Part shown: one piece after another, positions 1 through 40,935 of the stretch
Layout of the letters: the number at the start of each line of letters is the position of its first letter
Numbering within the stretch: the stretch's first letter is position 1
Assembly: GCA_024278315.1 (NCBI GenBank)
Contig: JAJRTL010000144.1
Location: 1-40,935 of the forward strand
Direction: 5' to 3'
Source of the DNA: Planctomycetota bacterium
GTDB taxonomy: Bacteria > Planctomycetota > UBA1135 > GCA-002748355
DNA length: 40,935 nucleotides
Made by a program: the position numbers and the translations under genes
The notes under the pieces: generated by a model
The model's input: only the letters and a program-made list of their open reading frames with translations
What the model was told of the DNA's origin: nothing
The model's database searches: none

Positions 1-405
1 ACCGCTCTCAAGGTCGCAAAGGGCAAGACGAAGTACAAGCTGCTGCGCTTCCAGGCCCAGGCTCTTGGAGGATGGTCCGAAATCGGCAAGAACGGCCGCA
101 TCAAGATCATCTACGGGCGCGGGGAGAAGGGCGACTACAAGTAGGCCTACGAGATCCTGTTCCTGAAGTACGCCGTCTACATCAAACGCGTCAAAAACTA
201 CAAGTACAGCTTCGAGTGGTACCGCTGGTACTTCGAGTGCATGGACCTGGCACTCAAGGCCGTCAAGGATAACTCGGACTTCAATGAGACCGCCAAGAAG
301 TTCTGGCGCATCGCCAAGAGCCACAACGATTTCCAGACGCTCAAGGACATGGGCAAGAAGGGTGAGAATCTCTACAAGCTCTTCGACAAGCGTTTCCAGC
401 GCTAG
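1..405 (+). pseudogene. 3' part of an unrecognised gene with an in-frame TAG
   Basis: Reading frame 1 is open from the window edge and ends at TAG 403-405. It is interrupted once by TAG at 142-144. The residues after the stop look like normal protein: basic and aromatic-rich, probably helical, ending LYKLFDKRFQR. The frame is therefore probably one gene with a single nonsense change; CAG to TAG (Gln) is the simplest explanation. I do not recognise the family. The gene ends 17 bases before the start of the exported TPR protein and probably belongs to the same operon. A sequencing error, a recent pseudogene and stop-codon readthrough all fit. The 5' end lies outside the window. Confidence 0.6.
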
Positions 406-422
406 ACAGGAGGAAGAGCCAC

Positions 423-1640
423 ATGAATCTCAAGACGAATGAATCCACCGAAAGCACAGTTTCGATGAATACGACGACCCGCGCTTCCAAGCCTCCCCGC
501 TCCCTCCATGCTCGCTCGCTGGGTCTGCTCGCCGTGATCGGCCTGGCGCTCATGACACCGAGCGCCACAGCACAGAGAAAGTCCAAGAGTGCCGGAAGTG
601 ACAAACTCACGACGATTCAAGGCAAGGTCCTTCGTCGACTCGAGGTCATCCAGGAGGGCTTCACGGAGATCACCTACAAGAGGGGCAAGACGGAGCACAA
701 GATCCCGACCAAAGACGTTTTGAAGATCGAATGGGGCAATCTGCCCGAGTCCTGGCAACGGGCACAGGTGGCCGCGGAGAAGGGCGATTGGGAGAAGGCT
801 GCCAGCCTCTACCAGGACACGGCCAATGCTTCCTCACGAACCGCACTCGTAGCCGCCGCTGGTTTCCTTGCCTTGGAGGCCCTGCTGAAGACCAGCGCCG
901 GTGATGCGTCCAAGGCTGACATGTCCGCAACGGCAGCCAAGAGTTGGCTGGCCGCCCACACCGATCACCGAAAGACCCCCGAGGTCATGGGCATGCTGGG
1001 CAAACTCTACCTCCTCGCGGCCAAGCCCAAGGAGGCCCTGAAGGCCTACAAGGATCTCGAGGCCGCGGTCGACTCCAAGAACCTGCCGACCACCTGGCTC
1101 GCCCGCGCTCGATATGGTCAGGCCATGGCTCTCACCGACGAGGGGGAGTTCGAGAAGGCCCGCCAGGCCTACAGTTCCGCGGCGGCCACCCTCCGTGGAC
1201 AGGATTTGAGCAAGGATCCAGCAGCCGCAGCGGTGTTCATTGCTGCCGAAGTCGGCAAAGGTGAGACCTTGATGGCGGAGAAGAAGTTCGACGTCGCCCT
1301 CAACAACTTCCGGGGCATGGAGATGACCGCCGGCAAGAATGCTGCGCTCAAGACCGCAGCCGTATGCGGTCAGGCCGCTGCGATGGTCGAAATCGGCATC
1401 GCGAGCAAGGATCACAAGAAGCTCCGGACCGCCCAGGACCGCCTGGCCAGGGTCTCCGCCACGGACCTCCTGGACGGAGACAGTAGTGCCAAGGCCCTCT
1501 TCTACCTGGGTAAGGTCATCCGGGCCCTGGGAAAGGATGAGCCGGATTCGGGCCGCAAGGCCAAGCGCTACTTCGAGTCTGTCATTCAAGGCTACCCGGA
1601 CAGCACCTGGGCCCTGGAGGCACAAAGAGCCCTCAAGTAG
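423..1640 (+). CDS. Exported tetratricopeptide-repeat protein
   Basis: This 405-residue protein has a long basic N-terminus, a hydrophobic core at about residues 33-45 and an Ala-Thr-Ala site near residue 50, so it is probably secreted or periplasmic. Most of the rest is helical repeats with TPR character, for example EKGDWEKAASLYQDTA, AKPKEALKAYKDLEA and EGEFEKARQAYSSAA. The C-terminal GKDEPDSGRKAKRYFESV stretch resembles tol-pal system YbgF-type or outer-membrane assembly TPR ends. A strong AGGAGG site about 8 bases upstream supports the ATG at 423, although an ATG at 465 would also leave a signal peptide. It lies 290 bases upstream of exbB. By analogy with TPR partners of Tol/Exb systems it may be a periplasmic scaffold for the motor. 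That role is inference. Confidence 0.75.
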   Translation: MNLKTNESTESTVSMNTTTRASKPPRSLHARSLGLLAVIGLALMTPSATAQRKSKSAGSDKLTTIQGKVLRRLEVIQEGFTEITYKRGKTEHKIPTKDVLKIEWGNLPESWQRAQVAAEKGDWEKAASLYQDTANASSRTALVAAAGFLALEALLKTSAGDASKADMSATAAKSWLAAHTDHRKTPEVMGMLGKLYLLAAKPKEALKAYKDLEAAVDSKNLPTTWLARARYGQAMALTDEGEFEKARQAYSSAAATLRGQDLSKDPAAAAVFIAAEVGKGETLMAEKKFDVALNNFRGMEMTAGKNAALKTAAVCGQAAAMVEIGIASKDHKKLRTAQDRLARVSATDLLDGDSSAKALFYLGKVIRALGKDEPDSGRKAKRYFESVIQGYPDSTWALEAQRALK

Positions 1641-1930
1641 CCGTTCCGTGCAAACAAGCCTTTCTTCGGAGGCCCTTATCCTGCAGAATCTTTGGTCGGA
1701 ACGCCTTGCCCCGGGCCCGCAGAGAGCATCGGATTCGCGTTCCCAGCTCTCCTGCACGACCGTAGACCATCGACAGCAAAGATTTTCGACGCGTTCTCCG
1801 TGAACCCACCCCGGGGCAGGAGACGTTCCCAACCATTCCAGATCCTGATAGATCGGGAAGGTCCAAGGCCAGCTACGCCCCCCCCCGCGTCAGCGTGCCC
1901 CTTCCTTCCCCAAGCAGTCCTCGATCAGTC
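1641..1930 (+). other. 290-base gap upstream of exbB
   Basis: No convincing gene is visible here. The gap contains a run of nine C at 1878-1886 and no clear Shine-Dalgarno sequence before the exbB start. It may hold the exbB promoter, but I cannot place -35 and -10 elements. Confidence 0.4.
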
Positions 1931-2659
1931 ATGAAGCTCAATCTCAAGAACTCAGGCCTCGCCTTCCTTGCTCTTCTCGTCACGACCTCCGTGAGCTTTG
2001 CCGCTCCGATGCAGGCGGGGACCGAATCCAACGAAGTCCCGGGCTTCATGGAGGACGTCTTCAACAACGCTGGCCTCATCGGTTGGCTCATCGTCCTGGT
2101 GTCGGTCATCGCTGCGGCTCTCGCCATCGAGAACTTCATGACTCTCAAGCGCGACAAGCTGGCCCCCCCCCACCTGATCGACGAGATCGAAGCCCTTCTG
2201 GACGAAGAGAAGTTCCAGGAAGCCGTCGAGGTCTGCGAAGCAGAGCCCTGCTACATGACCGATATCGTGGGCGCGGGTCTCACCAAGCTGGGGCATAACT
2301 TCGATACGATTCAAGTGGCCTACGAGGAGATGCACGAGGAGCACGACATCAAGCTCAACGCCAAGGTTGGGTGGCTGTCCCTCATCGCTGCCGTTGCCCC
2401 CATGATGGGTCTGCTCGGAACCGTGAATGGTATGATCGCCACCTTCGGTGAGATCGCCAGCAAACCCAGCGTCAAGCCGAACGACCTGGCCGGCGGTATC
2501 AAGGGCGCCCTGGTCACGACCCTGCTGGGTCTGACCGTGGCCATCCCGGTGACCGCCCTCTACGTCTACTTCAAGAACAAGACGCAGATGCTCAGCCTCG
2601 AAGTCGGCGCCATCGTCGAAGAGCTCTTCGAGCGCTTCCGCCAGCGTCCCGGGGCCTAG
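1931..2659 (+). CDS. exbB: MotA/TolQ/ExbB family proton channel subunit with a signal peptide
   Basis: This 242-residue inner-membrane protein matches the MotA/TolQ/ExbB family. Residues 1-21 form a cleavable signal peptide ending SFA. A first membrane helix follows (LIGWLIVLVSVIAAALAI), then a cytoplasmic loop, then the family signature: a helix pair with GWLSLIAAVAPMMGLLGTV and GALVTTLLGLTVAIPVTAL. The signal peptide before the first helix is typical of ExbB-like proteins from Planctomycetota and some other phyla, and absent from E. coli ExbB. An in-frame GTG at 1895 would extend the protein, but ATG 1931 puts the signal peptide at the N-terminus and is preferred. ExbB pentamers conduct protons with ExbD to power envelope machines. 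Two exbD genes follow directly. A nine-C run (2163-2171) lies inside the coding sequence, in frame. Confidence 0.9.
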   Translation: MKLNLKNSGLAFLALLVTTSVSFAAPMQAGTESNEVPGFMEDVFNNAGLIGWLIVLVSVIAAALAIENFMTLKRDKLAPPHLIDEIEALLDEEKFQEAVEVCEAEPCYMTDIVGAGLTKLGHNFDTIQVAYEEMHEEHDIKLNAKVGWLSLIAAVAPMMGLLGTVNGMIATFGEIASKPSVKPNDLAGGIKGALVTTLLGLTVAIPVTALYVYFKNKTQMLSLEVGAIVEELFERFRQRPGA

Positions 2660-2681
2660 GATCCTGGAGGCTCGGTCCGGG

Positions 2682-2705
2682 AGTCTTGGTCTATGAACCG
2701 AGACT
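2682..2705 (+). other. Hairpin between exbB and exbD1
   Basis: Arms 2682-2690 and 2697-2705 form a 9-bp stem with one G-U pair and a 6-base loop. No T-run follows. It could be a processing site or weak attenuator that sets the exbB:exbD ratio. The function is inference. Confidence 0.4.
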
Positions 2706-2776
2706 TCTGCCATACGATATAGAGAGCAGGTTCCGGGGCATCCCGGATAGGCAACTCACCAGCTAGGAGCCATACG

Positions 2777-3301
2777 ATGGCAAGACGGCGCAAGAGCAAG
2801 TCCGAAGAAGTCAAGATGGACATGACGCCGATGATCGACTGCGTGTTTCAGTTGATCATCTTCTTCTTCCTCATCATCGACCTGCAGAACCAGGATCTCG
2901 AGGATCTGGTTCTGCCAAGGTCGGACAAAGCGGTCCCGGACGAGCCGCCCGAAGGTGTCCGCCCGATCATCAACGTCCACCAGAATGGGCGCATGGTCTA
3001 CAAGCTGCATGACTACTACACGCCGGACGCTCCCAAGAACTTCGTGAAGCTGGACAAGCTCCTCTACGGATTCGCCCACACGATCATGAAGAGGGAGATG
3101 GATCCGGTCGTCAAGAAGATGATCCCCTACGACCCCCTGCTGATTCGCGCTGACGAGTTCACGGAGATGCACTACATCGCCAAGATCATGGAACGATGCG
3201 GTGATCAGAAGGTGATGATCTGGAAGATCGAGCTGGCCCTGGGCGAGCGCAAGGACGGCAAGACCGCTGCCGACTTCATCAAGACTGGATCCAAGAAGTA
3301 G
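2777..3301 (+). CDS. exbD: ExbD/TolR biopolymer transport protein, copy 1
   Basis: This 174-residue protein has the ExbD/TolR plan: a short basic cytoplasmic N-terminus (MARRRKSKSEE), one membrane helix starting DMTPMIDCVFQLIIFFFL, and a periplasmic domain. The Asp in the PMID motif, near residue 19, is the conserved proton-carrying residue of the family. The start is supported by a CTAGGAG site about 8 bases upstream. It lies 117 bases after exbB and 8 bases before a second exbD. It would pair with ExbB as a proton-driven motor. The periplasmic part differs strongly from copy 2, so the two probably contact different partners or form a hetero-dimer. Confidence 0.9.
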   Translation: MARRRKSKSEEVKMDMTPMIDCVFQLIIFFFLIIDLQNQDLEDLVLPRSDKAVPDEPPEGVRPIINVHQNGRMVYKLHDYYTPDAPKNFVKLDKLLYGFAHTIMKREMDPVVKKMIPYDPLLIRADEFTEMHYIAKIMERCGDQKVMIWKIELALGERKDGKTAADFIKTGSKK

Positions 3302-3309
3302 GAGACGAC

Positions 3310-3834
3310 ATGGCCGGCAGAAAGAAAAAGCCAAAGGAACTGGCAGAGACGGACATGGACCTGACGCCGATGATCGACGTCGTGTTCCTCCTCCTGATCT
3401 TCTTCCTTTGCATGGAGTTCAAGACGCTCGAGAGCAAGCTTTCGGCCAATCTCCCGAAGGACGTGGGCGTCAATACGACCGAAGCCGTCCCCATGGAGAA
3501 ACTCGATATCCGCATCGAGCAGGTCCGATGGGGTCAGGAGGTCAAGGACCCGAATGGCCGAACCCGCTACAACCTGGTGGGACACAAGGTCAAGTGGTAC
3601 GTCGGTCCGCAGCCTTTCCGGGACAAGGAGAGCTTCTATCGCCTGTTGCAGCGTGAGGCCAAGATCCTTCAGTTCAACGACACCACGCAAAAAAACGAAC
3701 CTAAGCCGATCACCATCAAGACGGGGCTGGGTGTGACCTACGGCGACGTGACCTGGGTCATCGACATGGCCAAGTACGCGGGCTTCGAGACGATCACCTT
3801 CGGTGGCGGTGGCGGAGCCAGAAAGAAGAAGTAG
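3310..3834 (+). CDS. exbD: ExbD/TolR biopolymer transport protein, copy 2
   Basis: This second ExbD/TolR subunit also has 174 residues. It has a lysine-rich N-terminus (MAGRKKKPKEL), one helix beginning MDLTPMIDVVFLLLIFFL with the conserved Asp, and a periplasmic domain containing FKTLESKLSANLPKDVG and VGHKVKWYVGPQPF. The C-terminus is a glycine run followed by lysines (GGGGGARKKK), which is unusual for ExbD. A TAGGAG site precedes the ATG, 8 bases after the stop of copy 1, so the two are probably translated together. A decayed relative of this same copy lies about 100 bases downstream (3930-4215). Two ExbD paralogues behind one ExbB are common in planctomycete-like clusters. Confidence 0.9.
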   Translation: MAGRKKKPKELAETDMDLTPMIDVVFLLLIFFLCMEFKTLESKLSANLPKDVGVNTTEAVPMEKLDIRIEQVRWGQEVKDPNGRTRYNLVGHKVKWYVGPQPFRDKESFYRLLQREAKILQFNDTTQKNEPKPITIKTGLGVTYGDVTWVIDMAKYAGFETITFGGGGGARKKK

Positions 3835-3850
3835 AGGACTGCAGGACCTT

Positions 3851-3920
3851 TGCCGCTGGTATCTGGCCAGCGGCAAGAAACGGAGCCGCCCCCCGCTCGT
3901 CGGGGGGCGGCTCCGTTTCT
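3851..3920 (+). terminator. Two tandem perfect hairpins, probable terminator of the exb operon
   Basis: The first stem pairs 3851-3859 with 3867-3875 (9 bp, 7-base loop). Immediately after it, 3876-3895 pairs perfectly with 3901-3920: 20 bp, mostly G-C, around a 5-base CTCGT loop. It begins 17 bases after the stop of the second exbD. The stem ends in TTTCT, but no longer U-tract follows. It could stop transcription from either side or protect a 3' end. Confidence 0.75.
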
Positions 3921-3929
3921 GCGTACAGG

Positions 3930-4215
3930 AGCTTGAACCCGATGCCCTGCCTTTTCCTCTGCCTCGACTTCAAGACGCTGGAGAGCAAACATTCGGCCAA
4001 TCTCCCCAGAAACGTCGGTCCCGGGACCCAGGTCCCCACGCCACTGGACAATCTCGACATCCGGATCGAGCAGGTCGCCTGGGGACAGGAGATCCCGGAC
4101 ATCCACGGTCGGGAGCGCGTCCAGCTCGTGGGACACAAGGTGAGATGGTATGTCGGCCCTCAGCCTTTCTCCGACGCATCGAGCTTCCATCGCTTGCTGC
4201 AGAAGGAGGCAGGCG
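3930..4215 (+). pseudogene. Decayed third copy of exbD
   Basis: Translated from about 3930, this stretch aligns with the second ExbD over roughly 90 residues. FKTLESKHSANLPRNVG matches FKTLESKLSANLPKDVG, LDIRIEQVAWGQE matches LDIRIEQVRWGQE, and VGHKVRWYVGPQPF matches VGHKVKWYVGPQPF. The lead-in SLNPM matches DLTPM of the true gene, but the next eight or so residues are gone. These are the conserved Asp and most of the membrane helix. Similarity stops after LLQKEAG at about 4215, so the C-terminal third is also missing. The frame stays open beyond that (to 4457), but with no recognisable protein. It therefore looks like a tandem duplicate that lost its membrane anchor and its end, and it should be non-functional as a proton channel. 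A soluble periplasmic remnant is unlikely because no signal peptide is seen. Confidence 0.8.
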
Positions 4216-4627
4216 CAAATCCACGGGCAGGTAGCTGTCGATGGCCGAAAAACCTGCCGATTTCTCCTGAATTGATGCCAGAAACCGAGCCCCACCAGGG
4301 TGAGGATCCAAGCCCGGTTCGGAACCGGTGGGATTCCCCTCCGGTTGACAGAAAGCCCTTTCCCCCAAGGGCTTCCTTGGCTATCTTCGTCGCCTTCCTG
4401 GAGGCCGCCCCGCCGCTTGGAAGAACACGGATCGCTACCCGCCTGGCAAGGGATTGACCTGGCTACTGGCGGGACCCGGTCCACTGCCCCGAGCTGTTTG
4501 CCCTGCAAGCGCACTATTCCTCCCGAAGCGTCCTCGTTCGGCCCATGGGGCCAGGGATGTTTCGGAATTCGAAGACGAGGTGAGGACGCTCCTCCCCCTC
4601 GTTGTCCCTGAATCTCAAGGCGGAAAG
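4216..4627 (+). other. Structured 412-base gap before the secretin gene
   Basis: I see no convincing gene here. Several stem-loops are visible: 4226-4232 with 4252-4258 (7 bp); 4314-4320 with 4322-4328 (7 bp, or 4323-4328 pairing instead with 4341-4346); and 4353-4360 with 4367-4374 (8 bp, 6-base loop). The alternative pairing around 4314-4346 resembles a switch, but I recognise no riboswitch family. An in-frame upstream start at 4454 would extend the secretin by 58 residues and is rejected because it would bury the signal peptide. Confidence 0.4.
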
Positions 4628-7270
4628 ATGTCCTTGGACTTTTCCCGTTTCCTTTCGGGCTCACTTGTCGGGCTCTCTCTCGTTTTCTTCTCGTGTTCCT
4701 CAGCTGACCAGGGCAACTCTGGCGCAGGAGGGGAGAGCACACCGACTCAAGATCAGGGCGGAGAGGGGTCTCACGACTCCTCCCAGGACCCCATGAGCGG
4801 TGGGCAAGCCACTCTCGAGGCGCAGCGGGTCAACCTGCTGATCGACAGATACACGCGCCAAGCAAAGAAGCTCATCTCTGAGATGCGCTACGAGGATGCG
4901 AAGGTCATCCTCCTCAAGGCCTCGGATGTCGACCCTGACAACAGCGAAGTGCAGAAGCTTCTGGGCGTTACCCTGCGGCAGCTGGGCGAACGGCAGGGTG
5001 ATGTCACGAGCTACCGGGACTACATGGCCCAGCAGCTCGAAGTCCGGATCCAGAAGGACAAGGCGGAAGCCCGGCGGTTCATCGGGGACGCCAAGAGGGC
5101 TCGCGAGGAGGGCAACTACGATCGCGCGATCGATCTCCTCAAAGAGGTCCGGATCAAGGTCGAGGTCGGCCGCAACATCGACTGGGAAGAGATCGCTCCC
5201 ACTTCCGAGGACCTGCTGACACGCTACCAGACCGAGCGTGACCAGGCGTATCGCGAGACCCAGACCCGCGTCGAGCGCGAGGCCTTCCGGCGCATGCAGG
5301 AGCGGACTCGCGAAGCCGAGGAGAGGATCGATCGCCAGACGAACGACCTCCTGGCCAAGGGCACCAAGTCCTTCGAGAACCGCCAATACGACCGCGCCCT
5401 CGAGTATGCGCAGCAAGCCCTCCGCCTGCGTCCCATGAACGAGATTGCCCGGCAGTTGATGTCGGCCAGCGACAAGGCCCTCCGGGATGTCGTCAACGAC
5501 AACTACATCGCCAACAAGGCCAAGGAGTTCAAGAAGTACCAGGCCTTCCTGCAGGAACAGAAGACGACCTACACGGACATCCTGACCGGCCCGGACATGA
5601 ACTACTGGATGAAGATCTCGGCGCTCCGCGATGCGGACATGGAAGCTGAGTTCGGAATCACCCCCAAGACCGCCGAGACGATCGCACTCGAGAAGACTCT
5701 CCGCACGACCTATTTGCCCAAGGGCATGACCTTCGAAGAGGATACCGGTTACAGCGAGGTCATCACCGAGGTCAACAGTGTCACGGGCGTCAATGTCCTG
5801 AGCAGTCCCGAGGCCAAAGCGGCCATCGAGGACAATGGCTACACCTTGACCCTGACCCTTGGCGCCCCGATCTCCCTCCGCAACTTCCTCAACGTCCTCG
5901 TGGAGAAGACCGAGGGAGCCCTGGCCTACATGATCCAGGATGGAACCGTCATCCTCACGACGAAGGCCAAGTCTCTCGGCAAGCCGACTCTCATTGTCCA
6001 CGGGATCGCCGACCTCACTGTCCAGATCACCAACTTCACCGCTCCGATCATCCGCGACATCCCGCGTCCGGGCGCGGATGACGAAGAGGAAGCGCGTGGA
6101 GGTGGAGAAGAAGAAGAGCCCATCACCTTCGTCGACCCAAGCCAGCTCGAAGAGCTGGTCCGGAAGCACGTTTCTCCGGGTTCGTGGGATGCAGATGGCG
6201 TTCAGATCGAGGCGACTCAGTCACAGCTGATCGTTCAGCACACCCCAGAGGTCCAGCGCCAGGTGCGCACCTTCCTGAACGATCTGCGCAAGTTCTCGAC
6301 GAGCCTCGTGGCCATCGAATCCAAGTTCCTCAACGTCGACCGCAACTTCATGGAGCAGATCGGCGTGGACTGGCGCGGGCTGGGCGGCTCCAACGCAAAG
6401 GGCCGCGAGGCACAACTGGATGACCTGACCAATGGCCCACCGGACAACACCTCGCGGGGACTGGACAACAACGGAGTCCAGAGTCCGTCAGGAGCTCCGG
6501 TCGCTGGTGTCTACTACGATGACGGCCTCGACGGAGATTTCCGTGGACGCACCGAGAACTTCTTCACGACGGGACTCAGCGAGGTCCTCACCGGTCGCGG
6601 TGGAGCAACGATCGGCCTGACGATCCTCGGTGACACGGACCTGAACCTCCTGATTCGCGCCATCACCAAGAATGAGGACATCCAGGAAGTCGATTCCCAG
6701 ATGCTCACCGTCCTCAACGGTCAGCGCGCCAACGTCTCGGTCATCGTCCAGACGGCCTTCGTGCAGGACTTCAACGTCGAGGTCGCCCAGGCGGCCTTCA
6801 TCGCCGACCCCGAGGTCAACATCATCCAGGACGGAGTCGTCCTGGACGTGCAACCCACGATCTCCTACGACCGCAAGTACATCACCCTCGAACTCCAGCC
6901 CACCGTGGCTGAGCTCGTCCGGCCGATCCCGACCTTCACGACCTCCCTCTCCGGCACGACGCTGCCGGTCACCATCCAGTTCCCGCAGATGACGGTGCAG
7001 AGCGCCGCCACGAGCGTCAAGGTTCCCTACGGTGGCTCGGTCCTGATTGGTGGCCTCAACCGCGTCCTCAATCGCGAGCGTCGCGCAGAAGTGCCATGGC
7101 TCGCCGATCTGCCTCTGATCGGCTTCCTCTTCAAGCAGGAAGGCGTCGCCGACGAGAACAGCAGCCTCATGGTCATGGTTCGTGCCTCGATCTTCAATGT
7201 CAAGGACGTGATGGACAAGCGCCAGCGCGAGTGGGAGCTGTATAATCTCCGCAACGTCAGCAGCCGCTGA
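4628..7270 (+). CDS. TPR-secretin, GspD/PilQ-like outer-membrane pore lipoprotein
   Basis: This 880-residue protein starts with a signal peptide (MSLDFSRFLSGSLVGLSLVF) ending FFSC, a plausible but imperfect lipobox with Cys23. An AAGGCGG site precedes the ATG. Helical TPR-like repeats occupy about residues 65-330 (for example near 69 and 242). Secretin N-domain-like segments follow at about 380-560, broken by an acidic low-complexity stretch near 482-500 (DDEEEARGGGEEEE). The secretin core runs from about 680 to 850 and holds the family's VPWLADLPLIGFLF signature near 822. Secretins form large outer-membrane rings in type II/III secretion and type IV pilus systems. No GspE, F or G-type gene lies nearby; instead the neighbours are ExbB/ExbD and a TPR protein, which suggests a pore energised by the proton motive force. 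The substrate is unknown. Confidence 0.88.
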   Translation: MSLDFSRFLSGSLVGLSLVFFSCSSADQGNSGAGGESTPTQDQGGEGSHDSSQDPMSGGQATLEAQRVNLLIDRYTRQAKKLISEMRYEDAKVILLKASDVDPDNSEVQKLLGVTLRQLGERQGDVTSYRDYMAQQLEVRIQKDKAEARRFIGDAKRAREEGNYDRAIDLLKEVRIKVEVGRNIDWEEIAPTSEDLLTRYQTERDQAYRETQTRVEREAFRRMQERTREAEERIDRQTNDLLAKGTKSFENRQYDRALEYAQQALRLRPMNEIARQLMSASDKALRDVVNDNYIANKAKEFKKYQAFLQEQKTTYTDILTGPDMNYWMKISALRDADMEAEFGITPKTAETIALEKTLRTTYLPKGMTFEEDTGYSEVITEVNSVTGVNVLSSPEAKAAIEDNGYTLTLTLGAPISLRNFLNVLVEKTEGALAYMIQDGTVILTTKAKSLGKPTLIVHGIADLTVQITNFTAPIIRDIPRPGADDEEEARGGGEEEEPITFVDPSQLEELVRKHVSPGSWDADGVQIEATQSQLIVQHTPEVQRQVRTFLNDLRKFSTSLVAIESKFLNVDRNFMEQIGVDWRGLGGSNAKGREAQLDDLTNGPPDNTSRGLDNNGVQSPSGAPVAGVYYDDGLDGDFRGRTENFFTTGLSEVLTGRGGATIGLTILGDTDLNLLIRAITKNEDIQEVDSQMLTVLNGQRANVSVIVQTAFVQDFNVEVAQAAFIADPEVNIIQDGVVLDVQPTISYDRKYITLELQPTVAELVRPIPTFTTSLSGTTLPVTIQFPQMTVQSAATSVKVPYGGSVLIGGLNRVLNRERRAEVPWLADLPLIGFLFKQEGVADENSSLMVMVRASIFNVKDVMDKRQREWELYNLRNVSSR

Positions 7271-7293
7271 TCCACTTCGGAGGACCTCGTTAG

Positions 7294-7323
7294 CCGTCCT
7301 TGATCCGAAGGGATCAGGGACGG
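7294..7323 (+). terminator. Hairpin after the secretin gene
   Basis: Arms 7294-7306 and 7311-7323 form a 13-bp stem with one G-U pair and a GAAG loop. It begins 23 bases after the secretin stop and ends 42 bases before the HAD gene. It is followed by TTGCAATTG rather than a strong T-run. It is the likely end of the envelope operon. Confidence 0.65.
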
Positions 7324-7365
7324 TTGCAATTGCCCCCCCCACCTGTGATACAGGCCAGGACAGAC

Positions 7366-8091
7366 ATGAGCCGACCACTCGACGCGATCTTCTTCGACAT
7401 CGATGACACGCTCTTCTCCACGTCGGTATTCGCGGAGAAAGCGAGACGGAATGCCGTCGATGCCATGATCCAACACGGGCTTCAGGTCGATCGAGCCGAA
7501 TGTCTGAGGGAGCTGGAGGAGGTCATCCAGGAGTTCTCTTCCAACCACGGCAAGCACTTCGACAACCTCTTGGCACGCTTGCCAGAGGGTTCCTTGGAAG
7601 GGCTCAACCCCGATGTGATCGTGGCCTGCGGAATGATGGCCTATCACGACACGAAGTTTCGCGACCTCAGGGTCTACGAGGACGTCTACGAGGTCCTGGA
7701 GGCGCTCTCAGGGACGAACATGATTCGCGGCATCATCTCCGCAGGTCTCACCAAGAAGCAGGCAGAGAAGATCCTGCGGCTCCACATCTACGATTTCCTG
7801 AGCCCCCATGCAATCTTCATCACGGAGCAGATCGGAATCAGCAAACCCAACCCCAAGCTCTATGCCCGGGTCCTCGAGTCCCTGGGACTGGAGGCTGAAC
7901 GCACGATGTACGTCGGGGACAATCCGTCCCACGACGTAGACCCTTGCAACGAACTGGGCATGATCACGGTGTTCAACCGCCGCTCTGGAAGACACAGCCG
8001 TCAGAAGGGCCAAACGGAGCCCGACTATACGATCAAGGACTTCTACGAGCTGCGCGAGATCCTTCGCCGCGACTTCGACGTGATGATCTGA
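7366..8091 (+). CDS. HAD-superfamily phosphatase (subfamily IA, TIGR02253-like)
   Basis: This 241-residue soluble HAD hydrolase has all four motifs. Motif I is DIDDT at residues 11-15 (nucleophile Asp11, acid/base Asp13). Motif II is IISAGLT near 120, the motif III lysine is in ISKPNPKLY near 162, and motif IV is VGDNPSHDVDP near 184-193. The opening, with AEKARRNAVDAMI soon after motif I, resembles the TIGR02253 group. The start at 7366 puts motif I at the usual distance from the N-terminus; an upstream in-frame extension to 7300 would run through the hairpin and is rejected. The gene is 11 bases upstream of the molybdenum hydroxylase genes, so it is probably co-transcribed with them. The substrate cannot be read from sequence; a phosphorylated metabolite or cofactor intermediate used by the hydroxylase pathway is possible. 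Confidence 0.85.
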   Translation: MSRPLDAIFFDIDDTLFSTSVFAEKARRNAVDAMIQHGLQVDRAECLRELEEVIQEFSSNHGKHFDNLLARLPEGSLEGLNPDVIVACGMMAYHDTKFRDLRVYEDVYEVLEALSGTNMIRGIISAGLTKKQAEKILRLHIYDFLSPHAIFITEQIGISKPNPKLYARVLESLGLEAERTMYVGDNPSHDVDPCNELGMITVFNRRSGRHSRQKGQTEPDYTIKDFYELREILRRDFDVMI

Positions 8092-8102
8092 GCGACAGGC
8101 CA

Positions 8103-8594
8103 ATGAAATCCACCGGCAAACGAATCCTCAAACTCAGTATCAATGGCACGGTGCACGAATGTGCTGCCGAGCCTCAGGCGCTCCTCCTCGACGTGCTGCG
8201 CAATGAGCTCGGCCTGTTCGGCACCAAGCGCGGTTGCGACATGGGCACCTGCGGCTGCTGCAATGTGCTTGTGGACGGCCAGGTCCAGATGAGCTGCCTG
8301 CTCCTGGCCCACGACATGACAGGCAAGGAGATCGAGACGATCGAAGGCCTTTTCGACGTCGGGGATCCGAGAGGACTCCACCCTTTGCAGAGGGCATGGG
8401 CAGAGCATGGCGGCAGCCAATGCGGTTTCTGCACGCCCGGGTTCGTCATGACAGCCAAGGCACTCCTCACAGAGGAGCCTGATCCCAGCGAAGAGAGGAT
8501 CCGCGAGGCGCTGTCCGGCAATGTCTGCCGATGCACCGGATACAAAAAGATCGTCGAGGCCGTGCAGAGTGCCGCAGCGGAGATCCGATCATGA
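8103..8594 (+). CDS. hcrC: 4-hydroxybenzoyl-CoA reductase-like gamma subunit, two [2Fe-2S] clusters
   Basis: This 163-residue iron-sulfur subunit belongs to the xanthine oxidase family. The plant-ferredoxin-type cluster is ligated by Cys45, Cys50, Cys53 and Cys65 (RGCDMGTCGCC), with an extra Cys52 beside them. The second cluster uses Cys107, Cys110, Cys142 and Cys144 (QCGFCTPG and VCRCTGY). It carries electrons between the FAD subunit and the molybdenum centre. A GACAGG site lies just before ATG 8103. The stop overlaps the large-subunit start by four bases (ATGA), a sign of translational coupling. The subfamily assignment rests mainly on the FAD subunit two genes downstream; alone, this protein would be called a generic (2Fe-2S)-binding hydroxylase subunit. 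Confidence 0.9.
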   Translation: MKSTGKRILKLSINGTVHECAAEPQALLLDVLRNELGLFGTKRGCDMGTCGCCNVLVDGQVQMSCLLLAHDMTGKEIETIEGLFDVGDPRGLHPLQRAWAEHGGSQCGFCTPGFVMTAKALLTEEPDPSEERIREALSGNVCRCTGYKKIVEAVQSAAAEIRS

Positions 8595-10948
8595 GCCAGA
8601 ACGACCTTCCTCCGCATGCCCACGAACACCCACGCCAGAAGCATGGGCTCATCGGCAAGCGCCTCCCGCTGGTCGACGCATGGCGCAAGGCTGCTGGCCA
8701 GGCGGTCTACACCGACGACATCCACCTGCCCGGTGAGCTGGTCGGCAAGATCCTGCGCTCCCCGCACGCACACGCCAAGATCCTCTCCATCGACACGAGC
8801 GAAGCCCTGGCCATGGACGGGGTGCATTGCACCCTGATTGGCAAGGAGGCACCCAACAGCTTCGGTGTGCTCCCTGTGAGCCAGGACGAGACGGCCCTGG
8901 CCGTGGACAAGGTCATCTACCTCGGCGAGAACCTGGCCGCCGTGGCTGCGGACACCGAGGAGATTGCCCTCGAGGCTCTTTCAAGGATCAAGGTCGAGTA
9001 CGAGGTCCTGGACTCCTTTCTGGACATGGAGCAGAGTTGCCGCGAGATCAGTGACGATCTGAAGATTCACTCAAAGGTCGTGGGGAATACGAACATCCAC
9101 AAGGAGGTCCACCAGGATTTCGGGGATGTCGACAAGGCCATCGCAGAAGCCGCCTGGACCAAGACGCAACGATTCCTGATGCCGGGTGTGACACACGCGT
9201 TCACCGAACCGATGTGCACTCTTGCCTGGTTCAATGCCGATGAGCGACTGACCCTCTGGTCCGCGCAGCAGGTTCCCCACTACCTCCAGCGAGCCCTCGC
9301 GAAAGTGCTGGAGATGGACATGCATCGCATCCGTGTCGTCCGGCCGACGGTTGGCGGAGGTTTCGGCGGCAAGTCCGACCCCTTCCCCCACGAGATGGTC
9401 GCAGCACTCCTCTCCCGCAAGTGCAAGAAGCCGGTGCGTATCCTCTTCGACCGTGAAGAGGTCTTCTACAGCAATCACGGACGTCATCCGTCGAAGATCC
9501 AGATGACCTTGGCCATCGACAAGGATCACAAGATCTCGGGCATGGATCTGGATTGCCTCATCGACGGAGGGGCGTCGGGCAGCTTCGGCGTGGTGACCAC
9601 CTACTACAATGGCGTCCTCGCCAATGGCCCCTACCGGCTGCCCAACTTCCGCTACCACGGGAGACGCGTCTACAGCAACCGTCCCCCCTCGGGCGCCATG
9701 CGCGGGCATGGAGCCGTCAATACGCGATTCGCCTACGAAGTCCTGATCGATGAGGCCTGCGCAGACCTCGGCGAGGACCCCAGGGACTTCCGACTGAACA
9801 ACGCCCTTGAGGCCTACACCAAGACCATCAATGAGTTTCGCATCACGACCAACGGAGTCGTCGAGTGCATCGAGCGTGCGACCGAAGCCGCCGGCTGGAA
9901 GGACAAGTTTGGGAAGCTCCCCCACGGTCACGGAATCGGCATGGCTTGCGGATTCTACATCTCAGGTTCGGCCCTCCCGATCCACTGGGATGGCATTCCA
10001 CAATCTACCGTCCATCTCAAGATCGACATCGATGGCGGCGTGACCATCCATTCGCTGGCTGCCGAGATCGGTCAGGGGTCGGACACGATGTTGGCCCAGA
10101 TCGTTGCGGATGTGCTTGGCCTGCCCATCCACTACTGTCGCGTCTTCAGCGAAGACACGGACACCGCTCCACTGGATCTGGGATCCTACAGTTCGCGCGT
10201 CACGTTCATGGCTGGCAACGCGGCACGCATGGCAGCCGAGAACATGCGCAAACTGCTGGTGGCCGCTGCTGCGGATCTGACGGGCTATCCCTCAGAGCAC
10301 TTCGTCATGGAGGAGGCGCAGGTCGTAAACGCCACGATGCCCGAAGTCAGGGTCGACTACATGGAAGCGCTGAAGCGCGCCATGAAGGACTGCGGTGCCC
10401 TCCAGAGCAGCGGGGCCTATCAGGCGCCACCGATGGGCGGCAAGTTCAAGGGTGCGGCGGCGGGACTGTCCCCCACCTACAGCTTCCAGTCCTTCGTCGT
10501 CGAGCTCTCGGTGGATCCCCTGACCTGCAAGCCCAAGCTCCATGAGATCTGGGCCGCGCACGATTGCGGGAGAGCTCTCAATCCCCTGGCGGTCGAAGCG
10601 CAGATCGAGGGATCGGTGCATATGGGGCTCGGCCAGGTGCTCTGCGAATCCTTCGACTACAACAAGGCGAACGTCCTGAACCCCAACTTCCTCGACTACA
10701 GGACCCTGTCTCCGACCGAAACTCCTGCGATCCATCCCATCCTCGTGGAGACCATGGATCCCGAAGGTCCTTTTGGGGCCAAGGAGTGCGGCGAAGGCCC
10801 ATTGCTCCCCATCCTGCCTGCCGTCGCCAACGCGCTGCACGACGCCATCGGCATCCGCTTCTACGAGATGCCCATCACGGCCGACAAGATCTACCGGGCG
10901 GTCCAGAAACAGAAGAAGCTGGCCCGACGAAATCTTGTGCAGGGCTGA
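8591..10948 (+). CDS. hcrA: 4-hydroxybenzoyl-CoA reductase-like alpha subunit, molybdopterin-binding
   Basis: This 785-residue catalytic subunit is of the xanthine oxidase family. The N-terminal a/b hammerhead domain (KAAGQAVYTDDIHLPGELVG) covers about residues 30-150. Molybdenum-cofactor-binding segments follow: GGGFGGK at about 255-261, PPSGAMRGHG ending near 374, IGQGSDTM near 493-500, and GAKECGEG near 730, which carries the conserved active-site Glu of the family. As far as I can recall the family, the overall sequence resembles 4-hydroxybenzoyl-CoA reductase alpha subunits more than xanthine dehydrogenases, for example AMRGHG and DPEGPFGAKE. Such enzymes remove the phenolic hydroxyl of 4-hydroxybenzoyl-CoA to give benzoyl-CoA. 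Start 8591 overlaps the previous stop. The cofactor is supplied by the Moa/Moe pathway; a moaA gene lies 26 kb away. Confidence 0.88.
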   Translation: MSQNDLPPHAHEHPRQKHGLIGKRLPLVDAWRKAAGQAVYTDDIHLPGELVGKILRSPHAHAKILSIDTSEALAMDGVHCTLIGKEAPNSFGVLPVSQDETALAVDKVIYLGENLAAVAADTEEIALEALSRIKVEYEVLDSFLDMEQSCREISDDLKIHSKVVGNTNIHKEVHQDFGDVDKAIAEAAWTKTQRFLMPGVTHAFTEPMCTLAWFNADERLTLWSAQQVPHYLQRALAKVLEMDMHRIRVVRPTVGGGFGGKSDPFPHEMVAALLSRKCKKPVRILFDREEVFYSNHGRHPSKIQMTLAIDKDHKISGMDLDCLIDGGASGSFGVVTTYYNGVLANGPYRLPNFRYHGRRVYSNRPPSGAMRGHGAVNTRFAYEVLIDEACADLGEDPRDFRLNNALEAYTKTINEFRITTNGVVECIERATEAAGWKDKFGKLPHGHGIGMACGFYISGSALPIHWDGIPQSTVHLKIDIDGGVTIHSLAAEIGQGSDTMLAQIVADVLGLPIHYCRVFSEDTDTAPLDLGSYSSRVTFMAGNAARMAAENMRKLLVAAAADLTGYPSEHFVMEEAQVVNATMPEVRVDYMEALKRAMKDCGALQSSGAYQAPPMGGKFKGAAAGLSPTYSFQSFVVELSVDPLTCKPKLHEIWAAHDCGRALNPLAVEAQIEGSVHMGLGQVLCESFDYNKANVLNPNFLDYRTLSPTETPAIHPILVETMDPEGPFGAKECGEGPLLPILPAVANALHDAIGIRFYEMPITADKIYRAVQKQKKLARRNLVQG

Positions 10949-10966
10949 ATCCAACCGAGAGACCAG

Positions 10967-11950
10967 ATGATCCTCCCCACATTCGAGCTACATCAACCCA
11001 GCAGTCTCGCCGAGCTTCGCGCGATCTGCACCGGACTCGAGACGACCGGTGAGAGCTACGACTTCATGGCGGGCGGAACCGATGTGCTGCCCAATTACAA
11101 GAACCGCATCAACGCTCGCTCACACGTAATCTCGCTGTCCAAGCTCGAGGGCTGCAACACGATCGCCGTGGATCGTATCGGTGCCTTGGCGAGCCTCACG
11201 GACATCGCAAGGCATCCCGAGCTGGGCCGACACTACCCCGGTCTCGTCGAAGCGGCCGGACAGGTCAGTTCGCCCCCCCTACGCAACATGGGAACGCTGG
11301 GTGGCAACCTGCTTCTGGATACACGCTGCTACTACCTCAATCAGAGTGAGTTCTGGCGCGCCTCCAAGGGCTACTGCATGAAGGCCGATGGAGATGTCTG
11401 CCTGGTGGTCCCCCAGAAGGAGATCTGCTACGCCACCTACTCGGGAGATCTGGCACCCGTGCTCCTGACCTTGGATGCGACACTCCACTTCCATGACATC
11501 CACGGTCAGGACGAAGCAGCTGAGCGCTCCGTACCGATCCGGGAGTTCTATGCCCTGGATGGCATCCAACGCTTCCACAAGGCACCCGGCGAGCTGCTGA
11601 CCGCGATCAGCATCCCCGAGAATGCACGGCAGCTTCGAACCGGATACCACAAACTCCGTGTCCGGGACACGATCGAGTATCCCGTCATGGGAGTCGCCAT
11701 GGCCCTGTCCAGCAAGGCAGGCAAGATCGAGAGATTGGAGCTTGCCGTCACCGGAGCCGAAGCCATCCCGATCCACTACGGAGACCTGGGATTCACCGGA
11801 AGACAGATCGATGACGGCTGCGCCGACGAACTGCGGGCCGCACTCTGCTCTCGCGTGCAGACGTATCGCAACGTGCCCTTCCCACCCTCCTATCGAAAGG
11901 CCATGGCCGGGGAGTTCGCAGGCGACCTCCTGATGAAGTTGGGAGACTGA
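10967..11950 (+). CDS. hcrB: 4-hydroxybenzoyl-CoA reductase-like beta subunit, FAD plus [4Fe-4S]
   Basis: This 327-residue FAD-binding subunit is of the CoxM/HcrB family. FAD motifs are AGGTDVLPN at residues 35-43 and NMGTLGGNL at 107-115. Between the FAD lobes there is a cysteine-rich insert with Cys121, Cys137, Cys145 and Cys154. The spacings of 16, 8 and 9 are the same as those of the extra [4Fe-4S] cluster in Thauera aromatica 4-hydroxybenzoyl-CoA reductase beta subunit (Cys122, 138, 146, 155). Ordinary xanthine dehydrogenases and CO dehydrogenases lack this insert. The insert is what lets HCR pass low-potential electrons inward for reductive dehydroxylation. The gene is 18 bases after hcrA and ends 15 bases from the convergent kinase gene. 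A relative acting on another CoA thioester cannot be excluded. Confidence 0.9.
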   Translation: MILPTFELHQPSSLAELRAICTGLETTGESYDFMAGGTDVLPNYKNRINARSHVISLSKLEGCNTIAVDRIGALASLTDIARHPELGRHYPGLVEAAGQVSSPPLRNMGTLGGNLLLDTRCYYLNQSEFWRASKGYCMKADGDVCLVVPQKEICYATYSGDLAPVLLTLDATLHFHDIHGQDEAAERSVPIREFYALDGIQRFHKAPGELLTAISIPENARQLRTGYHKLRVRDTIEYPVMGVAMALSSKAGKIERLELAVTGAEAIPIHYGDLGFTGRQIDDGCADELRAALCSRVQTYRNVPFPPSYRKAMAGEFAGDLLMKLGD

Positions 11951-11965
11951 GGCTCGCGGCGCCCA

Positions 11966-12238
11966 TCACTCTCTTCTGTCCAGGACTTCCTGGACCGCCT
12001 TGCGTAGATCCGTGATCCCGAAGGGCTTGCTCACGACCCCTCGAATCAATCCGTCGACAGCCGCATCCTGGATCTCCCTCGCCGCGTGCCCACTCATGAG
12101 AAGCGTGGGGACGTCGATACCATTCCTCTTGAGCTCGCGAATCAACTCCATCCCATCCATCCTGGGCATGGAGACATCCAGAAGAAGGAGCTCGAAGGGC
12201 TCTCCCGCTTTCAGGATGTCGAGTGCCTGACATCCATT
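11966..12238 (-). pseudogene. Receiver-domain tail of the hybrid kinase, cut off by an in-frame TAA
   Basis: This stretch continues the kinase reading frame directly after TAA 12241-12239. It encodes the rest of a response-regulator receiver domain: NGCQALDIL, the phospho-acceptor Asp in LLLLDVSMPRMDG, the conserved Ser in LLMSGHA, and the Lys in VSKPFG. Receivers normally read T-A-E/D-N-G at the junction, so GAA or GAG to TAA is the simplest change. The first internal ATG is at 12169, after the phospho-acceptor Asp, so restarted translation would not give a working receiver. Confidence 0.8.
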
Positions 12239-14182
12239 TTACGCCGTCTGGACCTCATGTCCGGCAAGCTTGAGGGCTTGCGCCGCTACATCCCGGACAC
12301 TGGACTCATCATCCACAACCAGGATTCTCGATGTCGCCGTCTCCTGTTCTTTCAGCATCTTGGGATTCTCCTTGAGCGGCTCCGCTGCCGCCTTCGTGGG
12401 GAGGAACACCTGGAATCGCGTTCCTTGTCCGGGCCAGGAACTCACAAGAGCCCCAGCTTTATGGCCTCGCAGGATGCCAAGCATGGCCGCAAGGCCCAGG
12501 CCATGCCCCTCCTCCTTGGTGGTGAAGAAGGGATCGAAAATGCGTGCCAGGAGGTCGGGCGGCATCCCCTTGCCGTCGTCCTCCACTTCCAGGACCTGGT
12601 AGCAGCCAGGCTCCATCGAATCGCCCAGGATCATCGCCTTCAGATCCTCCTCACGCAGGTGCGTCTGCTCGGTCCGGATCTTGACCCGGCCCACACGTCC
12701 TTCGAGGGATTCTGCAGCATTCTGGATCAGATTCAGGATGACTTGTTGCAAGCCCGCACTGTCTGCCTCAATGGCGGACAACCCCTCCGCGAGGTCCATC
12801 TCGAGTTGGCACTTCTTGCTGAGCGAGACTTCGAGCAGGGAGCCGATCTCACTGATGAGGGTGTTGAGGGAAAGCCTCTGACGCTCCAGCCGCGACTTGC
12901 CGGAATAGATCAGCATCTGACGACAGAGATCAGCGGCCTTGCGGCTGGCTACCTCGATCTCGGCAAGGTGTGTCAGAGCCAGCGCCTGGCCTGCGAGATC
13001 TCCACGTGCCAGTTCTGCATTGCCGAGGATCGAGGTCAGGAGGTTGTTGAAATCATGCGCAATGCCACCCGCCAGAACGCCCAGGCTCTCCATTCTCTGG
13101 ACCGCATTGAGTTTTTTCTCGGCATCCCGACGAGCCTCCTCGTCCTGGTGTCTCTCCAATTCTGCAGCGATCCTCCTCGAGAAGAATCCAAAGAGGGGTT
13201 GGTTGACGATACCCGGATCCAAGGGGCGATCACTGATGACCCCCACATACCCCAAGGCACGTTCTTTGGCATCGGTGAACTGGACCCCATAGACCGACTC
13301 CGCGTCCACGGACTCGAGAAACTCGTCCTCGGGATAGAGACTCCGCACGCGTGATTCGATGTAGAAATGCCGATGATCGGCAAGATCCTGGAAGGGAGTC
13401 CCTTCGCGCGATCGGACAGCTGTGGACTGATGTCCTCCATCGATGCTGAGTGCCAGAGACTCGAACTTGCCAGGATCTCCAGGCAAGATCCGGACGACGA
13501 ATGCGACCTTGACGCTGAGCGTGCGCGCCAGCGCGCGGCAAAGCTCCCCCAGGCGATCGGCACCCTTGGCGTTCTCTGCCTCGAGCACCCTTTCCATGTC
13601 GCTGACCAGACGTCGATGTTCGAGCACAGCGGCGCAGCGAGGCTGGAAGAGGAGCAAGGTCTCACGCGCGATCGAACTCAGTCGAGCCGACATGGGTTTG
13701 TCGTCAAGCAGTGCCACGAGACCCAGTGGGCGGGAGCTCTTGTCATGGAGAGGCACGGCAAGATAGGACTCGATGCCCAAATCCACGAGAAGAGGATCCT
13801 CGGGGAACAGCTCTTGGACGCGTGAGGGCCAGGCACAGGTGTTCTGTTCCAGGACTTCCCGACAGGGAGTGTCTGCGAGGCTGTATTCGAAGTTGGGGAT
13901 GAGCCCCTGCGGCCCCTGTACGCAGAGAGTGCGAATAGAATCCAGGTCCTGACCGGAGAGCTCGCCGATGAAGGCCTGTCGAAGCCCCAGACTCTTGACC
14001 AGATATTCCAGATACCACCGAAGGTAGGGGATTCCTGAGCTTGCGGTCAAACCTTCCAAGAGGCTTCCCTCATCCATGATGAGGATCTCAAGGAGATGTT
14101 GAACCGCCGCTTTCGTTCTTGGATCGCGGAAGAGTGGGTCGATGGGAGAACTCATGTGCCAGGGCTGGAGTGAGGTTCTCAC
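12239..14182 (-). CDS. GAF-type hybrid sensor histidine kinase, truncated in its receiver
   Basis: This 647-residue cytoplasmic sensor kinase has no clear membrane segment. Two GAF-like sensory regions fill about residues 25-345. A HisKA dimerisation domain follows with the phospho-accepting His near 376 (GGIAHDFNNLL). Then comes a HATPase domain with an N box (ILNLIQNAAESLEG), G1 (EDDGKGMPPD), the FDPFFTTKEEGHGLGL box and a last G box. The protein ends in the first strand and helix of a receiver (VVDDESSVRDVAAQAL), where TAA at 12239 stops it. Without the stop it would be a 738-residue hybrid kinase. The start could be GTG 14182 or ATG 14155; no strong ribosome site distinguishes them. It follows the M16 peptidase gene, so it may respond to peptide availability, but an intergenic hairpin separates the two. 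Confidence 0.82.
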   Translation of the reverse strand: MRTSLQPWHMSSPIDPLFRDPRTKAAVQHLLEILIMDEGSLLEGLTASSGIPYLRWYLEYLVKSLGLRQAFIGELSGQDLDSIRTLCVQGPQGLIPNFEYSLADTPCREVLEQNTCAWPSRVQELFPEDPLLVDLGIESYLAVPLHDKSSRPLGLVALLDDKPMSARLSSIARETLLLFQPRCAAVLEHRRLVSDMERVLEAENAKGADRLGELCRALARTLSVKVAFVVRILPGDPGKFESLALSIDGGHQSTAVRSREGTPFQDLADHRHFYIESRVRSLYPEDEFLESVDAESVYGVQFTDAKERALGYVGVISDRPLDPGIVNQPLFGFFSRRIAAELERHQDEEARRDAEKKLNAVQRMESLGVLAGGIAHDFNNLLTSILGNAELARGDLAGQALALTHLAEIEVASRKAADLCRQMLIYSGKSRLERQRLSLNTLISEIGSLLEVSLSKKCQLEMDLAEGLSAIEADSAGLQQVILNLIQNAAESLEGRVGRVKIRTEQTHLREEDLKAMILGDSMEPGCYQVLEVEDDGKGMPPDLLARIFDPFFTTKEEGHGLGLAAMLGILRGHKAGALVSSWPGQGTRFQVFLPTKAAAEPLKENPKMLKEQETATSRILVVDDESSVRDVAAQALKLAGHEVQTA

Positions 14183-14206
14183 CGAGAGTCGGTTTCGAGT
14201 AAGCCT

Positions 14207-14236
14207 AGGGACCTTTACTGATCTGTAAAGGTGCCC
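14207..14236 (-). terminator. Hairpin between the M16 peptidase and kinase genes
   Basis: Arms 14211-14218 and 14225-14232 pair perfectly (8 bp, 6-base loop). Flanking AGGG and CCCCT extend the stem past a one-base bulge. It sits in the 78-base gap and may end or attenuate the peptide-transport operon before the kinase. There is no long T-run. Confidence 0.5.
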
Positions 14237-14260
14237 CTGATCGGAGTCCAGAACTCGACC

Positions 14261-15661
14261 CTACTTCTGCCCTTTCCTCGGCCTGAGCGCCAGAAAGCGT
14301 CCTCGGTCGGTCGCAAACCACTCTGTGAGCGACGCTTCAACATCTCGAGCCGGAACCTTGGAGAGAAGGGTCGGCAGGTTGGTGGGAATACGGGAGAGAA
14401 TCGAGACTCCGCGCGAGAGCCCCAGCCGATAGAGGCTGCGCGGCGTCGCAGCAAACATACCCAGGTCCCGTCGCTCGAGAGGATGAGGAGGAAAGAAGAA
14501 CCTGAGACTCGATTGAGAGCTGCGCAGATGGACCCATCCGATGCGTGACTTCCTCTTCTTGTCCAACCACCGCAAGAGCTCCTTCTGCACCCAATCGGTG
14601 GATTGCTCTTCCGTCCCTCGCAGATTCAGGAGAAAGAGCTCTGGCCCCTCAAGATAGGAGTACTGCGCAGGGAAGAACATTCCCTGGATCTGCTTGCCTC
14701 TCGGTTTGCGCTCGACCATAGCCCTTTGCATGAGCCAGCTCGCCGCCAGAAGATAGGCAGGGTAGGCCGCGCTGTCGGGCTCGGGGGCAGGAAATGCGAG
14801 CGTCCCGAACACCGCCCCGACGTTGGGGTGTTCGATCACGGGCGCGATCTTGGCAACAGGCTTCCACGGCGGGGCCTCGGGACTCGCCCTCCCCTCCAAC
14901 CCGCCGAAGAGATCCTTGTAGAAGGGCAGGTCCCTGTCAGCGTGAACGCGCCCCACAGCGATGCAGAGGACATTGCCTGCGTGATGCGTGCGAGCCGTCT
15001 GAGACCGGATGTCATCGAGTACCACCTTCTCGACCTCAGGAGCCAGACCGATGCCGACCCGACCCGGAGCTCCCTTCAGAAGCAGACTCCGGGCGCGCCA
15101 CTGCAGAATCCCACCCGGTCGGTACAGGGTCATGTTCGTGACCTCACTCTGCATCCGCTCCCGTTCGCGCTCCAACTGAGCATCATGGAATTCGGCCTTT
15201 CCGTCCAGGATCTCCTTGAACCAGCGAGCGTCGCTGCTGCACTCCTCTCGAGTGCCCATCGAGAAGTAGAGCGTCCAGCCCGACCGCGTCATCGCGTTGG
15301 CTCCGTGCTTGCGGTTCTTGACCCAGTCTCCGTACTGCCAGCCATCCTTGCGGCAGGGTGTGCCCGCCGTCATGACCATGTGCTCCACGAAGTGGGCCAG
15401 GCCCGTCCGATCCAGAGGATCCATGTTCCAACCGGACTTGACGAAGAAGAACAGCCCCATGGCCTTGCTGCCCTTGACCGGCTCGATGAGCAGCTCGAAT
15501 CCGTTGTCGAAGCGTTGGATGGCATCGCTCCAGGGCCTGTCCCTTGGAAGGATCTCAGGCTTGGAGGCCGGGGCCTGCCCTTCCGCCTGCCTCGCCCAAG
15601 GCTCGGTTCTACCGGCTGCAGAGAGACAAAGGATCGCCAGTGGCAAAGCCCTTCGCATCAT
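14261..15661 (-). CDS. Exported M16-family zinc metallopeptidase
   Basis: This 466-residue protein begins with a signal peptide (MMRRALPLAILCLSAAG). It carries the inverted zinc motif of M16 peptidases: His90-Phe-Val-Glu93-His94, with Glu173 (MQSEV) the likely third ligand in the downstream helix. It has the length of one M16 A/C half pair, as in pitrilysin-like proteins such as PqqL or processing-peptidase subunits, and acts outside the cytoplasm. The ATG at 15661 is preceded by AGGGGGCGAC, a good ribosome site. It starts 8 bases after the stop of the second transporter ATPase, so it is co-transcribed with a peptide importer. A plausible job is trimming peptides before uptake or degrading imported signal peptides. 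That role is inference. Confidence 0.85.
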   Translation of the reverse strand: MMRRALPLAILCLSAAGRTEPWARQAEGQAPASKPEILPRDRPWSDAIQRFDNGFELLIEPVKGSKAMGLFFFVKSGWNMDPLDRTGLAHFVEHMVMTAGTPCRKDGWQYGDWVKNRKHGANAMTRSGWTLYFSMGTREECSSDARWFKEILDGKAEFHDAQLERERERMQSEVTNMTLYRPGGILQWRARSLLLKGAPGRVGIGLAPEVEKVVLDDIRSQTARTHHAGNVLCIAVGRVHADRDLPFYKDLFGGLEGRASPEAPPWKPVAKIAPVIEHPNVGAVFGTLAFPAPEPDSAAYPAYLLAASWLMQRAMVERKPRGKQIQGMFFPAQYSYLEGPELFLLNLRGTEEQSTDWVQKELLRWLDKKRKSRIGWVHLRSSQSSLRFFFPPHPLERRDLGMFAATPRSLYRLGLSRGVSILSRIPTNLPTLLSKVPARDVEASLTEWFATDRGRFLALRPRKGQK

Positions 15662-15669
15662 GTCGCCCC

Positions 15670-16716
15670 CTAGGCTGGATCCACGATCGGGAAACGATCC
15701 TCGAAGAGCCAGCACTTGGCGCAGTGTCCTTGTCCTAGATCGAACATAGGAGGATCCTCTCGGCTACAACGATCCATGACCTCCGGACAGCGCGTGTGGA
15801 AGTGGCATCCTGACGGTGGGTTGATCGGAGTCGGGACATCGCCCTCCAGGAGAATCCGGTCCACGTTGGCATCCGGGTCGGGGATGGGAATGGCCGACAG
15901 GAGAGCCCGTGTATAGGGATGGGAAGGACGCTCGAAGAGATCCTCGGTCGCGGAGCTCTCGACGATCTCGCCCAGATACATCACGAGCACACGGTCCGAG
16001 ATGTGACGGACGACCGAGAGGTCATGAGCGATGAAGAGGTAGGAGAGCTGAAACTCCTTCTGGAGATCCATGAGCAGATTGATGACCTGGGCCTGGATCG
16101 ACACGTCCAGTGCCGAGACGGCTTCGTCGCAGACGATGGAGCTGGGAGAGAGAGCCAAGGCCCGCGCGATCCCGATCCTCTGACGCTGTCCGCCCGAGAA
16201 CTCGTGCGGATAACGGTTGACGTACTTGCGGTCCAGTCCACAGCGCTCCAGGAGATCACCGACCTTGGCCTTCGCCTCCTCTTGGCTGCCCACGATCTTG
16301 TGGACGAGCATGGCCTCCCCAACGATGTTGGCCACGGTCATACGCGGATTCAGAGAGGAATAGGGGTCCTGGAAGATGATCTGCATGTGCTTTCGCAGAT
16401 CTCTGAGTTCCATGGAATCCAGGTTGTAGACGTCCTGTCCGTCGTAGTAGACCCGGCCATCCGTGGGCGGAATCAGGTTGAGCAGGGTCCGCCCGACCGT
16501 GGTCTTGCCACAACCAGACTCTCCCACCAGCCCCACGGTCTCGGAATGGTTGATGTGAAAGCTCACGTCGTCGACGGCCTTCACATGACCGACGGTTCGA
16601 CTGAACAAACCCCGTTTGATGGGAAACCACTTCTTGAGGTGCTGGACCTCTACAAGTGGTCGTGAGGAATCCGGCTGTAGCTCGGCGCGACTCGTTTCGG
16701 GATCGATGGTCGTCAT
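15670..16716 (-). CDS. dppF: Dipeptide/oligopeptide ABC transporter ATP-binding protein (DppF/OppF type)
   Basis: This 348-residue cytoplasmic ATPase has Walker [10 protein letters not shown], a Q-loop in [16 protein letters not shown], signature [15 protein letters not shown], Walker [14 protein letters not shown] and an H-loop in FIAHDLSVV. The C-terminal oligopeptide-transporter extension ([16 protein letters not shown]...) contains the conserved cysteines that in this family often bind an iron-sulfur cluster. The [14 protein letters not shown] start segment is typical of OppF/DppF. ATG 16716 lies 8 bases after the dppD stop; longer in-frame starts would overlap dppD. It forms a heterodimer with DppD. 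Confidence 0.92.
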
Positions 16717-16724
16717 ATCGGGGC

Positions 16725-17732
16725 TCAGTTGGCAGAACCAGTGGAAGCAGGTTCGGGCTTGCGAAGATGGCAGGCCACGAAGTGCCCCTCTTCGAACTCG
16801 AGCAAGGGCGGGATCTCCTCGGCGCAATGTGGCTCGGCAATCGGGCACCGATCCCGGAAGCGACAGCCCGAAGGGAAGTTGTAGGGCGTGGGGACATTGC
16901 CTTCGATGGCCCTGAGGCGATCGTGCGGGGTCTCGATGGCCGGAAGGCTGTGGAAGAGCCCTTCCGTATAGGGGTGTCTGTACTTGTGGTAGAGCGTGCG
17001 CACGTCGGCACTCTCGACCACTTTGCCCGCGTACATCACGACGACCTCGTCTGCCATTTCGGCCACGACTCCCAGGTCATGTGTGATGAGGAGGACGGAC
17101 ATGCCCACGTCCTTCTGCAGAGAACGGATGAGATCCAGGATCTGCGCCTGGATAGTCACATCCAAGGCCGTTGTCGGCTCGTCTGCGATGAGGAGGCTCG
17201 GGTTGCAGGACAATGCCATCGCGATCATGACGCGCTGTCGCATGCCGCCCGACAACTGATGGGGATACTCGTCGACACGCGCCTCGGGACTAGGAATGCC
17301 CACCTTGCGTAGCATTTCGATCGCCTGATGGCGCGCCTGTGTCTTGTCGACACCCTGATGGAGCAGAATGGCCTCCATGATCTGATCTCCGATCGTGAAG
17401 ACTGGATTCAAGGAAGTCATCGGCTCCTGGAAGATCATGGAGATCTCGTTGCCCCTGATCTTCCGCATGGCCTCATCGTTCTTGCCGAGGAGATCCTCTC
17501 CCCTGTAGAGGATCTTCCCACCGACGATCTTTCCCGGAGGATCGGGGATCAGCTGCATGATCGAGAGGGCGGTTACGGACTTGCCACAACCCGACTCCCC
17601 GACGACCGCCAGGATCTCTCCCTCCGGGATCTGATACGACACATCGTCCACCGCTCGAGCCGTGCCCTCATCCGTATAGAAGTAGGTCTGCAGGTTCTGG
17701 AGATCGAGGATGAGGGGCTTTTTCTCAGTCAT
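16725..17732 (-). CDS. dppD: Dipeptide/oligopeptide ABC transporter ATP-binding protein (DppD/OppD type)
   Basis: This 335-residue ATPase is the partner of the next gene. It has Walker [12 protein letters not shown]-loop [15 protein letters not shown], signature [15 protein letters not shown], Walker [13 protein letters not shown] and an H-loop in [10 protein letters not shown]. The C-terminal [22 protein letters not shown] segment is the OppD/DppD oligopeptide domain with its cysteine set. The N-terminal [20 protein letters not shown] is typical of DppD. It follows the permease gene after a 77-base gap in which I see no clear terminator. Confidence 0.92.
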
Positions 17733-17809
17733 CTTGCACTATCGAGAATGGACTCTTGGGAATCATCGGGAGACTGGAGTGGGACGCTGAGAATACCACC
17801 GGGCTCCGA

Positions 17810-19189
17810 TCAGGCAGCTTCATTCTCGGCCTCCCCCTCGTCGGGAGCCTCGTCGGGAGCCACGTTCCTGCGACCTCCCTTGGGGGGCCTGCCAGCACTG
17901 GCCAGCCGGGGATCCATCGCGTCCCTGAGACCATCCCCCACAAGATTGAAACAGGTCACGGCAATGACGATCGTGATTCCGGGAAAAAAGGTGATCCAGG
18001 GAGCATCGATGAGGAACTCACGCCCCTCGTTGACCATGGCACCCCAGGTGGCCGTCGGAGGAGGAACGCCCAGCCCCAGGAAGGAGAGGCCCGCCTCCAC
18101 GAGGATGGTTCCTCCGACTCCCAGGGTCGCCGATACGATCACGGGCGCCAGGCAGTTGGGAGCCACATGCCCCATCAGGATCCGGATCTGACTCAGGCCC
18201 AAAGCCCTTCCCGCCTGAACGAAATCACGCTCTTTCACCGAGAGCACTTCGCCACGAACGAGGCGCGCCGTTCCCATCCAACCGGTTGCCGCAAGGATGG
18301 CGATGATGACATGGATGCGGTATTCGGTCGGCACGTCCTTGGGCCAACTGGCAATCAACACAGCGAGGATGACCAAGAGCAGCACAAGGCGTGGCAAGGA
18401 GAGGAGGAAATCCACCAATCGCATGATGAACCAGTCCGTCCACCCTCCCACGTATCCAGCCAGGAGACCGGCCATGAGACCTATCGATACGGAGAGACTC
18501 ACAGCAAAGATGCCGATCGTCATGCTGATCCATGCACCATGGATGATGCGGGAGAGGATATCGCGCGAATAGTCATCGGTTCCCAGCAAATGGCCTTCCA
18601 CGAAGGGCTGCAGGAGTCGCAGGTTCTCGATATCGAGGTGCTTGTTGGGTGGATAGGGAGAGAGATAGGGAGCCAGGAATGTCAGGCAATAGAGCAGGAC
18701 GATGCCAAGGAACCCTACCTGAGCGAGCGTCGAGTAGGTGAAACGCTCGCGCGTCAATACCCAATTGCTCTTGAGGTATTTGGGAACGGGCGCGTGCTTC
18801 CTACCGAGAAACGCGAGGATGGCTGGCAGGGTCAAAAGGAAATAGGTGGCCAACCACGGCTTTCCGGGGCCAAAGAAGCCTACGAGAAAGGCCATGCAGG
18901 GCCAGGCAACGACCTCGATCGCCACTCTCCGGTACACCCCAGTGTAGGTTCCCCCGACGAAGAGCACGAGGAGAACCAGCTGCACGGCGTCCATCTCTGC
19001 GAAGCTCGTCGCCACCCTCCCGGGCACGAGGATCAGGATGCCGAGTAGAATGATCAGCGGGAGGACTACGGACAGACCCAGCAGCGGCAACCCTGTGCGG
19101 AACTGCCAGATCCCTGGCAGATCCGCGGGATACTCTGGCTGCCAGCGGGGTCCGGCATCGTGGTCCGGATTCTTGAAGGAATCAGTCAT
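17810..19189 (-). CDS. dppC: Peptide ABC transporter permease (DppC/OppC type) with an N-terminal extension
   Basis: This 459-residue inner-membrane protein is longer than the usual 280-300 of DppC. The C-terminal two thirds form the normal permease: the HLLGTDDYSRDILSRIIHG motif, then membrane helices, the ATPase-coupling EAA loop (RALGLSQIRILMGHVAPN) and GLSFLGLGVPPPTATWG. The first 150 or so residues add several further hydrophobic helices (for example PLIILLGILILVPG and PCMAFLVGFFG). Then comes LGIVLLYCLTFLAPYLSPYPP, which is the normal first helix. ATG 19189 overlaps the dppB stop by 8 bases, showing coupling. A glutamate- and glycine-rich tail ends the protein. The extension may be an added membrane anchor. 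Confidence 0.9.
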   Translation of the reverse strand: MTDSFKNPDHDAGPRWQPEYPADLPGIWQFRTGLPLLGLSVVLPLIILLGILILVPGRVATSFAEMDAVQLVLLVLFVGGTYTGVYRRVAIEVVAWPCMAFLVGFFGPGKPWLATYFLLTLPAILAFLGRKHAPVPKYLKSNWVLTRERFTYSTLAQVGFLGIVLLYCLTFLAPYLSPYPPNKHLDIENLRLLQPFVEGHLLGTDDYSRDILSRIIHGAWISMTIGIFAVSLSVSIGLMAGLLAGYVGGWTDWFIMRLVDFLLSLPRLVLLLVILAVLIASWPKDVPTEYRIHVIIAILAATGWMGTARLVRGEVLSVKERDFVQAGRALGLSQIRILMGHVAPNCLAPVIVSATLGVGGTILVEAGLSFLGLGVPPPTATWGAMVNEGREFLIDAPWITFFPGITIVIAVTCFNLVGDGLRDAMDPRLASAGRPPKGGRRNVAPDEAPDEGEAENEAA

Positions 19190-20207
19190 ACGAAATCCTC
19201 GGATCCACCACGCCATAGAGGACGTCAGCCAGAAGATTGCCAACGATCACGAGACAGGACAACAAGAGACCATTGGCAATGATCACCGGGTAGTCGCGTA
19301 AGAAGATGCCTTCCACGATCAGCAGCCCCATTCCCGGCCAGGCAAAGATCGTCTCGACCAGGACGGCTCCCGAAATCAGGAACGGGAGATAGAGGCCCAG
19401 CAGGGTCACGATGGGGATCAGCGAGTTGCGCAGCGCATGCTTGAAGATGACCTTCCAGCCCGGCAACCCCTTGGCCCGTGCGGTGCGGATGTAGTCCATA
19501 CGGATGACTTCCAACATGGAAGATCGGGCATACCGAGCGACCCCGGCAGCAGGCGCCACACCCAAAGCGATAGCAGGGAGGACGAGATGCTGCAAGGAGT
19601 CCACGATCCTCTCCCAGAATCCGACAGCGACTCCGGCGGGTAGGGGAAGGTTCAACATGGCGGACTCCGCGATGGCAGCCTCCTTCATGCGTATTGTCTC
19701 CCCCACCATGCCCGAGATGGGCCAGGACGGGAACCAGTGGGCCACCACGTAGACCATCATCAAGGCCAACCAGAAGGAAGGCATCGAGTAGAGGAAGAGG
19801 GAGCCCAGGGTGATGCCCTTGTCCAGGAAGGAGTACTGCTTGACGGCAGAGAGGATCCCCATGAGCGTCCCCAGCGTGAAGATGAGGAAGAGGGAGAGTG
19901 CCGAGAGCATCAGCGTGTTGGGAAGGGCCTCCAAGATCAGCTTCGAGACGTCAACGTTCTTGGAGAATGACTTGCCGAACTCGAGTTGTGCGTAGTTCCA
20001 GGACTGCTTGCCTAGCTGGACGAGAAGAGGCTTGTCCAGCCCCATCTGTTCGCGGATCAACTGGATCTCCGCAGGCGGTGATTCGGGCTTGATATAGAAA
20101 TCGCTGGGATCCCCCGGCATCGCGTGCACCAGGAAGAAGATGCCCAGGAAGACCAGGAAGATCAGCGGAATGCCGGCCAGCAGCCGCCTGATGACGAAGA
20201 AGAACAT
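19182..20207 (-). CDS. dppB: Peptide ABC transporter permease (DppB/OppB type)
   Basis: This 341-residue inner-membrane permease has the classic DppB start (MFFFVIRRLLAGIPLIFLVF) followed by FLVHAMPGDPSDFY. Six membrane segments are visible. The coupling loop is MDYIRTARAKGLPGWKVIFKHALRNSL, and the end is typical of the family (ETIFAWPGMGLLIVEGIFLRDYPVI). It forms a heterodimeric channel with DppC. It lies 30 bases after the binding-protein gene and overlaps dppC. Confidence 0.93.
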   Translation of the reverse strand: MFFFVIRRLLAGIPLIFLVFLGIFFLVHAMPGDPSDFYIKPESPPAEIQLIREQMGLDKPLLVQLGKQSWNYAQLEFGKSFSKNVDVSKLILEALPNTLMLSALSLFLIFTLGTLMGILSAVKQYSFLDKGITLGSLFLYSMPSFWLALMMVYVVAHWFPSWPISGMVGETIRMKEAAIAESAMLNLPLPAGVAVGFWERIVDSLQHLVLPAIALGVAPAAGVARYARSSMLEVIRMDYIRTARAKGLPGWKVIFKHALRNSLIPIVTLLGLYLPFLISGAVLVETIFAWPGMGLLIVEGIFLRDYPVIIANGLLLSCLVIVGNLLADVLYGVVDPRISYD

Positions 20208-20237
20208 CTAGTCTCGAGTCGGTAGAGGAAGCATCGC

Positions 20238-21959
20238 TCAGAACTTGTATCTCTGCTCGCTCTTGGGCACCCACCAATCTTCGATCTGGTAGAGGACGCT
20301 CAAGACATTGGGGTGGACGCCACGGAATCGCTTGTGCAGGGCAAAGTACTCGGCTCGCCAGAAGAGGAACGTGTAGGGCTGATCGTCATAGATGATCCTC
20401 AACAGACGCTTCATCAGCTTCTGCTCCTTGACAATATCTGCCGTCTTGCGCATTTCCCGCATGATCTTGTCTGCTTCCGGATTGGAATAGCCAGTAAAGT
20501 TGAACGCCCTCGGCTTTTCTTTCGTCTCGGTCATCCACATGACGGCAGGGTCCGGGAAGAGGGCAGCCGACCAGCCCGCGATCGCCGCTTCATAGTCCTT
20601 CTGGCGGAGCTTGCCGAAGAAGGTGTTGGGCTCCAGATACTCCAGGTTCACATGGACTCCGATCTTGCCCAACTCCTCCTTGACGACGACTCCCATCTTC
20701 TTGCGACGCGGGTTCCCCGAGTTGGTCAGCATGGTAAAGACGAACTTTTCCCCTTCACGATCGAGGACGCCATCGCCATCACTGTCCTTCCATCCCGCCT
20801 CTGCGAGGAGCTCTACGGCCTTCTTGGTGTCGAAGGAAAGCAGCTGGAAGCCCTCTTCCTTGAAGTCGGAAAGCTCGGGCGTCACGGTCGCGTAGGCTGG
20901 CAGCGCCGTAACCTCGCCTCCTTCGGTCGTGAGGTAGGAACGGATGAACTTGGGGATATCCAGGGACATGGTCAAGGCACGACGCACACGGCGGTCCTGG
21001 AAGAGGGGGATCGTCTGGTTCCAGGCGATGTAGTCCATGAACCGGTAACCGCGCCTGTAGATCTTGATGTCGGAATTCGCCCGCAGGCGGTCGATGTCCT
21101 TGACCTCGATGCCCTCCATGAGGTCCACAGCACCCTTCTCCAGTTCAGCCATCCGGGTCGCGTACTCCTTGATGACCCGAGCCTCGATACGCTGGATGTA
21201 GGGGACCTTCAAGGTCTTGCAGGCTGGGTTCCTCGTGATACGGATGGACTGACCGCGCTTCCAGTCCAGGAGCCGGAAGGGGCCATGCCCCACAGGCATC
21301 TTGATGTTGAGGTCGTGCTCCCGGAGATGGGCGGGATCGGCATCGCGGAGCAGGTGCTCGGGCACGGGGTTCATGCCAGCGTGCGCCATCATCGTCTGCG
21401 GATTGTAGGCCCACTTGTAGTTGAACCGGATCGTGTGATCGTCCAGGACGGTGTAGGGCTCCTCCGCATCCATGTTGTCGAGGTAGGGTCGGCGGGGAGA
21501 ATTGGACTTGGGATTCCCGATCAAGTCGTAGGAGAAGGCTAGATCCTTGGCCGTCAAAGGCTCGCCGTCATCCCAAAGGATGCCCTTCCGCAAATGGAGT
21601 GTCAGGTGCTTCTTGTCCTCACTGAACTCCCAGGAACTGGCCCAGGCGGGCTGGAACGACAGACGTCCATCCTCGAACCCGGATTGGGTCACGTTGGGCA
21701 TGAGCAGGTCCATCATCGCTCCGCCAGTAGCCGTTTCTCCTACGGTCGGGAGAAAGCCGTCTGCATCCCCTGATACAGCCCACACGAGCGTGTCCCCCGA
21801 GTCCTTCCCGTCGGGGACATTGTCTCCACCCACCACCGGGGCTTTGCCAGACCCCTTGGGCCCCCCCCCCGGCTGGTCCTTGTCGCAGGCGCCAAAGAGA
21901 AGAAGACTGGCGGCAAACGAACCCAGCCAGAGGGACGCATGTCGAGTGGGAAGGTTCAC
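20238..21959 (-). CDS. dppA: Peptide ABC transporter substrate-binding lipoprotein (SBP family 5)
   Basis: This 573-residue protein starts with a lipoprotein signal peptide ending LLFGAC, with lipid-anchored Cys25. A glycine-rich linker and a family 5 extracellular solute-binding domain follow: TLHLRKGILWDDGEPLTAKDLAFSY-like region near 130, VGHGPFRLLDWKRGQSI, and RVRRALTMSLD. It captures peptides or similar ligands and hands them to DppBC. It is the first gene of the transporter operon. The linker holds a ten-G run on the coding strand (21870-21861) only five codons after the lipidated Cys. Gaining or losing one G would end translation early. Ligands other than peptides (for example nickel or sugars) occur in this family, so specificity is uncertain. 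Confidence 0.92.
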   Translation of the reverse strand: MNLPTRHASLWLGSFAASLLLFGACDKDQPGGGPKGSGKAPVVGGDNVPDGKDSGDTLVWAVSGDADGFLPTVGETATGGAMMDLLMPNVTQSGFEDGRLSFQPAWASSWEFSEDKKHLTLHLRKGILWDDGEPLTAKDLAFSYDLIGNPKSNSPRRPYLDNMDAEEPYTVLDDHTIRFNYKWAYNPQTMMAHAGMNPVPEHLLRDADPAHLREHDLNIKMPVGHGPFRLLDWKRGQSIRITRNPACKTLKVPYIQRIEARVIKEYATRMAELEKGAVDLMEGIEVKDIDRLRANSDIKIYRRGYRFMDYIAWNQTIPLFQDRRVRRALTMSLDIPKFIRSYLTTEGGEVTALPAYATVTPELSDFKEEGFQLLSFDTKKAVELLAEAGWKDSDGDGVLDREGEKFVFTMLTNSGNPRRKKMGVVVKEELGKIGVHVNLEYLEPNTFFGKLRQKDYEAAIAGWSAALFPDPAVMWMTETKEKPRAFNFTGYSNPEADKIMREMRKTADIVKEQKLMKRLLRIIYDDQPYTFLFWRAEYFALHKRFRGVHPNVLSVLYQIEDWWVPKSEQRYKF

Positions 21960-22056
21960 GAAGAGCTCCGGTGCTGAGATCCAAGGTCGGGGGGGGCCTG
22001 GATCTTAGCCCCCACGATCCGGATCTCGATGCGCCGGCCACGAACTTTCGCGAGTC

Positions 22057-23379
22057 TCAGCCCAGGATGCCCGGCCCCTTGCCCGGCTTGTAGTTGGGGA
22101 AGAAGTCCTTGGAGATCCGCTTGACGTCCATGTGCTTCTTGAGAACCTCGTTGAAGACATCCCGGAAGTCGGTCGTGACGGCGAGATCGCGATTCTGGTT
22201 GAGGTCCTTGTCTTCCAGCCCTGGCCATTTGCCGTAGACCTTGCCTCCCTTGATCGGGCCACCGAGAGTCAACATCAAGCCTCCATGCCCATGGTCCGTC
22301 CCCCGGTTGCCGTTCTCGCGGCAGGTCCGGCCGAACTCGGTCATGACCACGACCACGGTTCGCTTGCGGTGCTCCCCGATGTCCTTCATGAAGGACGCGA
22401 GACTCTGGCTCAGGCTTCCGAGCATCTGCGCAATGCGGCCATCCTCGTTGCCTTCGTTGATATGGTGATCCCAGCCATTCCAATCCGCCGCGGCGACTTC
22501 CATGGGTTCGCCCGACTTGATGACCTGGGCGATTCCCTGGAGCTTGGGACCAAATCCACTGGTGGGATACTTCACCTGGCTCTTGCCGGCCTTGGCCTGG
22601 ATCTCCTTGAATCTGCGCAGGGCCTTGATCGTGACCTCACCGGAGAGAATGACCGAATCCTCACGCTCCTCGGGCCGCCCCCTCCTGCCCATCTTGCGCT
22701 TGCCACCCTTCTTGGCAGTGTCCTTCTTGGCTGCCTTGCTATCGTCCTTGTAGAGCTCATCGAAGAGATCCAGGAGTTGCCCGGTATTGTTTCCACGACG
22801 GCGATCGGTTGGGACAGCGAGCACGGGATAGTCGCCTCGCAGCGATCTGGGCAGAAGGCCTTGCATCGCGAGCGCGCGCAGCTCGCCATCCTTGCCGTGG
22901 CGATCCTGACTCTGCTGGAGATATCGATTGAGCCAGCCGTCGGTAATCGTACGGATACCAGGCGCCGCATATTCCATGAAATCCTGTGCATCGAAATGGC
23001 TCCTCGTAGGGTGCGGAGATCCACAACAGACGATGGGCGCGAACTCACCACTCTTGAAGAGCGGTTCCAGCGGACGCATGGCCGGATGCATACCGAACTG
23101 CTTGTCCAAGACGATGACTCCCTCCTCGTCCTGGGTCTTGGTCGGTGATAGCGAGATCGTGGGACGGATCTCGTAGTAGCGCTTGTCCTTGTAGGGGATG
23201 ATGCAGTTGAGTGCATCCATCCCACCTCGTAGATAGAGACAGACGAAGACAGGTGTTTCGCCGGCCGTCCTCCGCTTCGTCGTGCCGAGCGTGCCCAAGG
23301 GGACGGGAAACGACAAAGCCGCAAGCCCGGCACCCGTGGTCTTCAGGAAGTCGCGACGATCCATGTTCTTGTGATTCAT
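22057..23379 (-). CDS. DUF1501 family Tat-exported protein
   Basis: This 440-residue protein has a twin-arginine signal (DRRDFLKTTGAGLAALSF) and the DUF1501 pattern: FVCLYLRGGMDALNCIIPY near residue 50, HFDAQDFMEY, WNGWDHHINEG, and VVVVMTEFGRTCRENGNRGTDHG with GHGG near 350. The last part resembles the metal site of the alkaline phosphatase/sulfatase fold. Lysine/arginine-rich residues near 215-235 (KKDTAKKGGKRKMGRRGR) form a low-complexity insert. The function of the family is not established. It is nearly always next to a DUF1800 gene, as here, with a 19-base gap, and is very frequent in Planctomycetota. It is probably periplasmic. An ATG at 23364 is an alternative start nearer the RR motif. 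Confidence 0.9.
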   Translation of the reverse strand: MNHKNMDRRDFLKTTGAGLAALSFPVPLGTLGTTKRRTAGETPVFVCLYLRGGMDALNCIIPYKDKRYYEIRPTISLSPTKTQDEEGVIVLDKQFGMHPAMRPLEPLFKSGEFAPIVCCGSPHPTRSHFDAQDFMEYAAPGIRTITDGWLNRYLQQSQDRHGKDGELRALAMQGLLPRSLRGDYPVLAVPTDRRRGNNTGQLLDLFDELYKDDSKAAKKDTAKKGGKRKMGRRGRPEEREDSVILSGEVTIKALRRFKEIQAKAGKSQVKYPTSGFGPKLQGIAQVIKSGEPMEVAAADWNGWDHHINEGNEDGRIAQMLGSLSQSLASFMKDIGEHRKRTVVVVMTEFGRTCRENGNRGTDHGHGGLMLTLGGPIKGGKVYGKWPGLEDKDLNQNRDLAVTTDFRDVFNEVLKKHMDVKRISKDFFPNYKPGKGPGILG

Positions 23380-23398
23380 TGGAAGGCTCCGAACGGGG

Positions 23399-24799
23399 CT
23401 ATTGTCTCTGGAACTCGGGAGCGCCTAACAGCATCCCGAGGATCAACGGCGCGAGTTGCTTGATCTCTGGAAGGGGATTGTTCTCGATGTACTCACGAAT
23501 CTTGCGATCCATGGCCTCCGAGGTCCGTTCACTCAGGCCAGCCGGAAGAACCTTCTTGGCCAGTTGGTCCTTCCAGACCTGTGGAAGATCGGGTCTGAGA
23601 TCGGCATAGAAGCTTTTGGGGATCGAAACGCCCTTGATCTTGCCCCGGACGAAGTCCATGGCGAACTTCCATCGAAGCGCCATGACACCGGGGTCGTTCC
23701 AGGCCTCAGCCTGGTCGTAGTAGCCTGTGGGATCCACGCAATCGTAGAGCGGCTCGCTCATGGAGGTCAGCGAGGCGACCAGACCGCGTGGCGAACGGAT
23801 CTCGGCACCCGTCACGCGGATCGTGCTCACCAGGAACTCGAAGGGTCGTTTGAACTTGGACTGGAAATGCTTGCTGTCGAAGAAGTCCGGGTCGTGCAGG
23901 ATCGCCCGGTAGACCTCGGGCAGGTTGCCCTTGGCGCGCTGGAACGCTGCTGCGACCCGACGCACCATGGCCGGAGGCGGGTTGTCATCTACGAGAAATC
24001 TACAGAGCTTCCAGGCGATGAACTCTGAGGTTCCACGATGCCTGGCCAGCCTCTCCACGACCATCTCGCCTTCCCGCACAGGCTTCTTCTTCTGTTCGCG
24101 GATCCGCTTGCGGAGCACGACCTTGTCGCCAGAAGCATGCAAACCACCATGGAACGTGAAGCCCACGTACTTGTCGCGGTTCGTCGTGATCCCCCAACCG
24201 GTCAGGGCCTTCGCAACTTCGATCACATCCTTCTGCTTGTAGTAGTTGTCGACGCCCAGCGTGTGTAACTCCAGGAGCTCACGAGCGTAGTTCTCGTTGA
24301 GTCCACGCTGCTTGGCGATGTCGGCCGCATCTTCGCCCTTCTTGCGTGACTTGGTCTTTTGGCGGACCTTGCGAGCGACAGCTTTGAGTTCCTGCTTGGA
24401 GAGTGGCTTTCTCGAGATGTAGTTGTCCAGATAGACGAGCATGGCCGGGTGCTTGGCAGTGGACATCAGGAAGTCACCGAAGTCCGAGAACACGCCCTTG
24501 CGGATCACATCCCGTTCCCAGGTGACAATGAGATAGCGGCAGGAGCCCTTCTTGGCTTCGATGTTGAAGTGGTTCCGCCAGAAGTCGGCCATGACCTCCT
24601 GGACCTGGCGCTTGCCGAGGATGGATCGGTAGAGAACCGAATTCTTGAGTTCCCCCACAGGGATGTTGCGCAGTCGGTTCCTGGCGCGGATCTCCTTGGG
24701 TGTGGGGTTCTTGCTGCGGGCCTTGGGCGAAACATAGGTCTGGTAGATCTGCAGGTCGCTCATGGCGAGGCTCTTCTGCGAAGCCAACCACTTCGTGAG
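23399..24799 (-). CDS. DUF1800 family protein, main body
   Basis: This is the C-terminal 466 codons of a DUF1800 protein. Typical landmarks are FWRNHFNI, MLVYLDNYISRK, NENYARELLELHTLGVDNYY, VAKALTGWGI and RPFEFLVSTIRVTGAE. The N-terminal part lies in the same frame upstream (24803-25054), separated only by TAG 24802-24800. The nearest in-frame restart is TTG 24787. DUF1800 proteins are exported partners of DUF1501 proteins, of unknown function; without the upstream signal peptide this body would stay in the cytoplasm. The stop therefore matters: either the gene is inactivated or the base is wrong. Confidence 0.85.
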   Translation of the reverse strand, partial: LTKWLASQKSLAMSDLQIYQTYVSPKARSKNPTPKEIRARNRLRNIPVGELKNSVLYRSILGKRQVQEVMADFWRNHFNIEAKKGSCRYLIVTWERDVIRKGVFSDFGDFLMSTAKHPAMLVYLDNYISRKPLSKQELKAVARKVRQKTKSRKKGEDAADIAKQRGLNENYARELLELHTLGVDNYYKQKDVIEVAKALTGWGITTNRDKYVGFTFHGGLHASGDKVVLRKRIREQKKKPVREGEMVVERLARHRGTSEFIAWKLCRFLVDDNPPPAMVRRVAAAFQRAKGNLPEVYRAILHDPDFFDSKHFQSKFKRPFEFLVSTIRVTGAEIRSPRGLVASLTSMSEPLYDCVDPTGYYDQAEAWNDPGVMALRWKFAMDFVRGKIKGVSIPKSFYADLRPDLPQVWKDQLAKKVLPAGLSERTSEAMDRKIREYIENNPLPEIKQLAPLILGMLLGAPEFQRQ

Positions 24800-25054
24800 C
24801 TAAGCGGACTCCTGGATCTGTCCGCTCAGCTGTTCCTCGAACCAGACATCGAGTCCCTTCTTCCTGACTGCCGCGACGGCCTTCGGAGTAGGTCCAAAAG
24901 CAAATCGTGAAAGGACATGCACGATCCGCTGGGACTCGGTCAGCGGCGTGGGATCATCCCTCGGACGTTCCTGTGCAGGGAGCGCAGGGACGAGCCAGAG
25001 AAGCATTGTGGCTGCGAGGGGGGAGAGGAGAGAGATCGTTCTGGAGAAATGCAT
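24800..25054 (-). pseudogene. N-terminal fragment of the DUF1800 gene, ending at an in-frame TAG
   Basis: These 84 codons give a signal peptide (MHFSRTISLLSPLAATMLL, ending LPAQE) followed by the conserved DUF1800 opening (VLSRFAFGPTPKAVAAVRKKG). They stop at TAG after QESA. The frame continues without shift into LTKWLASQKS and the rest of DUF1800. An AGGA seven bases before ATG 25054 makes that start more likely than ATG 25060. The TAG could come from GAG, CAG or another single change. Confidence 0.8.
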
Positions 25055-25241
25055 TCCCATATCCTGAAGTCGATCGCCGGATGTAGAGGAGCCGCCTGGG
25101 GGGGAAGGCTGACTTCGCCATCACAGGTCGCTATCCTAGCAACCTCTGACCATTCTACCCGGCCCCATTTGTAAGTAGCTTGCAGCCTTACCGCTCACGC
25201 GAGCCAGGCCGGGCTGTCCCTCCACGAACTGCGATCGCACC

Positions 25242-28200
25242 TTGATAGAAGCCAAACTCGAGGATCTACGCCGGGAGCTGCTGGATCTGACCCGGCGCAA
25301 CCGCCTGCTCAACCAAAGGCTACAGGGCCCCCGTGTACTGGACCTCATGGACGTGAATCCGGACGCGGTTCGCGCCCTGCTTGTGGACAAGAGACGCAAG
25401 ATGACCTTTCTGGCCCGCGAGGAGGCCCCACTGGGTAAGGAGCCGGACGAGGAGGGAGAGGTCCAAGAAGGCGAAGTCGAGGAGGAGTTTCCGGAGGAGG
25501 GCGACGCCGGGAGACTCGCCCCCATGGACGGACAGGGGCCCCACGAGAAGCCCACAGGCCTCCAGACCAGGCTTGAGGGTAGCAAACTCCAGGCACGTCT
25601 CCTACGGATGGAGAGAGAGGCCAGACATGCCTTCGAGGATCATGGAACGAACCTCCTGCACCTGAGCTTCGGCACCGTTCTCTGGAAGGAAACAGGAAGC
25701 AAGGAAGTCCTCTCCCGTGCGCCCCTCCTCTTCCTCCCGGTAGAACTCACCCGAGCGAACGTCAAGAGTCGTCACCGTATCCACATCTTCGATGAGGATC
25801 TCGACACCAATCCCAACCTCCGTGAGCTCTGCCTCCGACAGTTTGGATTCGAGCTGCCGGAGTACGATCCTGAACAGCAGGCGAGCATCGCCGATTACTT
25901 CGAGGAGGTGCGTGAGGCCATCCGTGGAATCGAGGGATGGGAGTTGCGCAATGAAACCCACCTGGGCCTCTACAGCTTCGCCAAGCTCCTCATGTATCGA
26001 GACCTGGATCCTGAGCTCCAGGGCTCGAGACTCTTCGAGCATCCCCTGATTCGTCTCCTGAGTGGCTGCGAAGTCGAGGAAGGCATCCTTCCCGAATCAG
26101 AGATTCCGGACCCCAGCGCCCTCGACCGATTGGATCCACGGGACGTCTGGCAGGTCATGGACGCGGACTCCAGCCAGCAGGCGGCCATCCTCGCGGCCAA
26201 ACAGGGACTCTCCTTCGTTCTCGAGGGTCAGCCTGGGACAGGCAAGTCCCAGACGATCACCAACATCATCGCCGAGTGCCTGGCCGAGGGCAAAAGCGTG
26301 CTCTTCATCTCGGAGAAGGCAGCCGCACTCGAAGTCGTGGGGCGCAGGCTCGAGAGCGTCGGCCTGGGTTGCTTCGCTCTCCAACTCCATAGCCGCAAGG
26401 CAAGCAAGCGCGCCGTCCTCGGAAGCATCCAGCAAGCTCTGCAGATGCGCGACAACATCGCCACCGATCCCAAGCTGGAGCCCGAGTCCCTCGCGGACAT
26501 GCGTGACCGACTCAATGCCTATACGCGTGAACTACAGACTCCGATGGGCGTCCTGGGATGGAGTCCCTACCGTGCCATGTCACAGGCGATTCGACTGGCT
26601 CATGCACCTGAAGCGCCCTGCAAGATTCCGGGTCTATTGCAGATCGACCGGAATCAACTGGTAGCGATCCAGGCGCAGATCCGTCGCCTCGACCACCGGA
26701 TCCGCAGGATCGGCAGCCCCGCAAGACATGCCTGGCGAGGCAGCAGGCTCTGCGAAGCACGATTGGATCTCAGGCAGGCGCTGCGCCTCGAGCTCCCGGC
26801 CCTGGATGGAGATCTCGCCCGGGCCCATGCCCACTGCGTCGACCTCGCAAACCTCCTCGGAAGCATCTGCCCCGACGACGATGGAGCGGGAACCTTCGAT
26901 GCGATGGACGCACAGCTCGATCTTGCAGCGTTCCTCTGCGAGGTGCCGGTCATCGAGGCCGTGTGGTTGGAATCCGAGGACTGGGATCGCTCCTGGCCGG
27001 AGTTCCTTGCCTGGATCCAGGACGGTCGCGACCGACAGGCCCTGATCGAGAAATGGGGCCAGATCCTTCGACCGTCGGCGGAACAAGTGGATTGGACGGC
27101 CCCGCACGACCGTTGGCGCGCCCACAAGGACAGCCCACTGCGGTTCTTTCGCCCTTCCTGGTACAGGGACAAACGCCTCCTGCGTGAACATGCCATCGGC
27201 CCTCTCGAAGAAGCCAGCGTCTCCTTGCCTCTCGTCATCCGCAGTCGCGAACTGCGGGAGCGGATCGAGGAGAAGCAGCAGGACTTCGGCGCTCGGCTGG
27301 GGTCCTACTGGAGCGGACTCGAAGCAGACTTCAGCCAGCTGGAGGAACTCATCCTCTCGATCCACCGGATCCGCGAGAAGATCCGGACTGGACAGCTAGG
27401 CCTGGAAGAGGTTCGCTCCATCCTCACCCAGGAGGATCGGAGTCAGCTCGTGGCCGTCCGAAAACTGACTTCCACAAGCCTGATCGCCTTGCGGGAATCC
27501 TGGCAAGCTCTCGCCGCCAGGCTCGAGACCAACACCAAGGACTGGTTTGGCAAGCCCTGGTCCAAGCTCTCCTTCTCCAGCGTCGCAGCACGGATGGATG
27601 GCCTGGCCGAGAACATGGAAGGACTCCAGGACTGGGCCAACTTCCAGGCGTCTCTTTCGGAATGCCGCGGCGAAGTCACCGAGAGCTTCCTCGATTGGGC
27701 CCTGTCCAAGTCCGGAATCGTAGGGAGAGGACAGTTGGAGTCCTGCTTCCTCAGGCAGTTCCATCGTCTCTTCGTCGACCAGGCATTGGACACATTGGAG
27801 ACCCTCAGGGACTTCCGCGGTCTGGAGCAGGAAGAGCGGATCGAACGGTTCTGCGAACTGGATCATCTCTGGATCCAACACAATCGTGGTCGCCTCTGCC
27901 GCCGGATCCAGGACAGCTGGCCTCACATGGGGCACAACGCACACCGCAATTCCAAACTAGGAATCCTGCAGGGTGAGCTGGGCAAGAAGCGGGGACACAT
28001 GTCCCTGCGTCGACTCTTCGGACAACTGGGTGATCTCATCCAACGGATCCAGCCTTGCTTCATGATGAGCCCCATCTCCGTGGCGCAGTTCCTCGAGCCC
28101 GGCAAGGTCCGATTCGACCTCGTGATCTTCGACGAAGCCAGTCAGGTCGAACCCGCGGACGCCTACGGAGCCATCTCGAGAGGGGACCAGCTGATCCTGG

Positions 28201-29978
28201 TCGGTGACGAGAAGCAGCTCCCCCCTACCACATTCTTTGCACGTGGCGAACGTGAGGACGCTCCAGACACCGATGATGGATTCCGTGAAGCGGATCTCGA
28301 GTCCGTCCTCTTCCTGGGGAAGGCAAGACTCCCCCATCGATCCAGACTTCGATGGCACTATCGAAGTCGACACGAGAGCCTGATCGACTTCAGCAACTCG
28401 CGATTCTATGACCATGATCTGCGTGTCTTCCCAAGTCCCGAACGCTCCCGTGAACGACTCGGACTCGAGTTCTGTTACACGAGAGACGCCGTCTATCTGC
28501 GTGGGAAAGGGCAGTACAATCCCATGGAGGCACGCGAGATCGCTGGTCGGGTCATCGAACATGCCGTTGCCGATCCACACCTGAGCCTGGGAGTGGGGGC
28601 ATTCTCCTCACCTCAACAGCGAGCCATCGAAGACGAGATCGAACGATTCCGACGCGAGTCCGACGACCCCAGGGTTGAGGACTTCTTTCTCGCACATGAG
28701 CACGAGCCTTTCTTCGTCAAGAATCTAGAGACGATCCAGGGAGACGAGCGGGATGTCATCCTGCTCTCAGTCGGCTATGGACGAGACGATTTCGGCAAGC
28801 TCTCCATGAACTTCGGTCCTCTCAATCGTGACGGGGGCTGGCGACGCCTCAATGTCCTGATCACGCGGGCCCGTCGCAAGTGCGAGATCTTCTCGTCGAT
28901 CCGCGCGGAGGATATCGACCTCAGCAAGACCGATTCCATCGGTGTTCGAGCTCTCAGGGACTATCTCTACTACGCCGAGAATGGAGTCCTCCAGGGCATC
29001 GAGGCTCCCAGAAACGATCACGATTCGCCCTTCGAAGCCGAAGTGTGCAAGGTGCTGCGCGAACATGGATTCCAGGTCGATGCGCAGGTGGGGTCGGCAG
29101 GATTCTCCATCGATCTCGCCATCCGCAACCCGGGTGCCCAGGGGAGCTACCTCTGCGGCATCGAATGCGACGGAGCCACCTATCATTCCTCACCCACGGC
29201 GAGAGACAGAGATCGTCTTCGCCAGGAAGTCCTCGAGGGACTGGGTTGGCGCATTCTGAGGGTCTGGTCCACGGATTGGTTCCATCGCCCCGAAAGCACT
29301 CGCCAACGTCTCTTCTCGGAAATTGAGAATCTGTTGCGCGACGCAGAACCGATCGAAGCCGAACCAGCCGAGCCTCCTCAGCCGCAGTCGGCAGAACCAG
29401 AGCTGGAGAGTGATCCAGAACTGATCCTTCCGGACAACGCGACTCCGCTGCCCTACGAGTGCACCGATCTGGGCAACCTCGGCTCCTTCGAGGACATGGC
29501 AGCCGCCACGCCCAAGGACCTCGCGAAGCTGATCATCCGGATCGTGGAGACCGAAGGCCCCGTACATGTGGACCGCGCCCTCCGCACCTTGGCCGGAAGT
29601 TTCGATGCCAAGGCAACCAAACGTCCGCGGGAGATTTTCCAACGAGGCATGCTCCATGCGCAGAGCGAGGGACAACTCGTGGCCAGAGGTGAGTTTCTCT
29701 GGCCGCGCGGCATGTCACGGGCGCGCGTTCGCTATCGCGGAGGAAGCTGTCCGGCTATCGAGACCGAGCACATCGCAGGCGAGGAACTACAGGAGGCCGT
29801 GCTTCAGGTCCTCAGGCTCGAGGTGGGACTACCTGCCGACGATGTCGTCGAGAGCACACGTCGATGGCTGGGGTTCAAGCGCTCGGGAAAGAGACTCACC
29901 GAGGCCCTCGAAAGTGCTCGGGATCAGCTGATCGCATCAGGAGTGATCACCGTGGACAAGGACGGCTACCTCGCTTGA
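25242..29978 (+). CDS. DUF4011 / superfamily 1 helicase / Vsr-like endonuclease / DUF3320 protein
   Basis: This 1578-residue multidomain protein starts at TTG 25242; no ATG or GTG lies between the upstream stop and the conserved DUF4011 opening (LRRELLDLTRRNRLLNQRL). The DUF4011 region covers about 1-300. A superfamily 1 helicase follows: Walker A GQPGTGKSQT near 329, Walker B LVIFDEASQ near 960, GDEKQLPPT near 988, HYRSRHESL near 1040, QGDERDVILLS near 1167 and ITRARRKC near 1207. A PD-(D/E)XK or Vsr-like nuclease comes next (FEAEVCKVLREHGF, SIDLAI, GIECDGATYH, RLRQEVLEGLGWRILRVWS, about 1263-1345). The end is a DUF3320-like winged-helix region. Related DUF4011-helicase-Vsr proteins are predicted single-gene phage-defence systems. 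No other defence gene is adjacent. A role in defence or repair is likely but unproven. Confidence 0.88.
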   Translation: MIEAKLEDLRRELLDLTRRNRLLNQRLQGPRVLDLMDVNPDAVRALLVDKRRKMTFLAREEAPLGKEPDEEGEVQEGEVEEEFPEEGDAGRLAPMDGQGPHEKPTGLQTRLEGSKLQARLLRMEREARHAFEDHGTNLLHLSFGTVLWKETGSKEVLSRAPLLFLPVELTRANVKSRHRIHIFDEDLDTNPNLRELCLRQFGFELPEYDPEQQASIADYFEEVREAIRGIEGWELRNETHLGLYSFAKLLMYRDLDPELQGSRLFEHPLIRLLSGCEVEEGILPESEIPDPSALDRLDPRDVWQVMDADSSQQAAILAAKQGLSFVLEGQPGTGKSQTITNIIAECLAEGKSVLFISEKAAALEVVGRRLESVGLGCFALQLHSRKASKRAVLGSIQQALQMRDNIATDPKLEPESLADMRDRLNAYTRELQTPMGVLGWSPYRAMSQAIRLAHAPEAPCKIPGLLQIDRNQLVAIQAQIRRLDHRIRRIGSPARHAWRGSRLCEARLDLRQALRLELPALDGDLARAHAHCVDLANLLGSICPDDDGAGTFDAMDAQLDLAAFLCEVPVIEAVWLESEDWDRSWPEFLAWIQDGRDRQALIEKWGQILRPSAEQVDWTAPHDRWRAHKDSPLRFFRPSWYRDKRLLREHAIGPLEEASVSLPLVIRSRELRERIEEKQQDFGARLGSYWSGLEADFSQLEELILSIHRIREKIRTGQLGLEEVRSILTQEDRSQLVAVRKLTSTSLIALRESWQALAARLETNTKDWFGKPWSKLSFSSVAARMDGLAENMEGLQDWANFQASLSECRGEVTESFLDWALSKSGIVGRGQLESCFLRQFHRLFVDQALDTLETLRDFRGLEQEERIERFCELDHLWIQHNRGRLCRRIQDSWPHMGHNAHRNSKLGILQGELGKKRGHMSLRRLFGQLGDLIQRIQPCFMMSPISVAQFLEPGKVRFDLVIFDEASQVEPADAYGAISRGDQLILVGDEKQLPPTTFFARGEREDAPDTDDGFREADLESVLFLGKARLPHRSRLRWHYRSRHESLIDFSNSRFYDHDLRVFPSPERSRERLGLEFCYTRDAVYLRGKGQYNPMEAREIAGRVIEHAVADPHLSLGVGAFSSPQQRAIEDEIERFRRESDDPRVEDFFLAHEHEPFFVKNLETIQGDERDVILLSVGYGRDDFGKLSMNFGPLNRDGGWRRLNVLITRARRKCEIFSSIRAEDIDLSKTDSIGVRALRDYLYYAENGVLQGIEAPRNDHDSPFEAEVCKVLREHGFQVDAQVGSAGFSIDLAIRNPGAQGSYLCGIECDGATYHSSPTARDRDRLRQEVLEGLGWRILRVWSTDWFHRPESTRQRLFSEIENLLRDAEPIEAEPAEPPQPQSAEPELESDPELILPDNATPLPYECTDLGNLGSFEDMAAATPKDLAKLIIRIVETEGPVHVDRALRTLAGSFDAKATKRPREIFQRGMLHAQSEGQLVARGEFLWPRGMSRARVRYRGGSCPAIETEHIAGEELQEAVLQVLRLEVGLPADDVVESTRRWLGFKRSGKRLTEALESARDQLIASGVITVDKDGYLA

Positions 29979-30006
29979 CGGGCCCGCGAGTGTGGCCCAG
30001 GCGGAA

Positions 30007-31263
30007 TCAGCGGTTCTTCGGCGGGCTCGCTCCGAAACGGCCACTTCGTTTGAGCCTGACGTTGCGCTGCTGCTGTTCCGCAAGAGCCCTGTCCTTCTCC
30101 TCCTTGATGAGCTCCAATCTCTGCCGGTGGGACATCGGATGCTTCCGGCCTGCCAGAAAAGAGCTCTCCAGACTCATCGCCCGCCAACGGATCTCCTGCT
30201 TCTTGTAGGTTTGTTGCAAGCGAGCCAGATCGTCTTCGAGTTGCCGGATGTGTCCACCCTTTCCACGCCTGCAATCCGGACAAGCGGGATCGAAGTACCT
30301 GAGCTTCACATTGGGGATCTCCGCAGCCCACTTGCAAGGGCGCAGTCGTTTGAGCCGCATCTGGATCAAGTCCAAGGCACGCAGATATCGTAGGCCCTGC
30401 AGGAAGATCTGATCGAGACTGGCATCCGTCAAGGCCTTCTCGACCACTGTGTGCATGCGCGTACCCCGGAGATCGGTTTCGAGCTTGCGCAATCGCTTCA
30501 TTCCCCTGTCGGGTTCTGCTGCGCGCAGATCCCAGGCCACCAGGATCTGGGTGTCCACATGGCGACGAACGGATTTCAGGATGCGTTTGAGTTCGCCGTA
30601 GAGGAGGCTCCTCCCTCCGGTCTTCAGGGATTCCAGACGAATCTGCTTCTCGAGCTCCCGGAGGTTCTCTCCCAGGTCCTTCCCTTCACTGATGCTCTTG
30701 GCCAATTCCTTCGCCTCGACGAAGGGAGTCGCGCCCAGGTAGATCGGGGGAATCCGATCGACGTTGCTGAGAATGGCCCGGTTGATCTTGCGCAACTCGG
30801 CCGTGACGGACGTGCCACCCGAATAGACTTCGATGAGTCTCCCTTCGTGATCAAAGAGCGCGAAGAAGGGCAGGGATCCCGAGACGTTCTTGCCAGCAAT
30901 CCGCCCTCGACTGGTCACGGTGACACGTCGCTTGATCCATGCCGCCTTGGTCAACCCCATTTTCTGGAGGAGCGCGTTGTCAGGCTTCGGGTGGTCCAGA
31001 CTGAGGATCATCTGAAATCCATCCGGCCCGAACTCCCTGGCCAGCTGGAGAAGCGGCAGACTCAAATCCTGGAAGGTCCCGGTCACACCCCATTGCACGA
31101 ACAGGACGACTCGCCCCTCCAGACTTCCCTTCTGCAGTCTCGGACCCTGGACGTGCCTGCCTGCACGAATCTGATCGATGTCGTGCGTCCCCTTCAAGAC
31201 GGGATCTGCGCCAGTCATATGGGCGACGAGGAGCAGGGAAGTAGCGAGAACCAATGGAATCAT
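30007..31263 (-). CDS. Exported thioredoxin-fold protein without active-site cysteines
   Basis: This 418-residue protein has a signal peptide (MIPLVLATSLLLVAHMTGA). Residues 45-165 resemble the thioredoxin/TlpA fold: a strand VVLFVQWG, a helix LSLPLLQLAREFGPDGFQMI, and a cis-Pro-like SLPFFALFDHEGRLIEVYSG. Where a CxxC would be expected the sequence is WGVTGTFQDL, so it cannot do disulfide chemistry there. A helical, arginine-rich C-terminal half follows, with a CPDC pair near residue 328 that may bind metal, and a basic tail. The gene converges with the helicase gene and is divergent from the MBL gene. I do not recognise the exact family; a structural or sensing role is possible. Confidence 0.65.
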   Translation of the reverse strand: MIPLVLATSLLLVAHMTGADPVLKGTHDIDQIRAGRHVQGPRLQKGSLEGRVVLFVQWGVTGTFQDLSLPLLQLAREFGPDGFQMILSLDHPKPDNALLQKMGLTKAAWIKRRVTVTSRGRIAGKNVSGSLPFFALFDHEGRLIEVYSGGTSVTAELRKINRAILSNVDRIPPIYLGATPFVEAKELAKSISEGKDLGENLRELEKQIRLESLKTGGRSLLYGELKRILKSVRRHVDTQILVAWDLRAAEPDRGMKRLRKLETDLRGTRMHTVVEKALTDASLDQIFLQGLRYLRALDLIQMRLKRLRPCKWAAEIPNVKLRYFDPACPDCRRGKGGHIRQLEDDLARLQQTYKKQEIRWRAMSLESSFLAGRKHPMSHRQRLELIKEEKDRALAEQQQRNVRLKRSGRFGASPPKNR

Positions 31264-31340
31264 CTGGGCGTAGAATCTTCGGGGCTGACAGAAACGGGTA
31301 GACTGATCAGTTCCTTATCGGCACGATTTCGAGGAACTGG

Positions 31341-32084
31341 ATGATCATCGAGAAGAGCATGCATGCCACCTGGCTGTCCAACACGTGGCTCGTCGCAGAC
31401 AAGCCCGGTGGCAAGGCGATCTTGATCGATACAGGTGGACCGATGGAACCTATCCTGAAAAAGATCGAGGAGCTCAAGCTCGACCTCGATCAGGTCTTGT
31501 GCACGCACCACCACTACGACCATGTCGAAAACAACCAGGCCTATGCCGAGCGGTTCGGTTGTCCGATCTGCGGGCACTCTCTGGAGGAGGAGCTCTTTGG
31601 CAGCCTGGACAGGACCCTCGTTGACGGAGAGGAGATACGCGTCGGCGACCTCTTCATCCGAGCCCTCCACATCCCCGGACACACCCTGGGCCAGCTGGCC
31701 TTCCTGATCGACGACAAGGCGGTATTCACAGGGGACACCCTGTTCCAGGGCTCGATCGGAGGTACACGCGCTCCCGGACACACCAGCTTCGAAGACATCC
31801 GCCATTCCATTCTCGAGGTGCTCATGCGACTCCCGAAGGACACGCAGGTCTTCCCCGGACACATGGAGCCCAGCACCATAGGGCAGGAGTGGGAGAACAA
31901 CCCCTTCGTCCGGCTCTGGAGAGGCAAGGACAAGCCCCTCCAGTCCCGGGTGATGGCCCTTAACCGGCCCGCTTCACTCCATCTGAGGGCCACGGACTAC
32001 GATGGAGGAAGCAAATGCCAGGTCCGCTTCGAGGACGACCAGAGTATGGACATCGTGCCCGGATCACGCGTCCAAGCCTGCTGA
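31341..32084 (+). CDS. Metallo-beta-lactamase fold hydrolase (glyoxalase II-like)
   Basis: This 247-residue protein has the full binuclear metal-site set: HxHxDH at His56, His58, Asp60 and His61 (THHHYDHV), His114 (IPGHTLGQ), Asp132 (TGDTLF) and His174 (FPGHMEPS). The pattern is that of glyoxalase II-like hydrolases, which cleave thioesters such as S-lactoylglutathione; related proteins act on persulfides or other esters. No signal peptide is seen, so it is cytoplasmic. It has its own upstream region of 77 bases shared with the divergent thioredoxin-like gene, and it converges with the aminotransferase gene. The substrate is not predictable here. Confidence 0.87.
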   Translation: MIIEKSMHATWLSNTWLVADKPGGKAILIDTGGPMEPILKKIEELKLDLDQVLCTHHHYDHVENNQAYAERFGCPICGHSLEEELFGSLDRTLVDGEEIRVGDLFIRALHIPGHTLGQLAFLIDDKAVFTGDTLFQGSIGGTRAPGHTSFEDIRHSILEVLMRLPKDTQVFPGHMEPSTIGQEWENNPFVRLWRGKDKPLQSRVMALNRPASLHLRATDYDGGSKCQVRFEDDQSMDIVPGSRVQAC

Positions 32085-32117
32085 ACGATCAGACTCCCGA
32101 TCCCCAGGCTCGGAAGC

Positions 32118-33389
32118 CTATGCTTTCGCAAGCATGGCCTCCAGCCGATCCAGGCCCTGGTTCATGTTGTCCATGTCCGGCCCGAAGGAGAATCGCATCC
32201 ACTGCCTGAGTGGTGAGTCACCCTCTCGGGCCTCACCTGGATTCACATCGAAGAACTCCCCGGGAACCGTCATGACCTTCCTGGCCAAAGCCCGCCTGAA
32301 GAACTCCTGGGCATCGTTGAAGGGAGCCGGCAGTGAGTCCAGGCTGGCCCAGACGTAGAAGGTCGCTTGCGGAGGATGCGGCACACGGATTCCCATGGCC
32401 TCCAATCGTCGGACCATGACCTTGGCCTTCGCTGCAAAGCAGACCCGCAAGGCATCGGTCTCCTGATCAGCCTGAGCCGGCTCCAAGGCGCTCATGGCAG
32501 CCCGTTGTGCGATCCGCGAGGGCCCACCATCGAGGGCGCTGGCCGTCCGCGCGAGTGGCTCCACCATGTGGCTCGGCCCGAGCACCCAGCCGACACGCCA
32601 ACCTGGATAGCGATACCCCTTGGTCAGCCCATCGAAGATCAGCACGGGGTCCTTCTCCACGTCCTCTACTTCGCACGCAGAGCTCACCGGGCCGGAGCCA
32701 GCCTCCATCCCGGGACTGTAGATGAAGTGGCTGTAGAACTCGTCCATGAGAAGGCAGAGATTCGTCTCCCGGGAGAGGGCCACAAGTGCGGCCAGATCCT
32801 CACCAACCAGGGCCTGCCCCGTGGGATTGCATGGATTGGAGACCAGGTAGGCGTCGAGCCTGCCCTCCCGCGCCGCCTCTGCGATCCGCCTGGACGGGAC
32901 AAGAAAACCATCCTCCTCCCGGGTCTCGAACAGCACCGGCTCGATCCTGCCCAGGTGGTAGTTGAAGAGGTCCTCGTAGGCAGTGTAGTCCGGAGTCTGA
33001 TAGCCCATCCGGATCTGTCCGAGAGCGGCGAAGGCCCTCGTGAGGGCGAGGCGCCCCCCTTGAGCGATGGCTACATTCTCGGGCCCGTACTGCGAGGCCT
33101 TGCCTCTGCGGAAGAGTCGATTGTAGTGATCTGCTACGCGGGCCCGGAGTTCCGGCACGCCCTCCAGGGGGCCATAGGCGTGGTCCTCTGGCCGGATCTC
33201 GACAGAGGAGATCCTGGGGGGAGCCCCTTCCATGGGGCCCACTTCGGGTTGTCCCTGCCCCAGATTGCTCCAATCGGGATGGCCATTGTAGAAGCCTAGC
33301 TTGACAGCCTCGGCAACAACGTAGATGACGCCCATATAGGGCACAGCCCGTAGAGCAGACCCACAAGTGCTCTTGTTCGATTCCGACAT
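32118..33389 (-). CDS. PLP-dependent aminotransferase, class I/II
   Basis: This 423-residue fold-type I aminotransferase has an N-terminal LGQGQPEVGP segment, VSNPCNPTGQ near 184, LMDEFYSHFIY near 215 and the PLP-binding Lys257 in FDGLTKGYRYPGWRVGW. The conserved Arg that binds the substrate carboxylate is probably in RFSFGPDMDN near the end. It transfers amino groups between an amino acid and a 2-oxo acid. The substrate is not determined by these motifs; aspartate/aromatic-type or a more specialised enzyme are both possible. It is transcribed divergently from the COG0523 gene, with 99 bases between them. Confidence 0.88.
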   Translation of the reverse strand: MSESNKSTCGSALRAVPYMGVIYVVAEAVKLGFYNGHPDWSNLGQGQPEVGPMEGAPPRISSVEIRPEDHAYGPLEGVPELRARVADHYNRLFRRGKASQYGPENVAIAQGGRLALTRAFAALGQIRMGYQTPDYTAYEDLFNYHLGRIEPVLFETREEDGFLVPSRRIAEAAREGRLDAYLVSNPCNPTGQALVGEDLAALVALSRETNLCLLMDEFYSHFIYSPGMEAGSGPVSSACEVEDVEKDPVLIFDGLTKGYRYPGWRVGWVLGPSHMVEPLARTASALDGGPSRIAQRAAMSALEPAQADQETDALRVCFAAKAKVMVRRLEAMGIRVPHPPQATFYVWASLDSLPAPFNDAQEFFRRALARKVMTVPGEFFDVNPGEAREGDSPLRQWMRFSFGPDMDNMNQGLDRLEAMLAKA

Positions 33390-33488
33390 GTCGACACTCT
33401 ATCCCCCCGACTGCTCGGGATCAGCGTGGAACTTGAATGCCGTTGAGGGCAAAGTGAGGACCTGGGACGCAAGGGAGGATGAGAGTAC

Positions 33489-34559
33489 GTGACTGACACT
33501 GAGAGCATGGGACCGACAGGAGATCGCATCTCCTTCACATTGCTGACGGGATTTCTCGGTAGTGGGAAGACAACTGTCCTTTCAGAACTCTTGAAGCAGC
33601 CGGACATGGAGGGCACGGCCATCGTCATCAACGAGTTCGGCGAAGTCGGGCTGGACCATCTCCTCGTCGAATCCGCCGAGGAGGACATCCTTCTGCTCGA
33701 ATCCGGATGCCTCTGCTGCACCGTCCGCTCGGACCTCATCGAAGCCCTGGACCGCCTCCTTCATCGCATGGAGGAGGGTGAGATCCCACCCATCCGTCGC
33801 GTGGTCATCGAGACGACCGGCCTCGCGGACCCAGCCCCCATCCTTCAGACGCTGATCCGGGATCCGGAGCTGGGGAAGCGCTTCGCCTTGGATGGCGTGA
33901 TCACCACCCTCGATGCCTTCAACGGGATGCAGACCCTGGAGCGCTACGCCGAGTCTCGCAAGCAGATCGCCGTCGCAGATCGGATCCTGCTCACCAAGCT
34001 GGATCTCCTCGAGGCGCTCCCGGATGGAGAAGCCAGACACATCGCCCTCGAGAATGTCCTGGACCAGCTCAACCCTGGGTCGCCACGCATCCCCGTGGCA
34101 CAGGGTCGCATCGACAAGGATCTACTCTTCGACATCTCCTTGTTTCGATCGAACGACGCGCACCCCGACCTTGACGGATGGTTGCGCGACGATGCCTTCG
34201 AGGAAGACAGCGACGAGCCGGTAGAGCACCGACTTCCGGAGAGTGAAGTCATGAGTTTTTGCATCAGCTATGACGCCCCGATCCCTTCGACTGTCTTCGA
34301 AGCATGGCTCTCGACACTCATCCAGCTCAAGGGACCTGACCTCCTGCGTGTCAAAGGCATCCTCAACATTGCTGAAATCGACCGTCCCGTGGTCATCCAC
34401 TCCGTGCAACATGCCGTCCATGACCCGGTGACCCTCGATGCCTGGCCTGGATCGGACCGGCGATCCCGCATCGTCTTCATCACACACGGCATCACCGAGG
34501 CACAGATCGATGCCAGTCTGCAATCGACCATGAAGGCCTTGGCGGAGGAACAGTATTGA
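33489..34559 (+). CDS. COG0523 (CobW/ZNG1-type) metal-chaperone GTPase
   Basis: This 356-residue G3E GTPase has Walker A GFLGSGKTT at residues 21-29, NEFGEVG at 48-54, the metal-binding CxCC motif at Cys74, Cys76 and Cys77 (ESGCLCC), ETTGLADP, the TKLD nucleotide-specificity motif and a C-terminal CobW_C domain. Such proteins deliver zinc, cobalt or nickel to target enzymes; the target cannot be read here. GTG 33489 is chosen because a GGGAGG site lies about 10 bases upstream; ATG 33507 is the alternative. Its stop overlaps the start of the channel gene (TTGA), and a Fur regulator lies nearby, which suggests a metal-related pair. Confidence 0.88.
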   Translation: MTDTESMGPTGDRISFTLLTGFLGSGKTTVLSELLKQPDMEGTAIVINEFGEVGLDHLLVESAEEDILLLESGCLCCTVRSDLIEALDRLLHRMEEGEIPPIRRVVIETTGLADPAPILQTLIRDPELGKRFALDGVITTLDAFNGMQTLERYAESRKQIAVADRILLTKLDLLEALPDGEARHIALENVLDQLNPGSPRIPVAQGRIDKDLLFDISLFRSNDAHPDLDGWLRDDAFEEDSDEPVEHRLPESEVMSFCISYDAPIPSTVFEAWLSTLIQLKGPDLLRVKGILNIAEIDRPVVIHSVQHAVHDPVTLDAWPGSDRRSRIVFITHGITEAQIDASLQSTMKALAEEQY

Positions 34560-35350
34560 ATGACCTCTGGCGCAAGATCCGACTCGAGTGGCAGCATCCA
34601 GAAGAGCGGGAGTTCATTTTCCCGACGATTCTGGCACTCATGATCCTCCTTCTTTTCCTGGGACCCATCCTGCGTGTGCACTTCCGCGGGACGGCCTCGA
34701 TCGAAACACTTCCGGGGTTCCTCTCACAGGCCGTCGAAGCCGGTCTCTCGTTCGTCCTCGACTTCATCCTCATGGCCTCGATCTGGGCCTATGCCGGTCG
34801 AAGGCGCCTGACGGTCGTTTCTTTCGTCTTCTTCCTCCTCTCGATGGGCCTGCTCCTGGTCAACCTGATCTTCTTTCCAGGGCATGGCCGGGTGGAGATG
34901 GCCTACCTTCCGCAGATTCCCCTGCTGTTCATCGCCTCTTTCACACTACTCCGATACCTGATTCGAGCGGAGACCGTGAGTGCGGGAACCCTTTCAGGAG
35001 CGGTTCTCTGCTATCTGCTCCTTCCCATGATGTTCACACAGATCTACGTCTTCGCATGGCTGGCAGATCCAGCGGTCTTGCGGGGCATCGAAATCATGCA
35101 ACACGATGCGAAAATCGACATCTGGAGCAGCGCCTTGGAGTCGAATCTGTTGGGCCAGATCCAGTACTTCAGCATGACGACGTTTACAACGCTGGGCTAC
35201 GGAGACATCACACCAGGCTCCACAGTGGGCCGGTCCTTGGCCACCGGTGAAGCCGCCTTGGGACAGATCTACGTTGGCATCATCATCGCGAAGCTGGTCA
35301 GCTTGTACATGCGCGCGTCGGGCATCGCGCAGAAGGACCGGGAAGAGTAG
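34556..35350 (+). CDS. Potassium-channel-like six-helix membrane protein
   Basis: This 264-residue protein has about six membrane helices and a pore loop. The selectivity-filter sequence TTLGYGD near residues 208-214 sits before the last helix (YVGIIIAKLVSLYM), the arrangement of the bacterial ion channel (Ion_trans_2) family. No arginine-rich S4-type voltage sensor is obvious. The start is TTG 34556, which overlaps the upstream stop by three bases; GGAGGA at correct spacing supports it, and the overlap implies translational coupling to the GTPase. An ATG four bases downstream is out of frame. It ends with a highly charged tail (QKDREE) next to a short duplicated sequence. Confidence 0.85.
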   Translation: MNDLWRKIRLEWQHPEEREFIFPTILALMILLLFLGPILRVHFRGTASIETLPGFLSQAVEAGLSFVLDFILMASIWAYAGRRRLTVVSFVFFLLSMGLLLVNLIFFPGHGRVEMAYLPQIPLLFIASFTLLRYLIRAETVSAGTLSGAVLCYLLLPMMFTQIYVFAWLADPAVLRGIEIMQHDAKIDIWSSALESNLLGQIQYFSMTTFTTLGYGDITPGSTVGRSLATGEAALGQIYVGIIIAKLVSLYMRASGIAQKDREE

Positions 35351-35389
35351 GTCTCCCCCCCGAAGAGGAAGAGTAGATCTCTCCCCCCC
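35341..35389 (+). repeat. Short imperfect direct repeat over the channel gene stop
   Basis: The 21-base unit GGAAGAGTAGGTCTC plus C-run at 35341-35361 recurs at 35367-35389 as GGAAGAGTAGATCTCT plus C-run. The two copies are separated by five bases. The first contains the TAG stop of the channel gene, so the repeat preserves a second in-frame-like TAG. It lies in the 64-base convergent gap before fur. Confidence 0.65.
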
Positions 35390-35414
35390 TGTACCCCTGG
35401 TTGGCGCTCTCGCG

Positions 35415-35894
35415 CTACGAGGGCAGATTGGGGCAGACACCCTCGTTCTTGAGCTTCAAGCAGTCACCATGAATCCGCAGGCTGTGACTCGTCATCGCCA
35501 ACCCGAGCTTCTCCACTTCTCTGCGTTTCAGGTCTTCGAGGGCCTCACTGTGGAACTCGATGATCTTGCCGCAGTCGTTGCAGATCACGTGATCGTGATG
35601 CTCGTGACCCAAGGTGTGCTCGAAGACCCGGCCCTCACCCTTGGCGACCTCCATGCCTTCGACGAAACCACCCTCTTCGAGGACCTGCAGTGTGCGGTAG
35701 ACCGTCGCCAGATGCGCACTGTCCCCACCGAGCCGATCCTTGATCATGTCGTAGAGACCTTCAGCGCTGAAGTGATCGTGTGTGAGAAAAGCCTGCTCCA
35801 CGATGATCTCCCGCTGCTTGGTCCAGCGGAGTCCCACCTTCTTGAAGTAGCGTCGGATCTGATCCAGCTCAGTCTGGACTTCTTGTTGACTCAT
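35415..35894 (-). CDS. fur: Fur family metal-responsive transcriptional regulator
   Basis: This 159-residue regulator has the Fur plan: a winged-helix DNA-binding domain (residues 10-85, with LRWTKQREII and SAHLATVYRTLQVL), then a dimerisation and metal-binding domain. HEHHDH is at 97-102 and CNDC at 105-108, with a further cysteine pair at Cys145 and Cys154, suggesting a structural zinc. It could sense iron, zinc or peroxide; the motifs alone do not separate Fur, Zur and PerR. It starts at ATG 35894 and is convergent with the GTPase-channel pair. A palindrome lies just upstream of the start. Confidence 0.88.
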   Translation of the reverse strand: MSQQEVQTELDQIRRYFKKVGLRWTKQREIIVEQAFLTHDHFSAEGLYDMIKDRLGGDSAHLATVYRTLQVLEEGGFVEGMEVAKGEGRVFEHTLGHEHHDHVICNDCGKIIEFHSEALEDLKRREVEKLGLAMTSHSLRIHGDCLKLKNEGVCPNLPS

Positions 35895-35907
35895 GATTCG
35901 TGATCCT

Positions 35908-35919
35908 CGGTCTAGACCG
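35908..35919. promoter_or_regulatory. 12-bp perfect palindrome upstream of fur
   Basis: CGGTCTAGACCG reads the same on both strands and lies 14 bases from the fur start codon, in the 96-base gap between fur and the end of purD. Its place fits an operator or autoregulatory site, but it does not match the AT-rich E. coli Fur box, so the binding protein is unknown. Confidence 0.4.
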
Positions 35920-35990
35920 TCGTATCATCGGTAACCCACAGGACTTTGACAAGCGAGAGGCGTTCGCAACAATCCCCGGTTTCACTGGGT

Positions 35991-37316
35991 CTAGTGCTGA
36001 TATGCGCCCCGCTTTCCGATGTCCTTGCGAAACCCCATCCCGGGGAAGCCCACCTTTCCGAGCACCTCATAGCAGAGAGAGAGCGCGTCTCCCGTACTCT
36101 TGCCCATGGCGGTCACCGAGAAGACCCGCCCACCAGAGGTGTAGCAGTTGCCATCCACACGGCGCTCCGTTCCGGCATGGAAGATCATCAAGTCGTCGTG
36201 CCCTTCGAATTCGTAGATCCCCTCGATCCTCTGCCCCTTCTCATAGGAGCCGGGATAGCCACGGGCCACCGCCACGACACAAGCCGCGGGGCGCGGATCC
36301 CAGTCCGGCCCCGATCGAATCTGCCCCAGATCCCCACGGGCGCAGGCCAGCAGGTAAGGCACGATGTCCGACTTGAGTCGCATCATGAGAGGCTGCGTCT
36401 CGGGGTCCCCGAACCGGCAGTTGAACTCCAGGAGCCTCGGTCCCAAAGACGTCACTATGATGCCCGCGTAGAGGACCCCTTTGTAGCGACGCCCCTCCTG
36501 CCCCATACCGTGGATTCCCTGCACGAGGATCTGGCTCTCGGTCTGCTTGAGCGTGCGGGGGTTGGCAGCTGGGGAAGGCGAGATCACACCCATCCCGCCG
36601 GTGTTGGGACCTTTGTTGCCTTCGAACCGGGCCTTGTGATCCTTGGCCGTTTCCAGGGGAACGATAGTCGACCCGTCGGAGAGGGCCAAGACAGAGACTT
36701 CTTGTCCGGTCAGGAACTCCTCGATGACGATGGTGTTCCCAGAGTCGCCGAAGGTCCTCTTGTCCAGGCATTCGGACACGGCCTGGCGCGCCTCGGCATG
36801 GTTCTCACAGATCATCACCCCCTTGCCCGCAGCGAGACCACTGGCCTTGATGACGAGCTTCTCGTCCTTGTGCCCCTCGAGAAACTGATAGGCCTTGGTC
36901 ACGTCCGAGAAGATCCATGACTGCGGTGAGGGGATGTGGTGGGTCCGGCAGAGTTCGCGGCAAAAGGCCTTGCTGCCCTCGATCTCCGCAGACTTCTGGT
37001 CGGGTCCAAAAATCACCAGACCTTCAGCCTCGAACCGATCCACGATGCCCATGCAGAGCGGATCCTCGGGGCCCACCACCGTGAGCCCGATCTTCTTCTC
37101 CTTGGCGAAGGCCAGGAGGCCATCCAGGTCCGTGGCTTTGATGGGCACGTTCTTGGCGACGAGGTGCGTACCGCCATTGCCCGGTGCACAGTAGACCTGG
37201 TCCACCTTGTCCGATTTGGCGATCTTCCAGCAGAGAGCGTGCTCACGCCCTCCCGATCCGACGACGAGAACGTCCACGGGTCCTTCCATCCTTGATTGGG
37301 TCTCGGTTGAGGTCAC
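35991..37316 (-). CDS. purD: Phosphoribosylamine-glycine ligase
   Basis: This 441-residue ATP-grasp enzyme joins glycine to phosphoribosylamine with ATP in step 2 of purine synthesis. Visible landmarks are VVGSGGREHALCWKIA near the start, CAPGNGGT, VVGPEDPL, IKASGLAAGKGV, EEFLTGQEVSVLAL, GPNTGGMGVISP and LEFNCRFGDPETQPL. The length matches bacterial PurD. The start could be GTG 37316 or ATG 37289; ATG 37289 (MEGPVDVLVV) starts closer to the conserved core, whereas no clear ribosome site favours either. It lies alone between fur and moaA with no other pur gene adjacent. Confidence 0.94.
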   Translation of the reverse strand: MTSTETQSRMEGPVDVLVVGSGGREHALCWKIAKSDKVDQVYCAPGNGGTHLVAKNVPIKATDLDGLLAFAKEKKIGLTVVGPEDPLCMGIVDRFEAEGLVIFGPDQKSAEIEGSKAFCRELCRTHHIPSPQSWIFSDVTKAYQFLEGHKDEKLVIKASGLAAGKGVMICENHAEARQAVSECLDKRTFGDSGNTIVIEEFLTGQEVSVLALSDGSTIVPLETAKDHKARFEGNKGPNTGGMGVISPSPAANPRTLKQTESQILVQGIHGMGQEGRRYKGVLYAGIIVTSLGPRLLEFNCRFGDPETQPLMMRLKSDIVPYLLACARGDLGQIRSGPDWDPRPAACVVAVARGYPGSYEKGQRIEGIYEFEGHDDLMIFHAGTERRVDGNCYTSGGRVFSVTAMGKSTGDALSLCYEVLGKVGFPGMGFRKDIGKRGAYQH

Positions 37317-37328
37317 CCTGGGGGTGAC
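37312..37328. promoter_or_regulatory. Inverted repeat at the purD start region
   Basis: GTCACCC at 37312-37318 and GGGTGAC at 37322-37328 form a perfect 7-bp inverted repeat around a 3-base centre. If translation starts at ATG 37289 this lies in the leader and may be an operator. If GTG 37316 is used, it overlaps the start. Confidence 0.35.
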
Positions 37329-37378
37329 TTCGGGAATTGAGGCAGGAGTCTCCCCGGACTGGCCTGCAAACGCAAACC

Positions 37379-38407
37379 TCAGCCGCCCCGAGTATGCATC
37401 TCGAGGTGTGGATTGGCCTTCATCTCCTCGGCCCCCGCGAGTGCCTGACGGCCTTCCTGCTCAAGGCGCTGTTCGGCTCCACGATCCTCCCTGGCCATCC
37501 AGCTCCGGCGAATAAGTCCCGCCAGCTGATCCTTGCTCCAACCTGCTCGGATCGGACTGCGGAGATCCACGCCGGTCCTGGCATAGAGGCAGAGGAACCA
37601 GGTCCCGTCGGCCGTCAGGCGGCTGCGATCGCAGCTGCCGCAGAAGGGCTCGGTCGTGGACGAAATGACGCCGAAACGGGTCCCATCCGCCAGGAGAAAG
37701 CCATCCGCAGGTGCCGTGCTGTGCGGCTCCAGGATCGGCTCGACCGGGCCATGGGCCTTCTCGATCGTCCTGAGGATCTCACCGCGCGTCACGACCTGCT
37801 CGCGAGACCAGGCCGTGGCCCCCCCCACGTCCATGTATTCGATGTAGCGCAGCTCTAGCTGCTTCTCCCGCGCGAAGTCGAGCAGGGACAGGATCTCGTC
37901 CTCGTTCGTGCCTCGGATCACGACCGTGTAGAGCTTGCTGTTCTCGAAGCCCGCGTCGATCATCGCGTCGATGCCCACGAGGACCCGGTCCAGGTCATCC
38001 CGGCGCGTCAGGCGGCGGAAGCGCTCCGGGTCCAGGCTATCGAGGCTGACGGTGAGTCGATGCAGGCCCGCGTCCTTCAGCAGCCGGGCTTTCTCGGCCA
38101 GGAGGATGCCGTTGGTGGTCATGGCCAGGTCCTGCACGCCCGGGATGCGGGCCAGCTCGGCCAGGAGCTTCTCCAGGTCCCGACGGATCAGCGGCTCGCC
38201 GCCGGTGATGCGGAGCTTGTCTACGCCGAGCGCCACGAAGATCTCGGCCAGGCGCCCCATCTCCTCGAAGCTCAGGATGTCCCGCTTCGGTAGCCAAGCA
38301 TACTCCTCTTCGGGCATGCAGTAGGAGCAGCGGAGATTGCAGCGGTCGGTCACCGAGAGGCGTAGGCTCCTCAAGGGACGCGCCAGAAGATCGTGGAAGG
38401 CGGTCAT
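37379..38407 (-). CDS. moaA: GTP 3',8-cyclase, molybdenum cofactor synthesis
   Basis: This 342-residue radical SAM enzyme makes the first step of molybdopterin synthesis from GTP. The SAM-binding [4Fe-4S] cluster uses Cys23, Cys27 and Cys30 (CNLRCSYC), followed by MPEEEYAWLPK and ITGGEPLIRRD. The C-terminal cluster is at FCGSCDRSRLTADG with the third Cys in LCLYA. The protein ends in the conserved double glycine (HTRGG) required for activity. The start at ATG 38407 fits the family length. It gives this chromosome the means to make cofactor for the HCR-like enzyme in Region 2. It is divergent from the rhodanese gene. Confidence 0.95.
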   Translation of the reverse strand: MTAFHDLLARPLRSLRLSVTDRCNLRCSYCMPEEEYAWLPKRDILSFEEMGRLAEIFVALGVDKLRITGGEPLIRRDLEKLLAELARIPGVQDLAMTTNGILLAEKARLLKDAGLHRLTVSLDSLDPERFRRLTRRDDLDRVLVGIDAMIDAGFENSKLYTVVIRGTNEDEILSLLDFAREKQLELRYIEYMDVGGATAWSREQVVTRGEILRTIEKAHGPVEPILEPHSTAPADGFLLADGTRFGVISSTTEPFCGSCDRSRLTADGTWFLCLYARTGVDLRSPIRAGWSKDQLAGLIRRSWMAREDRGAEQRLEQEGRQALAGAEEMKANPHLEMHTRGG

Positions 38408-38518
38408 GTTGGCTTGTTCTCAGTGGCCCCAGAGTCTAGACCTTGTGGCCGAAAGCGGAACCCTGACCTTCTACGTAACCCCAGATAGGGCCTCTGCACA
38501 ACCAGCCCCTGACCAGCC

Positions 38519-38947
38519 ATGAGCAACATCGAACAGATCCTCCCCGAAGAAGCCAAACGAAGGCTCGATGCCGACGAGGAATGGACCCTCGTCGACGTCC
38601 GATCCGTCGAGGAATTCCAGTTGGGACATCCTCCGGGGGCCTTCAACATCCCCTGGGCGCTCCAGGGGCCTCGAGGGCTCGTGGCCAACCCGGACTTCCT
38701 GGAGGTCATGCAGCGCCTCTTCCTGCCCTCCCAGAAGCTGATCCTGTCCTGCCGGTCGGGCAACCGCTCCAACCACGCGGCGCACGCCCTGACGCAGCTG
38801 GGCTACGAGACCTGCGTCAACATGGCCGGTGGGATGGTGGGCTCGCAGGACATGCTGGGTCGAGTCTCCATCCAGGGCTGGACGGCGGCCGTGGGGGAGA
38901 TCGAAGAAGGGGACCCCCCCGGACGCAGCTACCACGAACTGTCCTGA
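38519..38947 (+). CDS. Single-domain rhodanese-like sulfurtransferase
   Basis: This 142-residue cytoplasmic protein is a single rhodanese domain. It has LVDVRSVEEFQLGHPPGAFNIP at residues 24-45 and the active-site loop CRSGNRS with the nucleophile Cys78, then GYETCVNMAGGMVG. Such proteins carry sulfane sulfur as a cysteine persulfide. It sits between moaA (divergent, 111 bases away) and ileS (98 bases away). A link to molybdenum-cofactor sulfur transfer is tempting but not shown. Confidence 0.88.
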   Translation: MSNIEQILPEEAKRRLDADEEWTLVDVRSVEEFQLGHPPGAFNIPWALQGPRGLVANPDFLEVMQRLFLPSQKLILSCRSGNRSNHAAHALTQLGYETCVNMAGGMVGSQDMLGRVSIQGWTAAVGEIEEGDPPGRSYHELS

Positions 38948-39045
38948 TCGCCGCTGCCGTTTGCCTTCTGCTTGCTCGATCCGGCTGGATGGCCTGCTAG
39001 GATCTTCGCCTTCTTTCCAGAGGCCCTGAACCAGAAGTGATCCAG

Positions 39046-40935
39046 ATGAACTATCCCGAGGTCCCCCAGCAGCCCTCCTTCCCCAAGATCGAAGAGAAGA
39101 TCCTGCGCGAATGGAAGGAGAAGGGCATCTTCGAGAAGAGCCTGGACCGGAGCGGCAAGGTCGACGAGGCGGAGGAATTCGTCTTCTACGACGGGCCTCC
39201 CTTTGCCAACGGCCTGCCACACTACGGGCACCTGCTGACCGGCTACGTGAAGGACCTGGTGCCGCGCTACCAGACCATGCGCGGCAAGCGGGTGGACCGG
39301 CGTTTCGGCTGGGATTGCCACGGCCTGCCGGCCGAGCTGGAGGCCGAGAAGCAGCTGGGCATCTCGGGCAAGATCGAAATCCTCGAGTTCGGCATGGACA
39401 AATTCAACGAGGCTTGCCGAAGCTCGGTGCTCAAGTACACCGGAGAGTGGGAACGCTTCGTCACGCGCCAGGCGCGCTGGGTCGACTTCGAGCACGACTA
39501 CAAGACCATGGATCCCTCCTACATGGAGAGCGTCCTGTGGGCTTTCAAGGAGCTGCACAACAAGGGCCTGCTCTACGAGGGCTACCGGGTCATGCCTTAC
39601 TCCTGGGCTGCCGAGACGCCGCTCAGCAACTTCGAGACCCGGCTGGACAACAGCTATCGGGAGCGCCAGGACCCGGCGCTGACCGTGCGCTTCGAGCTGG
39701 TGCCGGAGGAGGGTTCGGACGAGGATTCGGGCGGGGGTTTGGTGGAGGGTTCGGGCGGGGCTCCAGGCGGGGACGCTATGCCGACCGACATCCTGGCCTG
39801 GACGACCACGCCCTGGACGCTGCCCTCCAACCTCGCGATCGCCGTGGGCCCGGAGATCGAGTACGCGATCTACGAGCTGGACGGCCGCCGGATCATTCTG
39901 GGCGATGCGACCTTCGGCAAGGTCGAGAAGGAGCTCGAAGGCGCACAGAAGGTCGGGAGTCTCCTGGGCAAGGAGCTGGTCGGGCGTAGCTACAAGCCGC
40001 TCTTCCCCTACTTCGCCGACAATCCCCGGAGCTTTCGCGTGCTCGAGGCCGACTTTATCGACACCGAGGATGGCACGGGTGTCGTGCACATGGCGCCGGG
40101 CTTCGGCGAAGACGACATGCGGATCTGTCAGGAGAACGACATCCCCGTGGTCTGTCCGGTGGACGAGAAGGGCTGCTTCACGAGCGAGGTGCCGGACTGG
40201 GCTGGCCTGCTCGTTTTCGATGCGAACAAGCCCATCATCAAGAGGCTGAAGACCGAAGGCAAGGTCGTCAAGCACGAGACCTACCTGCACAACTACCCCC
40301 ACTGCTGGCGCACGGACGAGCCTCTGATCTACAAGGCGCAGTCGTCCTGGTACGTCGAGGTGAGCAAGATCCGCGACCGCATGGTCGAGCTCAACCAGGA
40401 GATCCGCTGGATCCCCGAGCACATCCGTGACGGGCTCTTCGGCAAATGGTTGGAGGGCGCGCGCGACTGGTCCATCTCGCGCAACCGGTTCTGGGGCGCT
40501 CCCATCCCGGTGTGGAAGAGCGACGATCCGAGCTACCCGCGCATCGACGTATATGGCAGTTTTGCTGAACTCGAGAAGGACTTCGGCGTGGAGGTCAAGG
40601 ACCTGCACCGGCCGGCCATCGACGAGCTCGTACGGCCCAATCCGGACGACCCGACCGGCAAGTCCATGATGCGGCGTGTGCCCGATGTGCTGGACTGTTG
40701 GTTCGAGTCGGGCTCCATGCCCTACGCGCAGGTCCACTACCCCTTCGAGAACCAGGATTGGTTCGAGAACCACTTCCCGGCAGACTTCATCGTCGAGTAC
40801 GTGGCGCAGACGCTGGGCTGGTTCTACACGCTCATGGTGTTGAGCACCGCGCTGTTCGACAAGCCGCCTTTCCAGAACTGCATCTGCCACGGCGTGATCC
40901 TCGACAGCGAGGGCAAGAAGCTCAGCAAGCGCATC
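39046..40935 (+). CDS. ileS: Isoleucyl-tRNA synthetase, type 2 (eukaryote-like), 3' end outside window
   Basis: This gene charges tRNA-Ile with isoleucine; the first 630 residues are present and the frame runs off the window. The opening ([20 protein letters not shown]) and [19 protein letters not shown] with the HIGH-type motif HYGH at residues 59-62 resemble IleRS2 of eukaryotes and mupirocin-tolerant bacteria. The CP1 editing domain contains [14 protein letters not shown] and [15 protein letters not shown]; the window ends inside the KMSKS loop, KLSKR at 625-629. A Gly/Ser/Asp/Glu-rich insert of about 28 residues (219-246) lies just before the editing region and is unusual. ATG 39046 is the only start that fits the conserved N-terminus. 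Confidence 0.94.

Follow-up and report, generated by a model that had tools for sequence, protein, structure and literature searches.

Conserved pairing of an ExbB-ExbD1-ExbD2 gene set with twin TPR-secretin genes in Planctomycetota

Genes for an ExbB-ExbD1-ExbD2 motor are paired with genes for two TPR-secretins, A and B, across the phylum Planctomycetota, and as a gene arrangement this conserved pairing is well supported. The window (the whole stretch of 40,935 nucleotides that was analyzed) is contig C518 of the 5.16-Mb assembly G000, which comprises 518 contigs and is 84.8% complete. Its plus strand carries a whole block consisting of a small exported TPR protein, ExbB, ExbD1, ExbD2 and TPR-secretin B (Table 1), and the ORFs and Pfam domains thus confirmed a preliminary description of this DNA, in which these genes had been placed together on one strand. 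The contig breaks at the left edge of the window, which hides the second secretin; this gene was found on contig C140. From the gene order in relatives, we infer that C140 and C518 are neighbors in the genome, and the full cassette would then be composed of secretin A, a big TPR protein, the small TPR protein, ExbB, ExbD1, ExbD2 and secretin B.

Table 1. Features of the cassette and its surroundings in the window
Feature	Position	Strand	Description
Big TPR, 3′ end	1..405	+	Large exported TPR gene cut at contig end; ~950 aa in relatives
Small TPR	423..1640	+	Exported, signal peptide, YbgF/BamD-like TPRs; TPR_2 1.7e-7
ExbB	1895..2659	+	ExbB/TolQ-type proton channel subunit; PF01618 2.7e-25
ExbD1	2777..3301	+	First ExbD/TolR-type subunit; PF02472 3.3e-13
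ExbD2	3310..3834	+	Second, distinct ExbD/TolR-type subunit; PF02472 7.4e-14
Two strong hairpins	3839..3920	+	Directly 3′ of ExbD2; MFE -66.3 kcal/mol (3835-3930)
ExbD2-copy remnant (third ExbD)	3951..4211 (approx.)	+	Aligns without gaps to ExbD2 residues 32-117 (score 316)
Secretin B	4628..7270	+	PF00263 9.1e-24; lipobox, TPR region, N0, N1-like and secretin domains
HAD-family hydrolase	7366..8091	+	HAD_2 1.7e-18; downstream neighbor of secretin B

When the secretin was used as a query against 100 relatives, a match was obtained in 100/100. ORF clustering of 20 regions showed that the genes recur in the order UDG, secretin A, big TPR, small TPR, ExbB, ExbD1, ExbD2, secretin B and HAD. Within the same taxonomic order we counted 64 named loci, each with at least 7 kb of upstream sequence, and the motor lay beside secretin B in 55 of them: ExbB was adjacent in 52/64, both ExbD genes were present without a called ExbB in 3/64, and neither was found in 9/64. 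Outside the order, at least 41 genomes, tallied by hand from gene positions, carried ExbB near secretin A or B on the same contig. Recurrence in related genomes, as the preliminary description had anticipated, was thus borne out by these counts. Named loci, with Pla163 and Poly30 among them, assign the family to Planctomycetota, and by title the best 80 matches of a contig scan not limited to this phylum were planctomycetes or unnamed bacteria. We refer to the group, a little-studied planctomycete lineage, as the 'Saltatorellus' clade or UBA1135 lineage.

Recurrence throughout the phylum excludes a chance arrangement. Since the UDG and HAD genes that neighbor the cassette are syntenic too (in 60 of 66 loci of the order, secretin B was followed by the HAD gene within 2.5 kb), synteny alone is no proof of joint function, and the HAD hydrolase is probably not part of the machine considered below. 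A sulfatase-family gene separates ExbD2 from secretin B in many loci that belong to other orders; this gene is absent from the window and was therefore not counted as a core part.

The motor subunits retain the residues expected of a proton channel. The Thr/Gly motifs of ExbB were kept in 96 of 97 loci, and the nearest solved relatives of this protein were TolQ and ExbB. The TP-x-x-D motif was present in ExbD1 in 98/99 loci and in ExbD2 in 91/99, with the Asp retained in four variants that were inspected (L057, L118, L134 and L195). ORF clustering separated ExbD1 and ExbD2 into two distinct orthologue groups. Judged from sequence, the proton-path residues of the cassette motor are intact, and the features of a 5:2 motor, namely an ExbB-type subunit with Thr/Gly helices and an ExbD-type subunit with a membrane Asp, were both present.

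The remnant of a third ExbD lacks the C-terminus and the N-terminal part that bears the TPMID motif, and had no match in the Pfam scan. The hairpins directly after ExbD2 were not called by the terminator scan; they may mark a transcription end or attenuation ahead of secretin B. The stretch from ExbD2 to secretin B measures 793 bp in the window, and a promoter scan found no promoter-like sites. The strong hairpins suggest that, in the window, secretin B may be transcribed from a separate promoter.

The big TPR gene is divided between the two contigs. Its 5′ part on C140 (12685-14745 of locus L018) adjoins the second TPR-secretin and aligned to residues 30-686, and the frame-1 translation of the fragment in the window, which has an in-frame TAG at 142-144, aligned to residues 845-970 of a 978-aa relative (L053). 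By alignment to the relative, approximately 160 aa are missing between the two contig ends. The small TPR protein matched TIGR02795 (tol_pal_ybgF) at 1e-6, which is below the cut-off, and its ORF cluster had 13 members among the fetched loci. Further, in two lineages outside the order (L181 and L207-L209), a small TPR gene lies between the secretins and ExbB is located elsewhere, an arrangement that fits the role of an adaptor.

Both secretins have a lipobox and TPRs. For secretin B, the candidate start at TTG 4454 was rejected in favor of ATG 4628, which is likely the true start because the signal sequence and lipobox come after it. Cys23, which follows a hydrophobic stretch, was invariant in 19/19 aligned sequences, and secretin B is thus a probable lipoprotein, in agreement with its preliminary description as lipoprotein-like. 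The lipobox scan was positive for 87 of 99 ORFs for secretin B and 45 of 69 for secretin A, and several of the misses listed were over-extended or truncated ORF starts. The TPR region of secretin B, approximately residues 63-310, is helical, which fits TPRs. The full-length model was poor (pLDDT 66); when residues 340-880 were modeled separately with a deeper alignment of 64 sequences, pLDDT rose to 82.8 with a pTM of 0.61. Compared with solved structures, this model matched BfpB best (9u5s, 8.1e-22), and PilQ, InvG and GspD were also matched. The predicted fold is therefore N0-N1-secretin, nearest to BfpB and PilQ.

We constructed a tree of 95 secretin A and B sequences, with the ORFs covering the secretin matches of four other G000 secretins as the outgroup. 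The sequences fell into clade A (n=45, support 0.928) and clade B (n=50, support 0.971) on a long shared branch, and the same split was obtained with more loosely chosen outgroup ORFs. One secretin A and one secretin B were found per genome, even where the two were unlinked (L198-L203). By this phylogeny, secretins A and B are paralogues that arose through an ancient duplication.

The motor is not linked to the secretin pair in every genome. In eight genomes of the same order (G013, G017, G033, G048, G051, G054, G090 and G098), the pair was kept and an unlinked ExbB-ExbD1-ExbD2 block, usually with a big TPR gene, was found elsewhere. In a concatenated motor tree, these eight blocks and five from other families formed a clade of 13 sequences with a support of 0.976, and most were followed downstream by a gene for a protein of about 330 residues with two TM segments, which had no match in secretin-linked loci at E 1e-3. 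We therefore rejected the explanation that the unlinked blocks are simple relocations; the separate clade and the extra gene indicate a sister motor instead of a moved copy. Among 18 genomes of the order that were checked, 10 had the linked motor only, 8 had the sister motor only, and none had both or neither, with G012, G014 and G021 scored on top candidates only. The single-contig genome G124 (6.36 Mb), which looks Planctomycetaceae-like, possessed motor blocks without the secretin pair; its best secretin match was weak (E 2e-23).

The explanation that we prefer, at about an even chance of being correct, is that the cassette encodes a proton-driven trans-envelope machine in which ExbB and ExbD1/ExbD2 work a twin-secretin gate through TPR links. 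In the inner membrane, ExbB and the hetero-pair ExbD1/ExbD2 would make up a 5:2-type motor. The exported TPR proteins would replace TonB or TolA as the periplasmic link, and the outer-membrane end would be the gate built from secretins A and B, which are both probable lipoproteins and contain a pilotin-like TPR domain of their own. Motor action would open the gate or move a substrate through it. Physical coupling, TPR bridging, the A/B partnership, the direction of movement and the substrate are what we infer here. Thus, for the proton-driven pore proposed in the preliminary description, the intact motor residues and the conserved link stood, and the coupling of motor and secretins is deduced solely from gene order.

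Several results argue for the machine. Most loci of the order have the motor and TPR genes enclosed by the two secretins, the two secretin clades are each represented once per genome whether linked or not, the proton-path residues are conserved with no linked GspE-like ORF, and each of the 18 genomes has either the linked or the sister motor, never both. Other results temper this reading: the sister-clade motor elsewhere in eight genomes that have the pair, the motor blocks of G124 without it, the hairpins and the 793 bp between ExbD2 and secretin B, and the linked ExbB that is the sole ExbB-family protein of some genomes with TonB and a receptor. A wider proposal appears possible but somewhat doubtful to us, namely that a secretin channel of paired paralogues, energized by the proton gradient via ExbB-ExbD1-ExbD2 and TPR linkers, is a trans-envelope transport machine distinct from ATPase-driven secretin systems and, over much of Planctomycetota, ancestral or nearly so.

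It is also conceivable, if unlikely, that TPR-TPR-ExbB-ExbD-ExbD constitutes a general envelope motor, for Tol-Pal-like stabilization or Agl-like surface motion, and that the secretin pair is a mere neighbor. The G124 motor block without a pair and the sister motors at other loci are consistent with this explanation, as are the YbgF/CpoB-like TPRs of the cassette and the composition of AglR-AglQ-AglS, which also has one ExbB and two ExbDs with exported TPR proteins (PMC3169522). Further, the linked ExbB was the sole MotA/ExbB-family protein found in nine genomes, as would be expected of a housekeeping component. However, over most of the sampled phylum the motor stands between both secretins and not next to one only, small TPR genes also occupy this position where ExbB is elsewhere, and profile scans recognized no TolA, TolB or Pal among the cassette proteins of the window. 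The same scans gave no TonB_C match, and we consider it improbable that ExbBDD is an ordinary Ton motor for TonB and TonB-dependent receptors encoded elsewhere. Ton has neither two distinct ExbDs nor two TPR genes. In G000, the TonB genes (on C66 and C329) adjoin receptor genes on contigs other than the window and a second ExbB/ExbD is encoded on C173, and G061 retains one ExbB and secretin B, with TonB and a receptor not found there. On the other hand, G011 and G022, two of the nine genomes mentioned above, have TonB and a receptor gene and the linked ExbB is the only one found in them, so that the linked motor may also serve TonB. The assemblies are only about 84-95% complete.

The nearest folds of secretin B, BfpB and PilQ, would suit an outer-membrane channel that belongs to a type II or type IV pilus system, with the ATPase and pseudopilin genes at remote loci and the Exb genes incidental. 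T2SSE ATPases were found in 40/40 genomes checked, and a remote ATPase may therefore serve the secretins. The preliminary description had pointed out the lack of a GspE-type ATPase nearby, and this was upheld: no T2SSE was found on the window contig and no GspE-like ORF in approximately 140 loci. The refuting condition named in the preliminary description, namely relatives of the secretin that always accompany a full type II or pilus operon with no conserved exb link, was thus not borne out: these relatives lie outside such operons, and the link to exbB-exbD-exbD is conserved across the order and well beyond it. A motif scan, which had no positive control, likewise found no pseudopilin-like motif in approximately 140 loci. 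In G000, T2SSE genes map to contigs other than the window, a secretin gene of its own is present on each of three of these contigs, and the A/B pair forms a separate long-branched clade. We thus give little credence to a type II or pilus channel.

Known secretins are partnered by cytoplasmic ATPases or act in phage assembly. An Exb-type motor that works a secretin pair would, if true, be a new power source for outer-membrane transport. Secretin B shares the N0-N1-secretin fold with BfpB, PilQ and GspD; in contrast to these, the cassette secretins bear TPRs and a lipid anchor themselves, occur as two paralogues together, and have no linked ATPase. TPR lipoproteins such as PilF and TadD are known as pilotins for PilQ and RcpA. 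The RcpA-TadD pairing is also described in PMC10499894.

The nearest working analogue of the cassette motor is AglR-AglQ-AglS, which with Glt/Nfs forms a proton-driven trans-envelope machine in Myxococcus xanthus (PMC3169522; PMC3858216). By description, not by sequence comparison, both combine a single ExbB-type subunit with two distinct ExbD-type subunits and involve exported TPR proteins, whereas the outer-membrane parts of the Agl machine are not secretins and the gene sets differ. TonB-ExbB-ExbD and TolQ-TolR-TolA-Pal share the motor families and proton-path motifs, but the cassette has two ExbDs, no TonB/TolA-like transducer, and secretins as the candidate outer-membrane partner. Exb-driven protein secretion over the outer membrane has a precedent in Oar, which is driven by ExbB/ExbD/TonB (PMC6434023); there, however, the channel is formed by a TonB-dependent receptor and not by a secretin.

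The motor half was already known in outline: in Planctomycetes and relatives of the PVC group, a TPR gene, a tolQ-like gene and two different tolR-like genes occur with a vWA transducer (PMC12204202, 2025). The cassette, by contrast, is flanked by two secretins, and the expected vWA transducer was rejected, since no vWA match came up among the scanned proteins of the cassette or among ten proteins encoded behind other motor blocks. The word 'secretin' is absent from that paper, and a search of open-licence papers found none that links these secretins with ExbBDD. The pairing of the motor with twin TPR-secretins has apparently not been described before. The passage of large molecules through the outer membrane of planctomycetes is described as unsolved (PMC5394234); the secretin pair probably does not account for uptake in Planctopirus, since the Planctomycetaceae-like genome checked lacks it. 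The cultured strains Pla163 (CP036290.1) and Poly30 (CP036434.1) carry the cassette, which makes the question open to experiment.

Within the secretin domain of secretin B (4628-7270, + strand), one of the two paralogous TPR-secretins of the cassette, residues ~571-660 form a conserved long insertion that bears a DDG-DGD-RGRTEN-like motif. A similar motif was found in the paralog, secretin A, of the homologous locus L053. In the fragment of the large exported TPR protein gene at the left edge of the window, an in-frame TAG occupies positions 142-144, where the L053 relative encodes Glu; this codon may be an assembly error close to the contig end or a genuine nonsense change.

Many loci from genomes outside the taxonomic order of the window genome carry a gene for a sulfatase-family protein between ExbD2 and secretin B. 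Some of these proteins contain TPRs, and matches to the ORFs were found in 22 other loci. Most of the sister motor blocks, a separate ExbB-ExbD1-ExbD2 clade, are followed by a gene whose product, ~330 residues long, probably spans the membrane once near each end and has no confident Pfam family. Besides the partial third ExbD of the window, additional ExbD copies were seen in L055, L107, L129, L193, L254 and L255.

Coordinates of accessory features in the window and in homologous loci (L numbers)
Feature	Locus	Position	Remark
Third-ExbD remnant	window	3951-4211	copy of ExbD2; lacks N-terminal part bearing TPMID motif
Sulfatase-family ORF, ExbD2-secretin B interval	L126	7515-9425	
Sulfatase-family ORF, ExbD2-secretin B interval	L186	10902-12866	
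Sulfatase-family ORF, ExbD2-secretin B interval	L188	10586-12730	
~330-residue protein after sister motor	L240	9470-10486	
~330-residue protein after sister motor	L242	9210-10346	
~330-residue protein after sister motor	L245	5163-6188	
~330-residue protein after sister motor	L252	5567-6532	
~330-residue protein after sister motor	L255	10432-11424	

Past the HAD hydrolase gene, the ORFs at window 7944-11950 were judged by eye to be a candidate molybdenum hydroxylase set (putative 2Fe-2S, large and FAD subunits).
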